Made by a program: the position numbers and the translations under genes. DNA of 64,000 bases, taken from the NCBI GenBank assembly GCA_024742495.1, contig JANSYJ010000001.1, positions 62,001 to 126,000 on the forward strand. The letters are read 5' to 3'. The notes below the pieces were generated by a model, which searched no databases, was not told the DNA's origin, and saw only the letters and a list, made by a program, of their open reading frames with translations. The stretch comes from Bacteroidota bacterium (GTDB taxonomy: Bacteria > Bacteroidota > Bacteroidia > Flavobacteriales > Schleiferiaceae). Numbering within the stretch: position 1 is the first letter of the stretch; each line of letters opens with the position of its first letter. Positions 1-64,000 of this stretch are shown piece by piece.

Positions 1-1
1 G

Positions 2-871
2 GCGGCGGAGCAAATACCTTCTATTAAAGCGGTTGTTACGATTGGAGCACCCTCCGAAGCGCATCATGTAAAACACCTTTTCGACGAAAAAATAGAGGAA
101 ATTAAAGGCGAAGGAGATGCCAAGGTTAATATCGGTGGCCGCCCCTTTACCATTAAGCGGAAATTCATCCAGGACCTTAATCAACATAATGTAAGCAAGC
201 ACATTAGCGAATGGCGGAATAGAGCCCTACTGGTGCTGCACTCTCCCCAAGATAAAATTGTAGGCATTGAGAATGCTCGAGAAATTTATGAGTCCGCACA
301 TCACCCCAAAAGCTTTGTATCCTTAGATGGTTCCGACCACCTACTCAGTGCCGAAAAAGACTCCCGCTATGTTGGGGAGCTCGTTGCTTCTTGGTCGGCT
401 CGTTATCTAGAAAACAGCCAAAGCACCGTGCTTAAAACCGACAGCATGGTTTTAGCTCAAACCGATGAAGAGCCCTATCTCACTCAAATACAAGCAGGCG
501 ACTTTCAGCTTTTGGCTGATGAACCCAAGGACATGGGCGGTCAAAATTTGGGACCTAATCCCTACGAATTGCTCGCCAGTTCTCTAGCAGCTTGCACCAA
601 TATGACCCTGCGCATGTACGCGGATCGCAAGCAATGGCCACTTGAAAGTATTCGTGTTCACGTAGATTACGACTCCAACTATACCGAAGATGTGCAACAC
701 TGCGAAGAGGAAAAACGCCGCATGGGTAAGTTTACTAGGCGCATTGAGCTAATTGGACCCTTAGATGAAAAGCAAAAAAATCGCCTGATGCAAATGGCCG
801 ATCGCTGTCCTGTGCACCGCACCTTAGAAGGTGGAGTGGCCATTTCTACAGAAAAATTTGAATCCAATTAA
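2..871 (+). CDS. alpha/beta hydrolase-OsmC fusion protein (5' end outside window)
   Basis: The reading frame is open from base 2, so the gene begins before the window and the GTG at 233 is internal. The first part is the C-terminal half of an alpha/beta hydrolase: a HSPQD segment and a GSDH segment hold the expected late acid and catalytic His. From about base 500 follows an OsmC/Ohr domain with its two reactive cysteines, in AACTNMT and DRCPVHRT. Fusions of this type are known in many bacteria. OsmC domains reduce organic hydroperoxides through the cysteine pair, while the substrate of the fused hydrolase is not known to me. It ends just before the promoter of the next gene. The family call is firm; the exact substrate is open. 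Confidence 0.9.
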   Translation, partial: AAEQIPSIKAVVTIGAPSEAHHVKHLFDEKIEEIKGEGDAKVNIGGRPFTIKRKFIQDLNQHNVSKHISEWRNRALLVLHSPQDKIVGIENAREIYESAHHPKSFVSLDGSDHLLSAEKDSRYVGELVASWSARYLENSQSTVLKTDSMVLAQTDEEPYLTQIQAGDFQLLADEPKDMGGQNLGPNPYELLASSLAACTNMTLRMYADRKQWPLESIRVHVDYDSNYTEDVQHCEEEKRRMGKFTRRIELIGPLDEKQKNRLMQMADRCPVHRTLEGGVAISTEKFESN

Positions 872-901
872 CATTGTCTTAATATGCACTTAAGAATTTT
901 C

Positions 902-909
902 TAATTTTG
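902..909 (+). promoter_or_regulatory. Bacteroidota -7 box before the HAD-like gene
   Basis: TAATTTTG matches the phylum consensus TAnnTTTG. It lies 21 bases before the ATG at 931. A TTG at 874-876 could be the -33 element, but the gap of 25 is longer than usual. Confidence 0.5.
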
Positions 910-930
910 TGCTCCACTGCGAAATGGAGC

Positions 931-1587
931 ATGAAACGATTGAGCATCTTTAGCCTGGAAGCTGTTATCCGATATTCGGATGAGCAACTACGCAGTTTAT
1001 TTTTCCCCCTTTTTAAAGAAATAAGTTCCATCGAGCTTAAGGAAGATCCTGCTCCAGAACTTAGAAACATCCACCATCTTCTTCACTTTATTTTTGAAAA
1101 GGAATTAAAGCGTGCACCTAGCCCCGCTGAGATAAGCACTTACCAGAAGGCCTTTAAAAAAGCGGTGAAAAAGCTTTATCTAAGTGATGAAGAAGCCTTT
1201 GAAATTCGCCCCGGCGTGCAAAGCTTATTGGGGCAACTTGAAAAAGAAAGCAAGTGGAAATATGGCCTTGTAAGTGACTATTGGGAAGAAAGCACCGAAT
1301 TTATATTACAGTCCTGCGGGGTTTTCAGCAAAGGGAAGCTTACCATTAACGCCGAAAACGCCAAGAATAGAGCCGAGCAATGCGAGCTTTTAAAGCAACG
1401 AGCTCAAAAGGATAAGACTAATATTAGCGTACAATTCATCAGCTTAGATAAAAACCCGGGCTTTTTAAGCGGAGAGATGCAAATATTAAGACCTAAAGTG
1501 GCCAACAAAGAAGCCAATTACTACATCTTTCCAAAGTTTAGCGAGCTTTTTGGGGTTAAGAAAACCAAGAGCCGGAAATCCGTTTAG
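931..1587 (+). CDS. HAD-like hypothetical protein
   Basis: A 218-residue soluble protein. I chose ATG 931 because the upstream TTG at 907 lies inside the promoter box TAATTTTG and gives an odd N-terminus. The middle reads like the second half of a HAD-superfamily hydrolase: a PGVQSLLGQL helix, then YGLVSDYW, where the S of VSD would be HAD motif II (usually hhhT/S). The classical motif I (DxDxT) is not visible at the N-terminus, and the C-terminal acidic motif is weak (SLDKNPG). It may therefore be a divergent or non-catalytic member. It stands alone between two unrelated genes. The family call is tentative. Confidence 0.55.
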   Translation: MKRLSIFSLEAVIRYSDEQLRSLFFPLFKEISSIELKEDPAPELRNIHHLLHFIFEKELKRAPSPAEISTYQKAFKKAVKKLYLSDEEAFEIRPGVQSLLGQLEKESKWKYGLVSDYWEESTEFILQSCGVFSKGKLTINAENAKNRAEQCELLKQRAQKDKTNISVQFISLDKNPGFLSGEMQILRPKVANKEANYYIFPKFSELFGVKKTKSRKSV

Positions 1588-1644
1588 CGCGAACAAAATG
1601 GGGCGCAAAGCATTTGGTACTTTTATGCCTATCAAAAAAGCGCA

Positions 1645-3057
1645 ATGTCCCAGAATCAACTTCTTCGAGCAGATTTAGAAAGCACGGAAATAGAGCGGCT
1701 TTTTCAAAGCCAGCAAAAATTCTTTCGTGGCGGCCAAAGCTTCGACCTTGGCTTTCGAATCTCAACATTAAAGAAACTACGCCAGCTCATTCAAGAAAAT
1801 GAGGCCTCGCTGCTAGAGGTTATGGCTAAAGATTTTGGCAAACCAGCTTTTGAAGCCTATGCCTCGGAAATTGGTTTTGTTTACGCGGAAATCGATCATA
1901 GCTTAAAAAACCTAAAGGAATGGGCGCGACCTAAACGAGTGCACAGTCCCATAGCAACTTGGCCATCACGCTCCTACGTAGTTCCACAACCCAAAGGTGT
2001 TTGCCTCATCATAGCCCCATGGAACTATCCCTTCATGCTGGTCTTTTCGCCTTTGATAGCAGCTCTGGCGGCTGGAAATACTGCTTTTATAAAGCCAGCG
2101 GAACAGTGTGTGGCGACTTCCAACTTAATTTGCCAAATGCTCTCTGAAAATTTTGATCAAGATTTGATCACGGTTATTCAAGGCCCCGGTGATGAAGTTA
2201 TTCCGCCGCTATTAAGAAAATACCGGTTCGACCATATCTTTTTCACCGGAAGCACTGCGGTAGGTATCTCCATCGCCAAGCTCGCGGCGGAGAACTTAAG
2301 CCCATGCACCCTAGAACTGGGCGGAAAAAGCCCGGCCATTGTAGAGCAAACTGCGAATTTAAAAGTAGCCGCCAAACGGATTGCATTTGGGAAATGGCTT
2401 AATGCCGGACAAACTTGCGTAGCGCCAGATTACCTCTTGGTGCAGCGATCAATATTGGATGACTTTATCAAGGAACTAAAAGCTGCTATTCAAAGCTTTT
2501 ACCCCAATGGTGCTTTGGCCAGTCCGCATTATTCATCCATTGTTAATGAACACCATTTTAAGCGACTGCAAGGACTATTAAAAGATGGGGAGTTAATTTT
2601 TGGCGGGGAAATGGATGCCGAAAATCGACGCATGGCACCGAGTCTTCTTTTAAATCCAAATCTGCAAACTGCGCTCATGCAAGAAGAGATTTTTGGTCCA
2701 ATCCTACCCATCATTCCTTTCGATGAATTAGAAGAAACCAAAGCGATTATTGATCAGAACCCTAATCCATTGGCTTTTTATCTCTTCACGGAAAATAAGC
2801 AAGCGGAAGACTTTTGGAAAACCATTCCCTTTGGTGGAGGGGCCATTAATAATGCTATAATTCACCTTGCAAATCCCGACCTCCCTTTTGGTGGTATTGG
2901 AGCAAGTGGTCAGGGGCAGTATCATGGTAAATTTGGTTTTGAGACTTTCTCACACCAAAAGGCCATTATGAAATCTAGCACCTGGATCGACCTCAAACAA
3001 AAGTATCCACCTTATGGTGATTTGGCTTATCGTATGGTGAAATGGCTGATGTCTTAA
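1645..3057 (+). CDS. NAD(P)-dependent aldehyde dehydrogenase
   Basis: 470 residues, the typical length for the short group without a long N-terminal arm. Landmarks in order: APWNYPF (cofactor and substrate loop), FTGSTAVG (nucleotide-binding loop), ELGGKSP with the general base Glu224, NAGQTCVAPDY with catalytic Cys258, and EEIFGPILPI near the C-terminus. Oxidation of aldehydes to acids is the expected reaction. The closest groups are fatty or aryl aldehyde dehydrogenases (ALDH3-like), because the C-terminus ends in a hydrophobic stretch. The stop is one base from the start of the MMPL transporter gene, so the two are probably co-transcribed. Substrate cannot be read from the sequence. Confidence 0.93.
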   Translation: MSQNQLLRADLESTEIERLFQSQQKFFRGGQSFDLGFRISTLKKLRQLIQENEASLLEVMAKDFGKPAFEAYASEIGFVYAEIDHSLKNLKEWARPKRVHSPIATWPSRSYVVPQPKGVCLIIAPWNYPFMLVFSPLIAALAAGNTAFIKPAEQCVATSNLICQMLSENFDQDLITVIQGPGDEVIPPLLRKYRFDHIFFTGSTAVGISIAKLAAENLSPCTLELGGKSPAIVEQTANLKVAAKRIAFGKWLNAGQTCVAPDYLLVQRSILDDFIKELKAAIQSFYPNGALASPHYSSIVNEHHFKRLQGLLKDGELIFGGEMDAENRRMAPSLLLNPNLQTALMQEEIFGPILPIIPFDELEETKAIIDQNPNPLAFYLFTENKQAEDFWKTIPFGGGAINNAIIHLANPDLPFGGIGASGQGQYHGKFGFETFSHQKAIMKSSTWIDLKQKYPPYGDLAYRMVKWLMS

Positions 3058-3058
3058 T

Positions 3059-5260
3059 ATGAGCTTCCTACAAAAGCGGGCCCGCCCTATTCTGCTGCTC
3101 ACCTTGGTGCTTGGTGCAATTCTATTTCCAGGATTAAAGCAAGCACTTCGTATCGATAACAGCTTAACTTCTTGGTTTATAGAAGGTGATCCGGCATTAC
3201 AACCCTATTACACTTTACAGGAAAACTTTGGCAATGATGAGATGATTGTTTTAGCCCTGGAAGACCCCGAGGGCAATACCATGCTCAGTCCGGCGAATCA
3301 AGCCAAACTTATTCGTTTAGCCAAGGCCTTTTTAGCCGATAGCAACCTTAAAGAGGTTTATCATCCTTCACTATGGCAGCGACCTAGCCTGATGGATTTT
3401 GGACCATCGAGTCCTTTAATTCCTAAAAATGAAGCGAAAGCAAAGGAAGTTCTTAATCAAAATGAATTCCTCAAAGCGCAATTCTACAGCGATGATTTTT
3501 TAGCCAGCCGCCTTTACCTCAAACCTAGTCAAAGCGCCAATTTCGAGATTCGCAGAGCGGAAATCATTCAGAACATTTATAAAATTTGCGACGCGCATTG
3601 GGAAGCCGAAGCCAGTTCCTTTGGAGGCTTAGGAGTTATTTATGAAGCACTTAATGAGCTTTCGGCCCGCGATTTTGGCAGCTTCCTCGGACTGGGTTAC
3701 CTTCTAATGTTTGGACTAATCGCCTTGCTATATCGGCATTGGGCTTTTACCCTTTATGCCTTATCGGTGGTAGCGCTTTCCTCCTATTTCACCTTGGCTA
3801 TTTATGGCAGTTTTGGCTTGCGCCTGAATCTGCTAAGCACGCTTATTCCCACTATTATCATTTTATTGGGAGTAATGGATGTTATGCACATCCTCAATGA
3901 ATTTAGAAAGGCCAATGGAAGTTTAAGCGCCAAGGAACGTACCTATAGCGCTTTAAAAAGCATTTGGAAACCTTGCCTCTTTACCAGCTTAAGCACCATG
4001 GCCGGCTTCCTTTCTTTGGCAATAAGCCCGGTTGCGGTCTTAGCAGAGTTTGGAATTTTCTCTGCTCTAGGCATTGCTTTAGCCCTCTTCTTTTCCTTTT
4101 TGCTGGGTTTTATCCTCATTCCGCTTGCGCCTCTTCCGGCTGCGCAAGACCGCACTTCGGCGAGCTTGGCAAAATTGCAAGATTGGGTAAGTGAAAACCC
4201 CAAGCCAATATGGGCTATTACTGCTTTATTAGTTCTGGCCGCCGCATGGAGCATCCCTAAATTAAAGGTCGACACCGATAGCATCGCCTACCTACCAAAG
4301 GATCATACCGTACGCAAGCAGAGTGAGCGTATTGAAGCGCTTTTTGGACCTTATATGCCACTCGATTACCTCGTGGAGCTCAAGGAAGGGAATCTCAACG
4401 ATTTGGAGGTACAACAAAGGCTCTATGAATTCGACCGATCGCTGGCGCAGCTGCCGCACATTGGCGCTATGAATGGCTATCACGATTTACTCGCCGCAAT
4501 TATTCAGCAGGAGGATTCCGTAAAAAACTGGGAATTAGGTAGCGCCCAAAAATTCTATCTGCAATCCTTTAATAGCAAAAACCCCGAGCTTAAGCGCTCT
4601 TTTATTAATGATGAGGGAACTATGGGTCGCTTTTACCTCAGCGGAGAACTCATCAGTGCTCGGGCTTTAAAAGAAACTCTGGCGCAAGTAGATTCACTAG
4701 CACTCGAAAAACTAGGTCCCAATATTCGTATTACCGCTGCCGGCTATCAAAGCCTATATGCCAATATTGTTAATTATGTCACCGAAAGTCAAATTCGCAG
4801 TATATCCTTTGCGGCCGTCCTCATCTTTTTGCTGCTTTGGCTTTTCCTTGGAAATTTAAGATTGAGCTTAATCAGCCTTATTCCCAATTTCTTTCCGGTT
4901 ATGATGCTATTAAGTGTGATGGTATGGTTCGACATTGCCTTAGATACCGCCACCGCTTCTATTGCCAGTATCGTGCTTAGCTTTTCTATAGATGATACCA
5001 TGCATTTTATTTGGCATTACCGCAAGGGAAGGCTTGCTGGTGAAAGCCCCAGCCTAGCCCGTAAAAAAACGATGGCCCACGTAGGGCGGGCCATCGTATT
5101 CACCTCATTGGTGTTATTTGTGGGCTACTCCTTAATGTGGTTTGGAAGTTTAAGAACCGTGGTTTATTTCGGCACCTTAACCGCCAGCTCCATAGTAGCC
5201 GCACTAGTTAGTCAACTTTTCCTATTCCCTCTTCTTTTAAAAAAATGGGATAAGGAATAA
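3059..5260 (+). CDS. RND-superfamily MMPL-type membrane transporter
   Basis: 733 residues with the two-fold RND layout: an N-terminal membrane helix, a large periplasmic segment, a block of five helices (about residues 210-355), a second single helix near 385, a second periplasmic segment, and a final helix block from about 580. The helices carry the GVMDVMH and SIDDTMHF segments that line the proton path in MMPL/patched-like proteins. It is much shorter than AcrB-type drug pumps, as expected for the hopanoid, lipid or patched-like branch. Known relatives move lipids or other hydrophobic cargo using proton flow; the cargo here is unknown. Start ATG 3059 follows the aldehyde dehydrogenase stop directly. 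Confidence 0.88.
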   Translation: MSFLQKRARPILLLTLVLGAILFPGLKQALRIDNSLTSWFIEGDPALQPYYTLQENFGNDEMIVLALEDPEGNTMLSPANQAKLIRLAKAFLADSNLKEVYHPSLWQRPSLMDFGPSSPLIPKNEAKAKEVLNQNEFLKAQFYSDDFLASRLYLKPSQSANFEIRRAEIIQNIYKICDAHWEAEASSFGGLGVIYEALNELSARDFGSFLGLGYLLMFGLIALLYRHWAFTLYALSVVALSSYFTLAIYGSFGLRLNLLSTLIPTIIILLGVMDVMHILNEFRKANGSLSAKERTYSALKSIWKPCLFTSLSTMAGFLSLAISPVAVLAEFGIFSALGIALALFFSFLLGFILIPLAPLPAAQDRTSASLAKLQDWVSENPKPIWAITALLVLAAAWSIPKLKVDTDSIAYLPKDHTVRKQSERIEALFGPYMPLDYLVELKEGNLNDLEVQQRLYEFDRSLAQLPHIGAMNGYHDLLAAIIQQEDSVKNWELGSAQKFYLQSFNSKNPELKRSFINDEGTMGRFYLSGELISARALKETLAQVDSLALEKLGPNIRITAAGYQSLYANIVNYVTESQIRSISFAAVLIFLLLWLFLGNLRLSLISLIPNFFPVMMLLSVMVWFDIALDTATASIASIVLSFSIDDTMHFIWHYRKGRLAGESPSLARKKTMAHVGRAIVFTSLVLFVGYSLMWFGSLRTVVYFGTLTASSIVAALVSQLFLFPLLLKKWDKE

Positions 5261-5394
5261 GCCTTGGAAATATGTATTGAACAAACTCTAATTCCTAGGA
5301 TTACAGACCAACCATAGTGTAAACTTTAAAGGTCTTTAGCCATAGCTGCTGCTTAACAGACTTATCCGCTATACCCCTAAAGTTAAGTTTTTGA
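5261..5394. other. short convergent intergenic region
   Basis: Between the transporter and dps, which converge. I see no gene and no convincing terminator hairpin here. Confidence 0.5.
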
Positions 5395-5907
5395 TTATTT
5401 CTCGATAAAGCTCCGCCACATCCAGGCTGCTTTTTCATGATAGCTTAAACGCGCGGTCATTAAATCGACACTTACCTCATCATCGTAATTTGAGGCTACA
5501 CTTAAGGTTTCGCGCATATTACGAATCATTGTTTCATGCGATTCAAGCAAATCTGCCGCCATCTCCAGGGCTGAAATCCCCGTTCTCGCTTCTTTAATTT
5601 TCGATATTTTACTGTACACAGCAAAACTTCCTGGGGCATCAAAACCCAATGCTCGGATGCGTTCTGCGATATCGTCAATGGCCTTAAAGAGGTTGTCATA
5701 CTGATCTTCGGTGAGGTCGTGCATGCTCTTAAACAAAGAGCCCTTTACATTCCAGTGGTAATTATGGGTTTTGAGCATAAGGAGATAATGATCCGCCAGA
5801 ATTTCATTAAGGTGTTCACTTATGGTCGCGCGGCCATCCTCGGATAAACCTGTTGCTAATTGAACATTTCTTTTTTCTTCTTTTAGATTTAGCTCTTGTA
5901 AGCTCAT
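5395..5907 (-). CDS. dps: Dps-family DNA-protecting ferritin
   Basis: 170 residues, usual Dps length. The ferroxidase site is readable by spacing: His51 in HNYHWNV, His63, Glu67, Asp78 and Glu82 match the H-x11-H-x3-D-x10-D-x3-E pattern, with Glu in place of the usual Asp at the third position. Dps assembles as a 12-mer, oxidises Fe(II) with hydrogen peroxide and stores the iron, which protects DNA in stress or stationary phase. It is a single gene on the minus strand. No TAnnTTTG box is evident upstream, so it may use another sigma factor or an activator; that is inference. Confidence 0.95.
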   Translation of the reverse strand: MSLQELNLKEEKRNVQLATGLSEDGRATISEHLNEILADHYLLMLKTHNYHWNVKGSLFKSMHDLTEDQYDNLFKAIDDIAERIRALGFDAPGSFAVYSKISKIKEARTGISALEMAADLLESHETMIRNMRETLSVASNYDDEVSVDLMTARLSYHEKAAWMWRSFIEK

Positions 5908-6020
5908 ATAGTAGTATTAAATTTTGATTTATATAGACTTAACGACAAGGAGGGGGATTTGTTCACGTATTTTTCAGATTTTTAATTAATTAGTATCACT
6001 TTATTAAATATATAGTTTAA

Positions 6021-6296
6021 ATGAACGCTAAGAAATTCATTGTCAGTGGTAAGGTGCAAGGAGTATATTTCTGAAAGTTCAGCCAAGCAGAAGCTCTGGC
6101 CCTTGGACTTGAAGGATGGGTAAGAAACCGCCGGGAGGGAACTGTTGAAGTATTCGCTCAAGGAACAGAGGAGAATTTAAAATCCTTTGAAAAACGCTTA
6201 AAGCTTGGTTCACCCTTCTCCGAAGTCCATTCGCTTATTGCTAAAGAAGTTCCCGCGGAGAAGATTCATCATTTTACAATTTTGGATACTGTATAG
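6021..6296 (+). pseudogene. acyP: acylphosphatase gene interrupted by TGA at the catalytic Arg codon
   Basis: Reading from ATG 6021 gives a complete acylphosphatase of 91 codons ending at TAG 6294, except that codon 18 (6072-6074) is TGA. The context is VSGKVQGVYF, stop, KFSQAEALALG, then GWVRNRREG. In the family the residue after GVxF is the catalytic Arg (Arg23 in the muscle enzyme) and the Asn of VRN is the second catalytic residue (Asn41). The spacing of 18 is kept here (codons 18 and 36). One C-to-T change of CGA explains the stop. The rest of the frame is undamaged, so the lesion is recent, a sequencing error, or read through. Other genes here end in TGA, so global recoding is excluded. 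Confidence 0.88.
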
Positions 6297-6309
6297 AATC
6301 GTAATTTTG
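6281..6309 (+). promoter_or_regulatory. rbfA promoter, TTTG-N17-TAATTTTG
   Basis: TTTG at 6281-6284 and TAATTTTG at 6302-6309 with 17 bases between: a full match to the Bacteroidota consensus. It overlaps the last codons of the acylphosphatase frame. The ATG of rbfA begins only 4 bases after the box, so the start of transcription should fall at or next to the start codon. Confidence 0.7.
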
Positions 6310-6313
6310 CCGC

Positions 6314-6673
6314 ATGGATGCAAGCAGACTGGATAAATTAGAGCGTCAGGTACAAAAGGACTTGGCAGAAATTTTTAGAGAATTAGCACAAGAGAAATTT
6401 CGCGGCATAGTACTTACGGTTAGTCGAGTGCGCATCAGCCCCGATTTATCGGTAGGCCGCGTAAACATAAGTATGTTCCCGGTAAAGGATAAAAGCCTCG
6501 TGCTGGATTGGATTCGTGAGCATGGCAGTGTAATAAAGGATCGCTTGGTGCGCAAAATGAAAGGCGGCCTCAGGAAGATGCCGGAATTGCATTACTATTT
6601 AGATGAATCTGTGGATGCAGAAGCCGAGATCGATCGCATTTTAAAGGAAGGCGGCGAAAGTCCCATAAAGTAA
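6314..6673 (+). CDS. rbfA: ribosome-binding factor A
   Basis: 119 residues, normal length. The N-terminal helix (RLDKLERQVQKDLAEIF) and the KH-type fold with VSRVRISPDLSVGRVNIS followed by RKMKGGLRKMPELHYYLDES are characteristic of RbfA. The protein binds the 30S subunit and assists late 16S rRNA processing and cold adaptation. The ATG lies 4 bases after a strong TAnnTTTG box, so the mRNA is probably leaderless. It is followed without a gap by the FtsX-like permease gene, an order common in Bacteroidota. Confidence 0.95.
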   Translation: MDASRLDKLERQVQKDLAEIFRELAQEKFRGIVLTVSRVRISPDLSVGRVNISMFPVKDKSLVLDWIREHGSVIKDRLVRKMKGGLRKMPELHYYLDESVDAEAEIDRILKEGGESPIK

Positions 6674-7879
6674 TTGTCTTTTAGTCGCTACATAGCCCAA
6701 CGCTATTTTTTCGCAAAAAGCAGCAGCAATGCAGTTAATATTATAACTGCCATTTCACTAATTGGAATTCTAGTTGGTAGTGCAGCTTTGGTTATTGTAC
6801 TCTCTGCCTTTAATGGTTTAGAACAACTAGTCCGCGGCTTTTATGCCGATTTCGATCCCGATTTAAAGGTACTGCCGATAGAAGGCAAGTTCTTTGAAAA
6901 AGAAAAGGCTTTTGCTGCTTTTGAAGACTTAGATCTTTTTAGCGCTAGCTCGGCTGTTTTAGAAGAAAAGGCCTTGTTTAACTTTAGGGACAAGGACTAT
7001 ATCGCCACTCTAAAAGGGGTGGATAGCAATTACCTCAAGGTGAATAATCTTGCCGAGCACATTCCTTTTGGCGATTATCGTTTGCAGGAGAACCTAGCCG
7101 TGCCACCGGCCTTAATGGGAGCGGGAATAGCCTATTATCTCGGCTTTAGCCGCAGCGACTTCCAGGAACCGCTTAATATTTTTATTCCCAAGGAAAGTGG
7201 ACGAATGAGCGTGGAGAGCTTTCGCAGTGATCGGATTTATCCTTTGGGCATTTTTTCCATTCAACCGGAGTTTGATGAAGAATACCTTCTTTGTCCGCTA
7301 GGCTTTTGCGAAGAACTACTAAATAGACCCGGCATGTTAAGCGCTATTGAGCTGCGACTTAAGCCCGAAGTTGATTTAGATGAAGCGCAGATTCGATTGC
7401 AAAAAGCTCTTGGTGCTGCTTATGTGGTTAAAAATAGAGATCAGCTTCAAGCAGGATTTTTAAAGGTTATGCGCACCGAAGGTCTTTTCACCTTTTTAAT
7501 ATTCGCTCTAATTCTTAGCATCGCCACCTTCACTATAGCCGGAAGCCTGACCATGATTATGTTTGAAAAACGTAAAAACCTCTTCACCCTTTGGGCCATG
7601 GGGACATCCATTGGTCACCTTCGCCAAATAATATTACAACTGGGTTTAATCATCAGCTTAAGCGGCGGACTGAGCGGTATATTTCTGGGTAGCTTAATTG
7701 TATTTGGTCAAGAGCACTTTCAATGGATAACCGTTGGTGAGGGCTATATTGTAGATGCTTATCCCGTAGCTTTAGAGCTAAGCGACGTTATTTTAGTAAG
7801 CAGCACTGTTTTAGGTTTAGGACTATTAAGCTCCTGGTTGAGTGCGCGTCGCTTAAACCTTAAATTAATAAGTGCCTAA
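6674..7879 (+). CDS. FtsX/LolC-like ABC transporter permease
   Basis: 401 residues. The start is TTG 6674, immediately after the rbfA stop; it restores the usual N-terminus (xxFxxYIAxRYxF) of Bacteroidota LolC/E-like permeases and no nearer ATG does. The architecture is one N-terminal helix (about 20-45), a periplasmic domain of some 220 residues, then three C-terminal helices (about 270-295, 315-345, 370-392). LolCE permeases release lipoproteins from the inner membrane with the ATPase LolD. No ATPase gene is adjacent, so the partner is encoded elsewhere. It could also be a MacB-like permease; LolC/E is preferred from length and order. Confidence 0.85.
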   Translation: MSFSRYIAQRYFFAKSSSNAVNIITAISLIGILVGSAALVIVLSAFNGLEQLVRGFYADFDPDLKVLPIEGKFFEKEKAFAAFEDLDLFSASSAVLEEKALFNFRDKDYIATLKGVDSNYLKVNNLAEHIPFGDYRLQENLAVPPALMGAGIAYYLGFSRSDFQEPLNIFIPKESGRMSVESFRSDRIYPLGIFSIQPEFDEEYLLCPLGFCEELLNRPGMLSAIELRLKPEVDLDEAQIRLQKALGAAYVVKNRDQLQAGFLKVMRTEGLFTFLIFALILSIATFTIAGSLTMIMFEKRKNLFTLWAMGTSIGHLRQIILQLGLIISLSGGLSGIFLGSLIVFGQEHFQWITVGEGYIVDAYPVALELSDVILVSSTVLGLGLLSSWLSARRLNLKLISA

Positions 7880-7881
7880 TA

Positions 7882-8883
7882 CTAATAAGGAAAGGCCATT
7901 TCCATTCCCTCAAATTTAAGGGCGACCTCATCTAGGGTATCAAAAATTTCTTGCGGATGATCGCTGGTCACTAATTTTTGACGGTATTCTTTAAAGTGGG
8001 AAATCCCTTTGAAGTAATTGGTGTAATGGCGTCGGGTTTCATTAATTCCCAAGCGCTCACCTTTCCAATCTAGGGCCATTTTAAAATGCCTACGACAAGC
8101 ATTTACGCGTTCTTCCAAGCTTGGCGGGTCTAATTGCTGCCCCGTTTCTAAAAAGTGTTTTACCTCTCTAAAAATCCAGGGATAACCGATGGCTGCCCGG
8201 CCAATCATAATGCCATCTACGCCATAGGTGTTTTTCATGTGCAAGGCCTTTTGCGGGCTATCTACATCGCCATTCCCAAATACTGGAATTTCCATTCTTG
8301 GATTCTCCTTAACCGCCCGAATTAAATCCCAATCTGCCTCGCCTTTATACATCTGCTTGCGGGTACGTCCATGGATCGATATCGCTTTGATTCCCACATC
8401 TTGTAAGCGCTCGGCAACCTCCACGATGTATTTGGTATTATCATCCCAGCCTAAGCGGGTTTTAACGGTTACTGGTTTATCTACCGCCTTTACAATCTCG
8501 GCGGTCATGGCCACCATTTTTGGAATGTCTTGCAATATTCCAGCACCTGCGCCTTTGCAGGCTACCTTTTTAACCGGACATCCGTAATTAATATCAACGA
8601 TATCGGGATTAGCCTCTTCGGTAATGGCCGCGGCTTCGCGCATCGACTCAATCTCATTCCCAAATATTTGTATCCCTAAGGGTCTTTCATACTCGAAGAA
8701 GTCCAACTTCTGCACACTTTTCGCGGCATCTCGAATTAGTCCTTCCGAAGAAATAAACTCCGTATATAAGACATCTGCACCTTCCTCTTTGCATAAAGCA
8801 CGGAATGGAGGATCGCTTACATCTTCCATCGGCGCCAGCAATAGCGGGAATTCTCCTACTTCTACATCTCCAATTTTAACCAC
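7882..8883 (-). CDS. dusB: tRNA-dihydrouridine synthase, DusB type
   Basis: 333 residues with the Dus signature APMEDVSDPPFRALC, the FMN-binding barrel segments DINYGCPVKK and IHGRTRKQMYKG, the catalytic Cys in CPVKKVACKGAG, and the GNGDV and IGRAAIGYPWIF phosphate-site strands. It reduces specific uridines in the tRNA D-loop using FMN and NADPH. The start is GTG 8883, with a TAnnTTTG box 22 bases upstream and no better ATG. It converges on the permease gene and diverges from the CPBP protease gene. Confidence 0.93.
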   Translation of the reverse strand: MVKIGDVEVGEFPLLLAPMEDVSDPPFRALCKEEGADVLYTEFISSEGLIRDAAKSVQKLDFFEYERPLGIQIFGNEIESMREAAAITEEANPDIVDINYGCPVKKVACKGAGAGILQDIPKMVAMTAEIVKAVDKPVTVKTRLGWDDNTKYIVEVAERLQDVGIKAISIHGRTRKQMYKGEADWDLIRAVKENPRMEIPVFGNGDVDSPQKALHMKNTYGVDGIMIGRAAIGYPWIFREVKHFLETGQQLDPPSLEERVNACRRHFKMALDWKGERLGINETRRHYTNYFKGISHFKEYRQKLVTSDHPQEIFDTLDEVALKFEGMEMAFPY

Positions 8884-8905
8884 AACAAGGATTTTATCAA
8901 CTTTG

Positions 8906-8913
8906 CAAAATTA
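8906..8913 (-). promoter_or_regulatory. dusB -7 box
   Basis: Minus-strand TAATTTTG (plus strand CAAAATTA) fits TAnnTTTG and leaves a leader of roughly 16 bases before GTG 8883. No well-spaced TTTG -33 element is seen. Confidence 0.5.
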
Positions 8914-8931
8914 TAAAAACCATAGGCACCA

Positions 8932-9846
8932 ATGCTCAAAGGTCAATTTGCCCATAGAGGCTTGTTTGGACAAATCCTACTTCTGCTCTTTTTAATCTTT
9001 AGTGGAATGCTTCTTTTCACTGGTATTGGCATCGGTTTGGCCGCCTATATCCATGAAATAAACCCACAAGAAGTACTGGCTACTTTTGAGCACTTACATG
9101 AAGGAGGGGGACGTGAAATTTTTAAACTCGTTCAAGGCTTTAACACCTTAGGCATGTACCTCATCCCTGCCCTAGTGGCGGCGTATTTGGTAAGCGAAAG
9201 GCCAGAGCGAATGATTGGCACCGACTATTTCCCCAAGCCAGGCTGGTTAATCTTAATTGCCCTGCTCTTAGCAGCTTATAGCATGGGCGCTTTAAGTGAT
9301 CTGCTTTACCGCTTGAGTGCGGCTTTGCCTTGGCCGGCTTCCATGACCGAGAACTTGGCCTCCATGCAAGAAATTATGCTGGGAACCTACGCTAATATTT
9401 TAAACATCCAAGGACCTCTAGATTTCGTGCAGGTACTGCTGGTTATGGCGGTTTTGCCAGCTATTGCTGAGGAAACACTTTTTAGGGGGTTTATTCAGCC
9501 TTTATTGCGACGTCATCTGAACCCGCATTTAGCTATTCTTATCACCAGTGCTGTTTTTGCGCTTTTACATCAACAATACCTCGCTTTTCTTTCCATTTTC
9601 GTTTTAGGCTGCTTACTCGGTTATCTCCGAGAATGGTCGGATAGTATCTGGCCTTCCACAATTTTGCACTTTTTAAATAATGCCAGCATTGTGGTTTTGG
9701 TTTACTTTTTCGATTACGATTATCAAAATGCGTTTAATGACGAGCAAGGTATAAACTGGGCCGAAAGCCTGGTTTTATTAGCCATCCTGCTCTTTAGCAT
9801 CTTGCTATTGTCGCGTTTATTCCGAAAAAATCCCCGCTTGGATTAA
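8932..9846 (+). CDS. CPBP-family intramembrane metalloprotease
   Basis: 304 residues with about eight hydrophobic helices. The ABI/CPBP catalytic motifs are present in order: EETLFRGF with Glu180, Glu181 and Arg185, then a FALLHQQ motif with His near 209, then HFLNNAS with His near 246. Relatives include Rce1, which cleaves prenylated proteins, and bacterial enzymes for peptide export or immunity. The substrate is unknown. It lies alone just upstream of the cbb3 oxidase cluster but before that cluster's promoter, so a functional link is not implied. A second family member lies at 43683. Confidence 0.88.
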   Translation: MLKGQFAHRGLFGQILLLLFLIFSGMLLFTGIGIGLAAYIHEINPQEVLATFEHLHEGGGREIFKLVQGFNTLGMYLIPALVAAYLVSERPERMIGTDYFPKPGWLILIALLLAAYSMGALSDLLYRLSAALPWPASMTENLASMQEIMLGTYANILNIQGPLDFVQVLLVMAVLPAIAEETLFRGFIQPLLRRHLNPHLAILITSAVFALLHQQYLAFLSIFVLGCLLGYLREWSDSIWPSTILHFLNNASIVVLVYFFDYDYQNAFNDEQGINWAESLVLLAILLFSILLLSRLFRKNPRLD

Positions 9847-9895
9847 TTCTAAATACCCGGCCATTTGCCTGCATTTCTGGCCATTTAGCTAAAGC

Positions 9896-9907
9896 TGACA
9901 AAAGTCA
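9896..9907 (+). promoter_or_regulatory. putative FNR/CRP-type operator of the cco cluster
   Basis: TGACAAAAGTCA is a perfect TGAC-N4-GTCA inverted repeat, which is the TGA-N6-TCA geometry of FNR-family sites (TTGAT-N4-ATCAA). Its centre is 29.5 bases before the first base of the ccoS -7 box, or about 43 before the likely transcription start. That is close to the -41.5 position of class II FNR activation. The same geometry and distance occur at hemN. Confidence 0.6.
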
Positions 9908-9930
9908 TTTTATCCACTTCGAGGCCCTAA

Positions 9931-9938
9931 TACATTTG
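9931..9938 (+). promoter_or_regulatory. cco operon -7 box
   Basis: TACATTTG fits TAnnTTTG and lies 24 bases before the ATG of ccoS. The -33 region shows only a weak TTT run near 9908-9911, as expected for an activator-dependent promoter. Confidence 0.6.
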
Positions 9939-9962
9939 GGAACCTAAAATGAAGGGACATAT

Positions 9963-10124
9963 ATGTCGGCGATTTACATTCTAATATCAGTTAGTTTCAT
10001 TGTAGCCATTGGCTTTCTAGCGGCTTTCATTTGGAGTATCCGCAATGGTCAATACGACGATGATTACTCTCCGAGTGTGCGAATGTTGAAAGACGACAGC
10101 AAACCGAACCACAGACCTAAATAG
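9963..10124 (+). CDS. ccoS: cbb3 oxidase maturation protein CcoS
   Basis: 53 codons from ATG 9963 to TAG 10122. One membrane helix (about residues 4-24, SAIYILISVSFIVAIGFLAA) is followed by FIWSIRNGQYDD, the conserved CcoS tail in which GQYDD is diagnostic. CcoS is needed to insert haem or copper cofactors into cbb3 oxidase. It is the first gene of the cco cluster and is separated by 6 bases from ccoNO. In many genomes the copper P-type ATPase gene ccoI precedes ccoS; here it does not. Confidence 0.9.
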   Translation: MSAIYILISVSFIVAIGFLAAFIWSIRNGQYDDDYSPSVRMLKDDSKPNHRPK

Positions 10125-10130
10125 CAAACT

Positions 10131-12293
10131 ATGCAGAACGAGACCTTTTATTACGATAATAAGATCGTAAGAAACTTTACCGTCGCCACCATAATATGGG
10201 GGGTGATCGGTTTATTAGTAGGCATATGGATAGCCTTCTCGCTGGTTTATCCAGATATGAACTTAACCCCTTGGTTAACCTTTGGACGTTTAAGAGCTTT
10301 ACATACCAATGGGGCCATTTTTGCCTTTGTGGGTAATGCCATTTTTGCGGGGATATATTACTCCTTGCAACGCTTACTTAAAGCGCGAATGGCTTCGGAT
10401 CTATTAAGCAAAATTCATTTCTGGGGCTGGCAGCTCATTATTGTTTCGGCAGTAGCCACCTTACCCTTTGGCATTAGCTCCTCTAAGGAGTATGCCGAAT
10501 TAGAATGGCCTATCGATATTGGCATCGCTCTTATTTGGGTAGCCTTTGGCGTAAATATGTTTTGGACCATTCTTAAGAGACGCGAACGTCACTTATACGT
10601 TGCGGTTTGGTTTTACATTGCCACTTTCGTAACCGTAGCGGTTCTCCATATTGTAAACAACTTAGAGCTTCCAATCTCTGCCTTTAAATCTTATTCCATT
10701 TTTGCTGGAGTGCAGGATGCCTTAGTGCAATGGTGGTATGGCCACAATGCGGTAGCCTTCTTCCTTACTACTCCTGTTTTAGGTTTGATGTATTACTTCG
10801 TTCCAAAAGCGGCCAACCGTCCAGTTTACTCTTACCGATTATCGATCATTCACTTTTGGGCCCTTATCTTCCTTTACATCTGGGCTGGTCCTCACCACTT
10901 ATTATACACCGCTTTACCCGATTGGGCACAAAGCTTGGGTACCGTATTCTCTATTATGCTCATTTTCCCATCCTGGGGTGGTATGATAAACGGTTTGCTT
11001 ACGCTGAGAGGCGCCTGGGATAAGGTGCGTGATTCTGCCGTACTGAAGTTTTTCGTAGTGGCCATTACCGCCTATGGTATGAGTACCCTGGAAGGACCAC
11101 TTTTAAGTTTAAAAGGACTCAATGCCATCGCGCATTACACCGACTGGATTCCAGCTCACGTTCACATCGGAACCTTAGGATGGAATGGCTTTATGATTTT
11201 CGGTATGATTTACTGGCTGATGCCAAAAATGTATCGCACCAGTTTATTCTCTGAAAAATTAGCGAACACCCACTTTTGGATTGGCACCACCGGTATCCTT
11301 TTCTGGGCCCTACCCATGTACGTTGCTGGATTTACCCAGAGCTTAATGTGGAAGGAATTTAATCCTGATGGAACCCTAGTTTACGGTAACTTCCTAGAAA
11401 CCGTAACCCAATTAATCCCGCTTTACTACACCCGTGCAATTGGTGGTAGCCTTTATGTAGTGGGAATGTTGATTATGGTTTACAATGTGATAAAAACCGT
11501 AAAATCTGGAAGCTTCTTATCTCAAGAAGAAGCCAGCGCACCAGCACTAGCCAAAGAGTTTAATGCTCCTAAGGGAGATCACTGGCACCGTTGGATTGAG
11601 CGCAAGCCGGTTCAGTTAATGGTTTGGGCTACAGTAGCCATTCTCATTGGTGGTATTATTGAAATTGTACCTACCATCATGATAAAGAGCAATGTGCCCA
11701 CTATTGAAGATGTGAGACCCTATACCGCTCTTGAAGTGGAAGGCCGCGATCTTTATATCCGCGAAGGCTGTAATGCTTGTCACTCTCAAATGGTACGACC
11801 ATTCCGCTCTGAGGTAGCGCGCTACGGCGAGTACTCTAAAGCAGGAGAGTTTGTTTATGATCATCCCTTCTTATGGGGCTCTAAACGCACTGGTCCCGAT
11901 CTTCATCGTGTAGGTGGTAAATACCCACATAGTTGGCATTACAAGCACATGGTTGAACCTACCTCTATGAGTCCTGGCTCTATTATGCCTACCTACGAAT
12001 GGTTATCCACAAATGAGCTCAACACCAGTTTAACCGTGGCTAAACTAGAAGCCATGCAAACCCTCGGTGTTCCGTATAGCGATTCTTATATCGCTAATGG
12101 TGAAGCCCATTTGATGTCTCAAGCCGAAGAGATTGCCGGAGACCTTAGCAGCCAGCTTGGTCAGGATGTAAGTCCTAAAGAGGAAATGGTTGCTTTAATC
12201 GCCTATCTGCAGCGCTTGGGTATTGACATCAAAGGGCAGCATAGCAAACATGTTGAAGCTACTACTGAAGGCAATTTAACTGCGGAAAAATAA
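10131..12293 (+). CDS. ccoN/O: cbb3-type cytochrome c oxidase, fused subunits I and II (CcoNO)
   Basis: 720 residues, a fusion usual in Bacteroidota. Residues 1 to about 480 are CcoN, with about 12-13 helices and the haem and CuB histidines in ALHTNGAIF, WWYGHNAVAFF, WAGPHHLLY and AHVHIGTLGWNG. A linker and a membrane anchor (about 490-520) lead to the CcoO domain, which has one haem c site C547-N-A-C-H and a likely axial Met in GSIMPTYEW. The protein is the catalytic core that reduces oxygen to water with high affinity and pumps protons in the inner membrane. It sits between ccoS and ccoQ in one operon. Confidence 0.97.
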   Translation: MQNETFYYDNKIVRNFTVATIIWGVIGLLVGIWIAFSLVYPDMNLTPWLTFGRLRALHTNGAIFAFVGNAIFAGIYYSLQRLLKARMASDLLSKIHFWGWQLIIVSAVATLPFGISSSKEYAELEWPIDIGIALIWVAFGVNMFWTILKRRERHLYVAVWFYIATFVTVAVLHIVNNLELPISAFKSYSIFAGVQDALVQWWYGHNAVAFFLTTPVLGLMYYFVPKAANRPVYSYRLSIIHFWALIFLYIWAGPHHLLYTALPDWAQSLGTVFSIMLIFPSWGGMINGLLTLRGAWDKVRDSAVLKFFVVAITAYGMSTLEGPLLSLKGLNAIAHYTDWIPAHVHIGTLGWNGFMIFGMIYWLMPKMYRTSLFSEKLANTHFWIGTTGILFWALPMYVAGFTQSLMWKEFNPDGTLVYGNFLETVTQLIPLYYTRAIGGSLYVVGMLIMVYNVIKTVKSGSFLSQEEASAPALAKEFNAPKGDHWHRWIERKPVQLMVWATVAILIGGIIEIVPTIMIKSNVPTIEDVRPYTALEVEGRDLYIREGCNACHSQMVRPFRSEVARYGEYSKAGEFVYDHPFLWGSKRTGPDLHRVGGKYPHSWHYKHMVEPTSMSPGSIMPTYEWLSTNELNTSLTVAKLEAMQTLGVPYSDSYIANGEAHLMSQAEEIAGDLSSQLGQDVSPKEEMVALIAYLQRLGIDIKGQHSKHVEATTEGNLTAEK

Positions 12294-12297
12294 CGAG

Positions 12298-12492
12298 ATG
12301 CTGAAGTTCATTAAACACAATATGGAGACTATAGATGGGATATCGATTTATCCCATCCTCTCCTTCTTAATTTTCTTTACCATTTTCCTTTTAGCTATCA
12401 TTTATGTGATTCGCAAGGATCGGAAAAGTATTGAAGAGATCAGCCACTTACCATTAATTGATAACGCCAATCCTCATGAAAAAAATAAATAG
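12298..12492 (+). CDS. ccoQ: cbb3 oxidase subunit CcoQ
   Basis: 64 residues with one membrane helix (about 16-38, ISIYPILSFLIFFTIFLLAI) followed by IYVIRKDRKSIEEISHLPL, the usual short CcoQ tail. CcoQ stabilises the oxidase complex. The gene starts 4 bases after ccoNO and its 3' end overlaps the start of ccoP by 17 bases, consistent with translational coupling. Confidence 0.85.
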   Translation: MLKFIKHNMETIDGISIYPILSFLIFFTIFLLAIIYVIRKDRKSIEEISHLPLIDNANPHEKNK

Positions 12493-13417
12493 AATATTAA
12501 TCCTTTTCGTGGTCTTACTCATGGTAGGAGCCGGCTCCCTCACCACTTTAAGCCCCGAATCGTCTCAGGACATTTTAGCCAATCCAGTAAACTGGTTAAT
12601 GGTTGTAACTGCCTTCTTTCTCATCGTTGCTTTTGTAGCAACCTTCGAAGCCCTAGATGCTATGAAGAAGATGATTAAAGGGAATCAAGCTGGAGCAGAA
12701 GCGGAAACGGAAGAGGCTCCTGTTGAAGAAGAAGAAGACTGGGCTTCCGGTTTACTTAAAACCCTTACTGATGCCGCCCCTCTAGATAAAGAGGAAGAAG
12801 TGGCCACCGACCATGAATATGATGGTATTCGGGAGCTCGACAATAACCTCCCCCCTTGGTGGCTATTTGGCTTTTATATCTCTATCGCCTTTGCGGTAAT
12901 CTACCTCCTGCGTTATCACGTTTTCCAAAGTGCTCCATTGAGTGCCGAAGAATTGAAAATTGAATTAGCCGAAGCCAAAGCGGCCGAGGAAGAGTATTTG
13001 AAAACCGCAGCTAATCTAGTTGACGAGAGCAATGTAGTGGCCCTAAGTGAAGAGTCACGATTATTAGCCGGTGGTGAGATTTTCATGAAAAACTGTGCCG
13101 TTTGCCATGCCAATGATGGCGGTGGTGGTGTTGGTCCAAACTTAACCGACGACTATTGGATTCACGGGAATGACATTAGCGACGTATTTAAAACTGTGAA
13201 ATACGGTGTTCCTGCAAAAGGGATGATTCCTTGGAAGGATCAGTTAAGTGCGGGCGAAATGCAAGAGGTATCATCTTACATTTTAACCTTAGTTGGAACT
13301 ACTCCCGCTAATCCAAAAGAGGCCCAAGGTGATCTTATGACTGCCGCTCCCGCTGAGGAGATGGCCAGCAGCATGGATAACACGGCAGCAGTTAGCGATA
13401 GCACTATAGCTGAATAA
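12476..13417 (+). CDS. ccoP: cbb3 oxidase subunit III (CcoP), mono-haem form
   Basis: 313 residues from ATG 12476. I reject the upstream TTG at 12458 because ATG 12476 starts directly with a signal-like helix (KKINRILILFVVLLMVG). A second helix lies at about 41-62 and a third near 125-147 (WWLFGFYISIAFAVIYLL), separated by a Glu-rich loop. The periplasmic domain has one haem c site, C207-A-V-C-H. Proteobacterial CcoP has two haems; a single one is usual in Bacteroidota. It passes electrons from periplasmic cytochromes to CcoO. The C-terminus is Ala/Ser/Met-rich and low in complexity. Confidence 0.93.
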   Translation: MKKINRILILFVVLLMVGAGSLTTLSPESSQDILANPVNWLMVVTAFFLIVAFVATFEALDAMKKMIKGNQAGAEAETEEAPVEEEEDWASGLLKTLTDAAPLDKEEEVATDHEYDGIRELDNNLPPWWLFGFYISIAFAVIYLLRYHVFQSAPLSAEELKIELAEAKAAEEEYLKTAANLVDESNVVALSEESRLLAGGEIFMKNCAVCHANDGGGGVGPNLTDDYWIHGNDISDVFKTVKYGVPAKGMIPWKDQLSAGEMQEVSSYILTLVGTTPANPKEAQGDLMTAAPAEEMASSMDNTAAVSDSTIAE

Positions 13418-13459
13418 AGGGGGAAAGCCCCTCAATTAATAAACGATTAAGCTTTTATC

Positions 13460-14920
13460 ATGAGCTCAAAAGACACGGAGGAAGTACTGAAGGAAACCTT
13501 GGAGATGGATCAATCCTTCCGTGATTCAGTTGGAACTATAAATGCGGAAGGGGAACGTAACTTTCTCTTCCCTAAAAAACCAAAGGGTCGCTATACCGAC
13601 AGACGGCAAATGATGAGCTATGTGCTCTTGGCGATTTTCTTTGCTATTCCATTTATTACAATCGGAGGGCAACCCTTTTTGATGCTCAATGTATTGGAGC
13701 GAAAATTTGTAATCTTCGGGCAGATATTCTGGCCCGAAGATTTCTTCATTTTCGTAATAGCCATGATTATCGGAATTCTTTTCGTGGCGGTGTTTACGGT
13801 TGCTTTTGGACGACTCTTCTGCGGATGGGTATGTCCGCAAACCATATTCATGGAGCACGTTTTTCGTCGGATTGAATACTGGATAGATGGTGATCGAAAT
13901 CAACAACTGCGCTTAAAGCGAATGCCCTGGAAAGGGGAGAAAATTCGAAAGCGGGTTTTAAAGAATGGCATCTTCTACCTTATATCCTTTAGCATCGCCA
14001 ATTTTTTCTTGATGTATATTATTGGCAAAGAGGCTTGGTGGGAAATTGTAAGTGACAATCCCGCCGATCACTTAGGTGGACTGAGTGGCATGTTTATATT
14101 TTCTGCGGTATTTTTCTTTGTATTTGCTTGGTTTAGAGAACAAGCCTGTATTATCGTTTGCCCTTATGGCCGATTACAAGGCGCCCTGCTCGATCGTAAC
14201 TCTATTGTAATTGCTTACGATTACCTACGCGGTGAAAAAAGAGCTAAGTTTAGAAAAAGTGAAGATCGCGAAGCCGCCGGTAAAGGCGATTGTATTGATT
14301 GCAACCAATGTGTTGATGTTTGTCCAACGGGAATTGATATTCGCAATGGCACCCAATTAGAGTGTACCAATTGCACGGCCTGCATTGATGCTTGCGATAA
14401 TATTATGGATAAAACGAATAAACCGCGTGGTCTTATTCGCTACGATTCTGAAAATAATATTGCCTCTGGTAATTCTGGTAAAGTACTTACTGGCAGGGTG
14501 AAAGCCTACATTGCTATCCTAACAGTTTTACTAAGCTTGTTCGCCTATCTTTTGGTTAGTCGAGCCAATGTGGAGGCCATATTCCTGCGTCTTCCTGGTC
14601 AACCCTTGGTAAAGGTTGATGAAAACACTTACAGTAATGCCTATAACTTTAAACTGCTGAATAAAACAGCGGAAGACAAGGTTTATAGTTTTAGGGTAAT
14701 TTCACCTGAAGAAGGCATTGTACTAAAAACGGCTGGGGAAAAAGAAACCATTAATGTTTCCGCCTCAGACTTAGCCCAAGGAGCGGTAATCTTATACTTG
14801 GATACCGATCAAATGACCGGCATGACTACCGATATAGAAATTGGAATTTACGAAGGTGAGCTTCTAGTTGAGGAAATTAGCACCTCCTTTACAGGGCCAT
14901 TTATCAAACCTAAAAAATAA
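13460..14920 (+). CDS. ccoG: cbb3 oxidase accessory ferredoxin-like protein CcoG
   Basis: 486 residues. There are five or six membrane helices, including the FGRLFCGWVCPQTIF segment and REQACIIVCPYGRLQGALLD. A bacterial ferredoxin domain with CIDCNQCVDVCP and CTNCTACIDAC follows (two 4Fe-4S sites), and the C-terminus is a soluble Ig-like domain. CcoG reduces copper for delivery to the CuB site during cbb3 assembly. It lies 42 bases after ccoP with only a weak hairpin between, so it is probably in the same transcript. Confidence 0.95.
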   Translation: MSSKDTEEVLKETLEMDQSFRDSVGTINAEGERNFLFPKKPKGRYTDRRQMMSYVLLAIFFAIPFITIGGQPFLMLNVLERKFVIFGQIFWPEDFFIFVIAMIIGILFVAVFTVAFGRLFCGWVCPQTIFMEHVFRRIEYWIDGDRNQQLRLKRMPWKGEKIRKRVLKNGIFYLISFSIANFFLMYIIGKEAWWEIVSDNPADHLGGLSGMFIFSAVFFFVFAWFREQACIIVCPYGRLQGALLDRNSIVIAYDYLRGEKRAKFRKSEDREAAGKGDCIDCNQCVDVCPTGIDIRNGTQLECTNCTACIDACDNIMDKTNKPRGLIRYDSENNIASGNSGKVLTGRVKAYIAILTVLLSLFAYLLVSRANVEAIFLRLPGQPLVKVDENTYSNAYNFKLLNKTAEDKVYSFRVISPEEGIVLKTAGEKETINVSASDLAQGAVILYLDTDQMTGMTTDIEIGIYEGELLVEEISTSFTGPFIKPKK

Positions 14921-14927
14921 TCGCATT

Positions 14928-15368
14928 ATGAAAATTAATTGGGGCACTGGGCTCGCTATAACCTTAGGAATATTCGCATTTGGCATGGGCTTTACGGTTT
15001 ATCAAGCCACCCAGTCGGAACACGATCTGGTTACCCGCGACTACTATCAGCAAGAGCTGGCCTACCAATCTACTATTGATGGAAAGAAAAACGCCGCTAC
15101 ACTCAAGGAAGCTTGTCAACTGCGCGTGGAAGATCAAAAACTGCTACTTGAATTCCCCGCAAGCCTAGAAGGAGAGAAAGGGGATTTGGAGATGATTATG
15201 TACTATCCCACGGCGGCTGATCAAGATTTTAATATCGAGGAGAAAAACTGGACCATTGGTAGATTGGAAATACCGGGCGACAAGTTAAGTGGCGGCAAAT
15301 GGATTGCGAAAGTGAAATTAAGCGTAGGCGACAAGTCCTATTATTTCGAGCCTGAAATCCTAATTTAA
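14928..15368 (+). CDS. ccoH: cbb3 oxidase assembly protein CcoH (FixH family)
   Basis: 146 residues from ATG 14928, 7 bases after ccoG; an open frame further upstream inside ccoG is not used because this ATG starts the typical N-terminus. One helix (about 5-24, WGTGLAITLGIFAFGMGFTV) is followed by the FixH hallmark LVTRDYYQQELAYQSTID and a beta-rich periplasmic domain. FixH/CcoH binds the oxidase during assembly. The stop overlaps the start of the next gene (TAATG), indicating coupled translation. Confidence 0.9.
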   Translation: MKINWGTGLAITLGIFAFGMGFTVYQATQSEHDLVTRDYYQQELAYQSTIDGKKNAATLKEACQLRVEDQKLLLEFPASLEGEKGDLEMIMYYPTAADQDFNIEEKNWTIGRLEIPGDKLSGGKWIAKVKLSVGDKSYYFEPEILI

Positions 15369-16054
15369 TGCTAGCCATTGCCTTTACATTTGGGCTTTTA
15401 TCTTCCCTGCATTGCCTAGCGATGTGCGGTCCTTTGCAGGCCGTGGTTATGGGGCAATGGTTTCAGAATAAGAAACAGATAAATTGGATTTTTTACCACC
15501 TGGGGCGAATCGGGGTTTATATGATTTTGGCCCTCATTGCCACTTTTATCGGGACCAGTCTCGGCATTCCCAATTGGCAAGGCAGTTTTACAATTATCGC
15601 TGGGCTGATTTTGCTTTTTGGCTATTTCGGTTTTAAGGCTTTAAAGTGGGATCGTAAAGTATTGGAAATACTAAGTCCCATGCTTTCCAAAGGACAGCAA
15701 TTAGCGCGATCGCGAAAAAACCCTGCCACCTATGTCCTTAGTGGAGCGCTAAACGGATTATTGCCCTGCGGCATGGTTTACGCCGCCTTGGTCCCCGCTT
15801 TGGGATTCGATAGTTGGAGTGAAGCCAGTCTTTATATGGCGGCCTACGGCTTAGGAACCTTGCCCTTATTATTGGGCTTAAATCTATTTGCTAATTCGCT
15901 ATTTATAAAGTTCAGCCCCTATCTAAATCGCTTGGTGCCAATTTCTATTGTGCTTATTGCGCTGTTGCTGATTTTACGGGGGATGGAGTTAGACATTCCC
16001 TTCTTGAGTCCGGAAATGCCGAAGCCCGGCGCTTCTGACGAGCTCTGCAATTAA
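15368..16054 (+). CDS. TauE/SafE-UreH-like membrane protein of the cco cluster
   Basis: 228 residues, six predicted helices, with the family motifs SLHCLAMCGPLQ in the first helix region and NGLLPCGMVYAALVPAL in the second half. The paired MCG and PCG cysteine motifs are typical of the UreH/TauE-like proteins found next to ccoGH in Bacteroidota and many Proteobacteria. A role in copper handling for cbb3 oxidase is suggested by these cysteines and by position; it is not proven. The start overlaps the ccoH stop. Confidence 0.85.
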   Translation: MLAIAFTFGLLSSLHCLAMCGPLQAVVMGQWFQNKKQINWIFYHLGRIGVYMILALIATFIGTSLGIPNWQGSFTIIAGLILLFGYFGFKALKWDRKVLEILSPMLSKGQQLARSRKNPATYVLSGALNGLLPCGMVYAALVPALGFDSWSEASLYMAAYGLGTLPLLLGLNLFANSLFIKFSPYLNRLVPISIVLIALLLILRGMELDIPFLSPEMPKPGASDELCN

Positions 16055-16099
16055 TTGAACTAAGTTTTCAGCTGGGTGTTAAAACGAAAAACACCTTTT

Positions 16100-16318
16100 A
16101 TGAAAACTGCAATTTATCTTTCCTTCCTATTTCTGGCGGCCTATTTGCTCAGCATTTATATGGACTGGACCCAAGTGGCTTTGCTTTTCTTCGGACTTAG
16201 TCCGGCAGTGGTTCTTTACTTGGTTTATAAAGTTTTAAAAGACCCCAAGGCGGTTTCCGTCACTTTTGAGGATCAATTTTACCAAGATGGGAGTCATCCT
16301 CGAATTAAAGAAAACTAG
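16100..16318 (+). CDS. small two-helix membrane protein
   Basis: 72 residues from ATG 16100; a GTG at 16076 is also in frame but gives an unlikely charged start. Two hydrophobic helices (about 4-21 and 25-43) are followed by a short soluble tail, VLKDPKAVSVTFEDQFYQDG. I do not recognise the family for certain; small proteins of this layout are often found near cco genes in Flavobacteriia. The last 4 bases overlap the end of hemN on the other strand. Confidence 0.65.
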   Translation: MKTAIYLSFLFLAAYLLSIYMDWTQVALLFFGLSPAVVLYLVYKVLKDPKAVSVTFEDQFYQDGSHPRIKEN

Positions 16319-17664
16319 ACCGCTTTACTAAAGGTAGGCTTGCACAATTGCTGTACACTTAAGCGACGATCGAGCACCGCACATACATTGCGAATAAAGG
16401 CTTGTCCCCTACGAGTAACTTTCACTTGATAGGGAAAAAGCTTCACTAAACCATCCTCTTCCAAAAGTCGGAAACGAGGTTTTAAAAAGGCGTCAAAATA
16501 GGGGCGGTCATTCAGCCACTCACCCTCAAAATGACAAATCAATTTTAGGAGCTTAGCACGAATGGCTAAATCCTCTTCACTGTGGTAATGACTTTTAATA
16601 ATAGGAGGTAAATCTGAATTATTAACGCGCTGGAGATAGTCTTTGATCTTTTTCTCATTCTGCACAAAAGCCGACCAAGCATCGCTAATGGAGCTGGCAC
16701 CAAGGGCAATGGCTAATTTGGTATGATGAGGGGTATATCCCATGAAATTTCGATGCAAACGATGTTCTTTAGCAGAAAGGGCCAAGTCATCTTGTGGCAG
16801 GGCAAAATGGTCCATGCCAATTTCCTGATATCCCATTTTTAAAAAACCCTCGGATCCAAGCTTATACAGATTCCACTTGGCCTCGCCTTTTGGTAAATCA
16901 TTTTCATCATAAGCTCTCTGGCTTGGGGCAACTCCCGGAACATGGGCATAAGAGTAAAAGGCGATACGATCCGGTTTTAGTTTCTGCACCCATTCCAAGT
17001 TGCGATGGATATGCCCTTCATTCTGCTGCGGTAAACCATAAATTAAGTCGAAGTTTATGGATTCATAGCCAATGCTCCGCGCCTGATCTACGATGCTGCT
17101 AACTTGCTCTTCCGTTTGGAAACGGTTTATTAAAGACAAAATCTTGGGATCAAAATCTTGAATACCCAAGCTAAGTCGATTAAAACCCAATTGATGTAAA
17201 ACTTCTAAATGTGCTTTGGTGGTGCTAAACGGATGCGCTTCAAAGCTGAAGGAATGATAGGAAGAAACCTCGGCATCCTTTAAAATTCCCTCAATCAGCA
17301 ATTTTAAATTCTCTGGACTAAAAAAGGTTGGTGTTCCGCCGCCTAAATGCAGCTCCTTTAAAATTGGCTTTTTGGAAAAACGTGTGGTGTACATCGACCA
17401 TTCCTTAAGCACTGCTTTGATATAGGGGATTTCCACCAGGTGATTTTTGGTGATGTGTTTATTACAGCCACAATAAGTACAAAGGCTTTCGCAATATGGA
17501 AGATGGATATACAGGCTAATTTCCGAATGCTCCTCAAAAGAATTTACCACCGTATCCATCCATCGCTGGGGACTCAAATCTTTATTCTCCCACAGAGGTA
17601 CCGCTGGGTACGAAGTGTAGCGCGGCACCGCGACATTATACTTATCTACAAGTTGGTAATCCAT
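16315..17664 (-). CDS. hemN: oxygen-independent coproporphyrinogen III oxidase
   Basis: 449 residues with the true HemN signature: the radical-SAM cluster motif C58-x3-C62-x2-C65-x-C67 inside YIHLPYCESLCTYCGCNK, preceded by the PRYTSYP segment that distinguishes HemN from HemW. It converts coproporphyrinogen III to protoporphyrinogen IX without oxygen, supplying haem when oxygen is low. It faces the cco cluster end to end and diverges from hemJ. The promoter has a TAGTTTTG box at 17681-17688 and an FNR-type site centred 29.5 bases further upstream. Confidence 0.96.
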   Translation of the reverse strand: MDYQLVDKYNVAVPRYTSYPAVPLWENKDLSPQRWMDTVVNSFEEHSEISLYIHLPYCESLCTYCGCNKHITKNHLVEIPYIKAVLKEWSMYTTRFSKKPILKELHLGGGTPTFFSPENLKLLIEGILKDAEVSSYHSFSFEAHPFSTTKAHLEVLHQLGFNRLSLGIQDFDPKILSLINRFQTEEQVSSIVDQARSIGYESINFDLIYGLPQQNEGHIHRNLEWVQKLKPDRIAFYSYAHVPGVAPSQRAYDENDLPKGEAKWNLYKLGSEGFLKMGYQEIGMDHFALPQDDLALSAKEHRLHRNFMGYTPHHTKLAIALGASSISDAWSAFVQNEKKIKDYLQRVNNSDLPPIIKSHYHSEEDLAIRAKLLKLICHFEGEWLNDRPYFDAFLKPRFRLLEEDGLVKLFPYQVKVTRRGQAFIRNVCAVLDRRLSVQQLCKPTFSKAV

Positions 17665-17680
17665 ATCCTAAATCTTAAGG

Positions 17681-17688
17681 CAAAACTA
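17681..17688 (-). promoter_or_regulatory. hemN -7 box
   Basis: Minus-strand TAGTTTTG (plus strand CAAAACTA) fits TAnnTTTG. It is 16 bases before the ATG at 17664. No TTTG at the -33 position, which suits an activator-dependent promoter. Confidence 0.6.
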
Positions 17689-17711
17689 TTAGCTAAGCAA
17701 AGCTGTGGAAA

Positions 17712-17723
17712 TGACAATTATCA
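17712..17723. promoter_or_regulatory. putative FNR/CRP-type operator between hemN and hemJ
   Basis: TGACAATTATCA is TGA-N6-TCA, the FNR-family geometry. Its centre at 17717.5 is 29.5 bases from the first base of the hemN -7 box, exactly the distance seen at ccoS. Relative to the hemJ box at 17736 the centre is only 18.5 bases upstream, where a bound protein would cover the -33 region. Confidence 0.6.
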
Positions 17724-17735
17724 GGGCTCTTGCTC

Positions 17736-17743
17736 TATTTTTG
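17736..17743 (+). promoter_or_regulatory. hemJ -7 box
   Basis: TATTTTTG fits TAnnTTTG and ends 4 bases before the ATG of hemJ, so the transcript is probably leaderless. No TTTG -33 element is seen. Confidence 0.5.
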
Positions 17744-17747
17744 TTTT

Positions 17748-18293
17748 ATGAATTGGTACTACTTCTTTAAAGCCTTGCACATTATAGGATTTGTAAGTTG
17801 GTTCGCAGGGATATTTTACATCGTTCGGCTATTTGTTTATCATCGTGAAGCATGGGATCGAGGCCTCGATGACAGCGAAGGGGAAATTCTTAGAAGGCAA
17901 TACCATATTATGCAGAGCCGCCTTTATGCCATAATCCAAAACCCGGCGATGTACCTCACCTTAATTGGCGGCATTGGCATGCTTAGTATAAATTCAACTT
18001 GGCTTCAAAGCCCCTGGATGCACCTCAAGCTAGGCTTGGTCCTTGGCCTCATGATTTATCATTGGTCTTGCAAACGACAAATTAAAGCGCTCGAAAAGTC
18101 ACCCACTGGAATTAACAGTTTTGGCTATCGGCTGTATAATGAGGTTCCTACCCTTGTGCTTATCGCGATAGTTATGTTAGTGGTATGGAAAAACCTTGAT
18201 GGTTTATGGATTGGGCTTATCAGCTTAGTAATACTAGGCAGTGTTTTCTTTGCGGCGGCCCGTTTATACCGTCGTAAAAGAGAAAAAAATTAA
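17748..18293 (+). CDS. hemJ: protoporphyrinogen IX oxidase HemJ (CopD-like)
   Basis: 181 residues from ATG 17748; the TTG at 17730 lies upstream of the promoter box and is rejected. The N-terminus FKALHIIGFVSWFAGIFY followed by RLFVYH is the HemJ signature, with the conserved His11 and the Arg and His of RLFVYH. There are four helices plus a C-terminal one, with a basic tail. HemJ oxidises protoporphyrinogen IX to protoporphyrin IX, the step directly after HemN. Its position next to hemN with a shared upstream region fits a joint haem supply for cbb3 oxidase. Confidence 0.92.
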   Translation: MNWYYFFKALHIIGFVSWFAGIFYIVRLFVYHREAWDRGLDDSEGEILRRQYHIMQSRLYAIIQNPAMYLTLIGGIGMLSINSTWLQSPWMHLKLGLVLGLMIYHWSCKRQIKALEKSPTGINSFGYRLYNEVPTLVLIAIVMLVVWKNLDGLWIGLISLVILGSVFFAAARLYRRKREKN

Positions 18294-18389
18294 AATTTTT
18301 CCAAGTGATAGTCAGTATGTTAAGCAAAGATTAAGTGAATTTGTATGATTTATTGCAACAAAGGCTTGCAATTATTCATTCAAGTATTC

Positions 18390-18397
18390 TATATTTG
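18390..18397 (+). promoter_or_regulatory. -7 box of small RNA copy 1
   Basis: TATATTTG fits TAnnTTTG; a TTG lies at 18366-18368. Exactly 5 bases separate the box from the conserved unit. Confidence 0.6.
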
Positions 18398-18402
18398 ACC
18401 CA

Positions 18403-18463
18403 GCGAAGCAGATTAATCAGGTTAAGGTTTTACCCCGGCATCCATCAGGATTGTCGGGGTTTT
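18403..18463 (+). ncRNA. small RNA, array copy 1
   Basis: The unit starts GCGAAGCAGATTAATCAGG and ends in a terminator: CCCCGGCA (18433-18440) pairs with TGTCGGGG (18452-18459) with one G-U pair, enclosing an inner TCC-ATCA-GGA hairpin, followed by TTTT. The 5' part contains GGTTAA and TTTACC, which can form a second small helix. There is no ORF. Predicted length is about 60 nt if transcription starts at the conserved GCG. Rfam holds a flavobacterial RNA family of unknown function (Flavo-1); whether this belongs to it I cannot test. Confidence 0.75.
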
Positions 18464-18594
18464 CCATTTTTAGACCATAAGTGTAATGCTCTTGCGCCCT
18501 AATAATCAAGCCTTAGGGAAATGACTTTTTGAACTTGTAGTACAGCTCACTATATTTCCTTTAGGTTATGGTATTGTTAACAAAAAGAAATTAG

Positions 18595-18602
18595 TATATT
18601 TG
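18595..18602 (+). promoter_or_regulatory. -7 box of small RNA copy 2
   Basis: TATATTTG, identical to the box of copy 1, with TTG at 18574-18576 (18-base gap). Again 5 bases lie between the box and the conserved unit. Confidence 0.65.
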
Positions 18603-18607
18603 AGCCT

Positions 18608-18668
18608 GCGAAGCAGATTAATCAGGTTAAGGTTTTACCCCGACATCCATCAGGATTGTCGGGGTTTT
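18608..18668 (+). ncRNA. small RNA, array copy 2
   Basis: Same unit as copy 1. The terminator arm reads CCCCGACA (18638-18645) against TGTCGGGG (18657-18664), a perfect 8-bp stem where copies 1 and 3 have a G-U pair, followed by TTTTT. The change keeps the pairing, which supports selection on the RNA structure. The sequence after the terminator differs slightly from copies 1 and 3. Confidence 0.75.
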
Positions 18669-18785
18669 TCATTTCTAAGAGCTCTTTATTACTAAAACCG
18701 CTTGCCTCCATTTGCAAAAAATAATAATTTATAAAGTTTTTGTATTAAAATTTGCAATACCCCTTGGCACTTTAAAATGTTTTCT

Positions 18786-18793
18786 TACTTTAG
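18786..18793 (+). promoter_or_regulatory. weak -7 box of small RNA copy 3
   Basis: TACTTTAG, one mismatch to TAnnTTTG, at the same 5-base distance from the unit as in the other copies. TTG at 18764-18766 gives a 19-base gap. Confidence 0.45.
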
Positions 18794-18798
18794 CGTCA

Positions 18799-18859
18799 GC
18801 GAAGCAGATTAATCAGGTTAAGGTTTTACCCCGGCATCCATCAGGATTGTCGGGGTTTT
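18799..18859 (+). ncRNA. small RNA, array copy 3
   Basis: The unit matches copy 1 through the terminator (CCCCGGCA at 18829-18836, TGTCGGGG at 18848-18855, then TTTT) and a further 12 or so bases. It ends 6 bases before the stop codon of the minus-strand cyclase gene, so its hairpin may also end that transcript. Its promoter box is the weakest of the three. Confidence 0.7.
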
Positions 18860-18865
18860 CCATTT

Positions 18866-19606
18866 TTAGAGGCTTTTACACTTGAAGAGCAGGGGCCTAG
18901 AAGGCACGGCATCATTATGTATTGGAGCCGTTTGAAGGTTAATAAAGTAAAAGCCTTCCTCCAAACTGCTGGGGAAATTGGTGAACTCCGTAATAGTTGA
19001 TTCCCTGCGGGTATTATGCGGATACTGCCAAAAAGCACGATGTGCCGCTAAAGCACCTCCATCTTCTTCCTGATCTACCGAAGGCAAATTGGTTAAAAGA
19101 TGCTTTACTCCTAATTCGGCCAATCGCTCACAAAGTGCTGCCTCGATAAAAGGAGGGTTAGTATTGCTAAAATGTCCCGGAAAGGGAAGCCCAGCCGCTT
19201 CAATGCCGACAAATTCGGGAAAACCTTCGGCCGGCACTACCAGATCCTCTAATTTCAAAAGGCGATCTCCATTTTCACTACGAATAGCTAAGCGCTGGAA
19301 ATGAATCCAACCGTGACTCTCCTTTAAGTGATCATTTAGTTTTTGATGCCCTTTATCAATATGACCATAGCACTCGGTATGGGTACCATTACCATGAGGG
19401 TTGAGTTGCACTTCATAAAAATTTACACTGGAACCTGCTTCTACCGAACCCAACCAGTCGTCTATTCTTACCGGACTAATCGACACGGGTTGCACATACC
19501 AGGCTGAAGGCTCTCGGGCGGTATCACCGAAAGTGCTGCTACAGTCGATTGCATGAGACAGATCAATGCGATAAGGCTGCCCATTTCGCTCTACAGTAAT
19601 TTCCAT
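18866..19606 (-). CDS. cyclase-family metal-dependent hydrolase (kynurenine formamidase-like)
   Basis: 246 residues. The DLSHAID start strand and the metal-binding motif HGNGTHTECYGH (family pattern HxGTHxDxPxH) place it in the cyclase/KynB superfamily; here Glu and Tyr-Gly replace the usual Asp and Pro. Family members hydrolyse N-formylkynurenine or isatin, or remain unassigned. No tryptophan-degradation genes are near. It is 2 bases downstream of hemW and probably shares its transcript with hemW and the kinase. Confidence 0.85.
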   Translation of the reverse strand: MEITVERNGQPYRIDLSHAIDCSSTFGDTAREPSAWYVQPVSISPVRIDDWLGSVEAGSSVNFYEVQLNPHGNGTHTECYGHIDKGHQKLNDHLKESHGWIHFQRLAIRSENGDRLLKLEDLVVPAEGFPEFVGIEAAGLPFPGHFSNTNPPFIEAALCERLAELGVKHLLTNLPSVDQEEDGGALAAHRAFWQYPHNTRRESTITEFTNFPSSLEEGFYFINLQTAPIHNDAVPSRPLLFKCKSL

Positions 19607-19608
19607 AA

Positions 19609-20736
19609 TTAATCATTTATATGAAACAATTCGGCCGCTATGCCATCGCTAAAAAAGCGTTTGGAAGCGGGAATATAAACGCGATTCCCCTCCTGAACCA
19701 AGTTGCCAATTTTTCTTTGCCTTTCAAAAGATGTCCAAAAGCTATTTTGAATATCCTTTGAAAAAAGATTTAACCTGCTAATGTCTAGGCCTTGCTCAAG
19801 CCGCAATGAAACCATCAACCACTCATTATAGCGTGCTTCCTCGGTGAGAAGCTCCTCCTCCAGCGCTAAGTCGCCAGCCTCAATCTTTTGCATATACAAA
19901 TGATTATTTGAGATATTCCAGTGACGTGCATGGCCATTATAGGAATGCGCGGAAGGACCTAAACCCAAATAAGAACTGCCTTCCCAATAAGCATGATTGT
20001 GCTTGGATCGATGTCCAGCAAGGGCAAAATTAGACAACTCATAATGCTCATATCCCTCTTCCTTCGCAAATTCCTGTAAGAGCTCAAAATGCCTTGCGGC
20101 CACCTCATCCTCAATTTTCAACTTGCCTTGCTTCACCCAATGTGCCAATACCGTTTTAGGCTCTACCGTTAAGGCATAGGCCGAAAAATGGGGTAGCTCA
20201 TATCGAAGCAGTTCCGCCATTTGCATTTGCCAATCCTTTTCGCTTTGATTAGGCAGCGCATATATCAAATCAATGGTGCTATTCGCAAAACCATATTTGT
20301 GCGCAAGCTCCAAACAAAGTCTAGACTCGCGAGCATTATGCGCTCTGTTCATGAGCGCCAAGTCCGCATCATTAAAACTCTGAATCCCAATAGACAATCG
20401 GTTAATCTCCGTATCGCGTAAAGCCTTAAAAAAGTCCTCATTTAAATCATCGGGATTGGCCTCGATGGTTATTTCAGCCGAAGCGTCCCATTGAAAATGA
20501 GCTTTAAGTCCATCCAAAATTTCTTGCAAGATTTTAGGACCTAAAACGCTCGGCGTTCCTCCGCCAAAATAAATCGTGTCTAGCTGTTTTCTTTGCAGAT
20601 AATCCCTTCTTAAACTCGCCTCTTTCAGCAAGATTGAAGGCATTTTGACGCGGTCGCGTGCTAAGGTGCTAAAATGAAAATCGCAGTAAACGCAAGCTTT
20701 CTTGCAAAAGGGGATATGCAGGTATATGCCCGCCAT
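19609..20736 (-). CDS. hemW: radical SAM haem chaperone HemW
   Basis: 375 residues. The radical-SAM motif is C11-x3-C15-x2-C18 in LHIPFCKKACVYCDF, followed by FGGGTPSVL and the HemW-type C-terminal domain. The PRYTSYP segment of true HemN is absent, and the motif continues C-D-F rather than C-G-C. HemW binds haem and inserts it into respiratory proteins rather than acting as an oxidase. The start codon overlaps the end of the sensor kinase gene at base 20736. Confidence 0.93.
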   Translation of the reverse strand: MAGIYLHIPFCKKACVYCDFHFSTLARDRVKMPSILLKEASLRRDYLQRKQLDTIYFGGGTPSVLGPKILQEILDGLKAHFQWDASAEITIEANPDDLNEDFFKALRDTEINRLSIGIQSFNDADLALMNRAHNARESRLCLELAHKYGFANSTIDLIYALPNQSEKDWQMQMAELLRYELPHFSAYALTVEPKTVLAHWVKQGKLKIEDEVAARHFELLQEFAKEEGYEHYELSNFALAGHRSKHNHAYWEGSSYLGLGPSAHSYNGHARHWNISNNHLYMQKIEAGDLALEEELLTEEARYNEWLMVSLRLEQGLDISRLNLFSKDIQNSFWTSFERQRKIGNLVQEGNRVYIPASKRFFSDGIAAELFHIND

Positions 20737-21890
20737 TAGTTCGCTAAACGCGGTAAGGTAATTCGGAAGGTAGTTCCCTCACCTACTATGGATTCCGCAA
20801 CGAATATTTTTCCATTGTGATAATCCTCGATTATCCGTCGGGCCAAACTTAAACCAAGGCCCCATCCTCTTTTTTTGGTTGAAAAACCGGGTCGAAAAAC
20901 CGAGTTCACCTTTTGGGAAGGAATGCCTTTACCGGTGTCCTGAACATCAATTTGTATGAGTTTATCGGTGGAACTTAATCGCACATCAATTCGTCCTTCG
21001 GAACCAATGGCGTCAATGGCATTTCGGACTAAATTCTCAATTACCCACTCGAATAGGTATAAGTTAGTTTCGGCATAAACAGGTTCGAAGGGCAGATGGC
21101 ATTCCACAATAATTTTTCGCGGACTGCGGGTGCGTAAATATTCTACCGCCTGCTTAGTTCCCAACAACATATCGGTGCGTTTTAAGGAAGGCTGAGATCC
21201 GATTTTCGAAAAGCGATTGGTAATAGTCTCCAAACGCTTCACATCCTTCTCCATTTCCTTAATCATGTTGGGGTCCATGTCCCGCATCTTCATCAGCTCC
21301 AGCCAGCCAACCAGCGAACTTAAAGGCGTACCAATTTGATGGGCGGTTTCCTTGGCGAGGCCATTCCAAACTTGATTTTGCTCGGCCTTGCGAGCGCCAC
21401 TAAAAGCGAAATAGGCTATAAACACAAAGAGACTTATTACAACCAGAAGCACTATCGGATAAAACCTCAGCTTGGTTAGCAAGTTAGAATTCTCATAGTA
21501 AACGTAGTTCACTTGATTGCCGGCAAAACCTAATTCCATAAAGGTTCCAGCCTCCTTCAATTGAGCCACACGCTTTTTTAAGAAATCAGGATCACCTTTT
21601 GGTGGCTTTATCAGGTTTTTAGTAGCAATTACCGAATCTTCGGCATTGGTTAAGATAACTGGAATGGTAGTGTTAAACTGAATAATTTGGGTAGCGAGGG
21701 TTAGGTCCGTCTGATCATCCGCTCGCTGAATGGAGGTCATGGCATTTGCCCATTGATTAACCTTCTTCACCTCTTCGTTCCTCAAATCCTTCAGGAAGCT
21801 CTCGGTATAAAAAAGGGTGACCAAGCCAATAATAATGGCCACCACAAAAAGTATAAATTTCCAAAGGTTCTTGCGTCCGTAAAAGTCCAT
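20736..21890 (-). CDS. membrane sensor histidine kinase
   Basis: 384 residues. Two membrane helices (about 11-29 and 145-163) flank a periplasmic sensor of some 115 residues. The kinase core has the phospho-acceptor His184 in KETAHQIGTPLSSL, the N box LVRNAIDAIG, the G1 box DTGKGIP, and the G2 segment RGWGLGLSLARRI. No response regulator gene is next to it, so its partner is elsewhere. The signal is unknown. Tight coupling with hemW is seen in related genomes as far as I recall and may reflect gene order only. Confidence 0.92.
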   Translation of the reverse strand: MDFYGRKNLWKFILFVVAIIIGLVTLFYTESFLKDLRNEEVKKVNQWANAMTSIQRADDQTDLTLATQIIQFNTTIPVILTNAEDSVIATKNLIKPPKGDPDFLKKRVAQLKEAGTFMELGFAGNQVNYVYYENSNLLTKLRFYPIVLLVVISLFVFIAYFAFSGARKAEQNQVWNGLAKETAHQIGTPLSSLVGWLELMKMRDMDPNMIKEMEKDVKRLETITNRFSKIGSQPSLKRTDMLLGTKQAVEYLRTRSPRKIIVECHLPFEPVYAETNLYLFEWVIENLVRNAIDAIGSEGRIDVRLSSTDKLIQIDVQDTGKGIPSQKVNSVFRPGFSTKKRGWGLGLSLARRIIEDYHNGKIFVAESIVGEGTTFRITLPRLAN

Positions 21891-21936
21891 AGGCTCACAA
21901 CTAAGTTAATACTAAAATATTGTGGCCCTCAAGGCA

Positions 21937-22944
21937 CTACTTTAAATCCAATAGGTTGTTTAACTCACCTAAATCGGGGGTGATAATAATTTCAGTCCGG
22001 CGATTCTTGGCCTTTCCTTCTGGCGTATCATTATCGGCTACAGGCACATATTCACTGCGGCCAGCGGCAATCACATTGGCTTTATTTACGCCTTCATTGG
22101 CAACAATTACCTTAACAATACTTGTGGCTCGCATAACGCTAAGGTCCCAGTTATCCTTCACCGCCGTTCTTCCCTTAAAGGCATCACCATCGGTATGTCC
22201 TTCCACCATTACTTGTAGATCGGAGTTTTCGGCCAGAACCACCGCTAATTCCTCTAAGGCCTTCTTACCTTCGGGCTCCACAGTCCAACTGGCAGATGGA
22301 AAGAGCAAACGATTTTCTAAGGAAACATAGACCTTTCCATCGCGCTCTTCTACCGTTAAACCTTTACCGTCAAAATTCCGAAGGGCATCGCGCAAGCGTT
22401 GTCGCACCATTTCCACGGTACTGTCTTTGCGAGCCATGGCCGATTCTAATTCTGCAATACGACGCTCTTTATCTTGAATACCATCGCTGAGCACCTTTAA
22501 GTTTTTATCTAATTTGGAAAGGCGATCACTCTCGAGACGCAGCGAATCTTCCTTAGCCGCTAAATCCTTTTGTAAGCGATTTAAACGTTCTACCAGTTTC
22601 TTGTTTTCGCGCTGATTAGAAGCGAGCAATTCATTATTGTTCTCGAGTAAATACTCGTAGGATTTATTTAAATCGCGGTAGCGCTTTTGAAAGCTTTCCA
22701 ATTCTTGTAATTGCTCCGCGTGTTCGGTACGCAAGCTTTGTAATTGCGCTTCCAGGCTTTCTACTTTATTTTGAGCCAACTCGGTGCTAGCTTGAGCTTC
22801 ATCACGTCCTTTGCGAAGGGAGGTGTTCTCTGCTTCAAGATCGGCGAATTTACCTTGTAAGTCCTTGTAAACCTTGCTGCTTACACAAGAGGTGGCGAAT
22901 AGGGCCAATAGGCTAAATAGGGCCAGTTTCTTCATGGTCTTCAT
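21937..22944 (-). CDS. OmpA-family lipoprotein with coiled coil
   Basis: 335 residues. The N-terminus is a lipoprotein signal (LALFSLLALFATSC), with ATG 22944 or the third codon ATG as alternative starts. A long heptad-rich coiled coil (about 25-190) leads to an OmpA C-terminal domain (about 215-330) with EGHTDGDAFKG, NWDLSVMRA and NRRTEI, the peptidoglycan-binding residues. It should tether the outer membrane to peptidoglycan. It follows the Ig-like lipoprotein gene on the same strand with 21 bases between. Confidence 0.93.
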   Translation of the reverse strand: MKTMKKLALFSLLALFATSCVSSKVYKDLQGKFADLEAENTSLRKGRDEAQASTELAQNKVESLEAQLQSLRTEHAEQLQELESFQKRYRDLNKSYEYLLENNNELLASNQRENKKLVERLNRLQKDLAAKEDSLRLESDRLSKLDKNLKVLSDGIQDKERRIAELESAMARKDSTVEMVRQRLRDALRNFDGKGLTVEERDGKVYVSLENRLLFPSASWTVEPEGKKALEELAVVLAENSDLQVMVEGHTDGDAFKGRTAVKDNWDLSVMRATSIVKVIVANEGVNKANVIAAGRSEYVPVADNDTPEGKAKNRRTEIIITPDLGELNNLLDLK

Positions 22945-22965
22945 TTAGCACAAAAATATTAGCAT

Positions 22966-24648
22966 TTAAGGTTTTACCGGCGCTATTGAATCAGATTTTA
23001 GCAACGGTGCTTTGTTGATAGCGGCCTTAGTTTGATAGCGCCATTCCAATTCCAGCTCCCAGTTTTCACGAACTTCAATTTCCTCAGGGTATTTAACTCG
23101 CAACTCTGGCTGCCGAATTAATTCGAAATCACCGGTGGTGTATTCGCCATTAGCGTCGGCATCATCAATTAAGAAAGCCTGCAACTTACGGGCAATGAAG
23201 TTCTTAAAGTTCACTTGGGTGGAATCTGTAAATGCCTCTTTATGCAAAAGCTTACCATCCTCTTCCAAAATCTGCAAAATCATCGCTTTACCAGAATCGG
23301 CCACCACCTTAAAGCTCAAGGTCCCTAGGGCCTCGCCTTTGAGAATAGCAAACTTTATATCCAAGGAATCTTCCAATCTTCGACTGCCACTTTCTATGGC
23401 TCCAGGCTTAAAACGCAATCGAAAACTTCGCTTGTGAGGGGGTGGAATAAACCATTGAAAAGGATCGGTACTATCGGCTACAAGATTTAGGTTAAGGGTA
23501 TCCAAATCCGAAAAACTGAAAATGGAATCCTTATACCATTTGCTAATTATCACCGGACTCCGCAATACTATGGTATCCCAGGGGCGTAATTTAGTTGCGG
23601 TGGGGATTAACTTTAAAGCTTGCGGATCCATATCCCTTAGCCTAACTGTAATTAAGGAGTCTTGAAAAAGGCTATCATAATTAAGCTCAAATACGATGCT
23701 ATCCGGACGGTAATCGTAGTAAAAGTTTAGGGTATCGTGCTCCTCATTCCAACGGAAAAAGCAGGAGTCTTCCTTAAGGCTTATTCCCTTCACGCTAAAG
23801 CTATCAGCAGGAAGGCTAAAAGCAAACTGAACTAAACCCTGTGCTTTTTGTCGTGCACCGTAAAAACGAAAACTTGGCTTGGGTTCAAAAACGGTGAAAT
23901 CGTAACGATAGAGGCTATCTGGCATTAAGAAAATTGTATCCGAAACGAAGCCCAATGCTGCATTCTTAGATGGCAACTTAAAAGTACCTCCTTTATCTTC
24001 AAAGGCGGCCATCAGATAGGACCCTACACCTAAATAGGCCATACCGAAGGATCCACTTTCATCTGTAAAAGCATAATAGTCTGGGCGCTCTTTAAGCAAG
24101 AAGGAGTCGCGTTCCTTAAGCTTTTTCACATCGTATAATGCCACCAGGTAATTGGGCATGGGCTCATTGGAGTAAGCCTTTTTTAAAGTTCCGGATAACC
24201 TTAGGCTATCGAGGTAATCTCCCGTGGAAAAAACATATTTAAAGTTTTTATTCTCATTGTTCTCATTCAAATCAGCGAGGCTATTTCCAAAGGAAATAAT
24301 GTAAGTGGTATTGGGCCTTAAACTATCTTTAAGCAGGATTTCAATGCTCTTCCCCTTAGCCACAATTTCCAAGTCTTCACCTAAAAGGGGATTAATATTA
24401 ATCTGCTGTCGCGGATTTTTCAGTTTGAGATACTCATCAAATTCTAAGACAATCCGATCGGCTTTAAAATGTACACTTTTATTGGGAGGGTAAGCCGTAT
24501 CTAGCTTGGGCGCAATGGTGTCTCTGGGCCCTCCGGTTGGACTAGACTTACTAGCGCAGGAGCTCACGAACATTTCGAAGCCTACTAATAAGGCAAGAAT
24601 CATTAAAATTGAAAAAAAGGGGTTTTGCCTTATTGATCTAGCGCGCAT
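22966..24648 (-). CDS. lipoprotein with N-terminal bacterial Ig-like domain
   Basis: 560 residues from ATG 24648; the frame extends to 24741, but the downstream ATG places a lipoprotein signal (ILMILALLVGFEMFVSSC) at the N-terminus. After the lipid Cys comes SPTGGPRDTIAPKL, a typical Bacteroidota lead into an Ig-like domain (about 35-135: ppnksvhFkadrivlEFDEYLKL, then NTTYIISFGNSLADLNE). The rest is beta-rich. Members are cell-surface proteins of unknown role, common near OmpA genes. The upstream region is shared with the divergent T9SS gene. Confidence 0.82.
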   Translation of the reverse strand: MRARSIRQNPFFSILMILALLVGFEMFVSSCASKSSPTGGPRDTIAPKLDTAYPPNKSVHFKADRIVLEFDEYLKLKNPRQQININPLLGEDLEIVAKGKSIEILLKDSLRPNTTYIISFGNSLADLNENNENKNFKYVFSTGDYLDSLRLSGTLKKAYSNEPMPNYLVALYDVKKLKERDSFLLKERPDYYAFTDESGSFGMAYLGVGSYLMAAFEDKGGTFKLPSKNAALGFVSDTIFLMPDSLYRYDFTVFEPKPSFRFYGARQKAQGLVQFAFSLPADSFSVKGISLKEDSCFFRWNEEHDTLNFYYDYRPDSIVFELNYDSLFQDSLITVRLRDMDPQALKLIPTATKLRPWDTIVLRSPVIISKWYKDSIFSFSDLDTLNLNLVADSTDPFQWFIPPPHKRSFRLRFKPGAIESGSRRLEDSLDIKFAILKGEALGTLSFKVVADSGKAMILQILEEDGKLLHKEAFTDSTQVNFKNFIARKLQAFLIDDADANGEYTTGDFELIRQPELRVKYPEEIEVRENWELELEWRYQTKAAINKAPLLKSDSIAPVKP

Positions 24649-24729
24649 ACTTATTGATCCTACTTTATGCTGTTTGTGAATTGGGGAATTCTTACCTTTA
24701 TGGATTACTAATTCCAATACCCTATCCTT

Positions 24730-27700
24730 ATGTCTCTGCAAAGATTACTTTTTTTGGGCTTTGTTTCTGTGTTTAGTTTCAGCCTTCACGCGCAATGCCC
24801 TAGCCAAAGCTTACCTTATTCCGAAAACTTCAATTCCAATTTAGGATGCTTCACCGTTACCGATGGTGGCACCAGCACTGATACCTGGGTTCAAGCAGGA
24901 CCCGGCGGTGGAAGTACGGGTGGTGACTTAGACGGAACAGGACTCGTAATAGTTGACAGTGACGAAGCCGGTTCGGGCGAAACTCTGGAAGAGTGGCTTA
25001 TTTCTCCTTATATCGATGCCTCCTCAATAAGCGGCACTTTATACCTTTCATTTGATCAATATTTTCGTTCTATAGGCATTAACGACAGTGCCTATATTGA
25101 AGTATGGGACAGCAGCCAATGGGTAACCATTTATACGAATAGCGGAACTGTTGGGGCTTTTTCCAGTCCGGATCAACAGCAAATCGACATCACTAATTAT
25201 GCTAATGATAGCCTTCAAGTTCGCTTCCTTTACAAAGACAATGGCTCTTGGGCCTGGTGGTGGGTAATTGATAATTTTAAAGTTGAAGAAGTATTATGTC
25301 CAAGCCCAAGCATTCAAAGTGTTATAGCGGCAACCGACAGTTCTTTTACGGTTTCCTTCACCGGCAGTATCGACACCCTTTCCTTTGAATGGGGCCCAGT
25401 TGGCTTTAGTCAGGGTACGGGTTGTATTGGCTCCATTGCCCCAAATGGCAATAGTTCAGTAACGCTATCCAATTCTAATGCTGGAAGCTGCGGCTCCTTG
25501 CTAGCTGCTGGTCAATGTTATGATGTTTACCTTACTAAGTCTTGTCCAAATGGCGGCAACTCCGCTTATGTTGGTCCTTTTACTTTTTGCACGCCTTGCA
25601 CCACGGTGAACCTTCCTTATACCGAGAACTTTGACTTAGGTGCAGGATGTTTCACCATTGTTGATGGCGGAACCAGCACCGACACCTGGAGGCCAGCTCC
25701 TAGCGGTGGCGGAACCAGCGGTGGCGATTTAGATGGAACTCCACATATGGAAGTGGATAGTGATGATGCCGGTTCGGGAGAAACATTAGATGAAATGTTA
25801 GTCAGTCCCTTGATCAATGCCAGCGGTTTAAGTGGCTCCTTAGTTTTAGAGTTCGATCAGTATTACAATAATATTGGTTCCGATTCCATTGCCGTTCAGG
25901 TACATGATGGTAGCAATTGGAACACCGTTTATAGCGCTAGCAGCGATGTGGGGGCATTTAACAATCCCGATCATCAATACATCGACATTACTACTTATGC
26001 CAATGCTTCCTTGCAAGTGCGTATGGTTTACCGCGATAATGGCTCCTGGGCCTGGTGGTGGATTGTCGACAACTTTAGCGTAACAGAAGTACTCTGTAGC
26101 CCTTCGAGTAATTTTTCATCCTCCTTTGCTGGTCCCGATAGTGTTCACCTCAACTGGACTGGCGGTACTGCCGCAGGATTTGTGATTGAATATGGCGCCA
26201 CTGGCTTTAGCCCTGGTAGTGGCACCAAAACAAATAGCACCAGCGCAAATAGCATGGGCATAAATGGACTTTCCACCAATACCACTTATGACTTCTACCT
26301 ACTTGACAGCTGCTCTGGTACCTTTAGTGATACCGTCGGACCATTAACCGTCTCTACGGCTTGCTTAAGTCAGAGCATTCCCTATTTCCAAAATTTCGAT
26401 AATGGACTAGCTTGCTTTACGGTTATTGATGGTGGAACTACCAGTGACACTTGGGTACATGCTCCTGCAGGTGGTTTAACCAGCGGTGGCGATTTAGATG
26501 GCACCCCGCTAATGGAAGCCGATAGTGATAATGCTGGTAGTGGCAGCGTGGTGATGTTTGAAACCTTAAACTCGCCCATTTTAGATGCGAGTTCCTATAT
26601 GACGGCTGGAGCCTTAACCCTAAGTTTCGACCAATATTATCGACATCTCGGTTCTGGATCTGCAAGCGTAGAAGTGTTTGATGGCCTTACTTGGAATCAA
26701 GTGGCAAACTTCACCGCTACTCGTGGCGCATTTAGTGCCCCAGATTCACAGAGTATCGACATTACGCCTTATGCCAACGCTAATTTGCAGGTGCGTTTTA
26801 TTTATGACGACGGCGGTTCATGGGCTTGGTATTGGCTAATTGATAATTTCCGTGTAGATGGGCAACCTTGCGGCGCCATCGCTTCTGCGGATACCATTAG
26901 CGTGGGTACTAACAATATTAACTTCAACTGGAACTCAGCCAACGGTAGTCTTTGGAATATCAACTGGGGACCTCAAGGCTTTAGGCAAGGAACTCAAACA
27001 ACCGGCGGCACAAATATTGTTGGCCACAGCTCATCCAGCTATAACTTAAGCGGATTACAAGCCAACACTTGTTACGATATTTATATTCAGGATACATGTG
27101 CAGGAGTTGGCGCTGGACAATGGTTCGGACCATTAACAGTATGTACCGATACCAGCTGTTATGCCCCTAGCAACATTTCGGTAAGCGGAGTAGGAACTAA
27201 TAGTGCTTCACTTTCTTACATTGCTTTTGGCACAAGCCATCAATACTCCTTGGTGAATAGTTCTACCGCCGGCCCATCCTCAGGGACAATCACAACAACC
27301 AATAGCCTTAATGCAAGCATTAGCGGCTTAAACGCAGCCTCTTTGTACTGCGTGTACGTAAGAACCATTTGTGCTCCTGGCGACACCAGTGCTTGGGCAG
27401 GTCCGGTTTGCTTTAATACCGCTTGTCAGACATTTACCGCGCCTTACCTAGAAGACTTTGAAACCGCTACTAGTGCTTGTTGGCAGAATGACTATGTAAG
27501 TGGACAAAATGATTGGACCATTGGTGTTGGATCCACTGGCGGAGGTATTACCTCAGCTTATGGCGGCCTTAGTAATGCCGTGTTTACCAGTAGCAGTGGT
27601 GGTCCTTATACCACCCGCTTTGTTTCCCCAATTATTGATGCCAGCAGCTTAAGCGCAACCGAACTCAGTTTCTGGTACGGCCAAGAATCTTGGGCCGGTG

Positions 27701-28689
27701 ATCAAAATACATTAACCGTGTACTATCGCAGTAGCCCTAGTGGCACCTGGACCCAAGTTTGGCAAGATATAAATAGCGTTTCTACCTGGACCCAGGCCAT
27801 AGTTGCCATACCTTCTAATTCTGCTACTTTACAAATTGCCTTTGAAGGGGTAGATGATTGGGGCCGTGCCAATGTGTTGGATGACGTGCGCATTGATGTT
27901 CCCGGAGGGTCTGTTATTTGCCCACAGGTAACCAATGTTAGCGCTTCGAATGAAGATTGCAACAGTGTGCGATTAAACTGGCTTTCTGGCTCGGGAGGCT
28001 CTATTATTGAATATGGACCAGTTGGATTTACCCCCGGAACAGGAAGCTTTACCGCGGTGGTTAGCTCCCCTTTTACCCTATCCAATTTAATGGCCAATAG
28101 CAGTTATGATGTTTACATCGCTGATACTTGTGGCATTCAAGATACTGGTGCTTTTAATGGGCCAAACTTAGTGGCAACCAATTCCAATGGCCTGGCCTCG
28201 GCCGCATTCACCTATAGCTCTAATCCAAACAGCATTTTCGATTATAGCTTTGATGCTTCGGGATCCACCGGATCTATTCAAAATTACGTTTGGGATTTCG
28301 GTGATGGAACAGTTGGCAACGGCGTGAATGTAAATCACACTTACAATACCGCTGGAGCCTATACCGTAGAATTAATATTAGTGAGTGATTGTGGTAATGA
28401 TACCCTCACACAGATTATTGCTGATGTGAGTTCGATTGAATGGAAAACCGCCCAGTTAAAACTATACCCTAATCCTGCAGATTACAGCTTTAGCTTGGAG
28501 GTTCCGGTTAATGAAGGCATCAATATTCACTTGCGTGATGCCAGTGGCCGACTAATACAGCAATGGCAAAGAAATAGCACCGCCAATGAAGCTATGAATT
28601 TCGATATAGGCGATTTAGCCGAAGGCGTTTACCTAATAGAAATTAGTGGCCTCGATTGGAGCTATCAAGAGCGACTCTTAGTACGCTAA
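24730..28689 (+). CDS. giant T9SS-secreted adhesin-like protein
   Basis: 1319 residues. A signal peptide (LLFLGFVSVFSFSLHAQ) precedes four related MAM/jelly-roll type modules beginning near residues 23, 289, 545 and 898. The first three carry a GGTSTDTW-like motif, GGDLDGT, and the signature GSWAW-W/Y-W-x2-DNF. Fibronectin III-like domains lie between them. A PKD domain with WDFGDGTVGNG lies at about 1159-1222. From about 1243 comes a type A T9SS sorting domain (LKLYPNPADYSF ... GVYLIEISG ... RLLVR). The protein should be exported by T9SS and anchored or released at the surface. The function is probably adhesion or polymer binding; no catalytic domain is seen. Confidence 0.92.
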   Translation: MSLQRLLFLGFVSVFSFSLHAQCPSQSLPYSENFNSNLGCFTVTDGGTSTDTWVQAGPGGGSTGGDLDGTGLVIVDSDEAGSGETLEEWLISPYIDASSISGTLYLSFDQYFRSIGINDSAYIEVWDSSQWVTIYTNSGTVGAFSSPDQQQIDITNYANDSLQVRFLYKDNGSWAWWWVIDNFKVEEVLCPSPSIQSVIAATDSSFTVSFTGSIDTLSFEWGPVGFSQGTGCIGSIAPNGNSSVTLSNSNAGSCGSLLAAGQCYDVYLTKSCPNGGNSAYVGPFTFCTPCTTVNLPYTENFDLGAGCFTIVDGGTSTDTWRPAPSGGGTSGGDLDGTPHMEVDSDDAGSGETLDEMLVSPLINASGLSGSLVLEFDQYYNNIGSDSIAVQVHDGSNWNTVYSASSDVGAFNNPDHQYIDITTYANASLQVRMVYRDNGSWAWWWIVDNFSVTEVLCSPSSNFSSSFAGPDSVHLNWTGGTAAGFVIEYGATGFSPGSGTKTNSTSANSMGINGLSTNTTYDFYLLDSCSGTFSDTVGPLTVSTACLSQSIPYFQNFDNGLACFTVIDGGTTSDTWVHAPAGGLTSGGDLDGTPLMEADSDNAGSGSVVMFETLNSPILDASSYMTAGALTLSFDQYYRHLGSGSASVEVFDGLTWNQVANFTATRGAFSAPDSQSIDITPYANANLQVRFIYDDGGSWAWYWLIDNFRVDGQPCGAIASADTISVGTNNINFNWNSANGSLWNINWGPQGFRQGTQTTGGTNIVGHSSSSYNLSGLQANTCYDIYIQDTCAGVGAGQWFGPLTVCTDTSCYAPSNISVSGVGTNSASLSYIAFGTSHQYSLVNSSTAGPSSGTITTTNSLNASISGLNAASLYCVYVRTICAPGDTSAWAGPVCFNTACQTFTAPYLEDFETATSACWQNDYVSGQNDWTIGVGSTGGGITSAYGGLSNAVFTSSSGGPYTTRFVSPIIDASSLSATELSFWYGQESWAGDQNTLTVYYRSSPSGTWTQVWQDINSVSTWTQAIVAIPSNSATLQIAFEGVDDWGRANVLDDVRIDVPGGSVICPQVTNVSASNEDCNSVRLNWLSGSGGSIIEYGPVGFTPGTGSFTAVVSSPFTLSNLMANSSYDVYIADTCGIQDTGAFNGPNLVATNSNGLASAAFTYSSNPNSIFDYSFDASGSTGSIQNYVWDFGDGTVGNGVNVNHTYNTAGAYTVELILVSDCGNDTLTQIIADVSSIEWKTAQLKLYPNPADYSFSLEVPVNEGINIHLRDASGRLIQQWQRNSTANEAMNFDIGDLAEGVYLIEISGLDWSYQERLLVR
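24790..26860 (+). repeat. three long imperfect in-gene repeats
   Basis: Three coding repeats with a period of about 770-800 bases and clear DNA similarity, each ending in the GSWAW-WVIDNF-type motif. They encode the first three modules of the T9SS protein. A fourth module near 27420 is more distant. Confidence 0.8.
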
Positions 28690-28703
28690 TAATTACAAAA
28701 GTA

Positions 28704-28737
28704 AAAAGCCGCTTCTTCAAAGGAGGCGGCTTTTTTT
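28704..28737 (+). terminator. terminator of the T9SS gene
   Basis: GCCGC (28708-28712) pairs with GCGGC (28726-28730), extended by flanking A-T pairs, and is followed by seven T. It is 15 bases after the stop codon. Confidence 0.85.
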
Positions 28738-28740
28738 ATA

Positions 28741-28925
28741 TCTAATTGTTTCGAAGAGAAACATTGTTATTGAGCTAGGCTAATCCAAATAATGTCACCG
28801 CTATTAACCGAATTCTATAGGAGTTTATTAATGCTTGGGAAAGATGGTTTATTTAAAAGCTGGTGGATGTTGGTCGGATAAATTCATCTTATACCCTTTT
28901 GTCCTTAGCACTATTCCTTTTTCAA
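28741..28925. other. gene-free spacer
   Basis: AT-rich sequence between the terminator and higA. I see no ORF, repeat or clear promoter. Confidence 0.5.
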
Positions 28926-29282
28926 TCAATAATCCTGAATTAAAACATCGGTTGGAATGCGTAATTGTGTATTTAACTTTCTAATCATGTCCAAAGTCAG
29001 TTTGCGCTTTCTGTTCATTATTTCGCTCACACGGCTTTTAAACCCAATCATCTCCACCAAGTCCTTTTGCTTCAATCCCATTTGTTCCATTCGAAAGTTA
29101 ATGGCAGAAATTGGATCGGGCAATCCGATAGGGAAACTCGCACTTTCGTAGTTGTCGATTAAAATTGCCAAAATTTCCAGTTCGTCACCTTCTTTTGTTC
29201 CTCGCTTAGCATCAAAAATCACATCGAGTCTCTCAAGTGCTTTTTGGTAATCATTTTCGTTTCTAATTGGTGAGATATTCAT
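28926..29282 (-). CDS. higA: HigA-type antitoxin (XRE-family HTH)
   Basis: 118 residues from ATG 29282; the frame is open further upstream but that part overlaps higB. The N-terminal segment (NENDYQKALERLDVIFD ... EGDELEILAILIDNYE) is typical of the HigA group with an N-terminal helical arm. The HTH is at about 65-110 (KQKDLVEMIGFKSRVSEIMNRKRKLTLDMIRKL). It binds and neutralises HigB and represses the operon. It starts 1 base after the higB stop, in the toxin-first order that defines hig modules. Confidence 0.92.
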   Translation of the reverse strand: MNISPIRNENDYQKALERLDVIFDAKRGTKEGDELEILAILIDNYESASFPIGLPDPISAINFRMEQMGLKQKDLVEMIGFKSRVSEIMNRKRKLTLDMIRKLNTQLRIPTDVLIQDY

Positions 29283-29283
29283 A

Positions 29284-29577
29284 TCAAATTTCGTTTGCCC
29301 TATTCCTATCATATTCAGCATGGGTTCCGATGAAACGTATCCATGCCAATTTGTACTCAAAGTTGAATTTTACAATCAGTCGATAAACATTCCCTTTGAT
29401 GTTAAACACAATACGGTTGTCCTTTAAAATACTAGCGCTGGGATAGTCCCTTCTGAGTTCGTTTATCGAATCCCAATTGGATTTTTCTGTTTCACGATAC
29501 CACGCTTTCAATTGAAGTTCGCAGTCCTCGTGTTTTTCCCAAAAGTCTCTTAGGGTTCCGCGCGAAAATATTTTCAC
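29284..29577 (-). CDS. higB: HigB-type mRNA interferase toxin
   Basis: 97 residues, family length. RGTLRDFWEKH at the N-terminus, AWYRETEKSNW, the DNRIVFNIKGNVYRLIVKFNFEY core and the FIGTHAEYDR end are the HigB (RelE-fold) landmarks, with basic and aromatic residues expected at the RNase site. It cleaves mRNA on the ribosome unless bound by HigA. It starts 10 bases downstream of the broken DUF5615 gene, so two toxin-antitoxin modules abut. The frame is intact, so this module looks functional. Confidence 0.93.
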   Translation of the reverse strand: MKIFSRGTLRDFWEKHEDCELQLKAWYRETEKSNWDSINELRRDYPSASILKDNRIVFNIKGNVYRLIVKFNFEYKLAWIRFIGTHAEYDRNRANEI

Positions 29578-29587
29578 ATCACTTTCT

Positions 29588-29863
29588 TTAAGGTAAAGGT
29601 ATACTAAAAGTTACCGTTTCGGGAACCACCCGGGAAATTTTTTCATTTAGCGCCACGGTTTGGTTTCGTCCAATGATATGTCTAAACACCGAGAAGTCGG
29701 AATCAAAGCTTAGGATTAGAGAATCACTGTCTCTGGCATATTCCCAAATTTCTTTGTCCGAAGATCTCAAATCCTTCAAGTCGAACTTGCGTAGATTCAG
29801 GGAAATGGGCTTCAATGGTCTGAAGTTCTCGAAACGGAATATTTTGATCAAAAAGTAAATCAT
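29588..29863 (-). pseudogene. DUF5615 PIN-like toxin with two compensating frameshifts
   Basis: The ATG overlaps the DUF433 stop (ATGA), the usual coupling. The open frame of 91 codons runs to the stop, but only from codon ~32 does it read as DUF5615: DLRSSDKEIWEYARDSDSLILSFDSDFS. Between codons 6 and 31 the neighbouring frame instead gives the family N-terminus, FDQNIPFRELQTIEAHFPESTQVR. One base appears lost in the T5 run at codons 4-5 and one gained near codon 31. The first catalytic Asp (FDQN) is therefore replaced. The end (FRHIIGRNQTVALNE onward) also departs from the family. It is either an inactivated toxin or a pair of sequencing errors. Confidence 0.7.
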
Positions 29864-30171
29864 AAAGCAAAGCCAGGGTGATCCTGTCTTGAGGCGGCAT
29901 AAAACAAGGCGGCATTAATCACCGGCTCAGTTAATGCGGGAAGGTCATTAAGGATCGATTCCTTCGTCATCCCAATACCCAAGCAGTTAAGAATGTCAGA
30001 AACAGAAATTCCAGTCCCGATCAAAATGGGGCGTCCGAATCGCTTATTGGGGTCGATGGTGATGTATTCTTTCAAATTCAAAAATTGGTCTTTTCTCAAT
30101 CTACCTCCAATCTTGACCTTGGAAGCGAGTCCTCTCGCTCGTTGTAAACGTATTATTAAACCCTTAAGCAT
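29860..30171 (-). CDS. DUF433 antitoxin
   Basis: Up to 103 residues. The core YITIDPNKRFGRPILIGTGISVSDILNCLGIGMTKESILNDLPALTEPVINAALFYAA is a DUF433 domain, a small winged-helix antitoxin usually paired with DUF5615. ATG 30171 adds a basic 33-residue leader that is not typical of the family; TTG 30081 would give the usual compact 73-residue form, so the start is uncertain. The first codons overlap the end of comF by 8 bases. Its partner downstream is frame-disrupted. Confidence 0.85.
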   Translation of the reverse strand: MLKGLIIRLQRARGLASKVKIGGRLRKDQFLNLKEYITIDPNKRFGRPILIGTGISVSDILNCLGIGMTKESILNDLPALTEPVINAALFYAASRQDHPGFAL

Positions 30172-30856
30172 ATGCCAAAGTAATCACCGAGAATCGCGCT
30201 CCGGGAATGTCCTTCATGGCAGATAAGCAAGCCTCCAGCGTGGCGCCAGTAGTTACTACATCATCCACCAATAGTATATGCTTTCCGTGCAGTGCATCCC
30301 CATGCTTTAAACTAAAAACAGACTTTACTTGCTGCCAGCGATTAAAGCGATGGGCCTTGGTTTGGGAGCTCTTGTAAACTTGCCTGATTAGCTGATCTGC
30401 CATTACCGGTTTATCAATCGCTTTTGCCAAGCCTTCCGCTATTTTCTCCGCTTGGTTATAAGCGCGTTTTCTTCGCTTTCGCGGATGTAGTGGTACGGGA
30501 ATAATAATATCTGCTTCCCTGCAAATGGGAGCTTCTCGCCATTCTTCTCCAAGCGTTTTACCCAATAAAAAAGCCAGTTGCGGTTGATCCTTGTACTTAA
30601 ACTGATGCATTAAAACTTGGGCCATTCCACCTTTTTCGAAATGCAACCAAGCAGCGGCATGCTGCAAGGGAAAACGACCCTTAAAAATTTGAAAAACCGG
30701 ATTTTCAATATACCGCTCAAAGTCCGTGCGTGGCAAATCGTGTAAACAAGCAAAACACAAATCCTCCTCTGGAAAGTACAGGCGCTGCTCACAAGCCAAG
30801 CACAGAGGAGGATAAATAAAATCGAGTAAATCGCTACCGTATCGCTTCAGCTTCAT
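30164..30856 (-). CDS. comF: ComF-family phosphoribosyltransferase-like protein
   Basis: 230 residues from ATG 30856; the frame extends 18 bases further to a TTG. The N-terminus has a zinc-finger pattern CLACEQRL ... LCFAC, and the C-terminal half has the PRTase strand ILLVDDVVTTGATLEACLSAM and the VPLHPRKRRKRAYNQAE segment characteristic of ComF. ComF is needed for the cytoplasmic step of natural DNA uptake in several bacteria. Downstream on the same strand are two toxin-antitoxin modules. Confidence 0.92.
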   Translation of the reverse strand: MKLKRYGSDLLDFIYPPLCLACEQRLYFPEEDLCFACLHDLPRTDFERYIENPVFQIFKGRFPLQHAAAWLHFEKGGMAQVLMHQFKYKDQPQLAFLLGKTLGEEWREAPICREADIIIPVPLHPRKRRKRAYNQAEKIAEGLAKAIDKPVMADQLIRQVYKSSQTKAHRFNRWQQVKSVFSLKHGDALHGKHILLVDDVVTTGATLEACLSAMKDIPGARFSVITLAYA

Positions 30857-30923
30857 TTCATTTTTACGCGGCAAGAAACTAAAGCGGTCTCATGAGACTT
30901 GAACATCAATAAATAGCAAACGC

Positions 30924-33900
30924 TTAAAGAAATGCCTTAACCTGAAAATTCCCGGTATGGATGGCGAAAGACTCTCGACTAAATCGTCCGGCGTAGTTAA
31001 GGCTAATCACAATATTCTTTAAAAATGTCCTTTGCAAGGTGACGGTTAATGATAGGTTATCTCCCGGCTTAAAAGCTTGCAGCATCTCAAAAGCTGATGG
31101 GCTATTTACATCTCCCTCAAAATTATTGCGGATGTAGGCCAGTTCACTTTGCAGGGCGATACTTTTAGCGAGATTATAATTCACTTCCATTCTATACTCC
31201 TGGGCCTGAAGGGCATTTTCATTAGCGCCTTGGCTTTGTTCATCCCGATATTGAAAGGCTCCGGTAAGGCTAAGCTTTTCGGCCTGCTGAAAGGTTAAAC
31301 TAAAATCCTGTGTCCAACGTCCGAGGTCAAAATTTCGACTTTGAAAGTTCCCCGAGCGATTGCGTTTATCTTCACGCATGGCCTGTAAACGCAGAATGAA
31401 GTTCTCATCAAAACCATAACGCAATCCCAGTCGATGCGCGTCTAAGGCCCTTTCTTCTATTCCAAAGCTTAGGAGATTTCGGCCGGCACTGCGATTAAAA
31501 CTATACTCGCCACCAAAGCCCAATAAACTGCGGTTAAAGAACAGGGTTTGCCTGAAGGCATTTGACTCCGCCACCAAAAGGGTATCACTCTCTAATTCCC
31601 GAAAAGGATTAAGCTCGTTTAAACCACCCTCTAATAGGGTGCGTTGTTCCAACTGATAGGAACTTACCATAGAGAACTTTTGCAGCCATACCTTATAACC
31701 CTCCTTTACACTTAACCAACTGTTGGGAGCCTGAATGTTTAAAGTTTGACCAAGCTTTACGCTGCTGGTTCTCAAAAATTCTAAGTTCGGACTAAACACC
31801 CGCACAAAAGTGGCTAGATCTGGCGTGGGGGCGATTTCAAATTCATCTAGTTCTCTAATGCCATTACCATTATAATCAATGTGGGTATGGGTTCCGGTTC
31901 CGGCTGGCACTTCTATAAAGGTAAAGCTGCGCCGAGGTTCTGTTCCTGCTCCACTTTCATAAAAGCTCTGCCAGCGAAGGGCACGATCAAAAAATGGCTG
32001 CTGAAAATTAATGCGGGTGGTTAAACTTCTTTGCAGGGATAATTCTTCGGGTTGTAAAACTTGAAGGTTTCTGTAATAGGTCGCCACTTGTAGGCGTCCA
32101 TTTTGCTTAGTGCGCCAGCTACTGCGACCAAAAAAGGTGTAAGCATAAGTAAAGGGTTGCAAATCACTTACTCTCACCGAATCATCATAGCGCTGTAAAA
32201 AACCTAATTCCAAAAAGGTGCTATTGGTGTCGCCAAAACCTTGAAACACCTGATACTCCAAAAATGAATAGGAATTGGCGGCTAAACTATCGCGGCTTAT
32301 TTCCTTGCGATTCCATTCCCCTATAGACTTCAGGCCGAGCCAAATGTTTGGTTTTAAATAATAGCGTGTCTCCAATTGCTCGCGCCAAAATCGCTCTCGA
32401 AGGAGCAGTCCCTCGGTTTCTGTAATACTGGTTTTTACGGAGCCAATCCATAGGGAGTCTTGCCATGCTAAAGCTAAAGTTTGTCGCCAGCCTTCTTTTA
32501 AGGGACTATTTAATATTTGAGTTTGACTGCGCAGCAAAACCGAATCGAGCTTTAGCTTTAAATCCAGAACCGCATTTTGCAAGGGCCCTTGATAGTTTAG
32601 GGGCAAGTTCCAATCTCGTGCAAACTCCACTGCGAAAACGCGCTCTACGGCTGAAAAGCCGGGATTATTAAACTGATAGGCCGCCGCTAATTCAAATTTT
32701 GCCCTCTTTAATTTTGGTTTCCACTTATAGCCCAATTTCCCCGCTGCTCCATCATCATTACTTAAGTCGCGCGTAGAAAAGAGATTGACTTGATTATTGC
32801 TTGCCGCTATTTCTAAATCGAGACTTTGGTTCTTGCCCTTCCCAAACTTTCCGGCGCTACTAAAGTTTAAGACCTGCAGTCGGTTAGGCGCTACTAAGGT
32901 TTTTAGAGGAGCATAGGAACCACGTGAAAGACCATTCTCAGGCGCCAGCCACTCAAAAACACGACCATTGGCATTGCTGCTTATCAAGCGATAATCACCA
33001 GCACCTTGTCCCACAAAGGCGAAACTGGCATTATACATCTGCTCACTGCTATCGGTGCTAAACACCAAAACCGAATCAAAACCTAAACTATCCACTAAGC
33101 GGTATTGCACCAAAGCCGGATTAAAATCACTGCGCATTATCGTGGAAGCAAAGGCTTGATCAATCTGATCCCCTACCTCGGAGAGTATGGCCTTTTCAGA
33201 ATCGCTTAAATCGGCCCCCAAAGGCTGACCTTTTGAATCTTGCTCGCTGTAATATTGAACGCGGCTTTGCCAATTCTCACTATTAAACTGCCCTTCTCCA
33301 TAGGCCACCGACCGCAAGTAATTTTGCTCGGTATATTGAAACTCAACCACGATACGCTTATCACGAGTAATGGGTTGCAGCGCCGTAAAGCTTAGTTCAC
33401 CGGCATTATAGTCTATTACATAATCGTATTGCTGACCGCGAGTTAAAAGTATCCCATCGATATAAACCCTTTCCGAACCAGAGATGATAATTATAAACTG
33501 CTCGCCATTGGCCCCTCTCAACTTATAGGGACCTTGATTTCCCTCTTCCCCTTGAAATCGGTTTCGAGCAAATCGCCCTCTCGCCAATCCGCCTTCAAGC
33601 TGCACCGAGGCCCCCGATGCTGGGCTTGAAGTTTTAAAATTCGTTTGCAGACCACCCCCCGAAATTCGCTTTTCAAAGTTTAGGAAAGTGCTTTGACGAG
33701 GGCTTATATTATAGTCACCACCGCGAATTAAACCAAAATCCGGATTCTCAATTTCCAAGTACACTCGATCAAAGTCCCGCAATTGCTGAGTATAACCTTC
33801 GGCTTGAACGGGAACCGTATTATCACTTATACTAGCTCGAATCCGAGTCTTCGGACCCAAATTTCCACTGAGCTGTAGGTTTAATGCAGAGTTTAATACC

Positions 33901-34409
33901 GCATCTTGATTATTGCCAACCGCGATACTTCTGGAAAGGCTACCCTGAGAATTGAGGGCCTGGAAAGGTTGAAATTTTCGCTTCCCCTGTAGGCTATAGA
34001 GCTTGTCTTTTTCCAAATCTGAAAACCGTGAATCTAAGGGGAGAATCATCCCCGTGTCCTTTAAGCTGTAGGTTTTAGGGATTTGTAGACTAATACTCTG
34101 AAAGCTTAATTTTAAAGTGTCCTTGAGGGGAGGATTAAAAAGAAGATAGCTGCGCTCCCCTCCCACCAAAGAGTAAGTAGGCTTTTGAGGGTTTCCGTCT
34201 AAACTGCTAAATTCCAAACTCTCCGCCACAATAAGGAAGGAACCCAATAGCACAGAATCGCCTGGCGGTATGAGCCGCTCATGCCTATTCTGGGCCGATA
34301 GATTTAGTTGCAGTAAGAGGCCAAAAAGCACTGCTAGAATTTTTACCGTAGCGCGGATAAAGGTGTAATTTGCAGGAATAACGACAAATTTGCACAAATA
34401 AGGTTTCAT
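30924..34409 (-). CDS. large outer-membrane beta-barrel protein, SprA-like N-terminal region
   Basis: 1161 residues. An N-terminal signal (ILAVLFGLLLQLNLSAQ) is preceded by about 24 residues, so the true start may be later; the ATG here shares bases with the ATG of the divergent xth. A segment near residues 150-230 (SRSIAVGNNQDAVLNSALN, SISDNTVPVQAEGYTQQLRDFD, then GLIRGGDYNI) resembles, from memory, the repeated segment of SprA and related Bacteroidota surface proteins, but the protein is less than half the SprA length. The C-terminal two thirds alternate short beta strands and turns, as in a barrel, ending in an aromatic-poor strand (FQVKAFL). Function unknown. Confidence 0.72.
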   Translation of the reverse strand: MKPYLCKFVVIPANYTFIRATVKILAVLFGLLLQLNLSAQNRHERLIPPGDSVLLGSFLIVAESLEFSSLDGNPQKPTYSLVGGERSYLLFNPPLKDTLKLSFQSISLQIPKTYSLKDTGMILPLDSRFSDLEKDKLYSLQGKRKFQPFQALNSQGSLSRSIAVGNNQDAVLNSALNLQLSGNLGPKTRIRASISDNTVPVQAEGYTQQLRDFDRVYLEIENPDFGLIRGGDYNISPRQSTFLNFEKRISGGGLQTNFKTSSPASGASVQLEGGLARGRFARNRFQGEEGNQGPYKLRGANGEQFIIIISGSERVYIDGILLTRGQQYDYVIDYNAGELSFTALQPITRDKRIVVEFQYTEQNYLRSVAYGEGQFNSENWQSRVQYYSEQDSKGQPLGADLSDSEKAILSEVGDQIDQAFASTIMRSDFNPALVQYRLVDSLGFDSVLVFSTDSSEQMYNASFAFVGQGAGDYRLISSNANGRVFEWLAPENGLSRGSYAPLKTLVAPNRLQVLNFSSAGKFGKGKNQSLDLEIAASNNQVNLFSTRDLSNDDGAAGKLGYKWKPKLKRAKFELAAAYQFNNPGFSAVERVFAVEFARDWNLPLNYQGPLQNAVLDLKLKLDSVLLRSQTQILNSPLKEGWRQTLALAWQDSLWIGSVKTSITETEGLLLRERFWREQLETRYYLKPNIWLGLKSIGEWNRKEISRDSLAANSYSFLEYQVFQGFGDTNSTFLELGFLQRYDDSVRVSDLQPFTYAYTFFGRSSWRTKQNGRLQVATYYRNLQVLQPEELSLQRSLTTRINFQQPFFDRALRWQSFYESGAGTEPRRSFTFIEVPAGTGTHTHIDYNGNGIRELDEFEIAPTPDLATFVRVFSPNLEFLRTSSVKLGQTLNIQAPNSWLSVKEGYKVWLQKFSMVSSYQLEQRTLLEGGLNELNPFRELESDTLLVAESNAFRQTLFFNRSLLGFGGEYSFNRSAGRNLLSFGIEERALDAHRLGLRYGFDENFILRLQAMREDKRNRSGNFQSRNFDLGRWTQDFSLTFQQAEKLSLTGAFQYRDEQSQGANENALQAQEYRMEVNYNLAKSIALQSELAYIRNNFEGDVNSPSAFEMLQAFKPGDNLSLTVTLQRTFLKNIVISLNYAGRFSRESFAIHTGNFQVKAFL

Positions 34410-35172
34410 GAAGATTTATTCCTACAATGTAAATGGTATTCGCGCGGCCATGCGCAAAGGTTTAAGCGATTGGCTCCAGGCCTCTAATGCCGATGTTCTG
34501 CTTATTCAAGAGACCAAAGCTCAGGCTGATCAGATTGAGGAGCAAGTGTTTAGCGATATGGGCTACCACACTTATTGGCATAGTGCCGAAAAGAAAGGCT
34601 ACAGTGGGGTTGGCATTTTATGCAAACAGGAACCCGATCATGTAGAAATAGGCTGTGGCATTGACTATATTGATTTTGAAGGCCGCATCATCCGAGCCGA
34701 TTTCGGCGACTTAAGCATTATGAGCGTCTACATTCCTAGCGGCAGCAGTGGCGATGCCCGTCAGGATGTGAAGATGACATTTCTCAATGATTTCCAAAAC
34801 TATATTCAGGAACTTTTAAAAGAGCGACCTAAGTTGATTATTGGCGGTGATTTTAATATCTGTCATACTGAAATTGATATCCATAATCCAAAATCGAATA
34901 AAAATACTTCGGGCTTCCTACCAGAGGAAAGGGAATGGCTCAGCGGCTTTTTAAAGCTTGGCTTTACAGATAGCTTTCGCCTTTACCATGAGGGAGAAGC
35001 CGACCATTATTCTTGGTGGAGCTATCGCGCGAATGCTCGAAATAACAATAAGGGCTGGCGGATTGATTATAATATGGCCAGCGAGGCCCTTAGGGAGCAA
35101 TTGGAAGACGCCAAAATTTGGCCAGATGCCAAGCACAGTGATCATTGCCCCATCAGCCTAGACATTTCCTAA
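34408..35172 (+). CDS. xth: exodeoxyribonuclease III
   Basis: 254 residues, normal length. Family landmarks are YNVNGIRAAM at the N-terminus, the metal ligand Glu in LIQETKAQ, the GGDFNICHTEIDIHNPK catalytic loop, GWRIDYNM and the final KHSDHCPISL. It removes nucleotides at AP sites and 3' blocks during base excision repair. It diverges from the large barrel gene with overlapping ATG codons (CATG), which makes at least one of the two assigned starts doubtful; this one fits the family exactly. Confidence 0.97.
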   Translation: MKIYSYNVNGIRAAMRKGLSDWLQASNADVLLIQETKAQADQIEEQVFSDMGYHTYWHSAEKKGYSGVGILCKQEPDHVEIGCGIDYIDFEGRIIRADFGDLSIMSVYIPSGSSGDARQDVKMTFLNDFQNYIQELLKERPKLIIGGDFNICHTEIDIHNPKSNKNTSGFLPEEREWLSGFLKLGFTDSFRLYHEGEADHYSWWSYRANARNNNKGWRIDYNMASEALREQLEDAKIWPDAKHSDHCPISLDIS

Positions 35173-35185
35173 AAGTATCGCCCAA

Positions 35186-35974
35186 TTAAAGCTTCAAGCT
35201 GAACTCATCGCGATCGTTAAGAAAACTGAAACGCTCCCGAACTTTATTTAAATGTGACTTTTCCAGTTGGATGATTTCCAAGGCCTCCTCGTGAGGTGGC
35301 GTTTTGGAAATTTTAGTCCCCAAAGCATCATGCACGGCCGAATCGCCAGAGTGATAAACTCCCTGGCCATCTTCCCCAATACGATTAAGGCCCACCACAT
35401 AGGATTGATTTTCAATGGCCCGTGCTTTTAGTAAAGTGGACCAAGCCTCTGCCCGTCTTTCCGGCCAATTGGCAACGAAAAACTGCAAGTCGAAAGCTTC
35501 CGTATTGCGGCACCAAACGGGGAAGCGCAAATCATAACAGATCTGTGGATTAATCCGCCACCCTTTATAGTCTACAACCAATTTCGAGTCGCCCGCTTTA
35601 TAAACCTTTTCCTCCCCAGCGAGGCTAAATAGGTGTCGCTTATTGTAATAGGAAAATGTGCCGTCTGGCTTAATAAAAAACAAACGGTTAAAATACGCGC
35701 CTCCTTCCTTTATAATTATCGAGCCGCTTAGCGCTGATGAAAATTTGAGGGCCTGATCCAGCATCCATTTGAAGGTGGGGCCATCAGGGCTTTCTGCCAA
35801 TTCTTGCGGATTCATACTAAATCCAGTACTAAACATTTCCGGTAGAATTATTAAATCCACCGCCTCGGAGAGACCATCCAATACATTTGAGAAATGCTTC
35901 CTGTTGGCTTCAGGATTCTCCCAGTGGAGCTTTGTTTGAACAATGGCAAGCTTTAAAATTGGCGTTTGAAGCAC
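35186..35974 (-). CDS. nitrilase-family amidase (omega-amidase YafV-like)
   Basis: 262 residues. The Glu-Lys-Cys triad is readable: Glu46 in LPEMFSTGF, Lys112 in YYNKRHLF, Cys146 in QICYDLRFPVW. FSTGF and the HLFSLAGE segment are typical of the YafV/omega-amidase branch, which hydrolyses alpha-ketoglutaramate and alpha-ketosuccinamate in methionine salvage. The start is GTG 35974; a minus-strand TAGATTTG box lies 21 bases upstream. It converges on xth with 13 bases between the stops. Confidence 0.92.
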   Translation of the reverse strand: MLQTPILKLAIVQTKLHWENPEANRKHFSNVLDGLSEAVDLIILPEMFSTGFSMNPQELAESPDGPTFKWMLDQALKFSSALSGSIIIKEGGAYFNRLFFIKPDGTFSYYNKRHLFSLAGEEKVYKAGDSKLVVDYKGWRINPQICYDLRFPVWCRNTEAFDLQFFVANWPERRAEAWSTLLKARAIENQSYVVGLNRIGEDGQGVYHSGDSAVHDALGTKISKTPPHEEALEIIQLEKSHLNKVRERFSFLNDRDEFSLKL

Positions 35975-35995
35975 GAAAGAATATTTAGATTTTCA

Positions 35996-36003
35996 CAAAT
36001 CTA
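35996..36003 (-). promoter_or_regulatory. -7 box of the amidase gene
   Basis: Minus-strand TAGATTTG fits TAnnTTTG and lies 21 bases before GTG 35974. No TTTG -33 element is seen. Confidence 0.45.
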
Positions 36004-36040
36004 CAGAAATCGTTCACTCGCATCCTGATTCGTTAATTGG

Positions 36041-36071
36041 TTTGGATAGGCCAAATTTTTACGTACTTTTG
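36041..36071 (+). promoter_or_regulatory. orphan promoter TTTG-N19-TACTTTTG
   Basis: TTTG at 36041-36044 and TACTTTTG at 36064-36071 fit the Bacteroidota consensus well. No plus-strand coding frame follows; a terminator does, about 50 bases on. Confidence 0.6.
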
Positions 36072-36077
36072 ACTGGA

Positions 36078-36158
36078 AGAGCACACGAAGTTTTTTCATT
36101 TTTATGTTTTAGTTTTCGTTGAAAGCCGCTTACCAATGGTAGGCGGCTTTTTATTTTT
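36078..36158 (+). ncRNA. candidate small RNA with strong terminator
   Basis: Bounded by the orphan promoter and a terminator at 36122-36150: a 13-bp stem (one G-U pair, loop AAT) followed by a T-rich tract. The only start codon inside gives a 2-codon frame. The 5' part is AT-rich with TTTTTTC and TTTTAGTTTTCG runs. The nearest plus-strand gene upstream (xth) ends at 35172 and faces a convergent gene, so this is not its terminator. Predicted length is about 80 nt. Confidence 0.55.
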
Positions 36159-36190
36159 AGGCGAAGGCCCTAAATGTTAAAAAAGATTTG

Positions 36191-36311
36191 TAAGTTAGTC
36201 TCAACTTAACAGGGTTCTTCATTTTATAGGGAAATAGGGTTAGTAATCTACAGATTCCAAACACTGTTAAGGTATTTAAGCGGGAGTTGCAGAGTCTCCC
36301 GCTTTTTTTTT
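36191..36311 (+). ncRNA. candidate structured RNA ending in a second orphan terminator
   Basis: The terminator is AAGCGGGAG (36278-36286) with CTCCCGCTT (36296-36304), a perfect 9-bp stem followed by eight more T. Upstream are CTTAACAG (36205-36212) and CTGTTAAG (36264-36271), which can form an 8-bp helix closing a domain of about 50 nt, and TAAGTT/AACTTA (36191-36208), a competing 5' hairpin. A weak box AAGATTTG lies at 36183-36190. There is no ORF. The 5' end is uncertain. Confidence 0.45.
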
Positions 36312-36339
36312 GCCCCAACATTTCCCCTTCTATCGCTTT

Positions 36340-37968
36340 TTACAATTGTCTTTTACGAATATCTTCTAAGTTTCGGTGCAATTCCTTTACTATTCCTTTC
36401 TGATCGGGATTATAGGACCAAACATTATCAAAAGCTTCAATAACTTCCTCATTAGCCTGGTCGGTAATTATAAGACTATGAAACTGTGTGCCATAGTTAT
36501 GCTGCTGCTTTTCCATGGCCTGACTTAAATCGTCGCTAATGCGATACATGATAAAATCCGAAATAACCAATACATCAGCATCGCGGTAATTATGGGTATC
36601 GAGCTGTTTTAAAGCTTCGCTCAGGGCTAAGGAAATATCGGTTCCACCGTGAAAGGATTTCTGCAAAAAGGCCGCTACATCATCAATACTATCTACTAAA
36701 TTTAAGAGATCAATAGTTTGAATACCCGAACTGAAGTTGATGAGGAAAGCTCGGCGCTGATCGGCCGCCGCCATCTTTAAAATCCCAAAGCACAATACCT
36801 TAGCGATCCTTTCTGGCTCACCTTCCATACTGCCACTGGTGTCCACACAAATTATAAAAGGACCTTTTTCCTTTTTCTTTACCCTCTGATAAGTTTCGCT
36901 GTAAACCTTATTACTGTTTACAAGCTGTCGATCTTCAAATTTATTGATCTGAAGGTTTTCATCAGCGAAGCGTTTTAAAAATTGCCATTCGGTTTTATCG
37001 CCAAACAGAGCCACTTCTGAGGGTAAAATATAGTTCAGGTCATTCCCACTTTGAACCCCAACTATCTCTGTCTTTAACAATGGATCTTTTACCCACTCCT
37101 TGTAATTAACCGTTTTCTCGTAAGTGGCTTCTTCGGTTTCAATCTCCGCCTTTCGCAGTTGCCCTAGCAAATCAGCGAGCCTCTTTAATTCGTCCTCCTC
37201 CTTCAATAAGGCATCATAACGTTCCACCAAGTTTAGGGTTGCATCCTGCCAAAGCGCCCTCGACATGTCCCAATATTTTGAAATATGTTCAGTGAAGGGT
37301 TTTACGAGGCTGCTCAGTTTTTGAAATTCTTGCACCTTGGCCTCAAGCTTCTCCTTATAAGATTCCTTCTCATCTTTCAACTTAGTCATTTGAAAGCTTA
37401 GAATCTTAGACTGTAAGCGAGCATCCCACTGCGCCAGCAAATCCTTATAAACACGCTCAATAGCCAGCCGGTCCTTTTCACTTAGTTGCTGATAGTCTTT
37501 TTGCGCAATTAAGGTTTTAAACTTCCCTTCATGAAAAGAGGGGTCAATTTCTTCTTTACTGTAAAAGTCTTGCACCTTGCGAATGAGGAATGTCCAGGAA
37601 CGGCTAAACTGTCGTAGATGTCTCACCCCCCATGATTCTAGCTCGCGCTGCTCCTCCTCGTAGGGATGTTTTTGTGCTAATTTCCCATAGGTTTTACGAA
37701 ACCAATGCAGGGTATCCACTAAAACCTGACTCCCTAAAAGAGCATGTTCCTGAGAGATGCGTTTTAGGTCTTCATCATCAAATAAATCCGCTAAAGCATC
37801 TTTAAAGTAATTGAAATAATCGCTTTGCAATTCCTGCTCCAGTTCCTTCCCTTGGAGTAAATGCTGGAGGTAGGCCACAAAATAGCGTCGGGTTGACCGA
37901 TCTAATACCGGCGCAAATTCAATAAATCGCTCATACTCCTGTTCCAGCTTATCAATGGCGTTCTCCAT
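36340..37968 (-). CDS. VWA-domain protein (ViaA/CoxE-like)
   Basis: 542 residues. The N-terminal two thirds are helical and charged with coiled-coil stretches. The C-terminal third is a von Willebrand A domain with the metal-site motif DTSGSMEGEP (Asp near 374) and later SFHGGTDI and VLVISDFIM. In ViaA-type proteins this domain works with a MoxR AAA ATPase (RavA) that remodels proteins, often respiratory complexes. No MoxR gene is adjacent here. Gene start ATG 37968 fits. Confidence 0.85.
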   Translation of the reverse strand: MENAIDKLEQEYERFIEFAPVLDRSTRRYFVAYLQHLLQGKELEQELQSDYFNYFKDALADLFDDEDLKRISQEHALLGSQVLVDTLHWFRKTYGKLAQKHPYEEEQRELESWGVRHLRQFSRSWTFLIRKVQDFYSKEEIDPSFHEGKFKTLIAQKDYQQLSEKDRLAIERVYKDLLAQWDARLQSKILSFQMTKLKDEKESYKEKLEAKVQEFQKLSSLVKPFTEHISKYWDMSRALWQDATLNLVERYDALLKEEDELKRLADLLGQLRKAEIETEEATYEKTVNYKEWVKDPLLKTEIVGVQSGNDLNYILPSEVALFGDKTEWQFLKRFADENLQINKFEDRQLVNSNKVYSETYQRVKKKEKGPFIICVDTSGSMEGEPERIAKVLCFGILKMAAADQRRAFLINFSSGIQTIDLLNLVDSIDDVAAFLQKSFHGGTDISLALSEALKQLDTHNYRDADVLVISDFIMYRISDDLSQAMEKQQHNYGTQFHSLIITDQANEEVIEAFDNVWSYNPDQKGIVKELHRNLEDIRKRQL

Positions 37969-38133
37969 AATTTTCTAAACAAGCCTTAGCCCATTAGGTT
38001 TGAGAGCCCTTACTAATTAAAGAGGCCGTACAAACTCAAATTACTGTATTTCAATTATATGTACTCTATCATATTTTTAGTAATTCAACAAAATAGCTTA
38101 CATTCACGCTCTTTAAAATATACCCCCAACAAC

Positions 38134-40101
38134 GTGCGATCTATTACCCCACTTTTTGCATTAACCCTCTCTATTCTTGTTGTTTCCTCCTGTAATAAGG
38201 ATGATGAACAGCGCATTCCGGTGGACTCCAATAATCGAGTTCATGCTAGAAATAGTGAAGAACTTCAGAATGGTATTAGCAATATCAGTGAAATTCACAC
38301 CATGGCTTATAAGAATAGTAGCTCAGTAATGACCTACGAATATCAAGCCTCGGCCACTCCTCCAGCCTTGGATTACAGCCAAACCTCTGCTACTTCAATT
38401 TTAAGAAATGGCAATTTGGTTTATATCGGTTGGCATACGCATGACCCCGCCAATTACAATGGTTTTGCCAAGTACTCTGGAGCCGTAACATGTTATGAGG
38501 TGACTGCTGGAACTTGGACGCAGGTGGCACAATTGGAATTCGATGAAATGGACATTCACGAGATTGCCCTTGGCGCTGCTAATGAATTATACATCGTGGG
38601 TCAATCAAACCCCGACGCGAGCACCTATCCAACAAATTGGGGCCATCGCGGTGCCATTATCGGAAAGGTACAGCTGGATGGCAGCGGCCACCCGATTTCG
38701 GCAGGCTACATCGAAAAGCCACTAACTTCCTTTGGGGCCAATAGCCTAACTTATATTAGTGCTAGTGAAATTTACGTGGGTACTGGCGCTTATGGCGGTC
38801 ATCTTTATAAGCTCGACAATAATTTAAGTCTCATCGACTCTACCTTCCTCAATAATGTTAAATCGGTGAATCGCAATGATTTAAGCGGAGATATTGGAAT
38901 TTTAAGGGGTAACCGTGGTCGTCAGAGCATTATGGCTAAATTTTATGAATTTAGTCCAGGCGGCGCCCTTCCGGCCGAAGGTGCAGGTATAGACTTAACC
39001 GGCATCACCACCTTTATTCACGAGAGAAATGAAGGCGATTACTACAACAATATTTATTTAAGCAGCTCCAATCAAGGTTTGCTAGCGATAGACCCTAGTG
39101 GACCAAGCGTTAATACTGTTTACACGGATGGCCTTACCATTGGCGTGGCCGCAGATGAAGTAAATGAAGTAATTTATGTAGCTGCTCAAAACGACGGTTT
39201 AAAAGTGATACACGGAACAGGTACTCCTAATGAGTATGATGTGATTGGCACCTTCGCGCCGCCAAGCTTAAACAGCAATAATTGGTATGTGGGCGATGTG
39301 GTTTACGATCAAAATAATGTGTTCATGACTTCAGGAGCACGAAACGTAATTTTCACCGAAATATATCCCGACACTTATTACTTAAACCTAAGCATGAGTA
39401 ATGATCGCATGCCTGCTGACCCTAGTACTACTGGGAAGGAAATTTGGTTAACCGGCGGTTTGCAGTACTCTGCCGAACTTTTAAGTAGCAGCGTGCAGTT
39501 TGGAGCTGGATTTACCGCTTGGGAAGGCGTGCATCTTGAAACCTTGGAGTTAGATGCTGTGAACGACCCCAGTGATAATTATATGACCTCTTTAAATGGT
39601 AATGGTGATTTAATAAACATTGACCTCAGCCATCAGGTAGGACCTCTGCGCGGCTATGCCTTCTTTACCCCAGGAACACCTGAGGGCGATGATGCAGGCT
39701 CGGCAACCATTCGCGTTAAAGATATTGCTGAAGATACTTCTAGAGTTTATACCGTTGATATGACCACCCATCGCCTAAGCGGTGACCTTAGTGCTATTGG
39801 CGAAACAGTTGATCTTCCTCCAGGCAGATATGAGTTTAGAATTACCAGTAGCAGCGTTCGTTTTGGTGCTGGCCAGGGCACCTGGACTGGGGCTTTCCTT
39901 TACACCCTAGAAACAGCCACTGGCGCAGGTAATGACCCTACTGATTATTACCAAATGACCTTAAACGGAACTGGGGAGCACATTATAGATCTCAGCAATA
40001 AAGTTGGAAACACCACCGTAGCCGGTTACCTCGTAGCCGATGATGCCTTAGGCGATGAGTCGGGCACCGTAGTAGTGGAAATCCGAGAACTTCATAATTA
40101 A
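38134..40101 (+). CDS. surface lipoprotein with beta-propeller-like body and two C-terminal repeats
   Basis: 655 residues from GTG 38134; the frame is open to 38059, but GTG places the lipoprotein signal (PLFALTLSILVVSSC) correctly. The body (about 60-420) has repeated short beta-blade patterns (ELYIVGQ, EIYVGTGA, VIYVAAQNDGLKVI) resembling LVIVD-type propellers. The C-terminus has two copies of a domain of about 95 residues (SSSVQFGAGFTAWEGVHLETLE and SSSVRFGAGQGTWTGAFLYTLE, each followed by a D-L-S-x-x-V-G strand). I do not recognise this domain. Likely exposed on the outer membrane. Confidence 0.75.
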   Translation: MRSITPLFALTLSILVVSSCNKDDEQRIPVDSNNRVHARNSEELQNGISNISEIHTMAYKNSSSVMTYEYQASATPPALDYSQTSATSILRNGNLVYIGWHTHDPANYNGFAKYSGAVTCYEVTAGTWTQVAQLEFDEMDIHEIALGAANELYIVGQSNPDASTYPTNWGHRGAIIGKVQLDGSGHPISAGYIEKPLTSFGANSLTYISASEIYVGTGAYGGHLYKLDNNLSLIDSTFLNNVKSVNRNDLSGDIGILRGNRGRQSIMAKFYEFSPGGALPAEGAGIDLTGITTFIHERNEGDYYNNIYLSSSNQGLLAIDPSGPSVNTVYTDGLTIGVAADEVNEVIYVAAQNDGLKVIHGTGTPNEYDVIGTFAPPSLNSNNWYVGDVVYDQNNVFMTSGARNVIFTEIYPDTYYLNLSMSNDRMPADPSTTGKEIWLTGGLQYSAELLSSSVQFGAGFTAWEGVHLETLELDAVNDPSDNYMTSLNGNGDLINIDLSHQVGPLRGYAFFTPGTPEGDDAGSATIRVKDIAEDTSRVYTVDMTTHRLSGDLSAIGETVDLPPGRYEFRITSSSVRFGAGQGTWTGAFLYTLETATGAGNDPTDYYQMTLNGTGEHIIDLSNKVGNTTVAGYLVADDALGDESGTVVVEIRELHN

Positions 40102-40126
40102 TTCAACCGACCCCTAAATTTAAAAG

Positions 40127-40156
40127 AAGCCCGTTTTTTAGCGGGCTTTTTTTTAT
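40127..40156 (+). terminator. terminator after the lipoprotein gene
   Basis: AAGCCCG (40127-40133) pairs with CGGGCTT (40142-40148), with a T-rich loop and a run of T after. It is 25 bases beyond the stop codon. Confidence 0.85.
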
Positions 40157-40186
40157 CCGCAGAGGCATTTGTTCTACCTTAGATAA

Positions 40187-41248
40187 ATGCACATGTCTCA
40201 AAAAAAACCGCACTTCCCTATTCATCAGGAACTGCGCGAATACCTTAAAAAACATCGTCGTGAAGCCAAACTAGCCGCAACCTACGACGCCCTCTTACAG
40301 TTTAGCAATGGCGTGCCGGTTTTAGATCATAATGGCAAGGATACCCTTTGGCAAAGTGTGATTTATGATAATTTCCTTCAGGATGAAGTGCAAAAAGCCC
40401 TGGTAGAAATTTATGCCGCTTTAAAAACCGATGGCGATCAATCCTTTACCGGACAGCTCCGAACTGATCGGATCGATCATTGTCTTTTTGGTAATTCCAA
40501 TCCCTTTCGCATACGCATCGTGAATACCATGAATGATAATCACGACTATTATTATATTAAAAAAGCGGATGCTTCACGCATCTATGGTTTGGAGTTGGAG
40601 CATCATCTTAGTCCCAACAGAATAAGTTATTTGGTAGAAGGTGACACGTTGGTAGAAGAGCATATTGCCGGCATTCCTGGCGATGTGTTTTTAGGGAATT
40701 ATATGGATCGACCATCTTTTGCGAAAACCAGAATGGCTAAGGAATTCGTGAAGTTTAATGAACGCTGTTTTACGATGTTACTTGGCGACATGCGCTCTTA
40801 TAACTATGTGATTGATGTAACGCCCGATTTTGACATGGAGCAATATCGGGTAAGGTCCATCGACTTTGACCAATTCGCTTATGAAGGTCGTAAAAACCAC
40901 TACCTGCCGCAGTTTTACAAAGAAAATTTTGAGGTGATTCAGTTCTGCATGGAAATCCTTTCTCCCGAAACGGTAGAGCAGTATCAAACTGAAGAGCGAA
41001 CGCTAATTCGCAAGCGCTATTATCATTCGCGTCAAGAACTGGAGGAGCTGTTAGAATCAATGACGCATGTACCCTTAAGTAGCCCTGATAAAATAAAATC
41101 CCTCAGTAAAGACTTAAATGAATTCCATCGATGCGAAGAGTTTAAGGGTTTTACAAGTATGGGCCAAATCCTTCAACTCCATCTCAGTAAAATGATTGAG
41201 CGCACTAAAAACCGAACCTATTTAGGAAGAACCTCTTTTAAGGCTTAA
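40187..41248 (+). CDS. unknown protein with kinase-like catalytic loop
   Basis: 353 residues; ATG 40187 or ATG 40193. No signal peptide or helices. The segment FTMLLGDMRSYNYVIDV ... VRSIDFDQFAYEG looks like the catalytic and metal loops of aminoglycoside-phosphotransferase-like kinases (D-x4-N then D-F-D), and ADASRIYGLELEHHLSPNRISYLVEGDTLVEEHIAGIPGD upstream could be the N-lobe and hinge. A glycine-rich loop is not obvious. I do not recognise the family; an atypical kinase or pseudokinase is the best guess. It follows a terminator and has its own transcript. Confidence 0.6.
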   Translation: MHMSQKKPHFPIHQELREYLKKHRREAKLAATYDALLQFSNGVPVLDHNGKDTLWQSVIYDNFLQDEVQKALVEIYAALKTDGDQSFTGQLRTDRIDHCLFGNSNPFRIRIVNTMNDNHDYYYIKKADASRIYGLELEHHLSPNRISYLVEGDTLVEEHIAGIPGDVFLGNYMDRPSFAKTRMAKEFVKFNERCFTMLLGDMRSYNYVIDVTPDFDMEQYRVRSIDFDQFAYEGRKNHYLPQFYKENFEVIQFCMEILSPETVEQYQTEERTLIRKRYYHSRQELEELLESMTHVPLSSPDKIKSLSKDLNEFHRCEEFKGFTSMGQILQLHLSKMIERTKNRTYLGRTSFKA

Positions 41249-41262
41249 GCTCAAGTAATCTT

Positions 41263-41979
41263 CTAGCTAAATTTCTGCTCTGCTTTTCGGTATCGCTTAC
41301 TCCAAATTACCATCCCCGGAACATAAAGGTTGTAGGTCATGCCGCCTAAAATCGCCGCCCAGGCAATGGACTGCCCTTTAAAACTGAGCACCACAATAAC
41401 CGAAGCCAAAGGCACAGCGAACATTATCGACAAGCGCGTCAATTGCCTTTTGGTGAACCACTGCTCAAAATCGTTAAGGCCTAATTTCTCCCTTATACGC
41501 CAAGCTCTCAAATGAAACATGAAAAGGAGCAGGTACAAGGCCGTTGCTATGGAGCCATAATAAATCATTAAATCTGGGATTTCGGCTGCGCTTAAACCCA
41601 AATCAACATGACTGCCAAAAAAGAAGTTGGTGAGGAAAATGGTTAGAAACCGCAAGGGGTAAACATAAAAAATGACCAGTCCAATAAAGAAGGTATTTAT
41701 GACTAATAGCCAAGCATCGTTAAAAGCGTAAATCCTTGAAAAGTTAAGATGCTCCTTCCAAATTAACACGATAAAGGCGATGCTAATTAAAAAAGCGGGT
41801 AGGGTTTGGGTAAACTGTAATAAGGTTTCAAAGGAATTGGGATTCTCCAAATTGAAGATCAATAATGTAATAGCAATGCCAAAAACCGCATCGGTAAGAT
41901 TATCAATCCTTGAGGCCTCGCTACCGCGATAATTTATCATCGGATGGCGCGCCTTAGTATCTTGAAACTTACTGCGCAT
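41263..41979 (-). CDS. TMEM175-like (DUF1211) potassium channel protein
   Basis: 238 residues, six predicted helices. The first helix has the family signature RIDNLTDAVFGIAITLLIFNL (family RxxxFSDxVFAIxxTLLxL), with LTD in place of FSD. TMEM175 homologues in bacteria form homotetrameric K+ channels with one such domain per subunit. The Ser-to-Thr change in the FSD motif is conservative. Start ATG 41979 overlaps the end of the DUF6090 gene by 11 bases, so the two are translated together. Confidence 0.85.
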   Translation of the reverse strand: MRSKFQDTKARHPMINYRGSEASRIDNLTDAVFGIAITLLIFNLENPNSFETLLQFTQTLPAFLISIAFIVLIWKEHLNFSRIYAFNDAWLLVINTFFIGLVIFYVYPLRFLTIFLTNFFFGSHVDLGLSAAEIPDLMIYYGSIATALYLLLFMFHLRAWRIREKLGLNDFEQWFTKRQLTRLSIMFAVPLASVIVVLSFKGQSIAWAAILGGMTYNLYVPGMVIWSKRYRKAEQKFS

Positions 41980-42997
41980 CCTTTTCCTTTTTAATTAATG
42001 TCTGTGGCCTTAAGCCGCCCAAGAGGGTGATCTCTTTTTTAGATCGATCTATGATTAAGCTTAAATCGCCCCTAGGCAAAAAGAGGGTGCTATCATTTTG
42101 CGGATAAACCCTAAACTGCTGCTGACCTACTTGTCCCATTTTTAAACCTTCTTCGTCTAAATCCAGCTTAAAATCTACAATGGAAGCCAGGCTGTACAAG
42201 CCAGTATCCCCAGCCCATAAGGCATCATTCCTTGCGCTCAAATAACCTTCAAATTCTGCATAGGGATCTACTTCCGGTGATAGCTTTTTGCTCAAAGCCA
42301 CAATGGCCAAAGTGGTTTGCAATTTTGCTTCCCGCAAGGAGCTAAGCATATTAAGCGAAGCGTAAGTGCGATATAGATCCACTGTATTTAAATAGTAAGG
42401 GTCTTCTAAAAAATAATCCAAGGCCTCTTCGGTGAGTTCCCCCCGGGAGATTTTATACATCCAAGGTTTGTCCAAAGACCAGCGCTCCAAATTGTTGATC
42501 ACAAAATCACCTAAACGCTCCTGCATGGTTTCCACCAAGCGATAGTTGCCTTGATACAGTTTTTCTAGATTGGTAAAGAGGGTATCAAAGTCGCGACTAA
42601 AAATCTCACTTTGGCGGGTCATGCTATTAAAACCATTATCCTGAAAATTCATGGTAAGGTAGGTCATGGTGACGCCTGCATAGGCAAAATTGCTGCGGTA
42701 ATCGTCTCGACTAACGGAATCCTGCATCACTCTCGTAATCAAGGAATCCTTGAACTCCAGGTTGGCATTCATCTTTTCGATATCCTCCAAATTATGCCGA
42801 AGATCGCGCCTTAATTCGTGTAAAATAGCCACCGCTTTATCCTCATTTTTACGACTTTCATTTCCATTATTAATTTCTAATGCGATGAGGATTCCCGCCA
42901 CAACCAGCAGCATCTCCAATACGATGTAAAGCACATACTGCCCCCAACCTTTACCCTGAAAAAATTGGAAGCGCCCCTTCCGAAATAGTTTAGCCAT
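41969..42997 (-). CDS. DUF6090 membrane-anchored protein
   Basis: 342 residues. The N-terminal FFQGKGWGQYVLYIVLEMLLVVAGILIALEINNGNESRKNE is the DUF6090 hallmark: a short basic start, one membrane helix, then a long helical soluble region with conserved ILHELRRDL. The family is widespread in Bacteroidota and has no known function. It shares an operon with the TMEM175-like channel. Confidence 0.85.
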   Translation of the reverse strand: MAKLFRKGRFQFFQGKGWGQYVLYIVLEMLLVVAGILIALEINNGNESRKNEDKAVAILHELRRDLRHNLEDIEKMNANLEFKDSLITRVMQDSVSRDDYRSNFAYAGVTMTYLTMNFQDNGFNSMTRQSEIFSRDFDTLFTNLEKLYQGNYRLVETMQERLGDFVINNLERWSLDKPWMYKISRGELTEEALDYFLEDPYYLNTVDLYRTYASLNMLSSLREAKLQTTLAIVALSKKLSPEVDPYAEFEGYLSARNDALWAGDTGLYSLASIVDFKLDLDEEGLKMGQVGQQQFRVYPQNDSTLFLPRGDLSLIIDRSKKEITLLGGLRPQTLIKKEKDAQ

Positions 42998-43126
42998 GGG
43001 TTGAAGATAGGGAAATCCGACTTTTTAAAAAAGGCCAACTTAAGCGCCAAAATACCATGAGGGCCTCTTGAAAATTTAGGTTTGCTTTCTAAGGGTTCAA
43101 AGTCTATTTTCGAAAAAAATCAAAAC

Positions 43127-43693
43127 ATGGAAACGCCTGACCACCATTCTGCTTCAGATCAAGATCAACAAACTGCCGTCGAATACTGCGATAATTGCCA
43201 ACATGATATTAGCGGCTCCGAGGCCAAATTTTGTCCTAAATGCGGCTACCCAGCCCGCGGGACTAGCGCCGAACAAGACAACTTTCGCAGAGCCTTAAAG
43301 CTTAAGAAAGATGTAGTTGCTGACGCCAAAAAGAAAATTAAGCGTGTAAAAGTGATGCTCTATATCTTGGGCGCAATAAATGTTTTAGTGGGCTTAGTTA
43401 TTGCTTTGGCAGATGCAATTCCAGATGCCATGATTGTGGGCATTGGCGCCATAATTGTTGGCGGAGTAATGTTTGCCTGTAGCACTTGGGTAGAAAAAAA
43501 TCCCGTTAGCGGAATATTGGTTGCCTTTAGCGTGTATATGCTACTCATTATTGCCAATGCTATTCTCGAACCGGCTTCCATTTACCGAGGCATCATTTTT
43601 AAGATTATCATTATTGGTGTTTTCATTAAAGGAATTAAATCGGCTTATGATTACCGGGAGTACAGCAAGAAATTAGAGGAGCATGCCGCCTAA
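43127..43693 (+). CDS. zinc-ribbon membrane protein
   Basis: 188 residues from ATG 43127 (the frame is open upstream without a better start). A zinc ribbon CDNC-x13-CPKCG lies near residues 21-42, then a basic helix (KDVVADAKKKIKRVK) and four hydrophobic helices. A box TATTTTCG at about 43104-43111 is one mismatch from the promoter consensus. The last codons overlap the start of the zinc-ribbon CPBP protease gene, so the pair is made together. Function unknown; the shared ribbon suggests that the two proteins meet a common partner. Confidence 0.75.
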   Translation: METPDHHSASDQDQQTAVEYCDNCQHDISGSEAKFCPKCGYPARGTSAEQDNFRRALKLKKDVVADAKKKIKRVKVMLYILGAINVLVGLVIALADAIPDAMIVGIGAIIVGGVMFACSTWVEKNPVSGILVAFSVYMLLIIANAILEPASIYRGIIFKIIIIGVFIKGIKSAYDYREYSKKLEEHAA

Positions 43694-44507
43694 TAAGGAT
43701 TTTGGACCGCAAGAGGCTGCCATTATAGTTAGCAAGGGCCAAGCAAATACCATTATCCCTTACCGCTATTCCGATAAGGATTGGGAGCAATGCGAACATT
43801 GTTCTTATGAGCAAGAAGCTGGTTTTACCTTTTGTGTTTCCTGTGGGCAGCGTCACGCGCAAATTACTAAGAAGGAGGTCGAAAGCCGAAACAGCTATCA
43901 GCATAGCCTTCGTTTTCTGGCTTATTATGGGATCTATTTTGCTATTCTAATCGGTGTTAATGCCTACCTGGATGCAACATACGAGAATGAGCTAATCATT
44001 AGTCTTGTTGATGCGCTAATTTCCTTGGTCTTTTTCTTGAGTGTTAAGGATTTATGGCGAATCATTTTACCGAAAAGCATAAATAGGAATTCCTTGTTTT
44101 TGGTGCTGATAATTGGCATCGCCAGTCCATTTATCATAAGCGGCTCGGTGAAATATATAAACCAATTGTTTGATGTTTACGATTATGGTTTAATCTCCTA
44201 CGACGCGCCCAACCCCTTGCTCTTCTCCCTAATTTCTGTCGCGGTATTTCCCGCCCTATTTGAGGAGCTCACTTTCAGGGGATTTATTTACCATCATTTC
44301 GAGAAAATCGGTAATCCCAAAATGGCGCTTTGGGCTAGTTCGGTTTTATTCGCGATGGCGCATATATCTGTGATCTCCTTATTTTGGCTGCTGCCTTTTG
44401 GTTTAATTCTTGCTTATTTGCGGCAAAAGCAAAACACCTTAATTTATGGGATGATTCTTCATTTCATGCACAATGCCGGCGTTTTACTTATTGAGTGGAA
44501 TGGTTAG
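43683..44507 (+). CDS. CPBP intramembrane metalloprotease with N-terminal zinc ribbon
   Basis: 274 residues. A zinc ribbon (CEHC ... CVSCGQRH) at about 37-59 precedes eight or so helices with the CPBP motifs FEELTFRGFIYHH, then MAHIS and HFMHNAG. Membership in the protease family is clear. ATG 43683 lies inside the end of the preceding gene in another frame. The substrate is unknown; the ribbon may recruit it. Confidence 0.87.
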   Translation: MPPNKDFGPQEAAIIVSKGQANTIIPYRYSDKDWEQCEHCSYEQEAGFTFCVSCGQRHAQITKKEVESRNSYQHSLRFLAYYGIYFAILIGVNAYLDATYENELIISLVDALISLVFFLSVKDLWRIILPKSINRNSLFLVLIIGIASPFIISGSVKYINQLFDVYDYGLISYDAPNPLLFSLISVAVFPALFEELTFRGFIYHHFEKIGNPKMALWASSVLFAMAHISVISLFWLLPFGLILAYLRQKQNTLIYGMILHFMHNAGVLLIEWNG

Positions 44508-44568
44508 GGCTTAAATAAGCCTTCCTCAAACAACGATTCCTACATCACGCGTCTAATAAATAAAGAGT

Positions 44569-46674
44569 ATGCGCCTATTAATTCTATTCTTATTTAGCAT
44601 CAGCCTTGCTGCCCAGCCCGTAAATCCCATTATTGGCGATAGCTCTTGGTTTTATTTTAAAAAGGACTGGCCCAAACTTGGCGATTCGGAACAGGAGCGC
44701 ATAAAAACGCATTTGACTTTTGTACATCAGCAATTAAGCAGCAGTGGCCCGAAAAGCGAGCAAGGCGAGCATTTATTAAATGCCCTTTGGGATTATATTG
44801 AAGCGGGGGACTTTCCAAAATATTTCAAGCATGAAGACGCGCGAAGGCCCTGCTTTATTGACGATGCCGGCACCCTTTGCGCTGTGGGCCATCTTATTGC
44901 AGTAAGCGAGGGCCGTAAGGAGGCGGAGCGGATTAATCGCCTTTTTCGTTTTGAATATCTATTGAAGATGGCGGATGAAAAGCTTAAAGCCTGGCAGCAG
45001 AATTCTGGCTTTAGCATGAAGGAATTAGCCATGATTCAACCCGCCTATCGGCCAGTTCAAAGGATTCAAATGTTGCGCTCGCATAGGGTTTTTACCGATC
45101 CTGAAACCAATTTAAAAGGCCTGTTCTCCCAGAAAGATAGCAGCGTAGTTCTTAAAGCGACCTTCAATAGTTTAAGCTATCAGAACAACAGCCCTTATTT
45201 AGTCGGCTTTAAGGATGGCGGCTTTTATGTTTTTAATGCGGTAGGGAAAAAGCTAAGTCGCAAGAAGTTCAAAAGAGCTTTTGTTTTTGGCGATCAAGAC
45301 AGTAACTGTTTGGTGGCAATCGACCATAAAAACCAATTACATCTTTTCCCGGAAGACAACAAAAAGTCCCATCGAAGCCTAAAATCTACCTCCTTCTTTT
45401 ACAGTAGCGAGAATCGATTATTATTTAAGCAGAATGGCTTATATGGCGCGATTAATACAGCGGGGAAAATTGAAATTCCAGCCATTTACGATAGCATTTG
45501 TGTACATCCAAATATTATCAATGCAAAGCTGATTTACCGAGTTAAAGATTCCCTTTGGGGTCTTAGGAATAGCAAAGGTGACATCATTAGTCCCCTGCAA
45601 TCTCAATCAATTGTTATCTACAAAAACCTCTTTAAGTGTTCCGAGCCGGGGAAAGCGGACTATCTAATCGGGCCACAGGGAAAAAAGTATCAAATTCCCA
45701 CAAAGCTCAACTACAGTCGAACCGCCGACTACAATAGTCTAATTTTGGAGAAAGAAGGAAAAGTTGGGGTTTTCAGCACCGTGAATTACAACTGGCAGCT
45801 AGCGCCCAAATACGATCATATTATTTACAATAGTCAAATTGGCCTTTACCAAGCGGAAAGAGAAGGAAAAACTGGATTTGTACACCCATACGGCAGTGAA
45901 ACCATTCCAGTAGAATTTGACTATGTGCGCGCCCATTCCTCTTTTATCATTTTAAAGAAAGATGGAAAAATGGGCCTCTTTAATTTACAAGGTGCTCCAT
46001 TATTTCCGGTGGAGTACGACACCCTCAGCATTGCCCTTTGGTCCCAAAATCCAGGTCAAGTTCCCTTGATCCGCACCTTGAATAACGGAGTTTTTAAGCT
46101 TCGATATGCCAATGGAATTTCAATTCCAATTGATGAGAATACCCAGGATTTAGAATCTATTGGCGCCAGCCATATCGCGGTGCAACGCAGCCCAAAGGGC
46201 GTGCGACCTGTTGTTTTTAAGGCTGGCCGATTAGTCGCCCTCCACCCTCAATGGGTAGATTCGGTAGTGGCCGTTAGCCATGCGTCCTTAATTTACCGCA
46301 AAGGGAAGCACTATGGCTTCTACCGACTAAATAAAGATGCGCTAAACGCTAAAGCCGAGTTGCTGCCGGCTCGCTTTGATACCATCATCTATAATTTCAG
46401 GAATAATCACGACCGCTTCCTCATTAAAGAAAAAGGCCTGTGGGGCATGTACAGTTTAAGTGAAGATAGCTTTATTGCCCAGCCCGAATATGAGCGTTTT
46501 TATCCCTTAGATTTATATGATATCGACAACTGGATTTATTTTTCGAAAGGAGGACTTTGGCGCAGCTTAAATGTTGATAAACTAAATGTCCCCATGGATC
46601 AAAAGTTTAGTGATAAGCTCACCGAAAAGTTCTTAAACCAGCGGGAATATCTAAAGATAAAATGGATTGATTGA
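44569..46674 (+). CDS. secreted WG-repeat protein, copy A
   Basis: 701 residues with a signal peptide (LLILFLFSISLAAQ). The N-terminal domain (about 20-160) ends in RRPCFIDDAGTLCAVGHLIAVSEGR ... GFSMKELAMIQPAY, a segment common in Bacteroidota surface proteins. From about 270 follow WG (Trp-Gly) type repeats: NGLYGAINTAGKIEIPAIYDSI, SLWGLRNSKGDI, GKVGVFSTVNYNWQLAPKYDHI, GKTGFVHPYG, GKMGLFNLQG. These build beta structures, often for surface binding. The stop (TGA) overlaps the start of copy B (TGATG). Confidence 0.85.
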   Translation: MRLLILFLFSISLAAQPVNPIIGDSSWFYFKKDWPKLGDSEQERIKTHLTFVHQQLSSSGPKSEQGEHLLNALWDYIEAGDFPKYFKHEDARRPCFIDDAGTLCAVGHLIAVSEGRKEAERINRLFRFEYLLKMADEKLKAWQQNSGFSMKELAMIQPAYRPVQRIQMLRSHRVFTDPETNLKGLFSQKDSSVVLKATFNSLSYQNNSPYLVGFKDGGFYVFNAVGKKLSRKKFKRAFVFGDQDSNCLVAIDHKNQLHLFPEDNKKSHRSLKSTSFFYSSENRLLFKQNGLYGAINTAGKIEIPAIYDSICVHPNIINAKLIYRVKDSLWGLRNSKGDIISPLQSQSIVIYKNLFKCSEPGKADYLIGPQGKKYQIPTKLNYSRTADYNSLILEKEGKVGVFSTVNYNWQLAPKYDHIIYNSQIGLYQAEREGKTGFVHPYGSETIPVEFDYVRAHSSFIILKKDGKMGLFNLQGAPLFPVEYDTLSIALWSQNPGQVPLIRTLNNGVFKLRYANGISIPIDENTQDLESIGASHIAVQRSPKGVRPVVFKAGRLVALHPQWVDSVVAVSHASLIYRKGKHYGFYRLNKDALNAKAELLPARFDTIIYNFRNNHDRFLIKEKGLWGMYSLSEDSFIAQPEYERFYPLDLYDIDNWIYFSKGGLWRSLNVDKLNVPMDQKFSDKLTEKFLNQREYLKIKWID

Positions 46675-48794
46675 TGGCGGTCAAGTATAAACTCTTAGGC
46701 TTAATACTACTTATTTGCGGTGGCATTGCGGCACAGCAATCAAGTGTTAATGCTGTTATTAGAGATAGCTCGTGGTATTTCGCAAATGGCGATTGGCCTA
46801 ATGAGACCGACTCGGAGCAAGAACGAATAAGCACCCACTTAAGCCATGTCCATGCGATTTTAAGCAATCGACCTGGGGAGCCCTATTCCCAGCGCTCATT
46901 TTTATTGAAGGCACTTGGGGATTATATTCAAGCAGGGGAATTCCCTCGCTATTTTAATCACCCTTCCGAACGGAGACCATGCTTTATCGATGATGCCGGA
47001 ACCCTATGCGCAGTTGGACATCTGATTGCGGTATCTGCTGGCCGAGCGGAAGCAGAGCGTATCAATAAAATCTTACGTTTCGAGTATTTAGAAAACATGA
47101 AGGATAGTGCTCTAATTGAATGGCAAAAGCAATCTGGCTTTAGCCTGAAGGAGCTCGCGATGATTCAACCGGCTTACGACTTTGATGAACGAATGCGCGT
47201 GCCGTATTTTCTTTTTCAAGATCATGAAACCCTTTTGTATGGATTAAAACGACGTAAGGATGATCGCATAATTATCCCAGCGGATTTTGAGATTTTAAGA
47301 TACGACCCCACGCTGCCCTTTGTTTTTGGAAAAAGGAATACAGGTTGGGATGTCTTTTTACCCGATGGACGAATTTTAGGAATTGGCTATCAAAAAACCG
47401 GCTTCATCCGCAATAAGCAGCACTACCGGATGATTTGCAGTCAATCCGAGCTTACCGAAGCTTTTAATGCCAGGGGTGAAGTCGTTTGGCAGGTAAAAGA
47501 CTGTCAATTCCTTTGGTCATGGGAGCATCAGATAGTAGTTCAGGATTTGAATCAGCAAAAGAGAAAGGTCCTCAATTGGAATGGCCAGCAAATTACACCT
47601 TGGGCCGATTCCTTAAGTCCTTTGCCTGGAAATTACAATCAGTTTGTGGCTTGGAAATGTGAAACTAAAAATGCCGCTCGACCTTATACAGTTTGGGATA
47701 CAATAGGTAATAAGCTATTACCTGAATCTTATGCAAAGATTGAGGCTATCTCCTCCTGCTTTATTGCTCAAAAAGAGGAAGATTCCGCCTTGAAAGTTTT
47801 TCTAAGTAATGGAAAAGAACTTGAATTAGCGGGGCTTCGCCGCTACGAAAAAGGGCATCATAGCTATGGACTCATTCTTCATTTCGATTCTTTAAGCGGG
47901 GTTTTAAACGGCCATACTGGAGAATGGCTATTGGAACCAAAGTACAGCAAGGTATTTGCTTCCAGTAGGCGCTATCACTTCTCTTCCGAAAATGGTCAGG
48001 GCCAGGCCGACCCTGCTGGAAATATTATTATCCCACCAGAATATGAATCCATCTTGAGCCTAAGCCACCATTATATTCTTCGCAAGAATGGCAAAATGGA
48101 ATTAAGGGATTACAATGGCCAGGTAATTTTGCCCTTGGCTTATGACAGCCTAGGCATTTTAATGGAAGACCCTCGCTATAATAATCTCCGCCAGCTCTAC
48201 TTTAGTCAAGATGGCGCCCGTTTTCAAATTCACAATCAAGAAGGTGACATTATACCCGAACATCACTACCAGGGCTTTGATCGACTCAATCGCAATAGTG
48301 TTTTACTGCATAAGGATGGCAAGAAAATACTCGCTCAATATTACAGCAGTGAACTAGTACTTTACCCGAATTTACCGATCGACTATGCCCGGCCTTTAAA
48401 TACTTGGTATTTCGCTTATGGCCTAAATGGAAAGGAAGGTGTAATGGTTTGCCCACCCGCCGTTCAACATCTAAAAGAACATTTTGGAAAGGCCATTTTT
48501 GATACCGTTCTCGAAGCGCATTACCGCGATGCAGGGCGCTTTTTGGTGCGCAAGGATGCTTCTTGGGGCCTTTATGACAAAGCTGGAGATAGTCTTCTCT
48601 TTCCCTGTGTCTTCGATGATTTCTATCCCAAGGACAGAACGATGCACTCAGGATGGATATACTTTAAAAAAGGAAGTATCTGGCAGGGGTATTTTTACAG
48701 CTCACCGAAACTGCAGAGCTTAATGCCTGAAGGGCAAGCAAAGATTGAGGCCCTTTGGCGAGAAGAAAATGAAGAAATAAAAAAGGGGCGCTAA
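46674..48794 (+). CDS. secreted WG-repeat protein, copy B
   Basis: 706 residues from ATG 46674, which overlaps the TGA of copy A. Same plan as copy A: signal peptide (LLGLILLICGGIAAQ), the domain with RRPCFIDDAGTLCAVGHLIAVSAGR and GFSLKELAMIQPAY, then WG-like repeats. The N-terminal domain is close to copy A, whereas the repeat half has diverged, for example weaker W-G cores (GQGQADPAGNIIIPPEYES, ASWGLYDKAGDSLLFPCVFDD). A tandem duplication with translational coupling. Confidence 0.85.
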   Translation: MAVKYKLLGLILLICGGIAAQQSSVNAVIRDSSWYFANGDWPNETDSEQERISTHLSHVHAILSNRPGEPYSQRSFLLKALGDYIQAGEFPRYFNHPSERRPCFIDDAGTLCAVGHLIAVSAGRAEAERINKILRFEYLENMKDSALIEWQKQSGFSLKELAMIQPAYDFDERMRVPYFLFQDHETLLYGLKRRKDDRIIIPADFEILRYDPTLPFVFGKRNTGWDVFLPDGRILGIGYQKTGFIRNKQHYRMICSQSELTEAFNARGEVVWQVKDCQFLWSWEHQIVVQDLNQQKRKVLNWNGQQITPWADSLSPLPGNYNQFVAWKCETKNAARPYTVWDTIGNKLLPESYAKIEAISSCFIAQKEEDSALKVFLSNGKELELAGLRRYEKGHHSYGLILHFDSLSGVLNGHTGEWLLEPKYSKVFASSRRYHFSSENGQGQADPAGNIIIPPEYESILSLSHHYILRKNGKMELRDYNGQVILPLAYDSLGILMEDPRYNNLRQLYFSQDGARFQIHNQEGDIIPEHHYQGFDRLNRNSVLLHKDGKKILAQYYSSELVLYPNLPIDYARPLNTWYFAYGLNGKEGVMVCPPAVQHLKEHFGKAIFDTVLEAHYRDAGRFLVRKDASWGLYDKAGDSLLFPCVFDDFYPKDRTMHSGWIYFKKGSIWQGYFYSSPKLQSLMPEGQAKIEALWREENEEIKKGR

Positions 48795-48813
48795 ATATTA
48801 GCACCCCTTTAAG
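48782..48813. terminator. terminator between convergent genes
   Basis: AAAGGGG (48782-48788) pairs with CCCCTTT (48804-48810), and inside it GCTAA pairs with TTAGC. The stem contains the stop codon of copy B. Its A-rich and T-rich flanks let it act in both directions. Confidence 0.8.
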
Positions 48814-48818
48814 TAGTA

Positions 48819-49355
48819 TTAGCCCTCGGCTATATCTTTTAGGCTGTTTAAGCCCTCCTGGAAAGAAGCGCCCATGGCGTCTTCCGCACTCATAAAGAGA
48901 TTCATGATATTCATGGGGTAAGCCATTTCACTTTTCATGCCCCAAGTAACCTTGGTCCCACCATCAACTTCTTCTAGTTTCAAGTAAGTATCTCCTTCCG
49001 ACTCATAAGGACGGGTAAAGTCTAGATGCGACTCTAATAAATAAGGAGCCTCCACTTTGGTGATAGTTTGGCAGCCTGCGCCAACTTCTTCATGCTGACT
49101 GTCCCAGCAATTTTTTGCACCCACGCTACCTGCTTGTCCGTCAAAGGTTTGCTTAATTTCAGGATCCTTTTTTGTCCAAGGACTCCAGGCATCCATTTTC
49201 TTTAGGGTATTGGTGCTGTTCCAAACCTCCATTACTGGAGCGTTTACGGTTACACTTTCCTCATGGGAAAAGTCATTGTCTACAAAGAGAGCGGTAAGTA
49301 ATACTCCCCCGACAAGTACCACCACCAGGATGATAATAATTTTTAAGGCCTTCAT
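48819..49355 (-). CDS. SRPBCC-family protein with N-terminal membrane anchor
   Basis: 178 residues from ATG 49355; the open frame upstream gives a poor N-terminus. A membrane helix (ALKIIIILVVVLVGGVLLTALF) is followed by a START/polyketide-cyclase-like fold: HEESVTVNAPVMEVWNSTNTLKKMDAWSPW, then FDGQAGSVGAKNCWDS and GGTKVTWGMKSEM. Such proteins bind hydrophobic ligands; none is known here. It follows the terminator shared with copy B. Confidence 0.85.
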   Translation of the reverse strand: MKALKIIIILVVVLVGGVLLTALFVDNDFSHEESVTVNAPVMEVWNSTNTLKKMDAWSPWTKKDPEIKQTFDGQAGSVGAKNCWDSQHEEVGAGCQTITKVEAPYLLESHLDFTRPYESEGDTYLKLEEVDGGTKVTWGMKSEMAYPMNIMNLFMSAEDAMGASFQEGLNSLKDIAEG

Positions 49356-49442
49356 GTTTGTTGTTTTTGATGAGGGGCTGAAGATAGGGAATCTTGTTTT
49401 TTTGTATTGTAGAAAAAAACAAAAAGAACTTATCTTCAAGAC

Positions 49443-50228
49443 TTAAGGCCCTCCGAAGCCATAGCTCAGCTCCAAACCTAAAGACCAAGAGTACACCTTA
49501 AAGCTGGCAAAAGCATCATAGGGAATTACCGCCGTTTGAAGCGACAAACCGAGCTCCAAGATTTGTTTTAGCTCATGCCCCCAAAGCCAACGATAGCCAA
49601 ATGAGCTTTGTGCAAATAACTGAAAGATTGGATCTGGCGGCTTATTCCAGCTAGATTCTGCAGGAAACCATGCTCCTTCCGAATATAAATGATTGGAACG
49701 GCTGATTAATAAAGCAGGCTTAAGTCCAGCGGCCGCATACCAATCCGATGATCTTGCATCAAAAACATATTGCGCACGAACAGGGATTTCGAGGTAGTGA
49801 TCCCTTTGCTCAGATTTCCTAGCTCTAATTATACTAGGGTCGGAAGACTGCCCTGAAACAAAGCCATAATAGGGATCAATTTGTTGTGGGAATATATAAT
49901 TCTCCAGATTGCCAAACTCACTTCTATTTTGATACCTTAATCCAATTCCCAATAACCATTGAGGCTTTACTGCATATTGAGCCTCAAGTCCAGCGCCCCA
50001 AGCAAAACCGCCATCGTAGTATTCGGAAAAACTCTCCGCAAACTCTGGAAACTCGCTGCTCCGATAAATATTAGCCCCGTAATTTAATTCAGTGCGAACC
50101 AGGAAAGACCAGGAGCTTTTGGCGTATTGGCCGCTAATTGAAAATGAGCAAAGCACCAGGATTAGGGTTCCCAGCGAAAGATTGCTTTTATATCCATTTT
50201 TACAGCGCCGAGTTTTTCCTACCTGCAT
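49443..50228 (-). CDS. outer-membrane beta-barrel protein (PorT-like)
   Basis: 261 residues. A signal segment (LSLGTLILVLCSFSISGQ) follows a basic start. The rest alternates amphipathic strands typical of an 8-stranded barrel: SFLVRTELNYGANIY, GAGLEAQYAVKPQWLLGIGLRYQNRS, YLEIPVRAQYVF, WYAAAGLKPALLI, and a terminal strand WSLGLELSYGFG. It fits the broad PorT/outer-membrane beta-barrel family of Bacteroidota. Role unknown. Confidence 0.75.
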   Translation of the reverse strand: MQVGKTRRCKNGYKSNLSLGTLILVLCSFSISGQYAKSSWSFLVRTELNYGANIYRSSEFPEFAESFSEYYDGGFAWGAGLEAQYAVKPQWLLGIGLRYQNRSEFGNLENYIFPQQIDPYYGFVSGQSSDPSIIRARKSEQRDHYLEIPVRAQYVFDARSSDWYAAAGLKPALLISRSNHLYSEGAWFPAESSWNKPPDPIFQLFAQSSFGYRWLWGHELKQILELGLSLQTAVIPYDAFASFKVYSWSLGLELSYGFGGP

Positions 50229-50438
50229 TAAGAATCAACTTTTAGAACAATCAGAGTTTGAAATAAACTAATCTACGGTAAAGCTAAATATAATTAGCAA
50301 GGGTAATAATCAATCCTCCTTTAGGGATCCCTCTCGAAAGGCAAATACCTTGTTTTAAGCAAAGTCAGAAATATTTGGCTATTCCTTAGAGAAAATCGAA
50401 TTTTATTGGATTATGTAAGTGGCATCGTTCTAATTATT

Positions 50439-51560
50439 ATGAAAAAATCGATTTTTTCCCTCTTAATTCTACCACTTTGTCTGTTTGCCCAAACCGACAT
50501 AGAGTATCGAAACATCCAGCTTCAGCTAATCAAACAAAGCCTTCACTTAGAGGAAATCTCACAAAAGAAAGATCCCGCCATAAGCATTGATTACCGGGTG
50601 ATATCTCCGGACACCGTGGACTTCAGGGATATTTTTCTTTATGAAGGGGTATTGAGTCCTGTTTACCAAAAAGTAGGTTCGGAAGCTACTAACAGACCAA
50701 GCGCAATTTTAACCGATAAACTAGAAGCGGAAGCCGATTTATCCAGTGCATTAGGATCACTACTAAAGCAAGGGCTTATTGATAGCAGTGAGCTTGATGG
50801 GCTACTTAAAGCCTATCAAAGAACTAATCTCCCAACGATGGAAAGCCTTTACCAGATTGGTCAGGAGCGCCCCACTGTCCTTAATCCGTTCTTCATCAAT
50901 GATAAATATCTGCTATGTTTCGAGATTAGCGTTCACAATAAAACGAATGAGCTTCAAAAGTTAGAAAACATTTTTACCCTTAGCGATGGCAATTGGAATC
51001 TGAACCAGGCTCTGCAGAGCCATGAAATTATTCAATACCACCGTGATTTCCCTAAGTTATCCTTTCTCAAGGATGACCTTATAGCCTATCAGCAAATTCT
51101 AGATAACTTCTATTTTCCAAATGAACTTTACCTGGCGCCGGGCCAGAAAGCGCGAAGACTAGTAGCTTTTCACCCCGCCGCTCTAAAGAACAATCAATTG
51201 GAAATAGCAAATCCCGCTTCAAGTTCTAAAATCCTCTATCAGGTAAATTATAAAGCAGAGTTGGTCCATAGAAATTTTGAATTCATTGCTTTTAATTACC
51301 TCTTCAGAAACATGAGCTATTATTTCGATGAAAAGGAGCTGACCATTTACTCCCCAAATCTAAGCATCTACTTCGATGAAAATCAACTTCTTGTTCCAGG
51401 CTCTATGATTAATGAAGAAACCGATCTTTTAATTATAGGCGAATCTTATGGAGATTACTACTTTCTTAAAATCAGTGATTTTCGATTTAGCAGCCTCATC
51501 AACGAAGAAAACAAAACGGTAAAACAACTACGAAAAAACTTGAAGGAGGTTAAACCATAG
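50439..51560 (+). CDS. secreted protein of unknown function
   Basis: 373 residues from ATG 50439, which begins MKKSIF and a clean signal peptide (SLLILPLCLFAQ); in-frame codons before it are not needed. The mature part is mixed alpha/beta without transmembrane segments or a motif I recognise. There is no T9SS domain at the C-terminus, so a periplasmic location is likely. It stands alone, with a gap of about 210 bases before it that shows no clear promoter. Confidence 0.6.
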   Translation: MKKSIFSLLILPLCLFAQTDIEYRNIQLQLIKQSLHLEEISQKKDPAISIDYRVISPDTVDFRDIFLYEGVLSPVYQKVGSEATNRPSAILTDKLEAEADLSSALGSLLKQGLIDSSELDGLLKAYQRTNLPTMESLYQIGQERPTVLNPFFINDKYLLCFEISVHNKTNELQKLENIFTLSDGNWNLNQALQSHEIIQYHRDFPKLSFLKDDLIAYQQILDNFYFPNELYLAPGQKARRLVAFHPAALKNNQLEIANPASSSKILYQVNYKAELVHRNFEFIAFNYLFRNMSYYFDEKELTIYSPNLSIYFDENQLLVPGSMINEETDLLIIGESYGDYYFLKISDFRFSSLINEENKTVKQLRKNLKEVKP

Positions 51561-51607
51561 TTGTCCTCAATAGACTGCATAAACTCTCTTTTAAATTTAA
51601 AAGAGCT

Positions 51608-52942
51608 TTAGTCAACTCTCTGATAATGTGCCGGCAAATTCCCAAGACCCCATGGTCCGGCATAGTCCTCTCCTGCTAACCCTTCTACTGTACGATTAGT
51701 ATTGTAGAGCGTGGGGAAATATTTATCCAAACTAAAGCTCACGCCCACTTGAATGGAATAGACGATGTTATCGTAACGAATGTTTAAATAGTCTCGACCA
51801 TAGTATATCATTGCCATATAGCCAATATTGCGATGATTCAAAGGACTTAATTCATAAAAGGCCTTAAGCCCTGTACGATATTTACTATCGCCAGTTTCCC
51901 AATTCTTTAGGTTTGGTCTAAAGTCACTAAGGTCATCGGCTATATAAGTAAGCTCCAAACGCCAATGATTTTGAAAAGCTTTTCGGAGCAAATAACGCTT
52001 ACCATCCTGCAAATAAGAAACACGCTTCCCTGCATAAAAAACCCGCCCACGATAGTCAAAAACCATTTCAATTCTTGTACGCCCATAGGCGCGGTTTTGC
52101 TCTGGGCTAAAAAACAAACCAGAATTTGTTCCCCAATCCTGACGGAGGTATAGGCTACTTTGAATTAGTTTACCGCTATTCAAAACATTTAAACTGTGGG
52201 TAAGGCCAAATCGGAAATAGTTGCTTGAGAAATCACCAGATTGGTAGTCATTTCTTTGATCACCAGTAGAATCTGTAAAGAAAAAACCCGGGGATTGCCC
52301 ATTACTATAGTGGTGTACCCGAAAACTAAAGTTTAGCGATTGTAAATACTTTCGATTAATAGGAACCAAATTGGTAGCGTAAGTCTGACTTGAGTCAGCT
52401 TTATCTTCCAGGTTCCGATTATTGTTCCAAAATGCGTAATCCCAAGTTAGGCCGACACGTTGATCAGAAGGACTTAAAGGCTTGCTTTCATCTAGGTGCA
52501 TCCTAAAGTTTGGCATGTAATCCAAGGTAATCCGCATTGATCTATATATGGCATTTGAGCTAGGTCTTCCCTGAGCAACCACAAATCGCACCGGTACTTT
52601 TGCTTCAAATAAAGACAAGGGTCCCGCCTCTCCTTCATTCGCCCGTAAGGGTATTCTATAAGCTCCAATGCTTTGAACTAGAGGGGCAAAAGTCATATAG
52701 GCAATCTCCTGATTAGCAACCCAATTACGTTGTAATGTGTAGTACAGGTCATGTTTTAAACTATCACCAGCCTTTAGATCATGGTTCATTCCATGATAAT
52801 AGAAATCCAAATCATAACGATCCATAGGCGGAATTTTGTCCCTAGGGATATCGGGGCCATGCAGCTCAATACAGGAATTTTGAGCAAATATCTCAACCAT
52901 CGGAAGTGAGATTAAAACAATTAGAGCGAACAGTCTTTTCAT
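51608..52942 (-). CDS. outer-membrane protein with OMPLA-like H-x-S-N-G motif
   Basis: 444 residues from ATG 52942 (signal peptide LFALIVLISLPMVEIFAQ). The second half is a beta barrel. In it RVHHYSNGQSPG places His211 and Ser213 as H-x-S-N-G, the catalytic pair of outer-membrane phospholipase A (His142, Ser144), and SSNYFRF gives Asn241 as the possible third residue (Asn156), though the gap of 28 is longer than the 12 in OMPLA. A phospholipase A1 is suggested, not shown. The N-terminal about 150 residues have no family I know. Confidence 0.6.
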   Translation of the reverse strand: MKRLFALIVLISLPMVEIFAQNSCIELHGPDIPRDKIPPMDRYDLDFYYHGMNHDLKAGDSLKHDLYYTLQRNWVANQEIAYMTFAPLVQSIGAYRIPLRANEGEAGPLSLFEAKVPVRFVVAQGRPSSNAIYRSMRITLDYMPNFRMHLDESKPLSPSDQRVGLTWDYAFWNNNRNLEDKADSSQTYATNLVPINRKYLQSLNFSFRVHHYSNGQSPGFFFTDSTGDQRNDYQSGDFSSNYFRFGLTHSLNVLNSGKLIQSSLYLRQDWGTNSGLFFSPEQNRAYGRTRIEMVFDYRGRVFYAGKRVSYLQDGKRYLLRKAFQNHWRLELTYIADDLSDFRPNLKNWETGDSKYRTGLKAFYELSPLNHRNIGYMAMIYYGRDYLNIRYDNIVYSIQVGVSFSLDKYFPTLYNTNRTVEGLAGEDYAGPWGLGNLPAHYQRVD

Positions 52943-53104
52943 TTTAGAAAGGTTTTGATAAAATTCACCAACCAAATTAAGGAGCATGACCCTCAAATTA
53001 AAATTAGAATCTCAAAACCAGTTAAATACAGGGAAAATCCTATAATTAGAAAAGGGAAATTCCCTTCGCAAATAAAACATGAAAGCTAAATACCCTTCTT
53101 CCTT

Positions 53105-53989
53105 TTAAAGAGCTATAATCTCCGTTTCAATGCTAATAGAAAATGTGGACTTCGGCTCCAATTTATTGTAGGTGCTTTTCTCCATAATCGCCATCGATTC
53201 TTCATCCCGATCAGGAAGCCCCAACCAAGGCTCAATGCATACATAATCGGCACCGGGCTTGGCCCATAAGGCTAAATGCGGAAAACCTTTAAAATATACG
53301 CGGAGTCGCTCACCTCCATCCTTGGTTCTTAAACTCAGTTCATCAAAATCTACATCTTTAAATATCAAGGCATCTTCCTTAAAAATAGATTCCGATAAGG
53401 CTAAGGCGCCATCTTGCAAAGGAAAGTTCCGCATGCGCTTCCCCAATAAACCTGTTTCAGAAAGAGTAGCCGCTTCGATAAACCGTTTGTTGCCGGGGAT
53501 TTCAATCTGATAATCGCTTAATGCTAAACCTGCCCCTAAGGGTAAATAATAGGCGGTATGTCCACCCACTAAAAAGGGCATTGGCTCATCACCCTTATTC
53601 AGCACTTCAAAAGTCATCCTTAAACGCAATACATCTAAACTATAAGAGACCTTAAACTCAAATTCAAAAGGATAGAGTTTCCGAGTTTTCTCATTCGATT
53701 GAAGCGAAAAGGAGCACTGATTGGTCCCTTCAGCACTAAAGCTCAGCTCCGCATTATTGCGAATTATTCCATGTTTGCTCAAAGGGAAGCTTTCGCCTTT
53801 AAAGCTTATCTCCCCGCCTTTAATACTGCCTATTGCCGGGAATAAAACCGGTGAGCTACTGCCCCAAACCTTAGGGTTCATGGGCCAAATGTATTCTTGT
53901 CCGCTAGCCTTGTGTTTTAAGGAACGAATTTCGGCCCCTAGCGAATCTATCGTGCAAGCCAGCAGTTCATTCTCAATGTGGTGTAACAT
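53105..53989 (-). CDS. aldose 1-epimerase-family protein (LacX-like)
   Basis: 294 residues. The galactose-mutarotase fold shows in EIRSLKHKASGQEYIWP, SPVLFPAIGSI, SKHGIIRNNAEL (with the family's His), GGHTAYYLPL, and CIEPWLGLPDRDE with the catalytic Glu/Asp region. It belongs to the LacX-like branch, in which substrates are often unknown. The stop of the next upstream gene lies only 7 bases before its start, so the two are probably co-transcribed. Confidence 0.88.
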   Translation of the reverse strand: MLHHIENELLACTIDSLGAEIRSLKHKASGQEYIWPMNPKVWGSSSPVLFPAIGSIKGGEISFKGESFPLSKHGIIRNNAELSFSAEGTNQCSFSLQSNEKTRKLYPFEFEFKVSYSLDVLRLRMTFEVLNKGDEPMPFLVGGHTAYYLPLGAGLALSDYQIEIPGNKRFIEAATLSETGLLGKRMRNFPLQDGALALSESIFKEDALIFKDVDFDELSLRTKDGGERLRVYFKGFPHLALWAKPGADYVCIEPWLGLPDRDEESMAIMEKSTYNKLEPKSTFSISIETEIIAL

Positions 53990-53996
53990 AGTGGAC

Positions 53997-55487
53997 TTAT
54001 AATAAATAGCTATAACCCAATCCCAAAAACCAACTGCCTTTTAATAAGGTGGTATAAGGTTCGGGCTTAATATCGTATTCTTCAAAGTGGATATTATACA
54101 CTTTAATATTGTTCGATTTCGCTTGAATATAACCAAGCATCAAACCGGCATCGAAAGTTACATTATGCTTTTGCCCATAACTGAGGCCAAGGCCCAGCAT
54201 ATAGCGAGGTCTCAAATTTTCAGTTCCCAAGCTTAAGCCCAAACCTAAATTCCCATGCGCTCCCCATTTGGTATCAGGACCAAATTTTGAACCGTAGCGC
54301 AGCATGGTGCTAATTCCCGTTTCCTGGGCCTCCCGCAATTCATCATACACCCGAAACACATTGCTAGTATCAGTGGCGCTATAGCGCAATCGCTCTTCAA
54401 TAAATACTCTTTCGTCCTTCATAGGGGTATAGTACATGGAGCTACCTACCGACCAATACCAAGAGTTTTGCTCCGGAAGGCGAAGCTTAAACTGATAAGT
54501 CTGTAAACCAGAGTTTTTATCCCGTGGGACAATATGAATTTTCATTTCGCTATAATCTCCTTGATGTTGTAATGGCATAGAAGTATAGCTGCGATCTTCA
54601 CTTAAATAGAGAACGGATTTAAAAAGGGCATCCACTTTTTCTTGGGCCAAAGAGCTTAGTAAATCCTGATGGGCCGCACTTATAACTCTCAAGGCTCTGC
54701 TTAAGTTATTCCACTTCATTCGCAATTGAGAATTGGCTTTAAATCGGGCAATCACCTTGGGCTGAGCCGCTAAAGTTTCCATTTCCGCCATAAGGGTTTT
54801 AGCTAGTTCTAAGCGGTGTTTCGTCTTAGTCCGGCTTTGGAGATAAGTCTTTTGGATCGCTAATAATTTGGGCTTATTTGAATCCTCTAAAAGGCCGGAG
54901 CCATGCGGACTTAATAGACTTAAACGATAAGCCATAATAGCATAGTTGGCCTCTTCTACTGCGCTAAGATCCTTTTCCAGATCGCGCATTAAGCGGCCCA
55001 ACTGTCTTTCAGCGGAAGTTAAAATTAATTGCAAAGCTTGGTCTTCTGCCTGCCCTTTTTGGCCTGCCTGCTCAAGCTCATTAAGGAAAGCCTCCTTAGC
55101 CTTTATAAAGTCATAAGTGTTAGCTCCGCCACTATCGGCCTTCTCGCTTGCTGGCATTGGCATTGCTTTCAGGCTAGGCAAGGAAATGACGGGAAAGGAA
55201 GGGAATTTTAAAGGTTCACTTATTTCTACGGCTTCATTATTTACGCTTACCTGATAATTGTTGAGGTTAATATTCTCAATCTTCAGATAAAAAACCTCCC
55301 CAGGTTTAAGATCTTCTGGCAAGCTTAATCCCTTAGTAGGATCAGAAAAATTTAAGCGTACAACTTGGGCTGCTTCACAAGCTTCACTTTCACAACAGGA
55401 GCTTTCCGATTGCTGAGCTTGTAAAGGGCTTCCCCAAAAGAAGACTATGCCCAACAAGGGGGCTAAATTTCTAGAATGTAATAGCAT
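53997..55487 (-). CDS. unknown outer-membrane protein with helical middle
   Basis: 496 residues. A signal segment (LAPLLGIVFFWGSPLQAQ) is followed by a Cys-rich patch (SSCCESEACEA), a short beta domain (GEVFYLKIENINLNNYQVSV), a helical region of about 200 residues, and a C-terminal 150-170 residues of barrel-like strands ending GSWFLGLGYSYLL. I do not recognise the family. The opening part, a statement of how a value relates to its name followed by helices, is common among uncharacterised Bacteroidota surface proteins. Confidence 0.6.
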   Translation of the reverse strand: MLLHSRNLAPLLGIVFFWGSPLQAQQSESSCCESEACEAAQVVRLNFSDPTKGLSLPEDLKPGEVFYLKIENINLNNYQVSVNNEAVEISEPLKFPSFPVISLPSLKAMPMPASEKADSGGANTYDFIKAKEAFLNELEQAGQKGQAEDQALQLILTSAERQLGRLMRDLEKDLSAVEEANYAIMAYRLSLLSPHGSGLLEDSNKPKLLAIQKTYLQSRTKTKHRLELAKTLMAEMETLAAQPKVIARFKANSQLRMKWNNLSRALRVISAAHQDLLSSLAQEKVDALFKSVLYLSEDRSYTSMPLQHQGDYSEMKIHIVPRDKNSGLQTYQFKLRLPEQNSWYWSVGSSMYYTPMKDERVFIEERLRYSATDTSNVFRVYDELREAQETGISTMLRYGSKFGPDTKWGAHGNLGLGLSLGTENLRPRYMLGLGLSYGQKHNVTFDAGLMLGYIQAKSNNIKVYNIHFEEYDIKPEPYTTLLKGSWFLGLGYSYLL

Positions 55488-55582
55488 AGCAAGAATTAAG
55501 ATTTAATCAGAATTCTAAATTAGCATTAAATCTAGTCCGCAAGAATTATGCTTGGCAGAAATTTGATTTCTACCCTATGGCC

Positions 55583-56116
55583 TTAATCGATCAAGTCAAG
55601 CTTGTCGATTAGCAAGTCAAATTCCTCCGCCTTATAATTAGCGATAAGTATGGATATCTCTTCGATTTGATCTTGGTCAAAATTGGGTAGATCCAATTTC
55701 CTTCCTCTAAAGGAAGGGTAAAAATCATTTAACTCCAGTTCGATGTTTTCCCATTCGCCACTGGTTTCAAAATAAGCGATATAAGAGTAATAGTCTCTCC
55801 GTTTGGATTTAATGCGAAACTGATATCGCTTGCCATCTCCCTTAACTTTTAACAGCACTTTCTTAGCATTGTCAATCGGCCTCGGGCTATCCAAAGTATA
55901 GCGAATAGAGGAAAAGCCACCATTATTCTCTAAGGACACGGCGCCATAAAAATGCCCATGGCCCTCCTCATTAATCTCAAAATTTCCTGCCGATCTACCA
56001 CCCATCACCACATCATCTACCACCCGCCACTGGGCATCTGAATTCTTGGCATTAAAATCATAAAGTGGATTAGACATCATTATACTCATTACTACAATTC
56101 CCAACAACTGCTTCAT
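55583..56116 (-). CDS. CIA30-family protein
   Basis: 177 residues. The CIA30 landmarks are WRVVDDVVMGGRSAGNFEI, GAVSLENNGGFSSIRY and KGDGKRYQFRIKS. In mitochondria CIA30 (NDUFAF1) helps assemble complex I; bacterial members are carbohydrate-binding-like proteins of unknown role. The N-terminus is a short hydrophobic signal (LLGIVVMSIMMSNPLY), so it acts outside the cytoplasm and is unlikely to do the mitochondrial job. It diverges from sdhA. Confidence 0.88.
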   Translation of the reverse strand: MKQLLGIVVMSIMMSNPLYDFNAKNSDAQWRVVDDVVMGGRSAGNFEINEEGHGHFYGAVSLENNGGFSSIRYTLDSPRPIDNAKKVLLKVKGDGKRYQFRIKSKRRDYYSYIAYFETSGEWENIELELNDFYPSFRGRKLDLPNFDQDQIEEISILIANYKAEEFDLLIDKLDLID

Positions 56117-56378
56117 CTTGCATCATTTAATTTCAAATCAACTTAAAACTTCAATACTTGTTCAGCAGGCCCATCTCATTTTTACCATCCTATTCGGCAA
56201 AACAAGCCTTCAAAAGAAATAATCAAAAGCTCTCTTAGCTTCACTAAAAATGAGGTTTAAGCATTGCTAACCCAGGGATCTATTGCTGCGGTCAAGTCCT
56301 TTCTTTGAAATCTGTCAAATGTCATTTTCTAAGGCTTTCACTTCCCTTAGCTTGGCTCTCAAGCTTTAAAAGAAGATC
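56117..56378. other. intergenic region before sdhA
   Basis: 262 bases with no gene. In most Bacteroidota the cytochrome b subunit gene sdhC would lie directly upstream of sdhA; it is not here on either strand. No clear TAnnTTTG box is visible. Confidence 0.6.
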
Positions 56379-58292
56379 ATGAACCTAAACGCCCGAATTC
56401 CAGAAGGACCGCTTCGCGAAAAATGGAACCGCTATAAGGCAGAGGCCAAACTTATAAACCCCTCCAATCGAGCTAAGCATAAAATTATTGTTGTGGGCAC
56501 TGGTTTAGCGGGCAGTTCAGCCGCGGCGAGCTTAGCCGAATTAGGCTTTGAGCTCGAGGTTTTCACCTTCCACGATTCCCCCCGTAGAGCGCATTCGGTG
56601 GCGGCTCAAGGTGGTGTGAATGCGGCAAAAGACTATAAAAATGACGGCGATAGTGTTTGGCGGATGTTTCACGACACCTTAAAAGGCGGCGACTTTAGAG
56701 CCCGCGAAGCAAACGTTTATCGCCTCGCCGAATGCTCTGCCTCCCTTATCGATCAAGCTGTTGCGCAAGGCGTTCCCTTTGCCCGAGAATATGGCGGACA
56801 TTTGAGCAACCGTTCCTTTGGGGGCGTTCAAGTAAGTCGGACCTTCTATGCTCGTGGTCAAACCGGACAGCAATTACTCTTAGGCGCCTACCAAGCTTTA
56901 ATGCGGCAAAAGGGATTAAAAAACCTAAAACTTCATAGCCGTCACGAAATGCAGGAACTTCTGCTTAGCGAGGGTCGTGCTACAGGCATCATTGCGCGAA
57001 ATTTAGACACGGGCGAACTAAGTGCTCACCATGCTGATGCGGTTATTCTAGCAACAGGCGGATATGGTAAAATCTATTACCTCAGCACCTTAGCCATGAA
57101 CTGCAATGCATCGGCAATATTTAGAGCCTATAAACAAGGGGCGGGATTTGCCGCACCCAGTTGGACCCAGTTTCACCCTACCTCCCTTCCTCAAATGGGC
57201 AGTCATCAAAGCAAGCTTACGCTGATGAGTGAATCGCTTCGAAACGACGGTCGGATTTGGGTTCCCAAACAAAAGGATGATCAGCGCAAAGCGGCCGATA
57301 TACCAGAATCCGAAAGAGATTACTATCTCGAAAGACGCTATCCCTCTTATGGCAATTTGGCCCCAAGGGATATTGCCTCTCGAGCGGCTTTAGAGCGTAT
57401 AGAAGCGGGATATGGCGTAGGACCTCTAAAAAATGCAGTGTACCTCGATTTCAGTGCCGCACTTGAAAAGCAGGGCGCAGAACTTATTGCCCAGCGCTAC
57501 GGAAACCTATTTGAGATGTATCAAAAAATTACCGGTATAAATGCCTACCAAGAAGCCATGCTCATCGCTCCGGCCGCGCATTTCTCCATGGGAGGATTGT
57601 GGGTTGATTATGGGCTTATGAGTAATCTCGAAGGTCTATTTGTTCTTGGCGAAGCAAATTTTTCCGATCATGGTGCCAATCGCTTAGGGGCTAATTCGCT
57701 CTTGCAAGCTTGTGTGGACGGTTACTTTATTGCTCCGCATTCGGTAATGGATTTCCTAGCTAGGGCTGGTCGGGTTCCCATAACTGAAGAGCGACAAGCA
57801 AAAGCCGAAGTACAAATAGCCAAAAACGCCGCTCAAATGGAAAAGCTATTGGCCATTAAAGGCCAAACTACTGCCGATGAATTTCATCAGGAGCTCGGCC
57901 ACATCCTCTATCGAAAATGCGGACTAAAGCGTGAAAAGTCCTTATTGCTGGAAGCCATTGAAGATCTTCAGAAATTAAAGGAACGCTTCTATAATGACCT
58001 TTTAGTTCCGGGGGATCAGAAGGGTATAAACTTCGAATTGGAAAAGGCGGGAAGAGTTGCCGACTACCTTGATTTGGGGATACTCATTGCCAAAGATGCC
58101 CTGCAACGCGAAGAATCTTGCGGCGCTCACTTTCGGGTTGAGCATCAAAGTGGTGAGGGCGAAGCAAAGCGAAATGATGCCGAATTTCAATTTGTTTCCG
58201 TTTGGGCTCATCAAGCAGATGGTGGAGCTAAGTTGCATAAGGAGGCCCTCCATTTTGAAGAAATAAAAACCAGTGAAAGAAGCTATAAATAA
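56379..58292 (+). CDS. sdhA: succinate dehydrogenase / fumarate reductase flavoprotein subunit
   Basis: 637 residues. The FAD site IIVVGTGLAGSSAAAS lies at about 36-51, the covalent-FAD His72 in RRAHSVAAQGGVNAAK, the substrate and catalytic loops in PSWTQFHPTSLPQ and YGNLAPRDIASRAA (Arg), and HGANRLGANSLLQ near 430. It oxidises succinate to fumarate or the reverse at the inner membrane. Length and sequence match the Bacteroidota (type B) SdhA that works with a single SdhC. sdhB follows after 1 base. No sdhC is adjacent. Confidence 0.96.
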   Translation: MNLNARIPEGPLREKWNRYKAEAKLINPSNRAKHKIIVVGTGLAGSSAAASLAELGFELEVFTFHDSPRRAHSVAAQGGVNAAKDYKNDGDSVWRMFHDTLKGGDFRAREANVYRLAECSASLIDQAVAQGVPFAREYGGHLSNRSFGGVQVSRTFYARGQTGQQLLLGAYQALMRQKGLKNLKLHSRHEMQELLLSEGRATGIIARNLDTGELSAHHADAVILATGGYGKIYYLSTLAMNCNASAIFRAYKQGAGFAAPSWTQFHPTSLPQMGSHQSKLTLMSESLRNDGRIWVPKQKDDQRKAADIPESERDYYLERRYPSYGNLAPRDIASRAALERIEAGYGVGPLKNAVYLDFSAALEKQGAELIAQRYGNLFEMYQKITGINAYQEAMLIAPAAHFSMGGLWVDYGLMSNLEGLFVLGEANFSDHGANRLGANSLLQACVDGYFIAPHSVMDFLARAGRVPITEERQAKAEVQIAKNAAQMEKLLAIKGQTTADEFHQELGHILYRKCGLKREKSLLLEAIEDLQKLKERFYNDLLVPGDQKGINFELEKAGRVADYLDLGILIAKDALQREESCGAHFRVEHQSGEGEAKRNDAEFQFVSVWAHQADGGAKLHKEALHFEEIKTSERSYK

Positions 58293-58293
58293 T

Positions 58294-59040
58294 ATGAAAC
58301 TCACCCTAAACATCTGGCGTCAAGCCGGCCCGCAAGCTAAAGGTAAATTTGAGCGATTTTCCATGGATGACTTTCACCCCGATATGTCGGTACCAGAAAT
58401 GCTAGATCATTTAAACCGCAACATCATGAAAAAAGGTGGAGATCCCATTGCTTTTGAAAGTGACTGCCGCGAAGGAATTTGCGGTCAGTGTGGCTTTGTG
58501 CTTAATGGAGAAGCGCATGGTCCTGGAAAAAGAGTGAGCACTTGCCAAACGCATTTGCGCAGTTTTAAAGATGGCGAGGAACTTTATTTAGAACCCTTTA
58601 GAGCCGGGGCATTCCCCATAAAAAAGGATTTAATGATCGACCGCAGTGCTTTAGATCGCATCATTAGTGAAGGCGGCTTTGTTAGCGTTAATACCGGTCC
58701 AGCCGCCGAGGCAAACAGTATATTAGTCGGACATCAAGATGCCGAGGATGCCTTTGATGCAGCGGCCTGCATTGGCTGCGGTGCTTGTATTGCGGCTTGT
58801 CCAAATGCCAGTGCATCTCTGTTTACTGCCGCAAAAATTTCACATTTGGCCCTAGTTCCTCAGGGTCAAGTAGAACGTCATCAGCGGGTATTAAGCATGA
58901 CGCAACAAATGGATTTAGAAGGATTTGGTGCCTGTAGCCTAATTGGTGCCTGTGAAGCCGCTTGTCCACAAGGAATCGCCTTAGAGCATATCGCCAGTAT
59001 GAACCGCGAGTACCGAAAAGCCTGGTGGCAGAAAGGCTAA
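58294..59040 (+). CDS. sdhB: succinate dehydrogenase / fumarate reductase iron-sulfur subunit
   Basis: 248 residues from ATG 58294, 1 base after sdhA; the in-frame ATG at 58273 would overlap sdhA. Cluster ligands are complete: 2Fe-2S Cys58, 63, 66 and 84 (CREGICGQC ... C); a 4Fe-4S set Cys159, 162 and 165 (CIGCGAC) with Cys224; and 3Fe-4S Cys169, 214 and 220. It passes electrons from FAD to the quinone-binding membrane subunit. Confidence 0.96.
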   Translation: MKLTLNIWRQAGPQAKGKFERFSMDDFHPDMSVPEMLDHLNRNIMKKGGDPIAFESDCREGICGQCGFVLNGEAHGPGKRVSTCQTHLRSFKDGEELYLEPFRAGAFPIKKDLMIDRSALDRIISEGGFVSVNTGPAAEANSILVGHQDAEDAFDAAACIGCGACIAACPNASASLFTAAKISHLALVPQGQVERHQRVLSMTQQMDLEGFGACSLIGACEAACPQGIALEHIASMNREYRKAWWQKG

Positions 59041-59112
59041 TTGAAGCCCAGTATGGCCCGCCTATATCCAATCAAAAACCCTTAAATTTAAGGCCGATTT
59101 AAGCCTATTTCC

Positions 59113-62100
59113 ATGCGCAAGATTATCTTAGTTCTAGCCCTATTCCTTACGGCCTCACAACAAATTCCCGAAAAGCTAAATCCTAGGGAGGCCTACGCGG
59201 CTCGCCTGGAGAACCACCCCTTTAACACACGTGAACGCTTAAGCCCTGAAGAATGGAAGGCCATCCCGAAAAGGGATAGGCCCGATTTGGCTTGGGAACA
59301 AGATTACCTGGCCACCATGGATCCGCTTACTGGAAAACCTGAGCCCAGCCGTTTGGCATCCGCCTATGCTACGGTAGATCTTATACAATCGCAACTCATT
59401 TCCACGCCCGGAGCCAGCGGCAGTCCTTGGGTAGAACGGGGACCGGATAATGTGGGAGGTAGAACTCGAGCCATAATGTGGGACCCCAATGCTGCTAGTG
59501 GAAATAAAGTTTGGGCTGGTGGCGTAACGGGCGGACTTTGGTACAATAACAATATTACATCTTCCAGCTCGGGCTGGACATCGGTTAGCAATACCTGGGA
59601 TAACCTTGCAATTACTGCCATTGCCTACGACCCTAATAATACCCAAACCTTTTATGTAGGTACCGGCGAAGGCTGGGGAGCAGGCGCTTCTCGAGGGGCA
59701 GGAATTTGGAAAAGCACCGATGCGGGAAGTACTTGGACTCAATTAAGCAGCACCTCCGCTTTTTACTATGTAAATGATTTAGTGGTGCGTGATGAAAGTG
59801 GTTCGAGTGTAGTTTATGCCGCTGTGCGCGGAAATTCTTATCGAGGACAATGGCATGGCATCAGCAATACTGGACTACAAAGAAGTATAAATGGTGGCAC
59901 ATCATGGACTCAGGTTCTACCCAATGCACCGGGGGGTTCATCGCCCTATGCACCTGCAGATATAGAGATTGCTGCCGATGACCGCCTTTGGGTGGGCACC
60001 CAGGAAAACCCTTTTGGTGATGGCGGTGGAAGAATCATGTATTCGGATAATGGAACCTCATGGACGGTATCGCGCAGCGTTAGCGGAGGGGAAAGGGTAG
60101 AGCTAGCTTGTGCGCCCAGCAATTCGAATTATGTTTATGCCTTAACGGAAAGCCAAGGTCAGGCGCATGAAATTGCCCGTACCACGAATAAAGGAGCCAC
60201 TTGGTTTGTGCGCAACGAACCCAATGATGCCGATAATGGGATTCCCAGCACCGACTTTACACGTGGCCAAGCTTGGTACGATTTAATTTTAGCGGTAGAT
60301 CCTAACAATCAAAATACGGTTATCGCCGGTGGAATCGACCTGTTTCGCTCCACCAACGGGGCAAGCTCCTGGACTCAAATTTCCAAATGGAGCAACAATA
60401 ATAATTTGGCCAACCTTAGTTGCTCATTGGTACATGCCGATCAGCATCAAGTAGTTTTCAAACCGGGCTCCTCTTCCACCGTTCTGTTTGGCACCGATGG
60501 CGGGGTTTATTACACGAATTCCGTAGCTACTGCAGGAAGCTCCAATGTTATTAGCGGGCGCAATCTTGACTATAATGTCACCCAGTTTTATGCCGCCGCC
60601 CTTCACCCCACTGCCGGCAGCAATTATGCCTTGGCGGGATCACAGGATAATGGAACTCAAAAATTCACCAACCCCGGTTATGGCAGTACCACAGAGGCTA
60701 CCGGAGGTGATGGTGCTTATTGTTTCATTGATCAAACTAATGCCAATTATCAGATTACCTCCTATGTGTACAATAACTACTGGAGGAGCACCAATGGCGG
60801 AAGCAGTTGGGGCTTTCGCTTTCAAAACGACAACAGTACCGGTCGATTTATAAATCCAGCCGATTACGATGACAATCAAGATATTCTTTATTCCGCTCGG
60901 ACGAGTACAACCGTAAATCGGGTAACAGGAATTAGCAGTAGCGTTTCCATTGGAAGTATCAGTATCAGCGGCATGAGTTCCATGGCCTCTCACTTGCGAG
61001 TATCTCCCTACACCACTAACAGCACCACGCTGTTTGTTGGCACCGAAAACGGAAATCTCTTTAAAGTAAGCAATGCCAATAGCAGTCCTTCTTCTAGCAA
61101 TATTAGTAGTTCCTCCTTCCCTACCGGTCGTGTTTCTTGCGTAGAATTGGGTGCTAATGAAAATGAAATTTTAGTCACTTTTTCCAATTATGGGGTTACA
61201 TCGGTTTGGTATAGCTCCAATGGCGGCACAAGCTGGACAAATAAGGAAGGTAATCTTCCTGACATGCCGGTTCGTTGGGCTTTATTCAACCCTAATGATA
61301 GAACAGAAGTGATTCTTGCCACCGAAGTAGGCGTTTGGAAAACCAATAACTTTAATAGCTCCAGTCCTTCCTGGTCTGCAAGTAATAGCGGACTGAGTAG
61401 AGTCCGCGTAGATATGCTTCAAATCCGCGACAGCGATGATGAAGTGATTGCGGCTACCCATGGTCGAGGTTTATTTACCAGCAACGGCTTTTCAATACCC
61501 CCGAGTATTACCGCCGATTTTGCTGCCAATCCCGATTTGGTTTGTCTTAATCAGACCATCACCCTTAGTGATTCCACTATTGGAGGTCCTACATCTTGGA
61601 ATTGGAGCATTAGTCCTTCCACCTTTACTTTTATGAATGGTACTAGCGCTACTAGTCAGAATCCCGAAATACAATTTACCAGCGCCGGGCAATACGATGT
61701 TACCCTTATCGCTTCAAACGCATCATTTAGTGATACCATCACCAAAATGGCGGTAGCCAGAGCGGGTGGCTTACCCCTGCCATTTACGGAGGATTTTGAG
61801 GGCAGTACCCGTTTTACAGTCGATAATCCCGATGCGGGCATAACCTGGTCTCTATACAGTATTGGCGGCACCAGCCCAGGCGGTATAGCGGCGGGAATTG
61901 ACTTTTTCAGCTATACTTCCGCTGGTCAGCGTGATGGCCTTATTTCTCCTCCCCTAGACTTTAGCGGCTATAGTTCGGTGGATTTAGACTTTGATTATGC
62001 CTATGCACGTTACGACTATAATTTTAGAGATAGCATGGCTATTTTTGTGAGTACCGATTGCGGTGCTACTTATAGCCGAGTGGCGAGCTATACCTCAGAT

Positions 62101-63861
62101 ACTAGCAACAGTATGGCTACCGTAGGCAATCAAAATACAAGCTTTAGTCCTTCTGCAAGTAGCGATTGGTGTGGAAACACACTTATTCCAAATTGCCCCA
62201 GCATTGACTTATCGGCCTACGCCGGGCAAACAGAAGTGCGCATAAAATTTGAGGCAATCAATGGCTATGGCAATAACCTTTACATTGATAATATTAATGT
62301 TAGTGGCGTGCAGAACCTTAATATACCCAGCGCCGATTTTACCGCCAGTAGCGCCAGTATTTGCAGCGGTGGCAATATTACTTTTACCGATGTAAGCACC
62401 AATAATCCAAGCAGCTGGAGCTGGACCATAAGCCCTTCCACCTACACTTTTATTGGCGGAACCAATGCCAATTCTCAAAACCCACAAATTCAGTTTAATG
62501 CCGCTGGTAACTACCAAATAGCCTTAACCGCCACCAACAGCTTTGGTAGCGATACCGAAACGAAGGGCAACTTTATTCAGGTTAATGCCAGTCTTAATCC
62601 TAGTGTAAGTATTAGTGGTAATGCCAATTCTTGGTGCATCGGTCAAACTGCAACTTTTACCGCTAGCCCCACCAATGGTGGCAGCAATCCTAGCTATCAA
62701 TGGAAATTAAATGGTGCCAATGTGGGAACTAATAGCGCCACTTATAGCAATTCTAGTCTTAGTAATGGAGATATCATCAGCCTTGAGCTAAGCAGTAATG
62801 CCACTTGTTTATTAAGCACCACCGCGAGCAGCAATAGCATTACGGCTAGCATTACCCCACTTATAAGTCCAAATGTTACAATTTCATCTAGCGCAAGCAC
62901 CGTATGCGCAGGTAGCAATGTAAACTTTAGCGCAAGTGCCAGCAATGCCGGTAGCAGTCCTACTTACCAATGGAAGCTAAATGGTGCCAATGTGGGTACC
63001 AACAGCCCCAGTTACAGCAGCAGTAGCCTTAATAATGGCGATCAAGTTCTGGTGGAAGTAACGGGTTCTGGTGCTTGTGCAAGTAGCAGCCCCGGAATTT
63101 CAAGCGCCATTAGTATGAATGTACGACCCTTACCGGTGATAACAGTAATGAGTCCGCCCTTTGCACCCTTATGCCCGGGTGATAGTTTAGCCTTAAGCGC
63201 CACTGTAAACAATCATAATATTCCGGGGATACTAACCAATTGGACTGGACCAGGGGTTCAGAATGGCGTTTTTTACGCCAGTCTAGCTGGACCGGGAAAT
63301 CATACTTTAAGCATTGGTTACCTATATGCTTCTCAGCCCGACTGCCCAGTAAATGCCACCCTGCAAATTTCTGTGGCCAATTTCCCAACGCCTACTATTA
63401 GTAGAAACGGCGGGAGCTTAAGCTGTAATCAAGCTGGATTTAATTATTTATGGCTTTTAAACGGCAGTCCTGCTCCTGGTACAAATAACCTGCAGAATTA
63501 CAACCTCACTGTAAATGGCAGTTATTCGGTGGAGCTAAGCGATGCTACGTGTAGCTTGGAATCGGATGAGATCGATGTAATTGACATGAGCTTAAGTAGC
63601 TTAAAATCGCAATGGACCTGGCAAGTATACCCCAACCCTGCAAAGTCGCAACTTAATTTTGCATTAAATAACCCGGGAGTGAGCAAAGTAGAGATTCGTC
63701 TTTATGATGCGCGAGGGGCTCTAATGCTTTTTGAAGAAAGGATAGTTAATGGCGCGCGCATTGAGGAATCCCTAAGTATTGGCGCTTTCGCTGATGGCGT
63801 TTATCATTTGAATTTACGTGCTGGAGATTTGGAATTTCACGAGCGAATTAGGAAATATTAG
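59113..63861 (+). CDS. giant T9SS protein with sortilin-like propeller, PKD and Ig-like domains
   Basis: 1582 residues. After a signal peptide (ILVLALFLTASQQ), residues of about 100-790 form VPS10/BNR-type propeller repeats (WVERGPDNVGGRTRAIMWDP, GIWKSTDAGSTWTQL, SSNGGTSWTNKEGNLP). Then come PKD-like 1 (about 799-885), a MAM/choice-of-anchor-like domain (889-1070), PKD-like 2 (1073-1155), two tandem Ig-like domains (about 1162-1345), a linker, and a type A T9SS sorting domain from about 1506 (VYPNPAKSQ ... FADGVYHLNLRAG ... RIRKY). No catalytic motif is seen. It is probably a surface or released binding protein. Confidence 0.93.
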   Translation: MRKIILVLALFLTASQQIPEKLNPREAYAARLENHPFNTRERLSPEEWKAIPKRDRPDLAWEQDYLATMDPLTGKPEPSRLASAYATVDLIQSQLISTPGASGSPWVERGPDNVGGRTRAIMWDPNAASGNKVWAGGVTGGLWYNNNITSSSSGWTSVSNTWDNLAITAIAYDPNNTQTFYVGTGEGWGAGASRGAGIWKSTDAGSTWTQLSSTSAFYYVNDLVVRDESGSSVVYAAVRGNSYRGQWHGISNTGLQRSINGGTSWTQVLPNAPGGSSPYAPADIEIAADDRLWVGTQENPFGDGGGRIMYSDNGTSWTVSRSVSGGERVELACAPSNSNYVYALTESQGQAHEIARTTNKGATWFVRNEPNDADNGIPSTDFTRGQAWYDLILAVDPNNQNTVIAGGIDLFRSTNGASSWTQISKWSNNNNLANLSCSLVHADQHQVVFKPGSSSTVLFGTDGGVYYTNSVATAGSSNVISGRNLDYNVTQFYAAALHPTAGSNYALAGSQDNGTQKFTNPGYGSTTEATGGDGAYCFIDQTNANYQITSYVYNNYWRSTNGGSSWGFRFQNDNSTGRFINPADYDDNQDILYSARTSTTVNRVTGISSSVSIGSISISGMSSMASHLRVSPYTTNSTTLFVGTENGNLFKVSNANSSPSSSNISSSSFPTGRVSCVELGANENEILVTFSNYGVTSVWYSSNGGTSWTNKEGNLPDMPVRWALFNPNDRTEVILATEVGVWKTNNFNSSSPSWSASNSGLSRVRVDMLQIRDSDDEVIAATHGRGLFTSNGFSIPPSITADFAANPDLVCLNQTITLSDSTIGGPTSWNWSISPSTFTFMNGTSATSQNPEIQFTSAGQYDVTLIASNASFSDTITKMAVARAGGLPLPFTEDFEGSTRFTVDNPDAGITWSLYSIGGTSPGGIAAGIDFFSYTSAGQRDGLISPPLDFSGYSSVDLDFDYAYARYDYNFRDSMAIFVSTDCGATYSRVASYTSDTSNSMATVGNQNTSFSPSASSDWCGNTLIPNCPSIDLSAYAGQTEVRIKFEAINGYGNNLYIDNINVSGVQNLNIPSADFTASSASICSGGNITFTDVSTNNPSSWSWTISPSTYTFIGGTNANSQNPQIQFNAAGNYQIALTATNSFGSDTETKGNFIQVNASLNPSVSISGNANSWCIGQTATFTASPTNGGSNPSYQWKLNGANVGTNSATYSNSSLSNGDIISLELSSNATCLLSTTASSNSITASITPLISPNVTISSSASTVCAGSNVNFSASASNAGSSPTYQWKLNGANVGTNSPSYSSSSLNNGDQVLVEVTGSGACASSSPGISSAISMNVRPLPVITVMSPPFAPLCPGDSLALSATVNNHNIPGILTNWTGPGVQNGVFYASLAGPGNHTLSIGYLYASQPDCPVNATLQISVANFPTPTISRNGGSLSCNQAGFNYLWLLNGSPAPGTNNLQNYNLTVNGSYSVELSDATCSLESDEIDVIDMSLSSLKSQWTWQVYPNPAKSQLNFALNNPGVSKVEIRLYDARGALMLFEERIVNGARIEESLSIGAFADGVYHLNLRAGDLEFHERIRKY
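62596..63120 (+). repeat. tandem in-gene duplication of an Ig-like domain
   Basis: Two coding units about 270 bases apart. Both contain a segment encoding YQWKLNGANVGTNS (62695 and 62965), nearly identical at the DNA level, which points to a recent duplication. Confidence 0.85.
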
Positions 63862-63946
63862 ACCCAAAAGCCGGCTGTGAATTTATAATAGCAACGCACC
63901 AGTCCATTCATTTGATCTAAGTAGTCCTAGAATATTGTCAAGCTCC
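63862..63946. other. short intergenic region
   Basis: 85 bases after the T9SS gene. No terminator hairpin or clear promoter is visible. Confidence 0.4.
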
Positions 63947-64000
63947 ATGAAAAACCGAATAATGTATATCGAGCATAAATCTGGACAAAGCGACAATGGT
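63947..64000 (+). CDS. 5' end of a small conserved protein (cut by the window)
   Basis: ATG 63947 followed by 17 open codons to the window end, reading MKNRIMYIEHKSGQSDNG. The MYIEHKSG start resembles, from memory, a small bacterial protein often carried in databases under a wrong DXP-synthase label. Too short to be certain. Confidence 0.45.
   Translation, partial: MKNRIMYIEHKSGQSDNG

Follow-up and report, generated by a model that had tools for sequence, protein, structure and literature searches.

A triplet of putative small RNA genes downstream of hemJ, and its related loci, in the Schleiferiaceae

Three nearly identical short sequences stand side by side between two protein-coding genes in the Bacteroidota genome analysed here, and the question is how they act: as RNA on distant partners, as DNA, or only on their immediate neighbours. 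We followed this question from the array itself, which lies in a stretch of 64,000 nt (the window; G000:C22:62001-126000, G000 being the window's own genome), to the seven genomes of its genus and to more distant members of the family and order. To our knowledge, little is known about regulatory RNAs in Bacteroidota outside Bacteroides.

Anatomy of the array

The units occupy positions 18390-18472, 18595-18677 and 18786-18868. Over 83 nt, units 2 and 3 are 94% and 93% identical to unit 1, and beyond the unit the identity of paralogues falls to 0.45-0.51, about the same within a genome as between genomes. An earlier note, made from the letters of the window, had described such units set in unrelated DNA, and these values bear it out. 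A PF03653 gene, which we take to be hemJ, and a cyclase-family gene converge here (Table 1); the array fills the 572 nt between their 3' ends and is consequently the leader of neither.

Each unit has a promoter-like box (TATATTTG in copies 1 and 2, TACTTTAG in copy 3) that ends 5 bases before a GCG in all three copies, with a TTG 21, 18 and 19 bases upstream of boxes 1, 2 and 3. A TTG 18-21 nt ahead of the box is what is expected of a Bacteroidota housekeeping promoter. The RNA had been proposed to start at the GCG, exactly 5 bases after a TAnnTTTG-like box. The constant spacing holds, but the box of copy 3 is a variant that departs from TAnnTTTG, and four bases (GCGA or similar) are absent from this stretch in two related genera, so that transcription may begin a few bases before the GCG.

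The terminator that the note had assigned to each unit is found in all of them: a hairpin ACCCCG...CGGGGT is followed by T's, and folding z-scores against shuffled sequences are -3.55, -4.23 and -3.55 for units 1-3. The single difference noticed in the stem, GGCA versus GACA, exchanges a G-U for an A-U pair, and pairing is therefore kept as claimed. In the predicted fold the 5' part is mostly single-stranded and is followed by the intrinsic terminator, and weak alternative 5' pairings exist. The core within the 5' part is built of short repeats (AGATTAA, AGGTTAA, GGTTT). At the level of sequence, each unit thus carries what characterizes a base-pairing small RNA (sRNA) gene: a promoter of its own, an intrinsic terminator and a location outside coding genes. 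We consider it probable that the three units are independently transcribed sRNAs of ~60-65 nt, the seed of which pairs with target mRNAs, and that they are siblings of two loci, B and D, described below.

Table 1. Array features and neighbouring genes, in window positions; promoters, sRNA ends and seeds are predictions.
Feature	Positions	Strand	Support or remark
hemJ-like gene (UPF0093/CopD), upstream neighbour	17748..18293	+	Pfam PF03653, E 5.9e-41
Copy 1 promoter: TTG 18366-18368, 21 nt, TATATTTG 18390-18397	18366..18397	+	TTG at 21 nt in 7/7 genus genomes
sRNA copy 1	18403..18463	+	5' end approximate
Copy 1 invariant 23-nt core GCAGATTAATCAGGTTAAGGTTT, proposed seed	18408..18430	+	identical in 21/21 units, 7 genomes
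Copy 1 terminator hairpin, then T's	18432..18460	+	folding, covariation
Copy 2 promoter: TTG 18574-18576, 18 nt, TATATTTG 18595-18602	18574..18602	+	TTG at 18 or 21 nt in 5/7 genomes
sRNA copy 2	18608..18669	+	
Copy 2 invariant core	18613..18635	+	21/21 identity
Copy 2 terminator hairpin, then T's	18637..18665	+	folding
Copy 3 promoter: TTG 18764-18766, 19 nt, TACTTTAG 18786-18793	18764..18793	+	TTG or TTTC at 18-19 nt in 7/7
sRNA copy 3	18799..18859	+	
Copy 3 invariant core	18804..18826	+	21/21 identity
Copy 3 terminator hairpin, then T's	18828..18856	+	folding
Cyclase-family gene, convergent downstream neighbour	18866..19606	-	PF04199

Conservation, covariation and concerted evolution

A search with the unit matched 10 of 99 genomes, the window's own included: all seven of the genus and three others of the family. 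Among these three, the matches in G013 and G015 are real copies, and that in G030 is a terminator-like stretch without the core. Reading these loci yielded 21 array units in the genus; G015 adds three and G013 one, and G002 also has a diverged orphan. The triplet occupies the same locus in all seven genus genomes; G015, of another genus, has a triplet and G013, of a third genus, a single copy, both 3' of hemJ, which directly precedes the array or single unit in nine genomes of three genera. As the array keeps one place throughout the genus, a transposable element, a possibility that the earlier note had raised, is unlikely. Between 17800 and 19400 the only inverted repeats, looked for as signs of a transposon, are the terminator arms, and elsewhere there is one orphan copy. 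This orphan, in G002 (L021, G002:C278, 3760-3823), stands beside short AGCGAAGCGGTCT-type repeats.

Conservation is very uneven along the unit. Mean orthologue identity over the seven genomes declines from 0.98-1.0 in leader and core through 0.74-0.80 in the hairpin and 0.63-0.71 in the promoter to 0.50-0.60 in the flanks on either side; the seed is thus conserved far above the remainder of the unit, and the concern that the spacers might be as conserved as the units is dispelled. The core GCAGATTAATCAGGTTAAGGTTT, unchanged across the genus, reads GCAGATTAATTAGGTTTAGGTTT in G015 and GCAGATTAAATAGGTTAAGGTT in G013. The order of promoter box, fixed core and terminator is preserved in 24 of 25 aligned units, the exception being copy 2 of G004, which has lost the box.

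The covariation sought in an alignment is present in the terminator stem. Among the 25 aligned units (23 distinct rows, the orphan left out), 87.1% of terminator cells are paired, against at most 55.6% for slid pairings, and 22 cells are changed on both sides of the stem where shuffles give 6.6 +/- 2.2, a count that not one of 500 attains. Two of the five measures are weaker: double-change pairs (7 versus 4.4, a value reached in 23 of 500 shuffles) and further pair types (16 versus 13.6, reached in 42 of 500). Together, the invariant core, the drifting spacers, the covarying terminator and the triplet common to the whole genus give good support to the proposal that this is a multi-copy sRNA selected as RNA.

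Copies 1 and 3 combine a shared RNA part with promoters that are specific to their positions. Copy 1 has TATATTTG with TTG at 21 nt in every genus genome, and copy 3 has TACTTTAG (TATATTAG in G006), preceded by either TTG or TTTC at a distance of 18-19 nt in every one. The promoter of copy 2 is less regular, with TTG in five of the seven. The terminator stems of copies 1 and 3 group by genome, that is, the RNA part evolves in concert: hairpin identity between the two copies is 0.975 within the same genome, compared with 0.80 across genomes, and a value as high arises in only 2 of all 5040 re-pairings. Copy 2 joins this homogenization weakly (0.795 versus 0.744; 230 of 5040 re-pairings). Gene conversion, or repeated local duplication, within the RNA part is the simplest account and would keep the RNA parts of copies 1 and 3 alike while their promoters stay distinct. 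That copy number sets the dose, as had been suggested, is possible; the position-bound promoter types seen across species argue as much for separate control, and the copies may differ in control and not in dose alone. Because the RNA part is homogenized and the promoters are distinct, the triplet makes the choice between dose and separate control of sibling sRNAs directly testable.

Among 395 genomes of the order, the core pattern was found in 13, every one of them a member of the window's family. The reversed pattern also matched 11 genomes (counted by eye), mostly of other families, so that single core matches need context. A scan of a contig collection gave 18 stretches, of which 12 are members (five read directly, the remainder recognized partly by unit spacing), from records labelled Flavobacteriales, Bacteroidetes, Owenweeksia or Cryomorphaceae; the other six (L092, L093, L097, L107, L108, L109) were judged by eye to be coding or chance-like. 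Ten loci with weak covariance-model hits in other genera (L041-L050) were also read, and the core was found only in those of G019 and G033. An extra pattern match in G000 (C30) lies, by eye, in repeat-like DNA lacking a terminator.

Related loci outside the window

Following the hits of G019, G033, G022 and G024 led to two further kinds of locus, both outside the window and, in G000, 200 kb and more from the array. The first, locus B (G000:C22:283141; L198, L243), is at the 3' end of an RND efflux operon that in G000 consists, in this order, of genes for a TetR regulator (PF00440), an outer membrane efflux protein (PF02321), an HlyD-type fusion protein (PF16576) and the AcrB-type RND protein (PF00873), followed by a dxs-like gene (PF13292). 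Element B, (AGG)TTAAGGTTTGGTTAATTGGTT with a terminator-like hairpin, comes after the RND stop codon, which in some genomes is itself part of the motif. It follows 13 of the 30 RND genes read (G000, G001, G002, G004, G005, G009, G015, G019, G022, G027, G033, G035 and G043) and was not found after those of G006, G013, G024 or 13 more distant genomes. With G003, where it has one mismatch, and G041, where ~130 nt separate it from the end of a more distant RND gene, element B is present in 15 genomes. G019 has a second B-like copy elsewhere (L278), and in G024 a member that has a promoter-like box of its own lies ~340 nt beyond the RND gene. Element B shares with the array core 12 letters, AGGTTAAGGTTT, in nine of the 13 genomes, 10 in G015 and nine, TTAAGGTTT, in G000, G002 and G004.

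Two further features of this operon were observed. A palindrome, GGAAACTTTT...AAAAGTTTCC, conserved across genera, covers the promoter region upstream of the TetR gene (L243-L259) and is likely to be the TetR operator. The RND gene of G003 (L246) contains an in-frame TAG within an otherwise conserved operon.

Locus D (G000:C22:313106, L283) is a stand-alone sRNA-like gene that shares the seed sequence and, in G000 and G005, follows an M28 peptidase gene. It consists of a GTGAAC-N17/18-GTT(A/C)TT-like promoter, GGTTAAGGTTTGGTTAATTGTTTTGATTTAGTTTGAAAC in its genus form and a terminator, and carries the repeat form GGTTAAGGTTTGGTTAA; in most sequences the predicted fold has a free 5' part, a short hairpin and the terminator. 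We found it in 14 genomes, namely the seven of the genus and G009, G019, G022, G024 (two copies), G033, G035 and G043, with looser relatives in G008, G026 and G047. At other places, G019 and G033 each have a further stand-alone member with a perfect 5' hairpin (ATTGGCGTTCGCCAAT) before the seed (L145 4684-4754; L148). Matches to the D core outside the family have one or two mismatches and occur at about control level; we took them, uninspected, for chance.

TGAAC and GTT at such a spacing resemble the promoters of ECF sigma factors, and the promoter of locus D may be of this type. GTGAAC-N16-18-GTTATT occurs exactly once in each of the seven genus genomes and in six of them this is at locus D; in G000 the sole match is elsewhere, and the D box has one extra T. 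The control pattern, read backwards, gave 16 matches in the seven genomes. The TGAAC-like element is degenerate or missing at some D loci, for example in G022, G026 and G035.

Putative RNAs that share the seed also occur away from hemJ, one beside an RND efflux gene and another downstream of a gene for an M28 peptidase. A link of the array to haem or oxygen, suggested by the earlier note, is possible, its one basis being the position beside hemJ.

Targets, rival explanations and known systems

How might such RNAs act? The 5' half, mostly single-stranded, would present a fixed seed, GCAGAUUAAUCAGGUUAAGGUUU, which would pair with target mRNAs as in FopS and other sibling sRNAs, and the 3' half would serve as the intrinsic terminator. 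The array, the element at the RND 3' end and the stand-alone gene with its ECF-sigma-like promoter have in common AGGUUAAGGUUU, or part of it, and would form a wider family, in which a housekeeping, a 3'-UTR and a special-promoter route would answer to different signals and serve overlapping sets of targets. A fixed 5' seed with a terminator, recurring in part with unrelated 3' parts and promoters, has the look of base-pairing sibling sRNAs.

If the seed governs a common regulon, the shared target mRNAs would bear AACCUUAACC-like sites near their starts. A search for the exact 17-nt complement, with up to two mismatches allowed, hit the arrays and the stand-alone gene; beyond these it gave scattered sites, the majority of them uninspected, and no convincing target. 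The complement AAACCTTAAC occurs ~6.6 kb upstream of the RND 3' element in four of the seven genus genomes, which made the RND operon the best candidate. In an alignment of 17 operons, 73-74 nt separate this site from the first gene; it stands beside the operator-like palindrome, and the promoter-like box, ~16 nt from the start, is downstream of it. Consequently, the site is probably not part of the RND mRNA, and we rejected it. At the RND operon start of other genera there was no match to AAACCTTAAC with up to one mismatch. We also rejected a near-complement site common to G001 and G005, which is in a CHU_C surface-protein gene first taken for an RND gene.

Leaving aside the sRNA loci and the RND operon, we read the surroundings of every AAACCTTAAC site in G000, G003, G004 and G005, and of only the automatically returned ones in G001, G002 and G006. 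Of 73 distinct sites, 14 were flagged near an ATG, and 10 were kept after four had been dropped by hand as lying, by eye, within reading frames (one peptidase-like, three HtpG-like). Two of the 10 (L296, L307) form one orthologous pair, in which the site also codes for the end of the upstream protein. For the control CAATTCCAAA, two of 30 returned loci were flagged and one was kept. Sites near start codons are suggestive only as targets. Genome-wide, the complement has 143 matches and the reversed control 254, and there is hence no enrichment.

The main rival is protein titration, because GGUUAA-like repeats meet an RRM_1 protein in six of the seven genus genomes. The RNAs would then be ligands whose GGUUAA/AGGUUU repeats bind an RNA-binding protein, for example an RRM protein, which the copies titrate, much as CsrB-type RNAs titrate protein through multiple sites. 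The repeats of the core and of the stand-alone gene agree with this, as does the failure of the complement searches to find a conserved mRNA target. However, a core of 23 nt without a change across 21 units exceeds in both length and strictness what a loose protein motif requires, and genomes in which no match to the core pattern was found (e.g. G010, G061) have the RRM protein too. FopS, moreover, combines RRM binding with base-pairing (PMC11697453). We judge titration to be unlikely. Two further observations count against base-pairing itself: the repeats would suit a protein-binding RNA too, and in G000 locus B shares just nine letters with the array core, which slightly lowers our confidence.

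The two other explanations survive less well. If the units did not act as RNA but were conserved DNA, for example binding sites of a regulator or intergenic repeats with an incidental terminator, this would agree with the partial conservation of the promoter-upstream parts (0.63-0.71); but the terminator stem covaries as RNA, the order of box, core and terminator is nearly constant and the upstream DNA is quite unlike that of the array at the other loci that have part of the core, which makes this reading very improbable. Least probable is a local role without action in trans, in which the units would, for example, end transcription or act as antisense buffers where hemJ and the cyclase gene converge: the array does fill that gap, and the end of copy 3 adjoins that of the cyclase gene, but a terminator has no need of the 5' core, where the conservation is found, the distant loci also have related sequence, and each copy retains its own promoter-like boxes.

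The base-pairing reading was finally set against known families. Neither the window nor 15 related loci gave any match at the Rfam gathering score, FopS included, whose model is in the library searched. A scan up to E 10 over 18280-18900 returned six matches, among which FopS (RF04319) and Flavo-1, whose model is presumably in the library searched, are absent; the relation to Flavo-1 considered earlier is thereby not upheld. Below threshold, the units score best with anti-hemB (E 0.11, 18.2 of 49.5 bits), in an alignment that lies mostly over the terminator, and the stand-alone gene with L20_leader (E 0.011, 23.4 of 58.7 bits); both were taken as chance. The stand-alone gene scores 14.9 bits with the FopS model, the cut-off of which is 56. 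Titles and abstract openings of the papers found on Owenweeksia small RNAs and on Bacteroidetes ECF-sigma sRNAs contain no description of this family. The array and loci B and D thus appear as an undescribed set of related putative sRNAs, found only in this bacterial family.

Sibling sRNAs are known from other bacteria, among them Qrr, OmrA/B and LhrC1-5. Like the array, each of these comprises several homologous sRNAs with a common seed, and the LhrC1-5 of Listeria are reported to respond to haem; they belong to another phylum and are likened here by description. Flavo-1 is, like the array, a candidate RNA element of Flavobacteria, but in F. psychrophilum it is placed indistinctly in sense or antisense of transcripts (PMC9723704). 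GibS of Bacteroides thetaiotaomicron, also compared by description (PMC11697453), is a trans-acting Bacteroidota sRNA with a seed common to a multi-copy family, but differs as a single gene with two seeds.

FopS comes closest. As described in PMC11697453, these multi-copy paralogous sRNAs of Bacteroides have a single-stranded, conserved 5' seed and a Rho-independent terminator, are transcribed from canonical Bacteroides promoters, with one of 14 members derived from a 3' UTR, pair near the start codons of SusC-like mRNAs, bind the RRM protein RbpB and are conserved within the Bacteroidaceae. The array units resemble them in the predicted single-stranded 5' seed followed by an intrinsic terminator and in the number of paralogues per genome (three array copies and two related loci in G000); they differ in forming three tandem copies under concerted evolution and in matching no Rfam model at threshold. 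Our best reading is a new family of base-pairing sRNAs that works like FopS without being a member of it.

This family offers an exact seed and three kinds of related locus for the search for targets, and since promoters and terminators are recognizable as well, the targets should be findable with one set of deletions. More tentatively, we can imagine a seed-sharing regulon of Flavobacteriales served by three routes: a gene-converted triplet with three promoters, an sRNA cut and released from the 3' end of the RND efflux mRNA, and an sRNA gene driven by an ECF factor of envelope stress. Sigma-E-dependent sRNAs and 3'-UTR-derived sRNAs are both known in enterobacteria, and such a regulon, if it exists, would be their independently arisen counterpart in the Bacteroidota.
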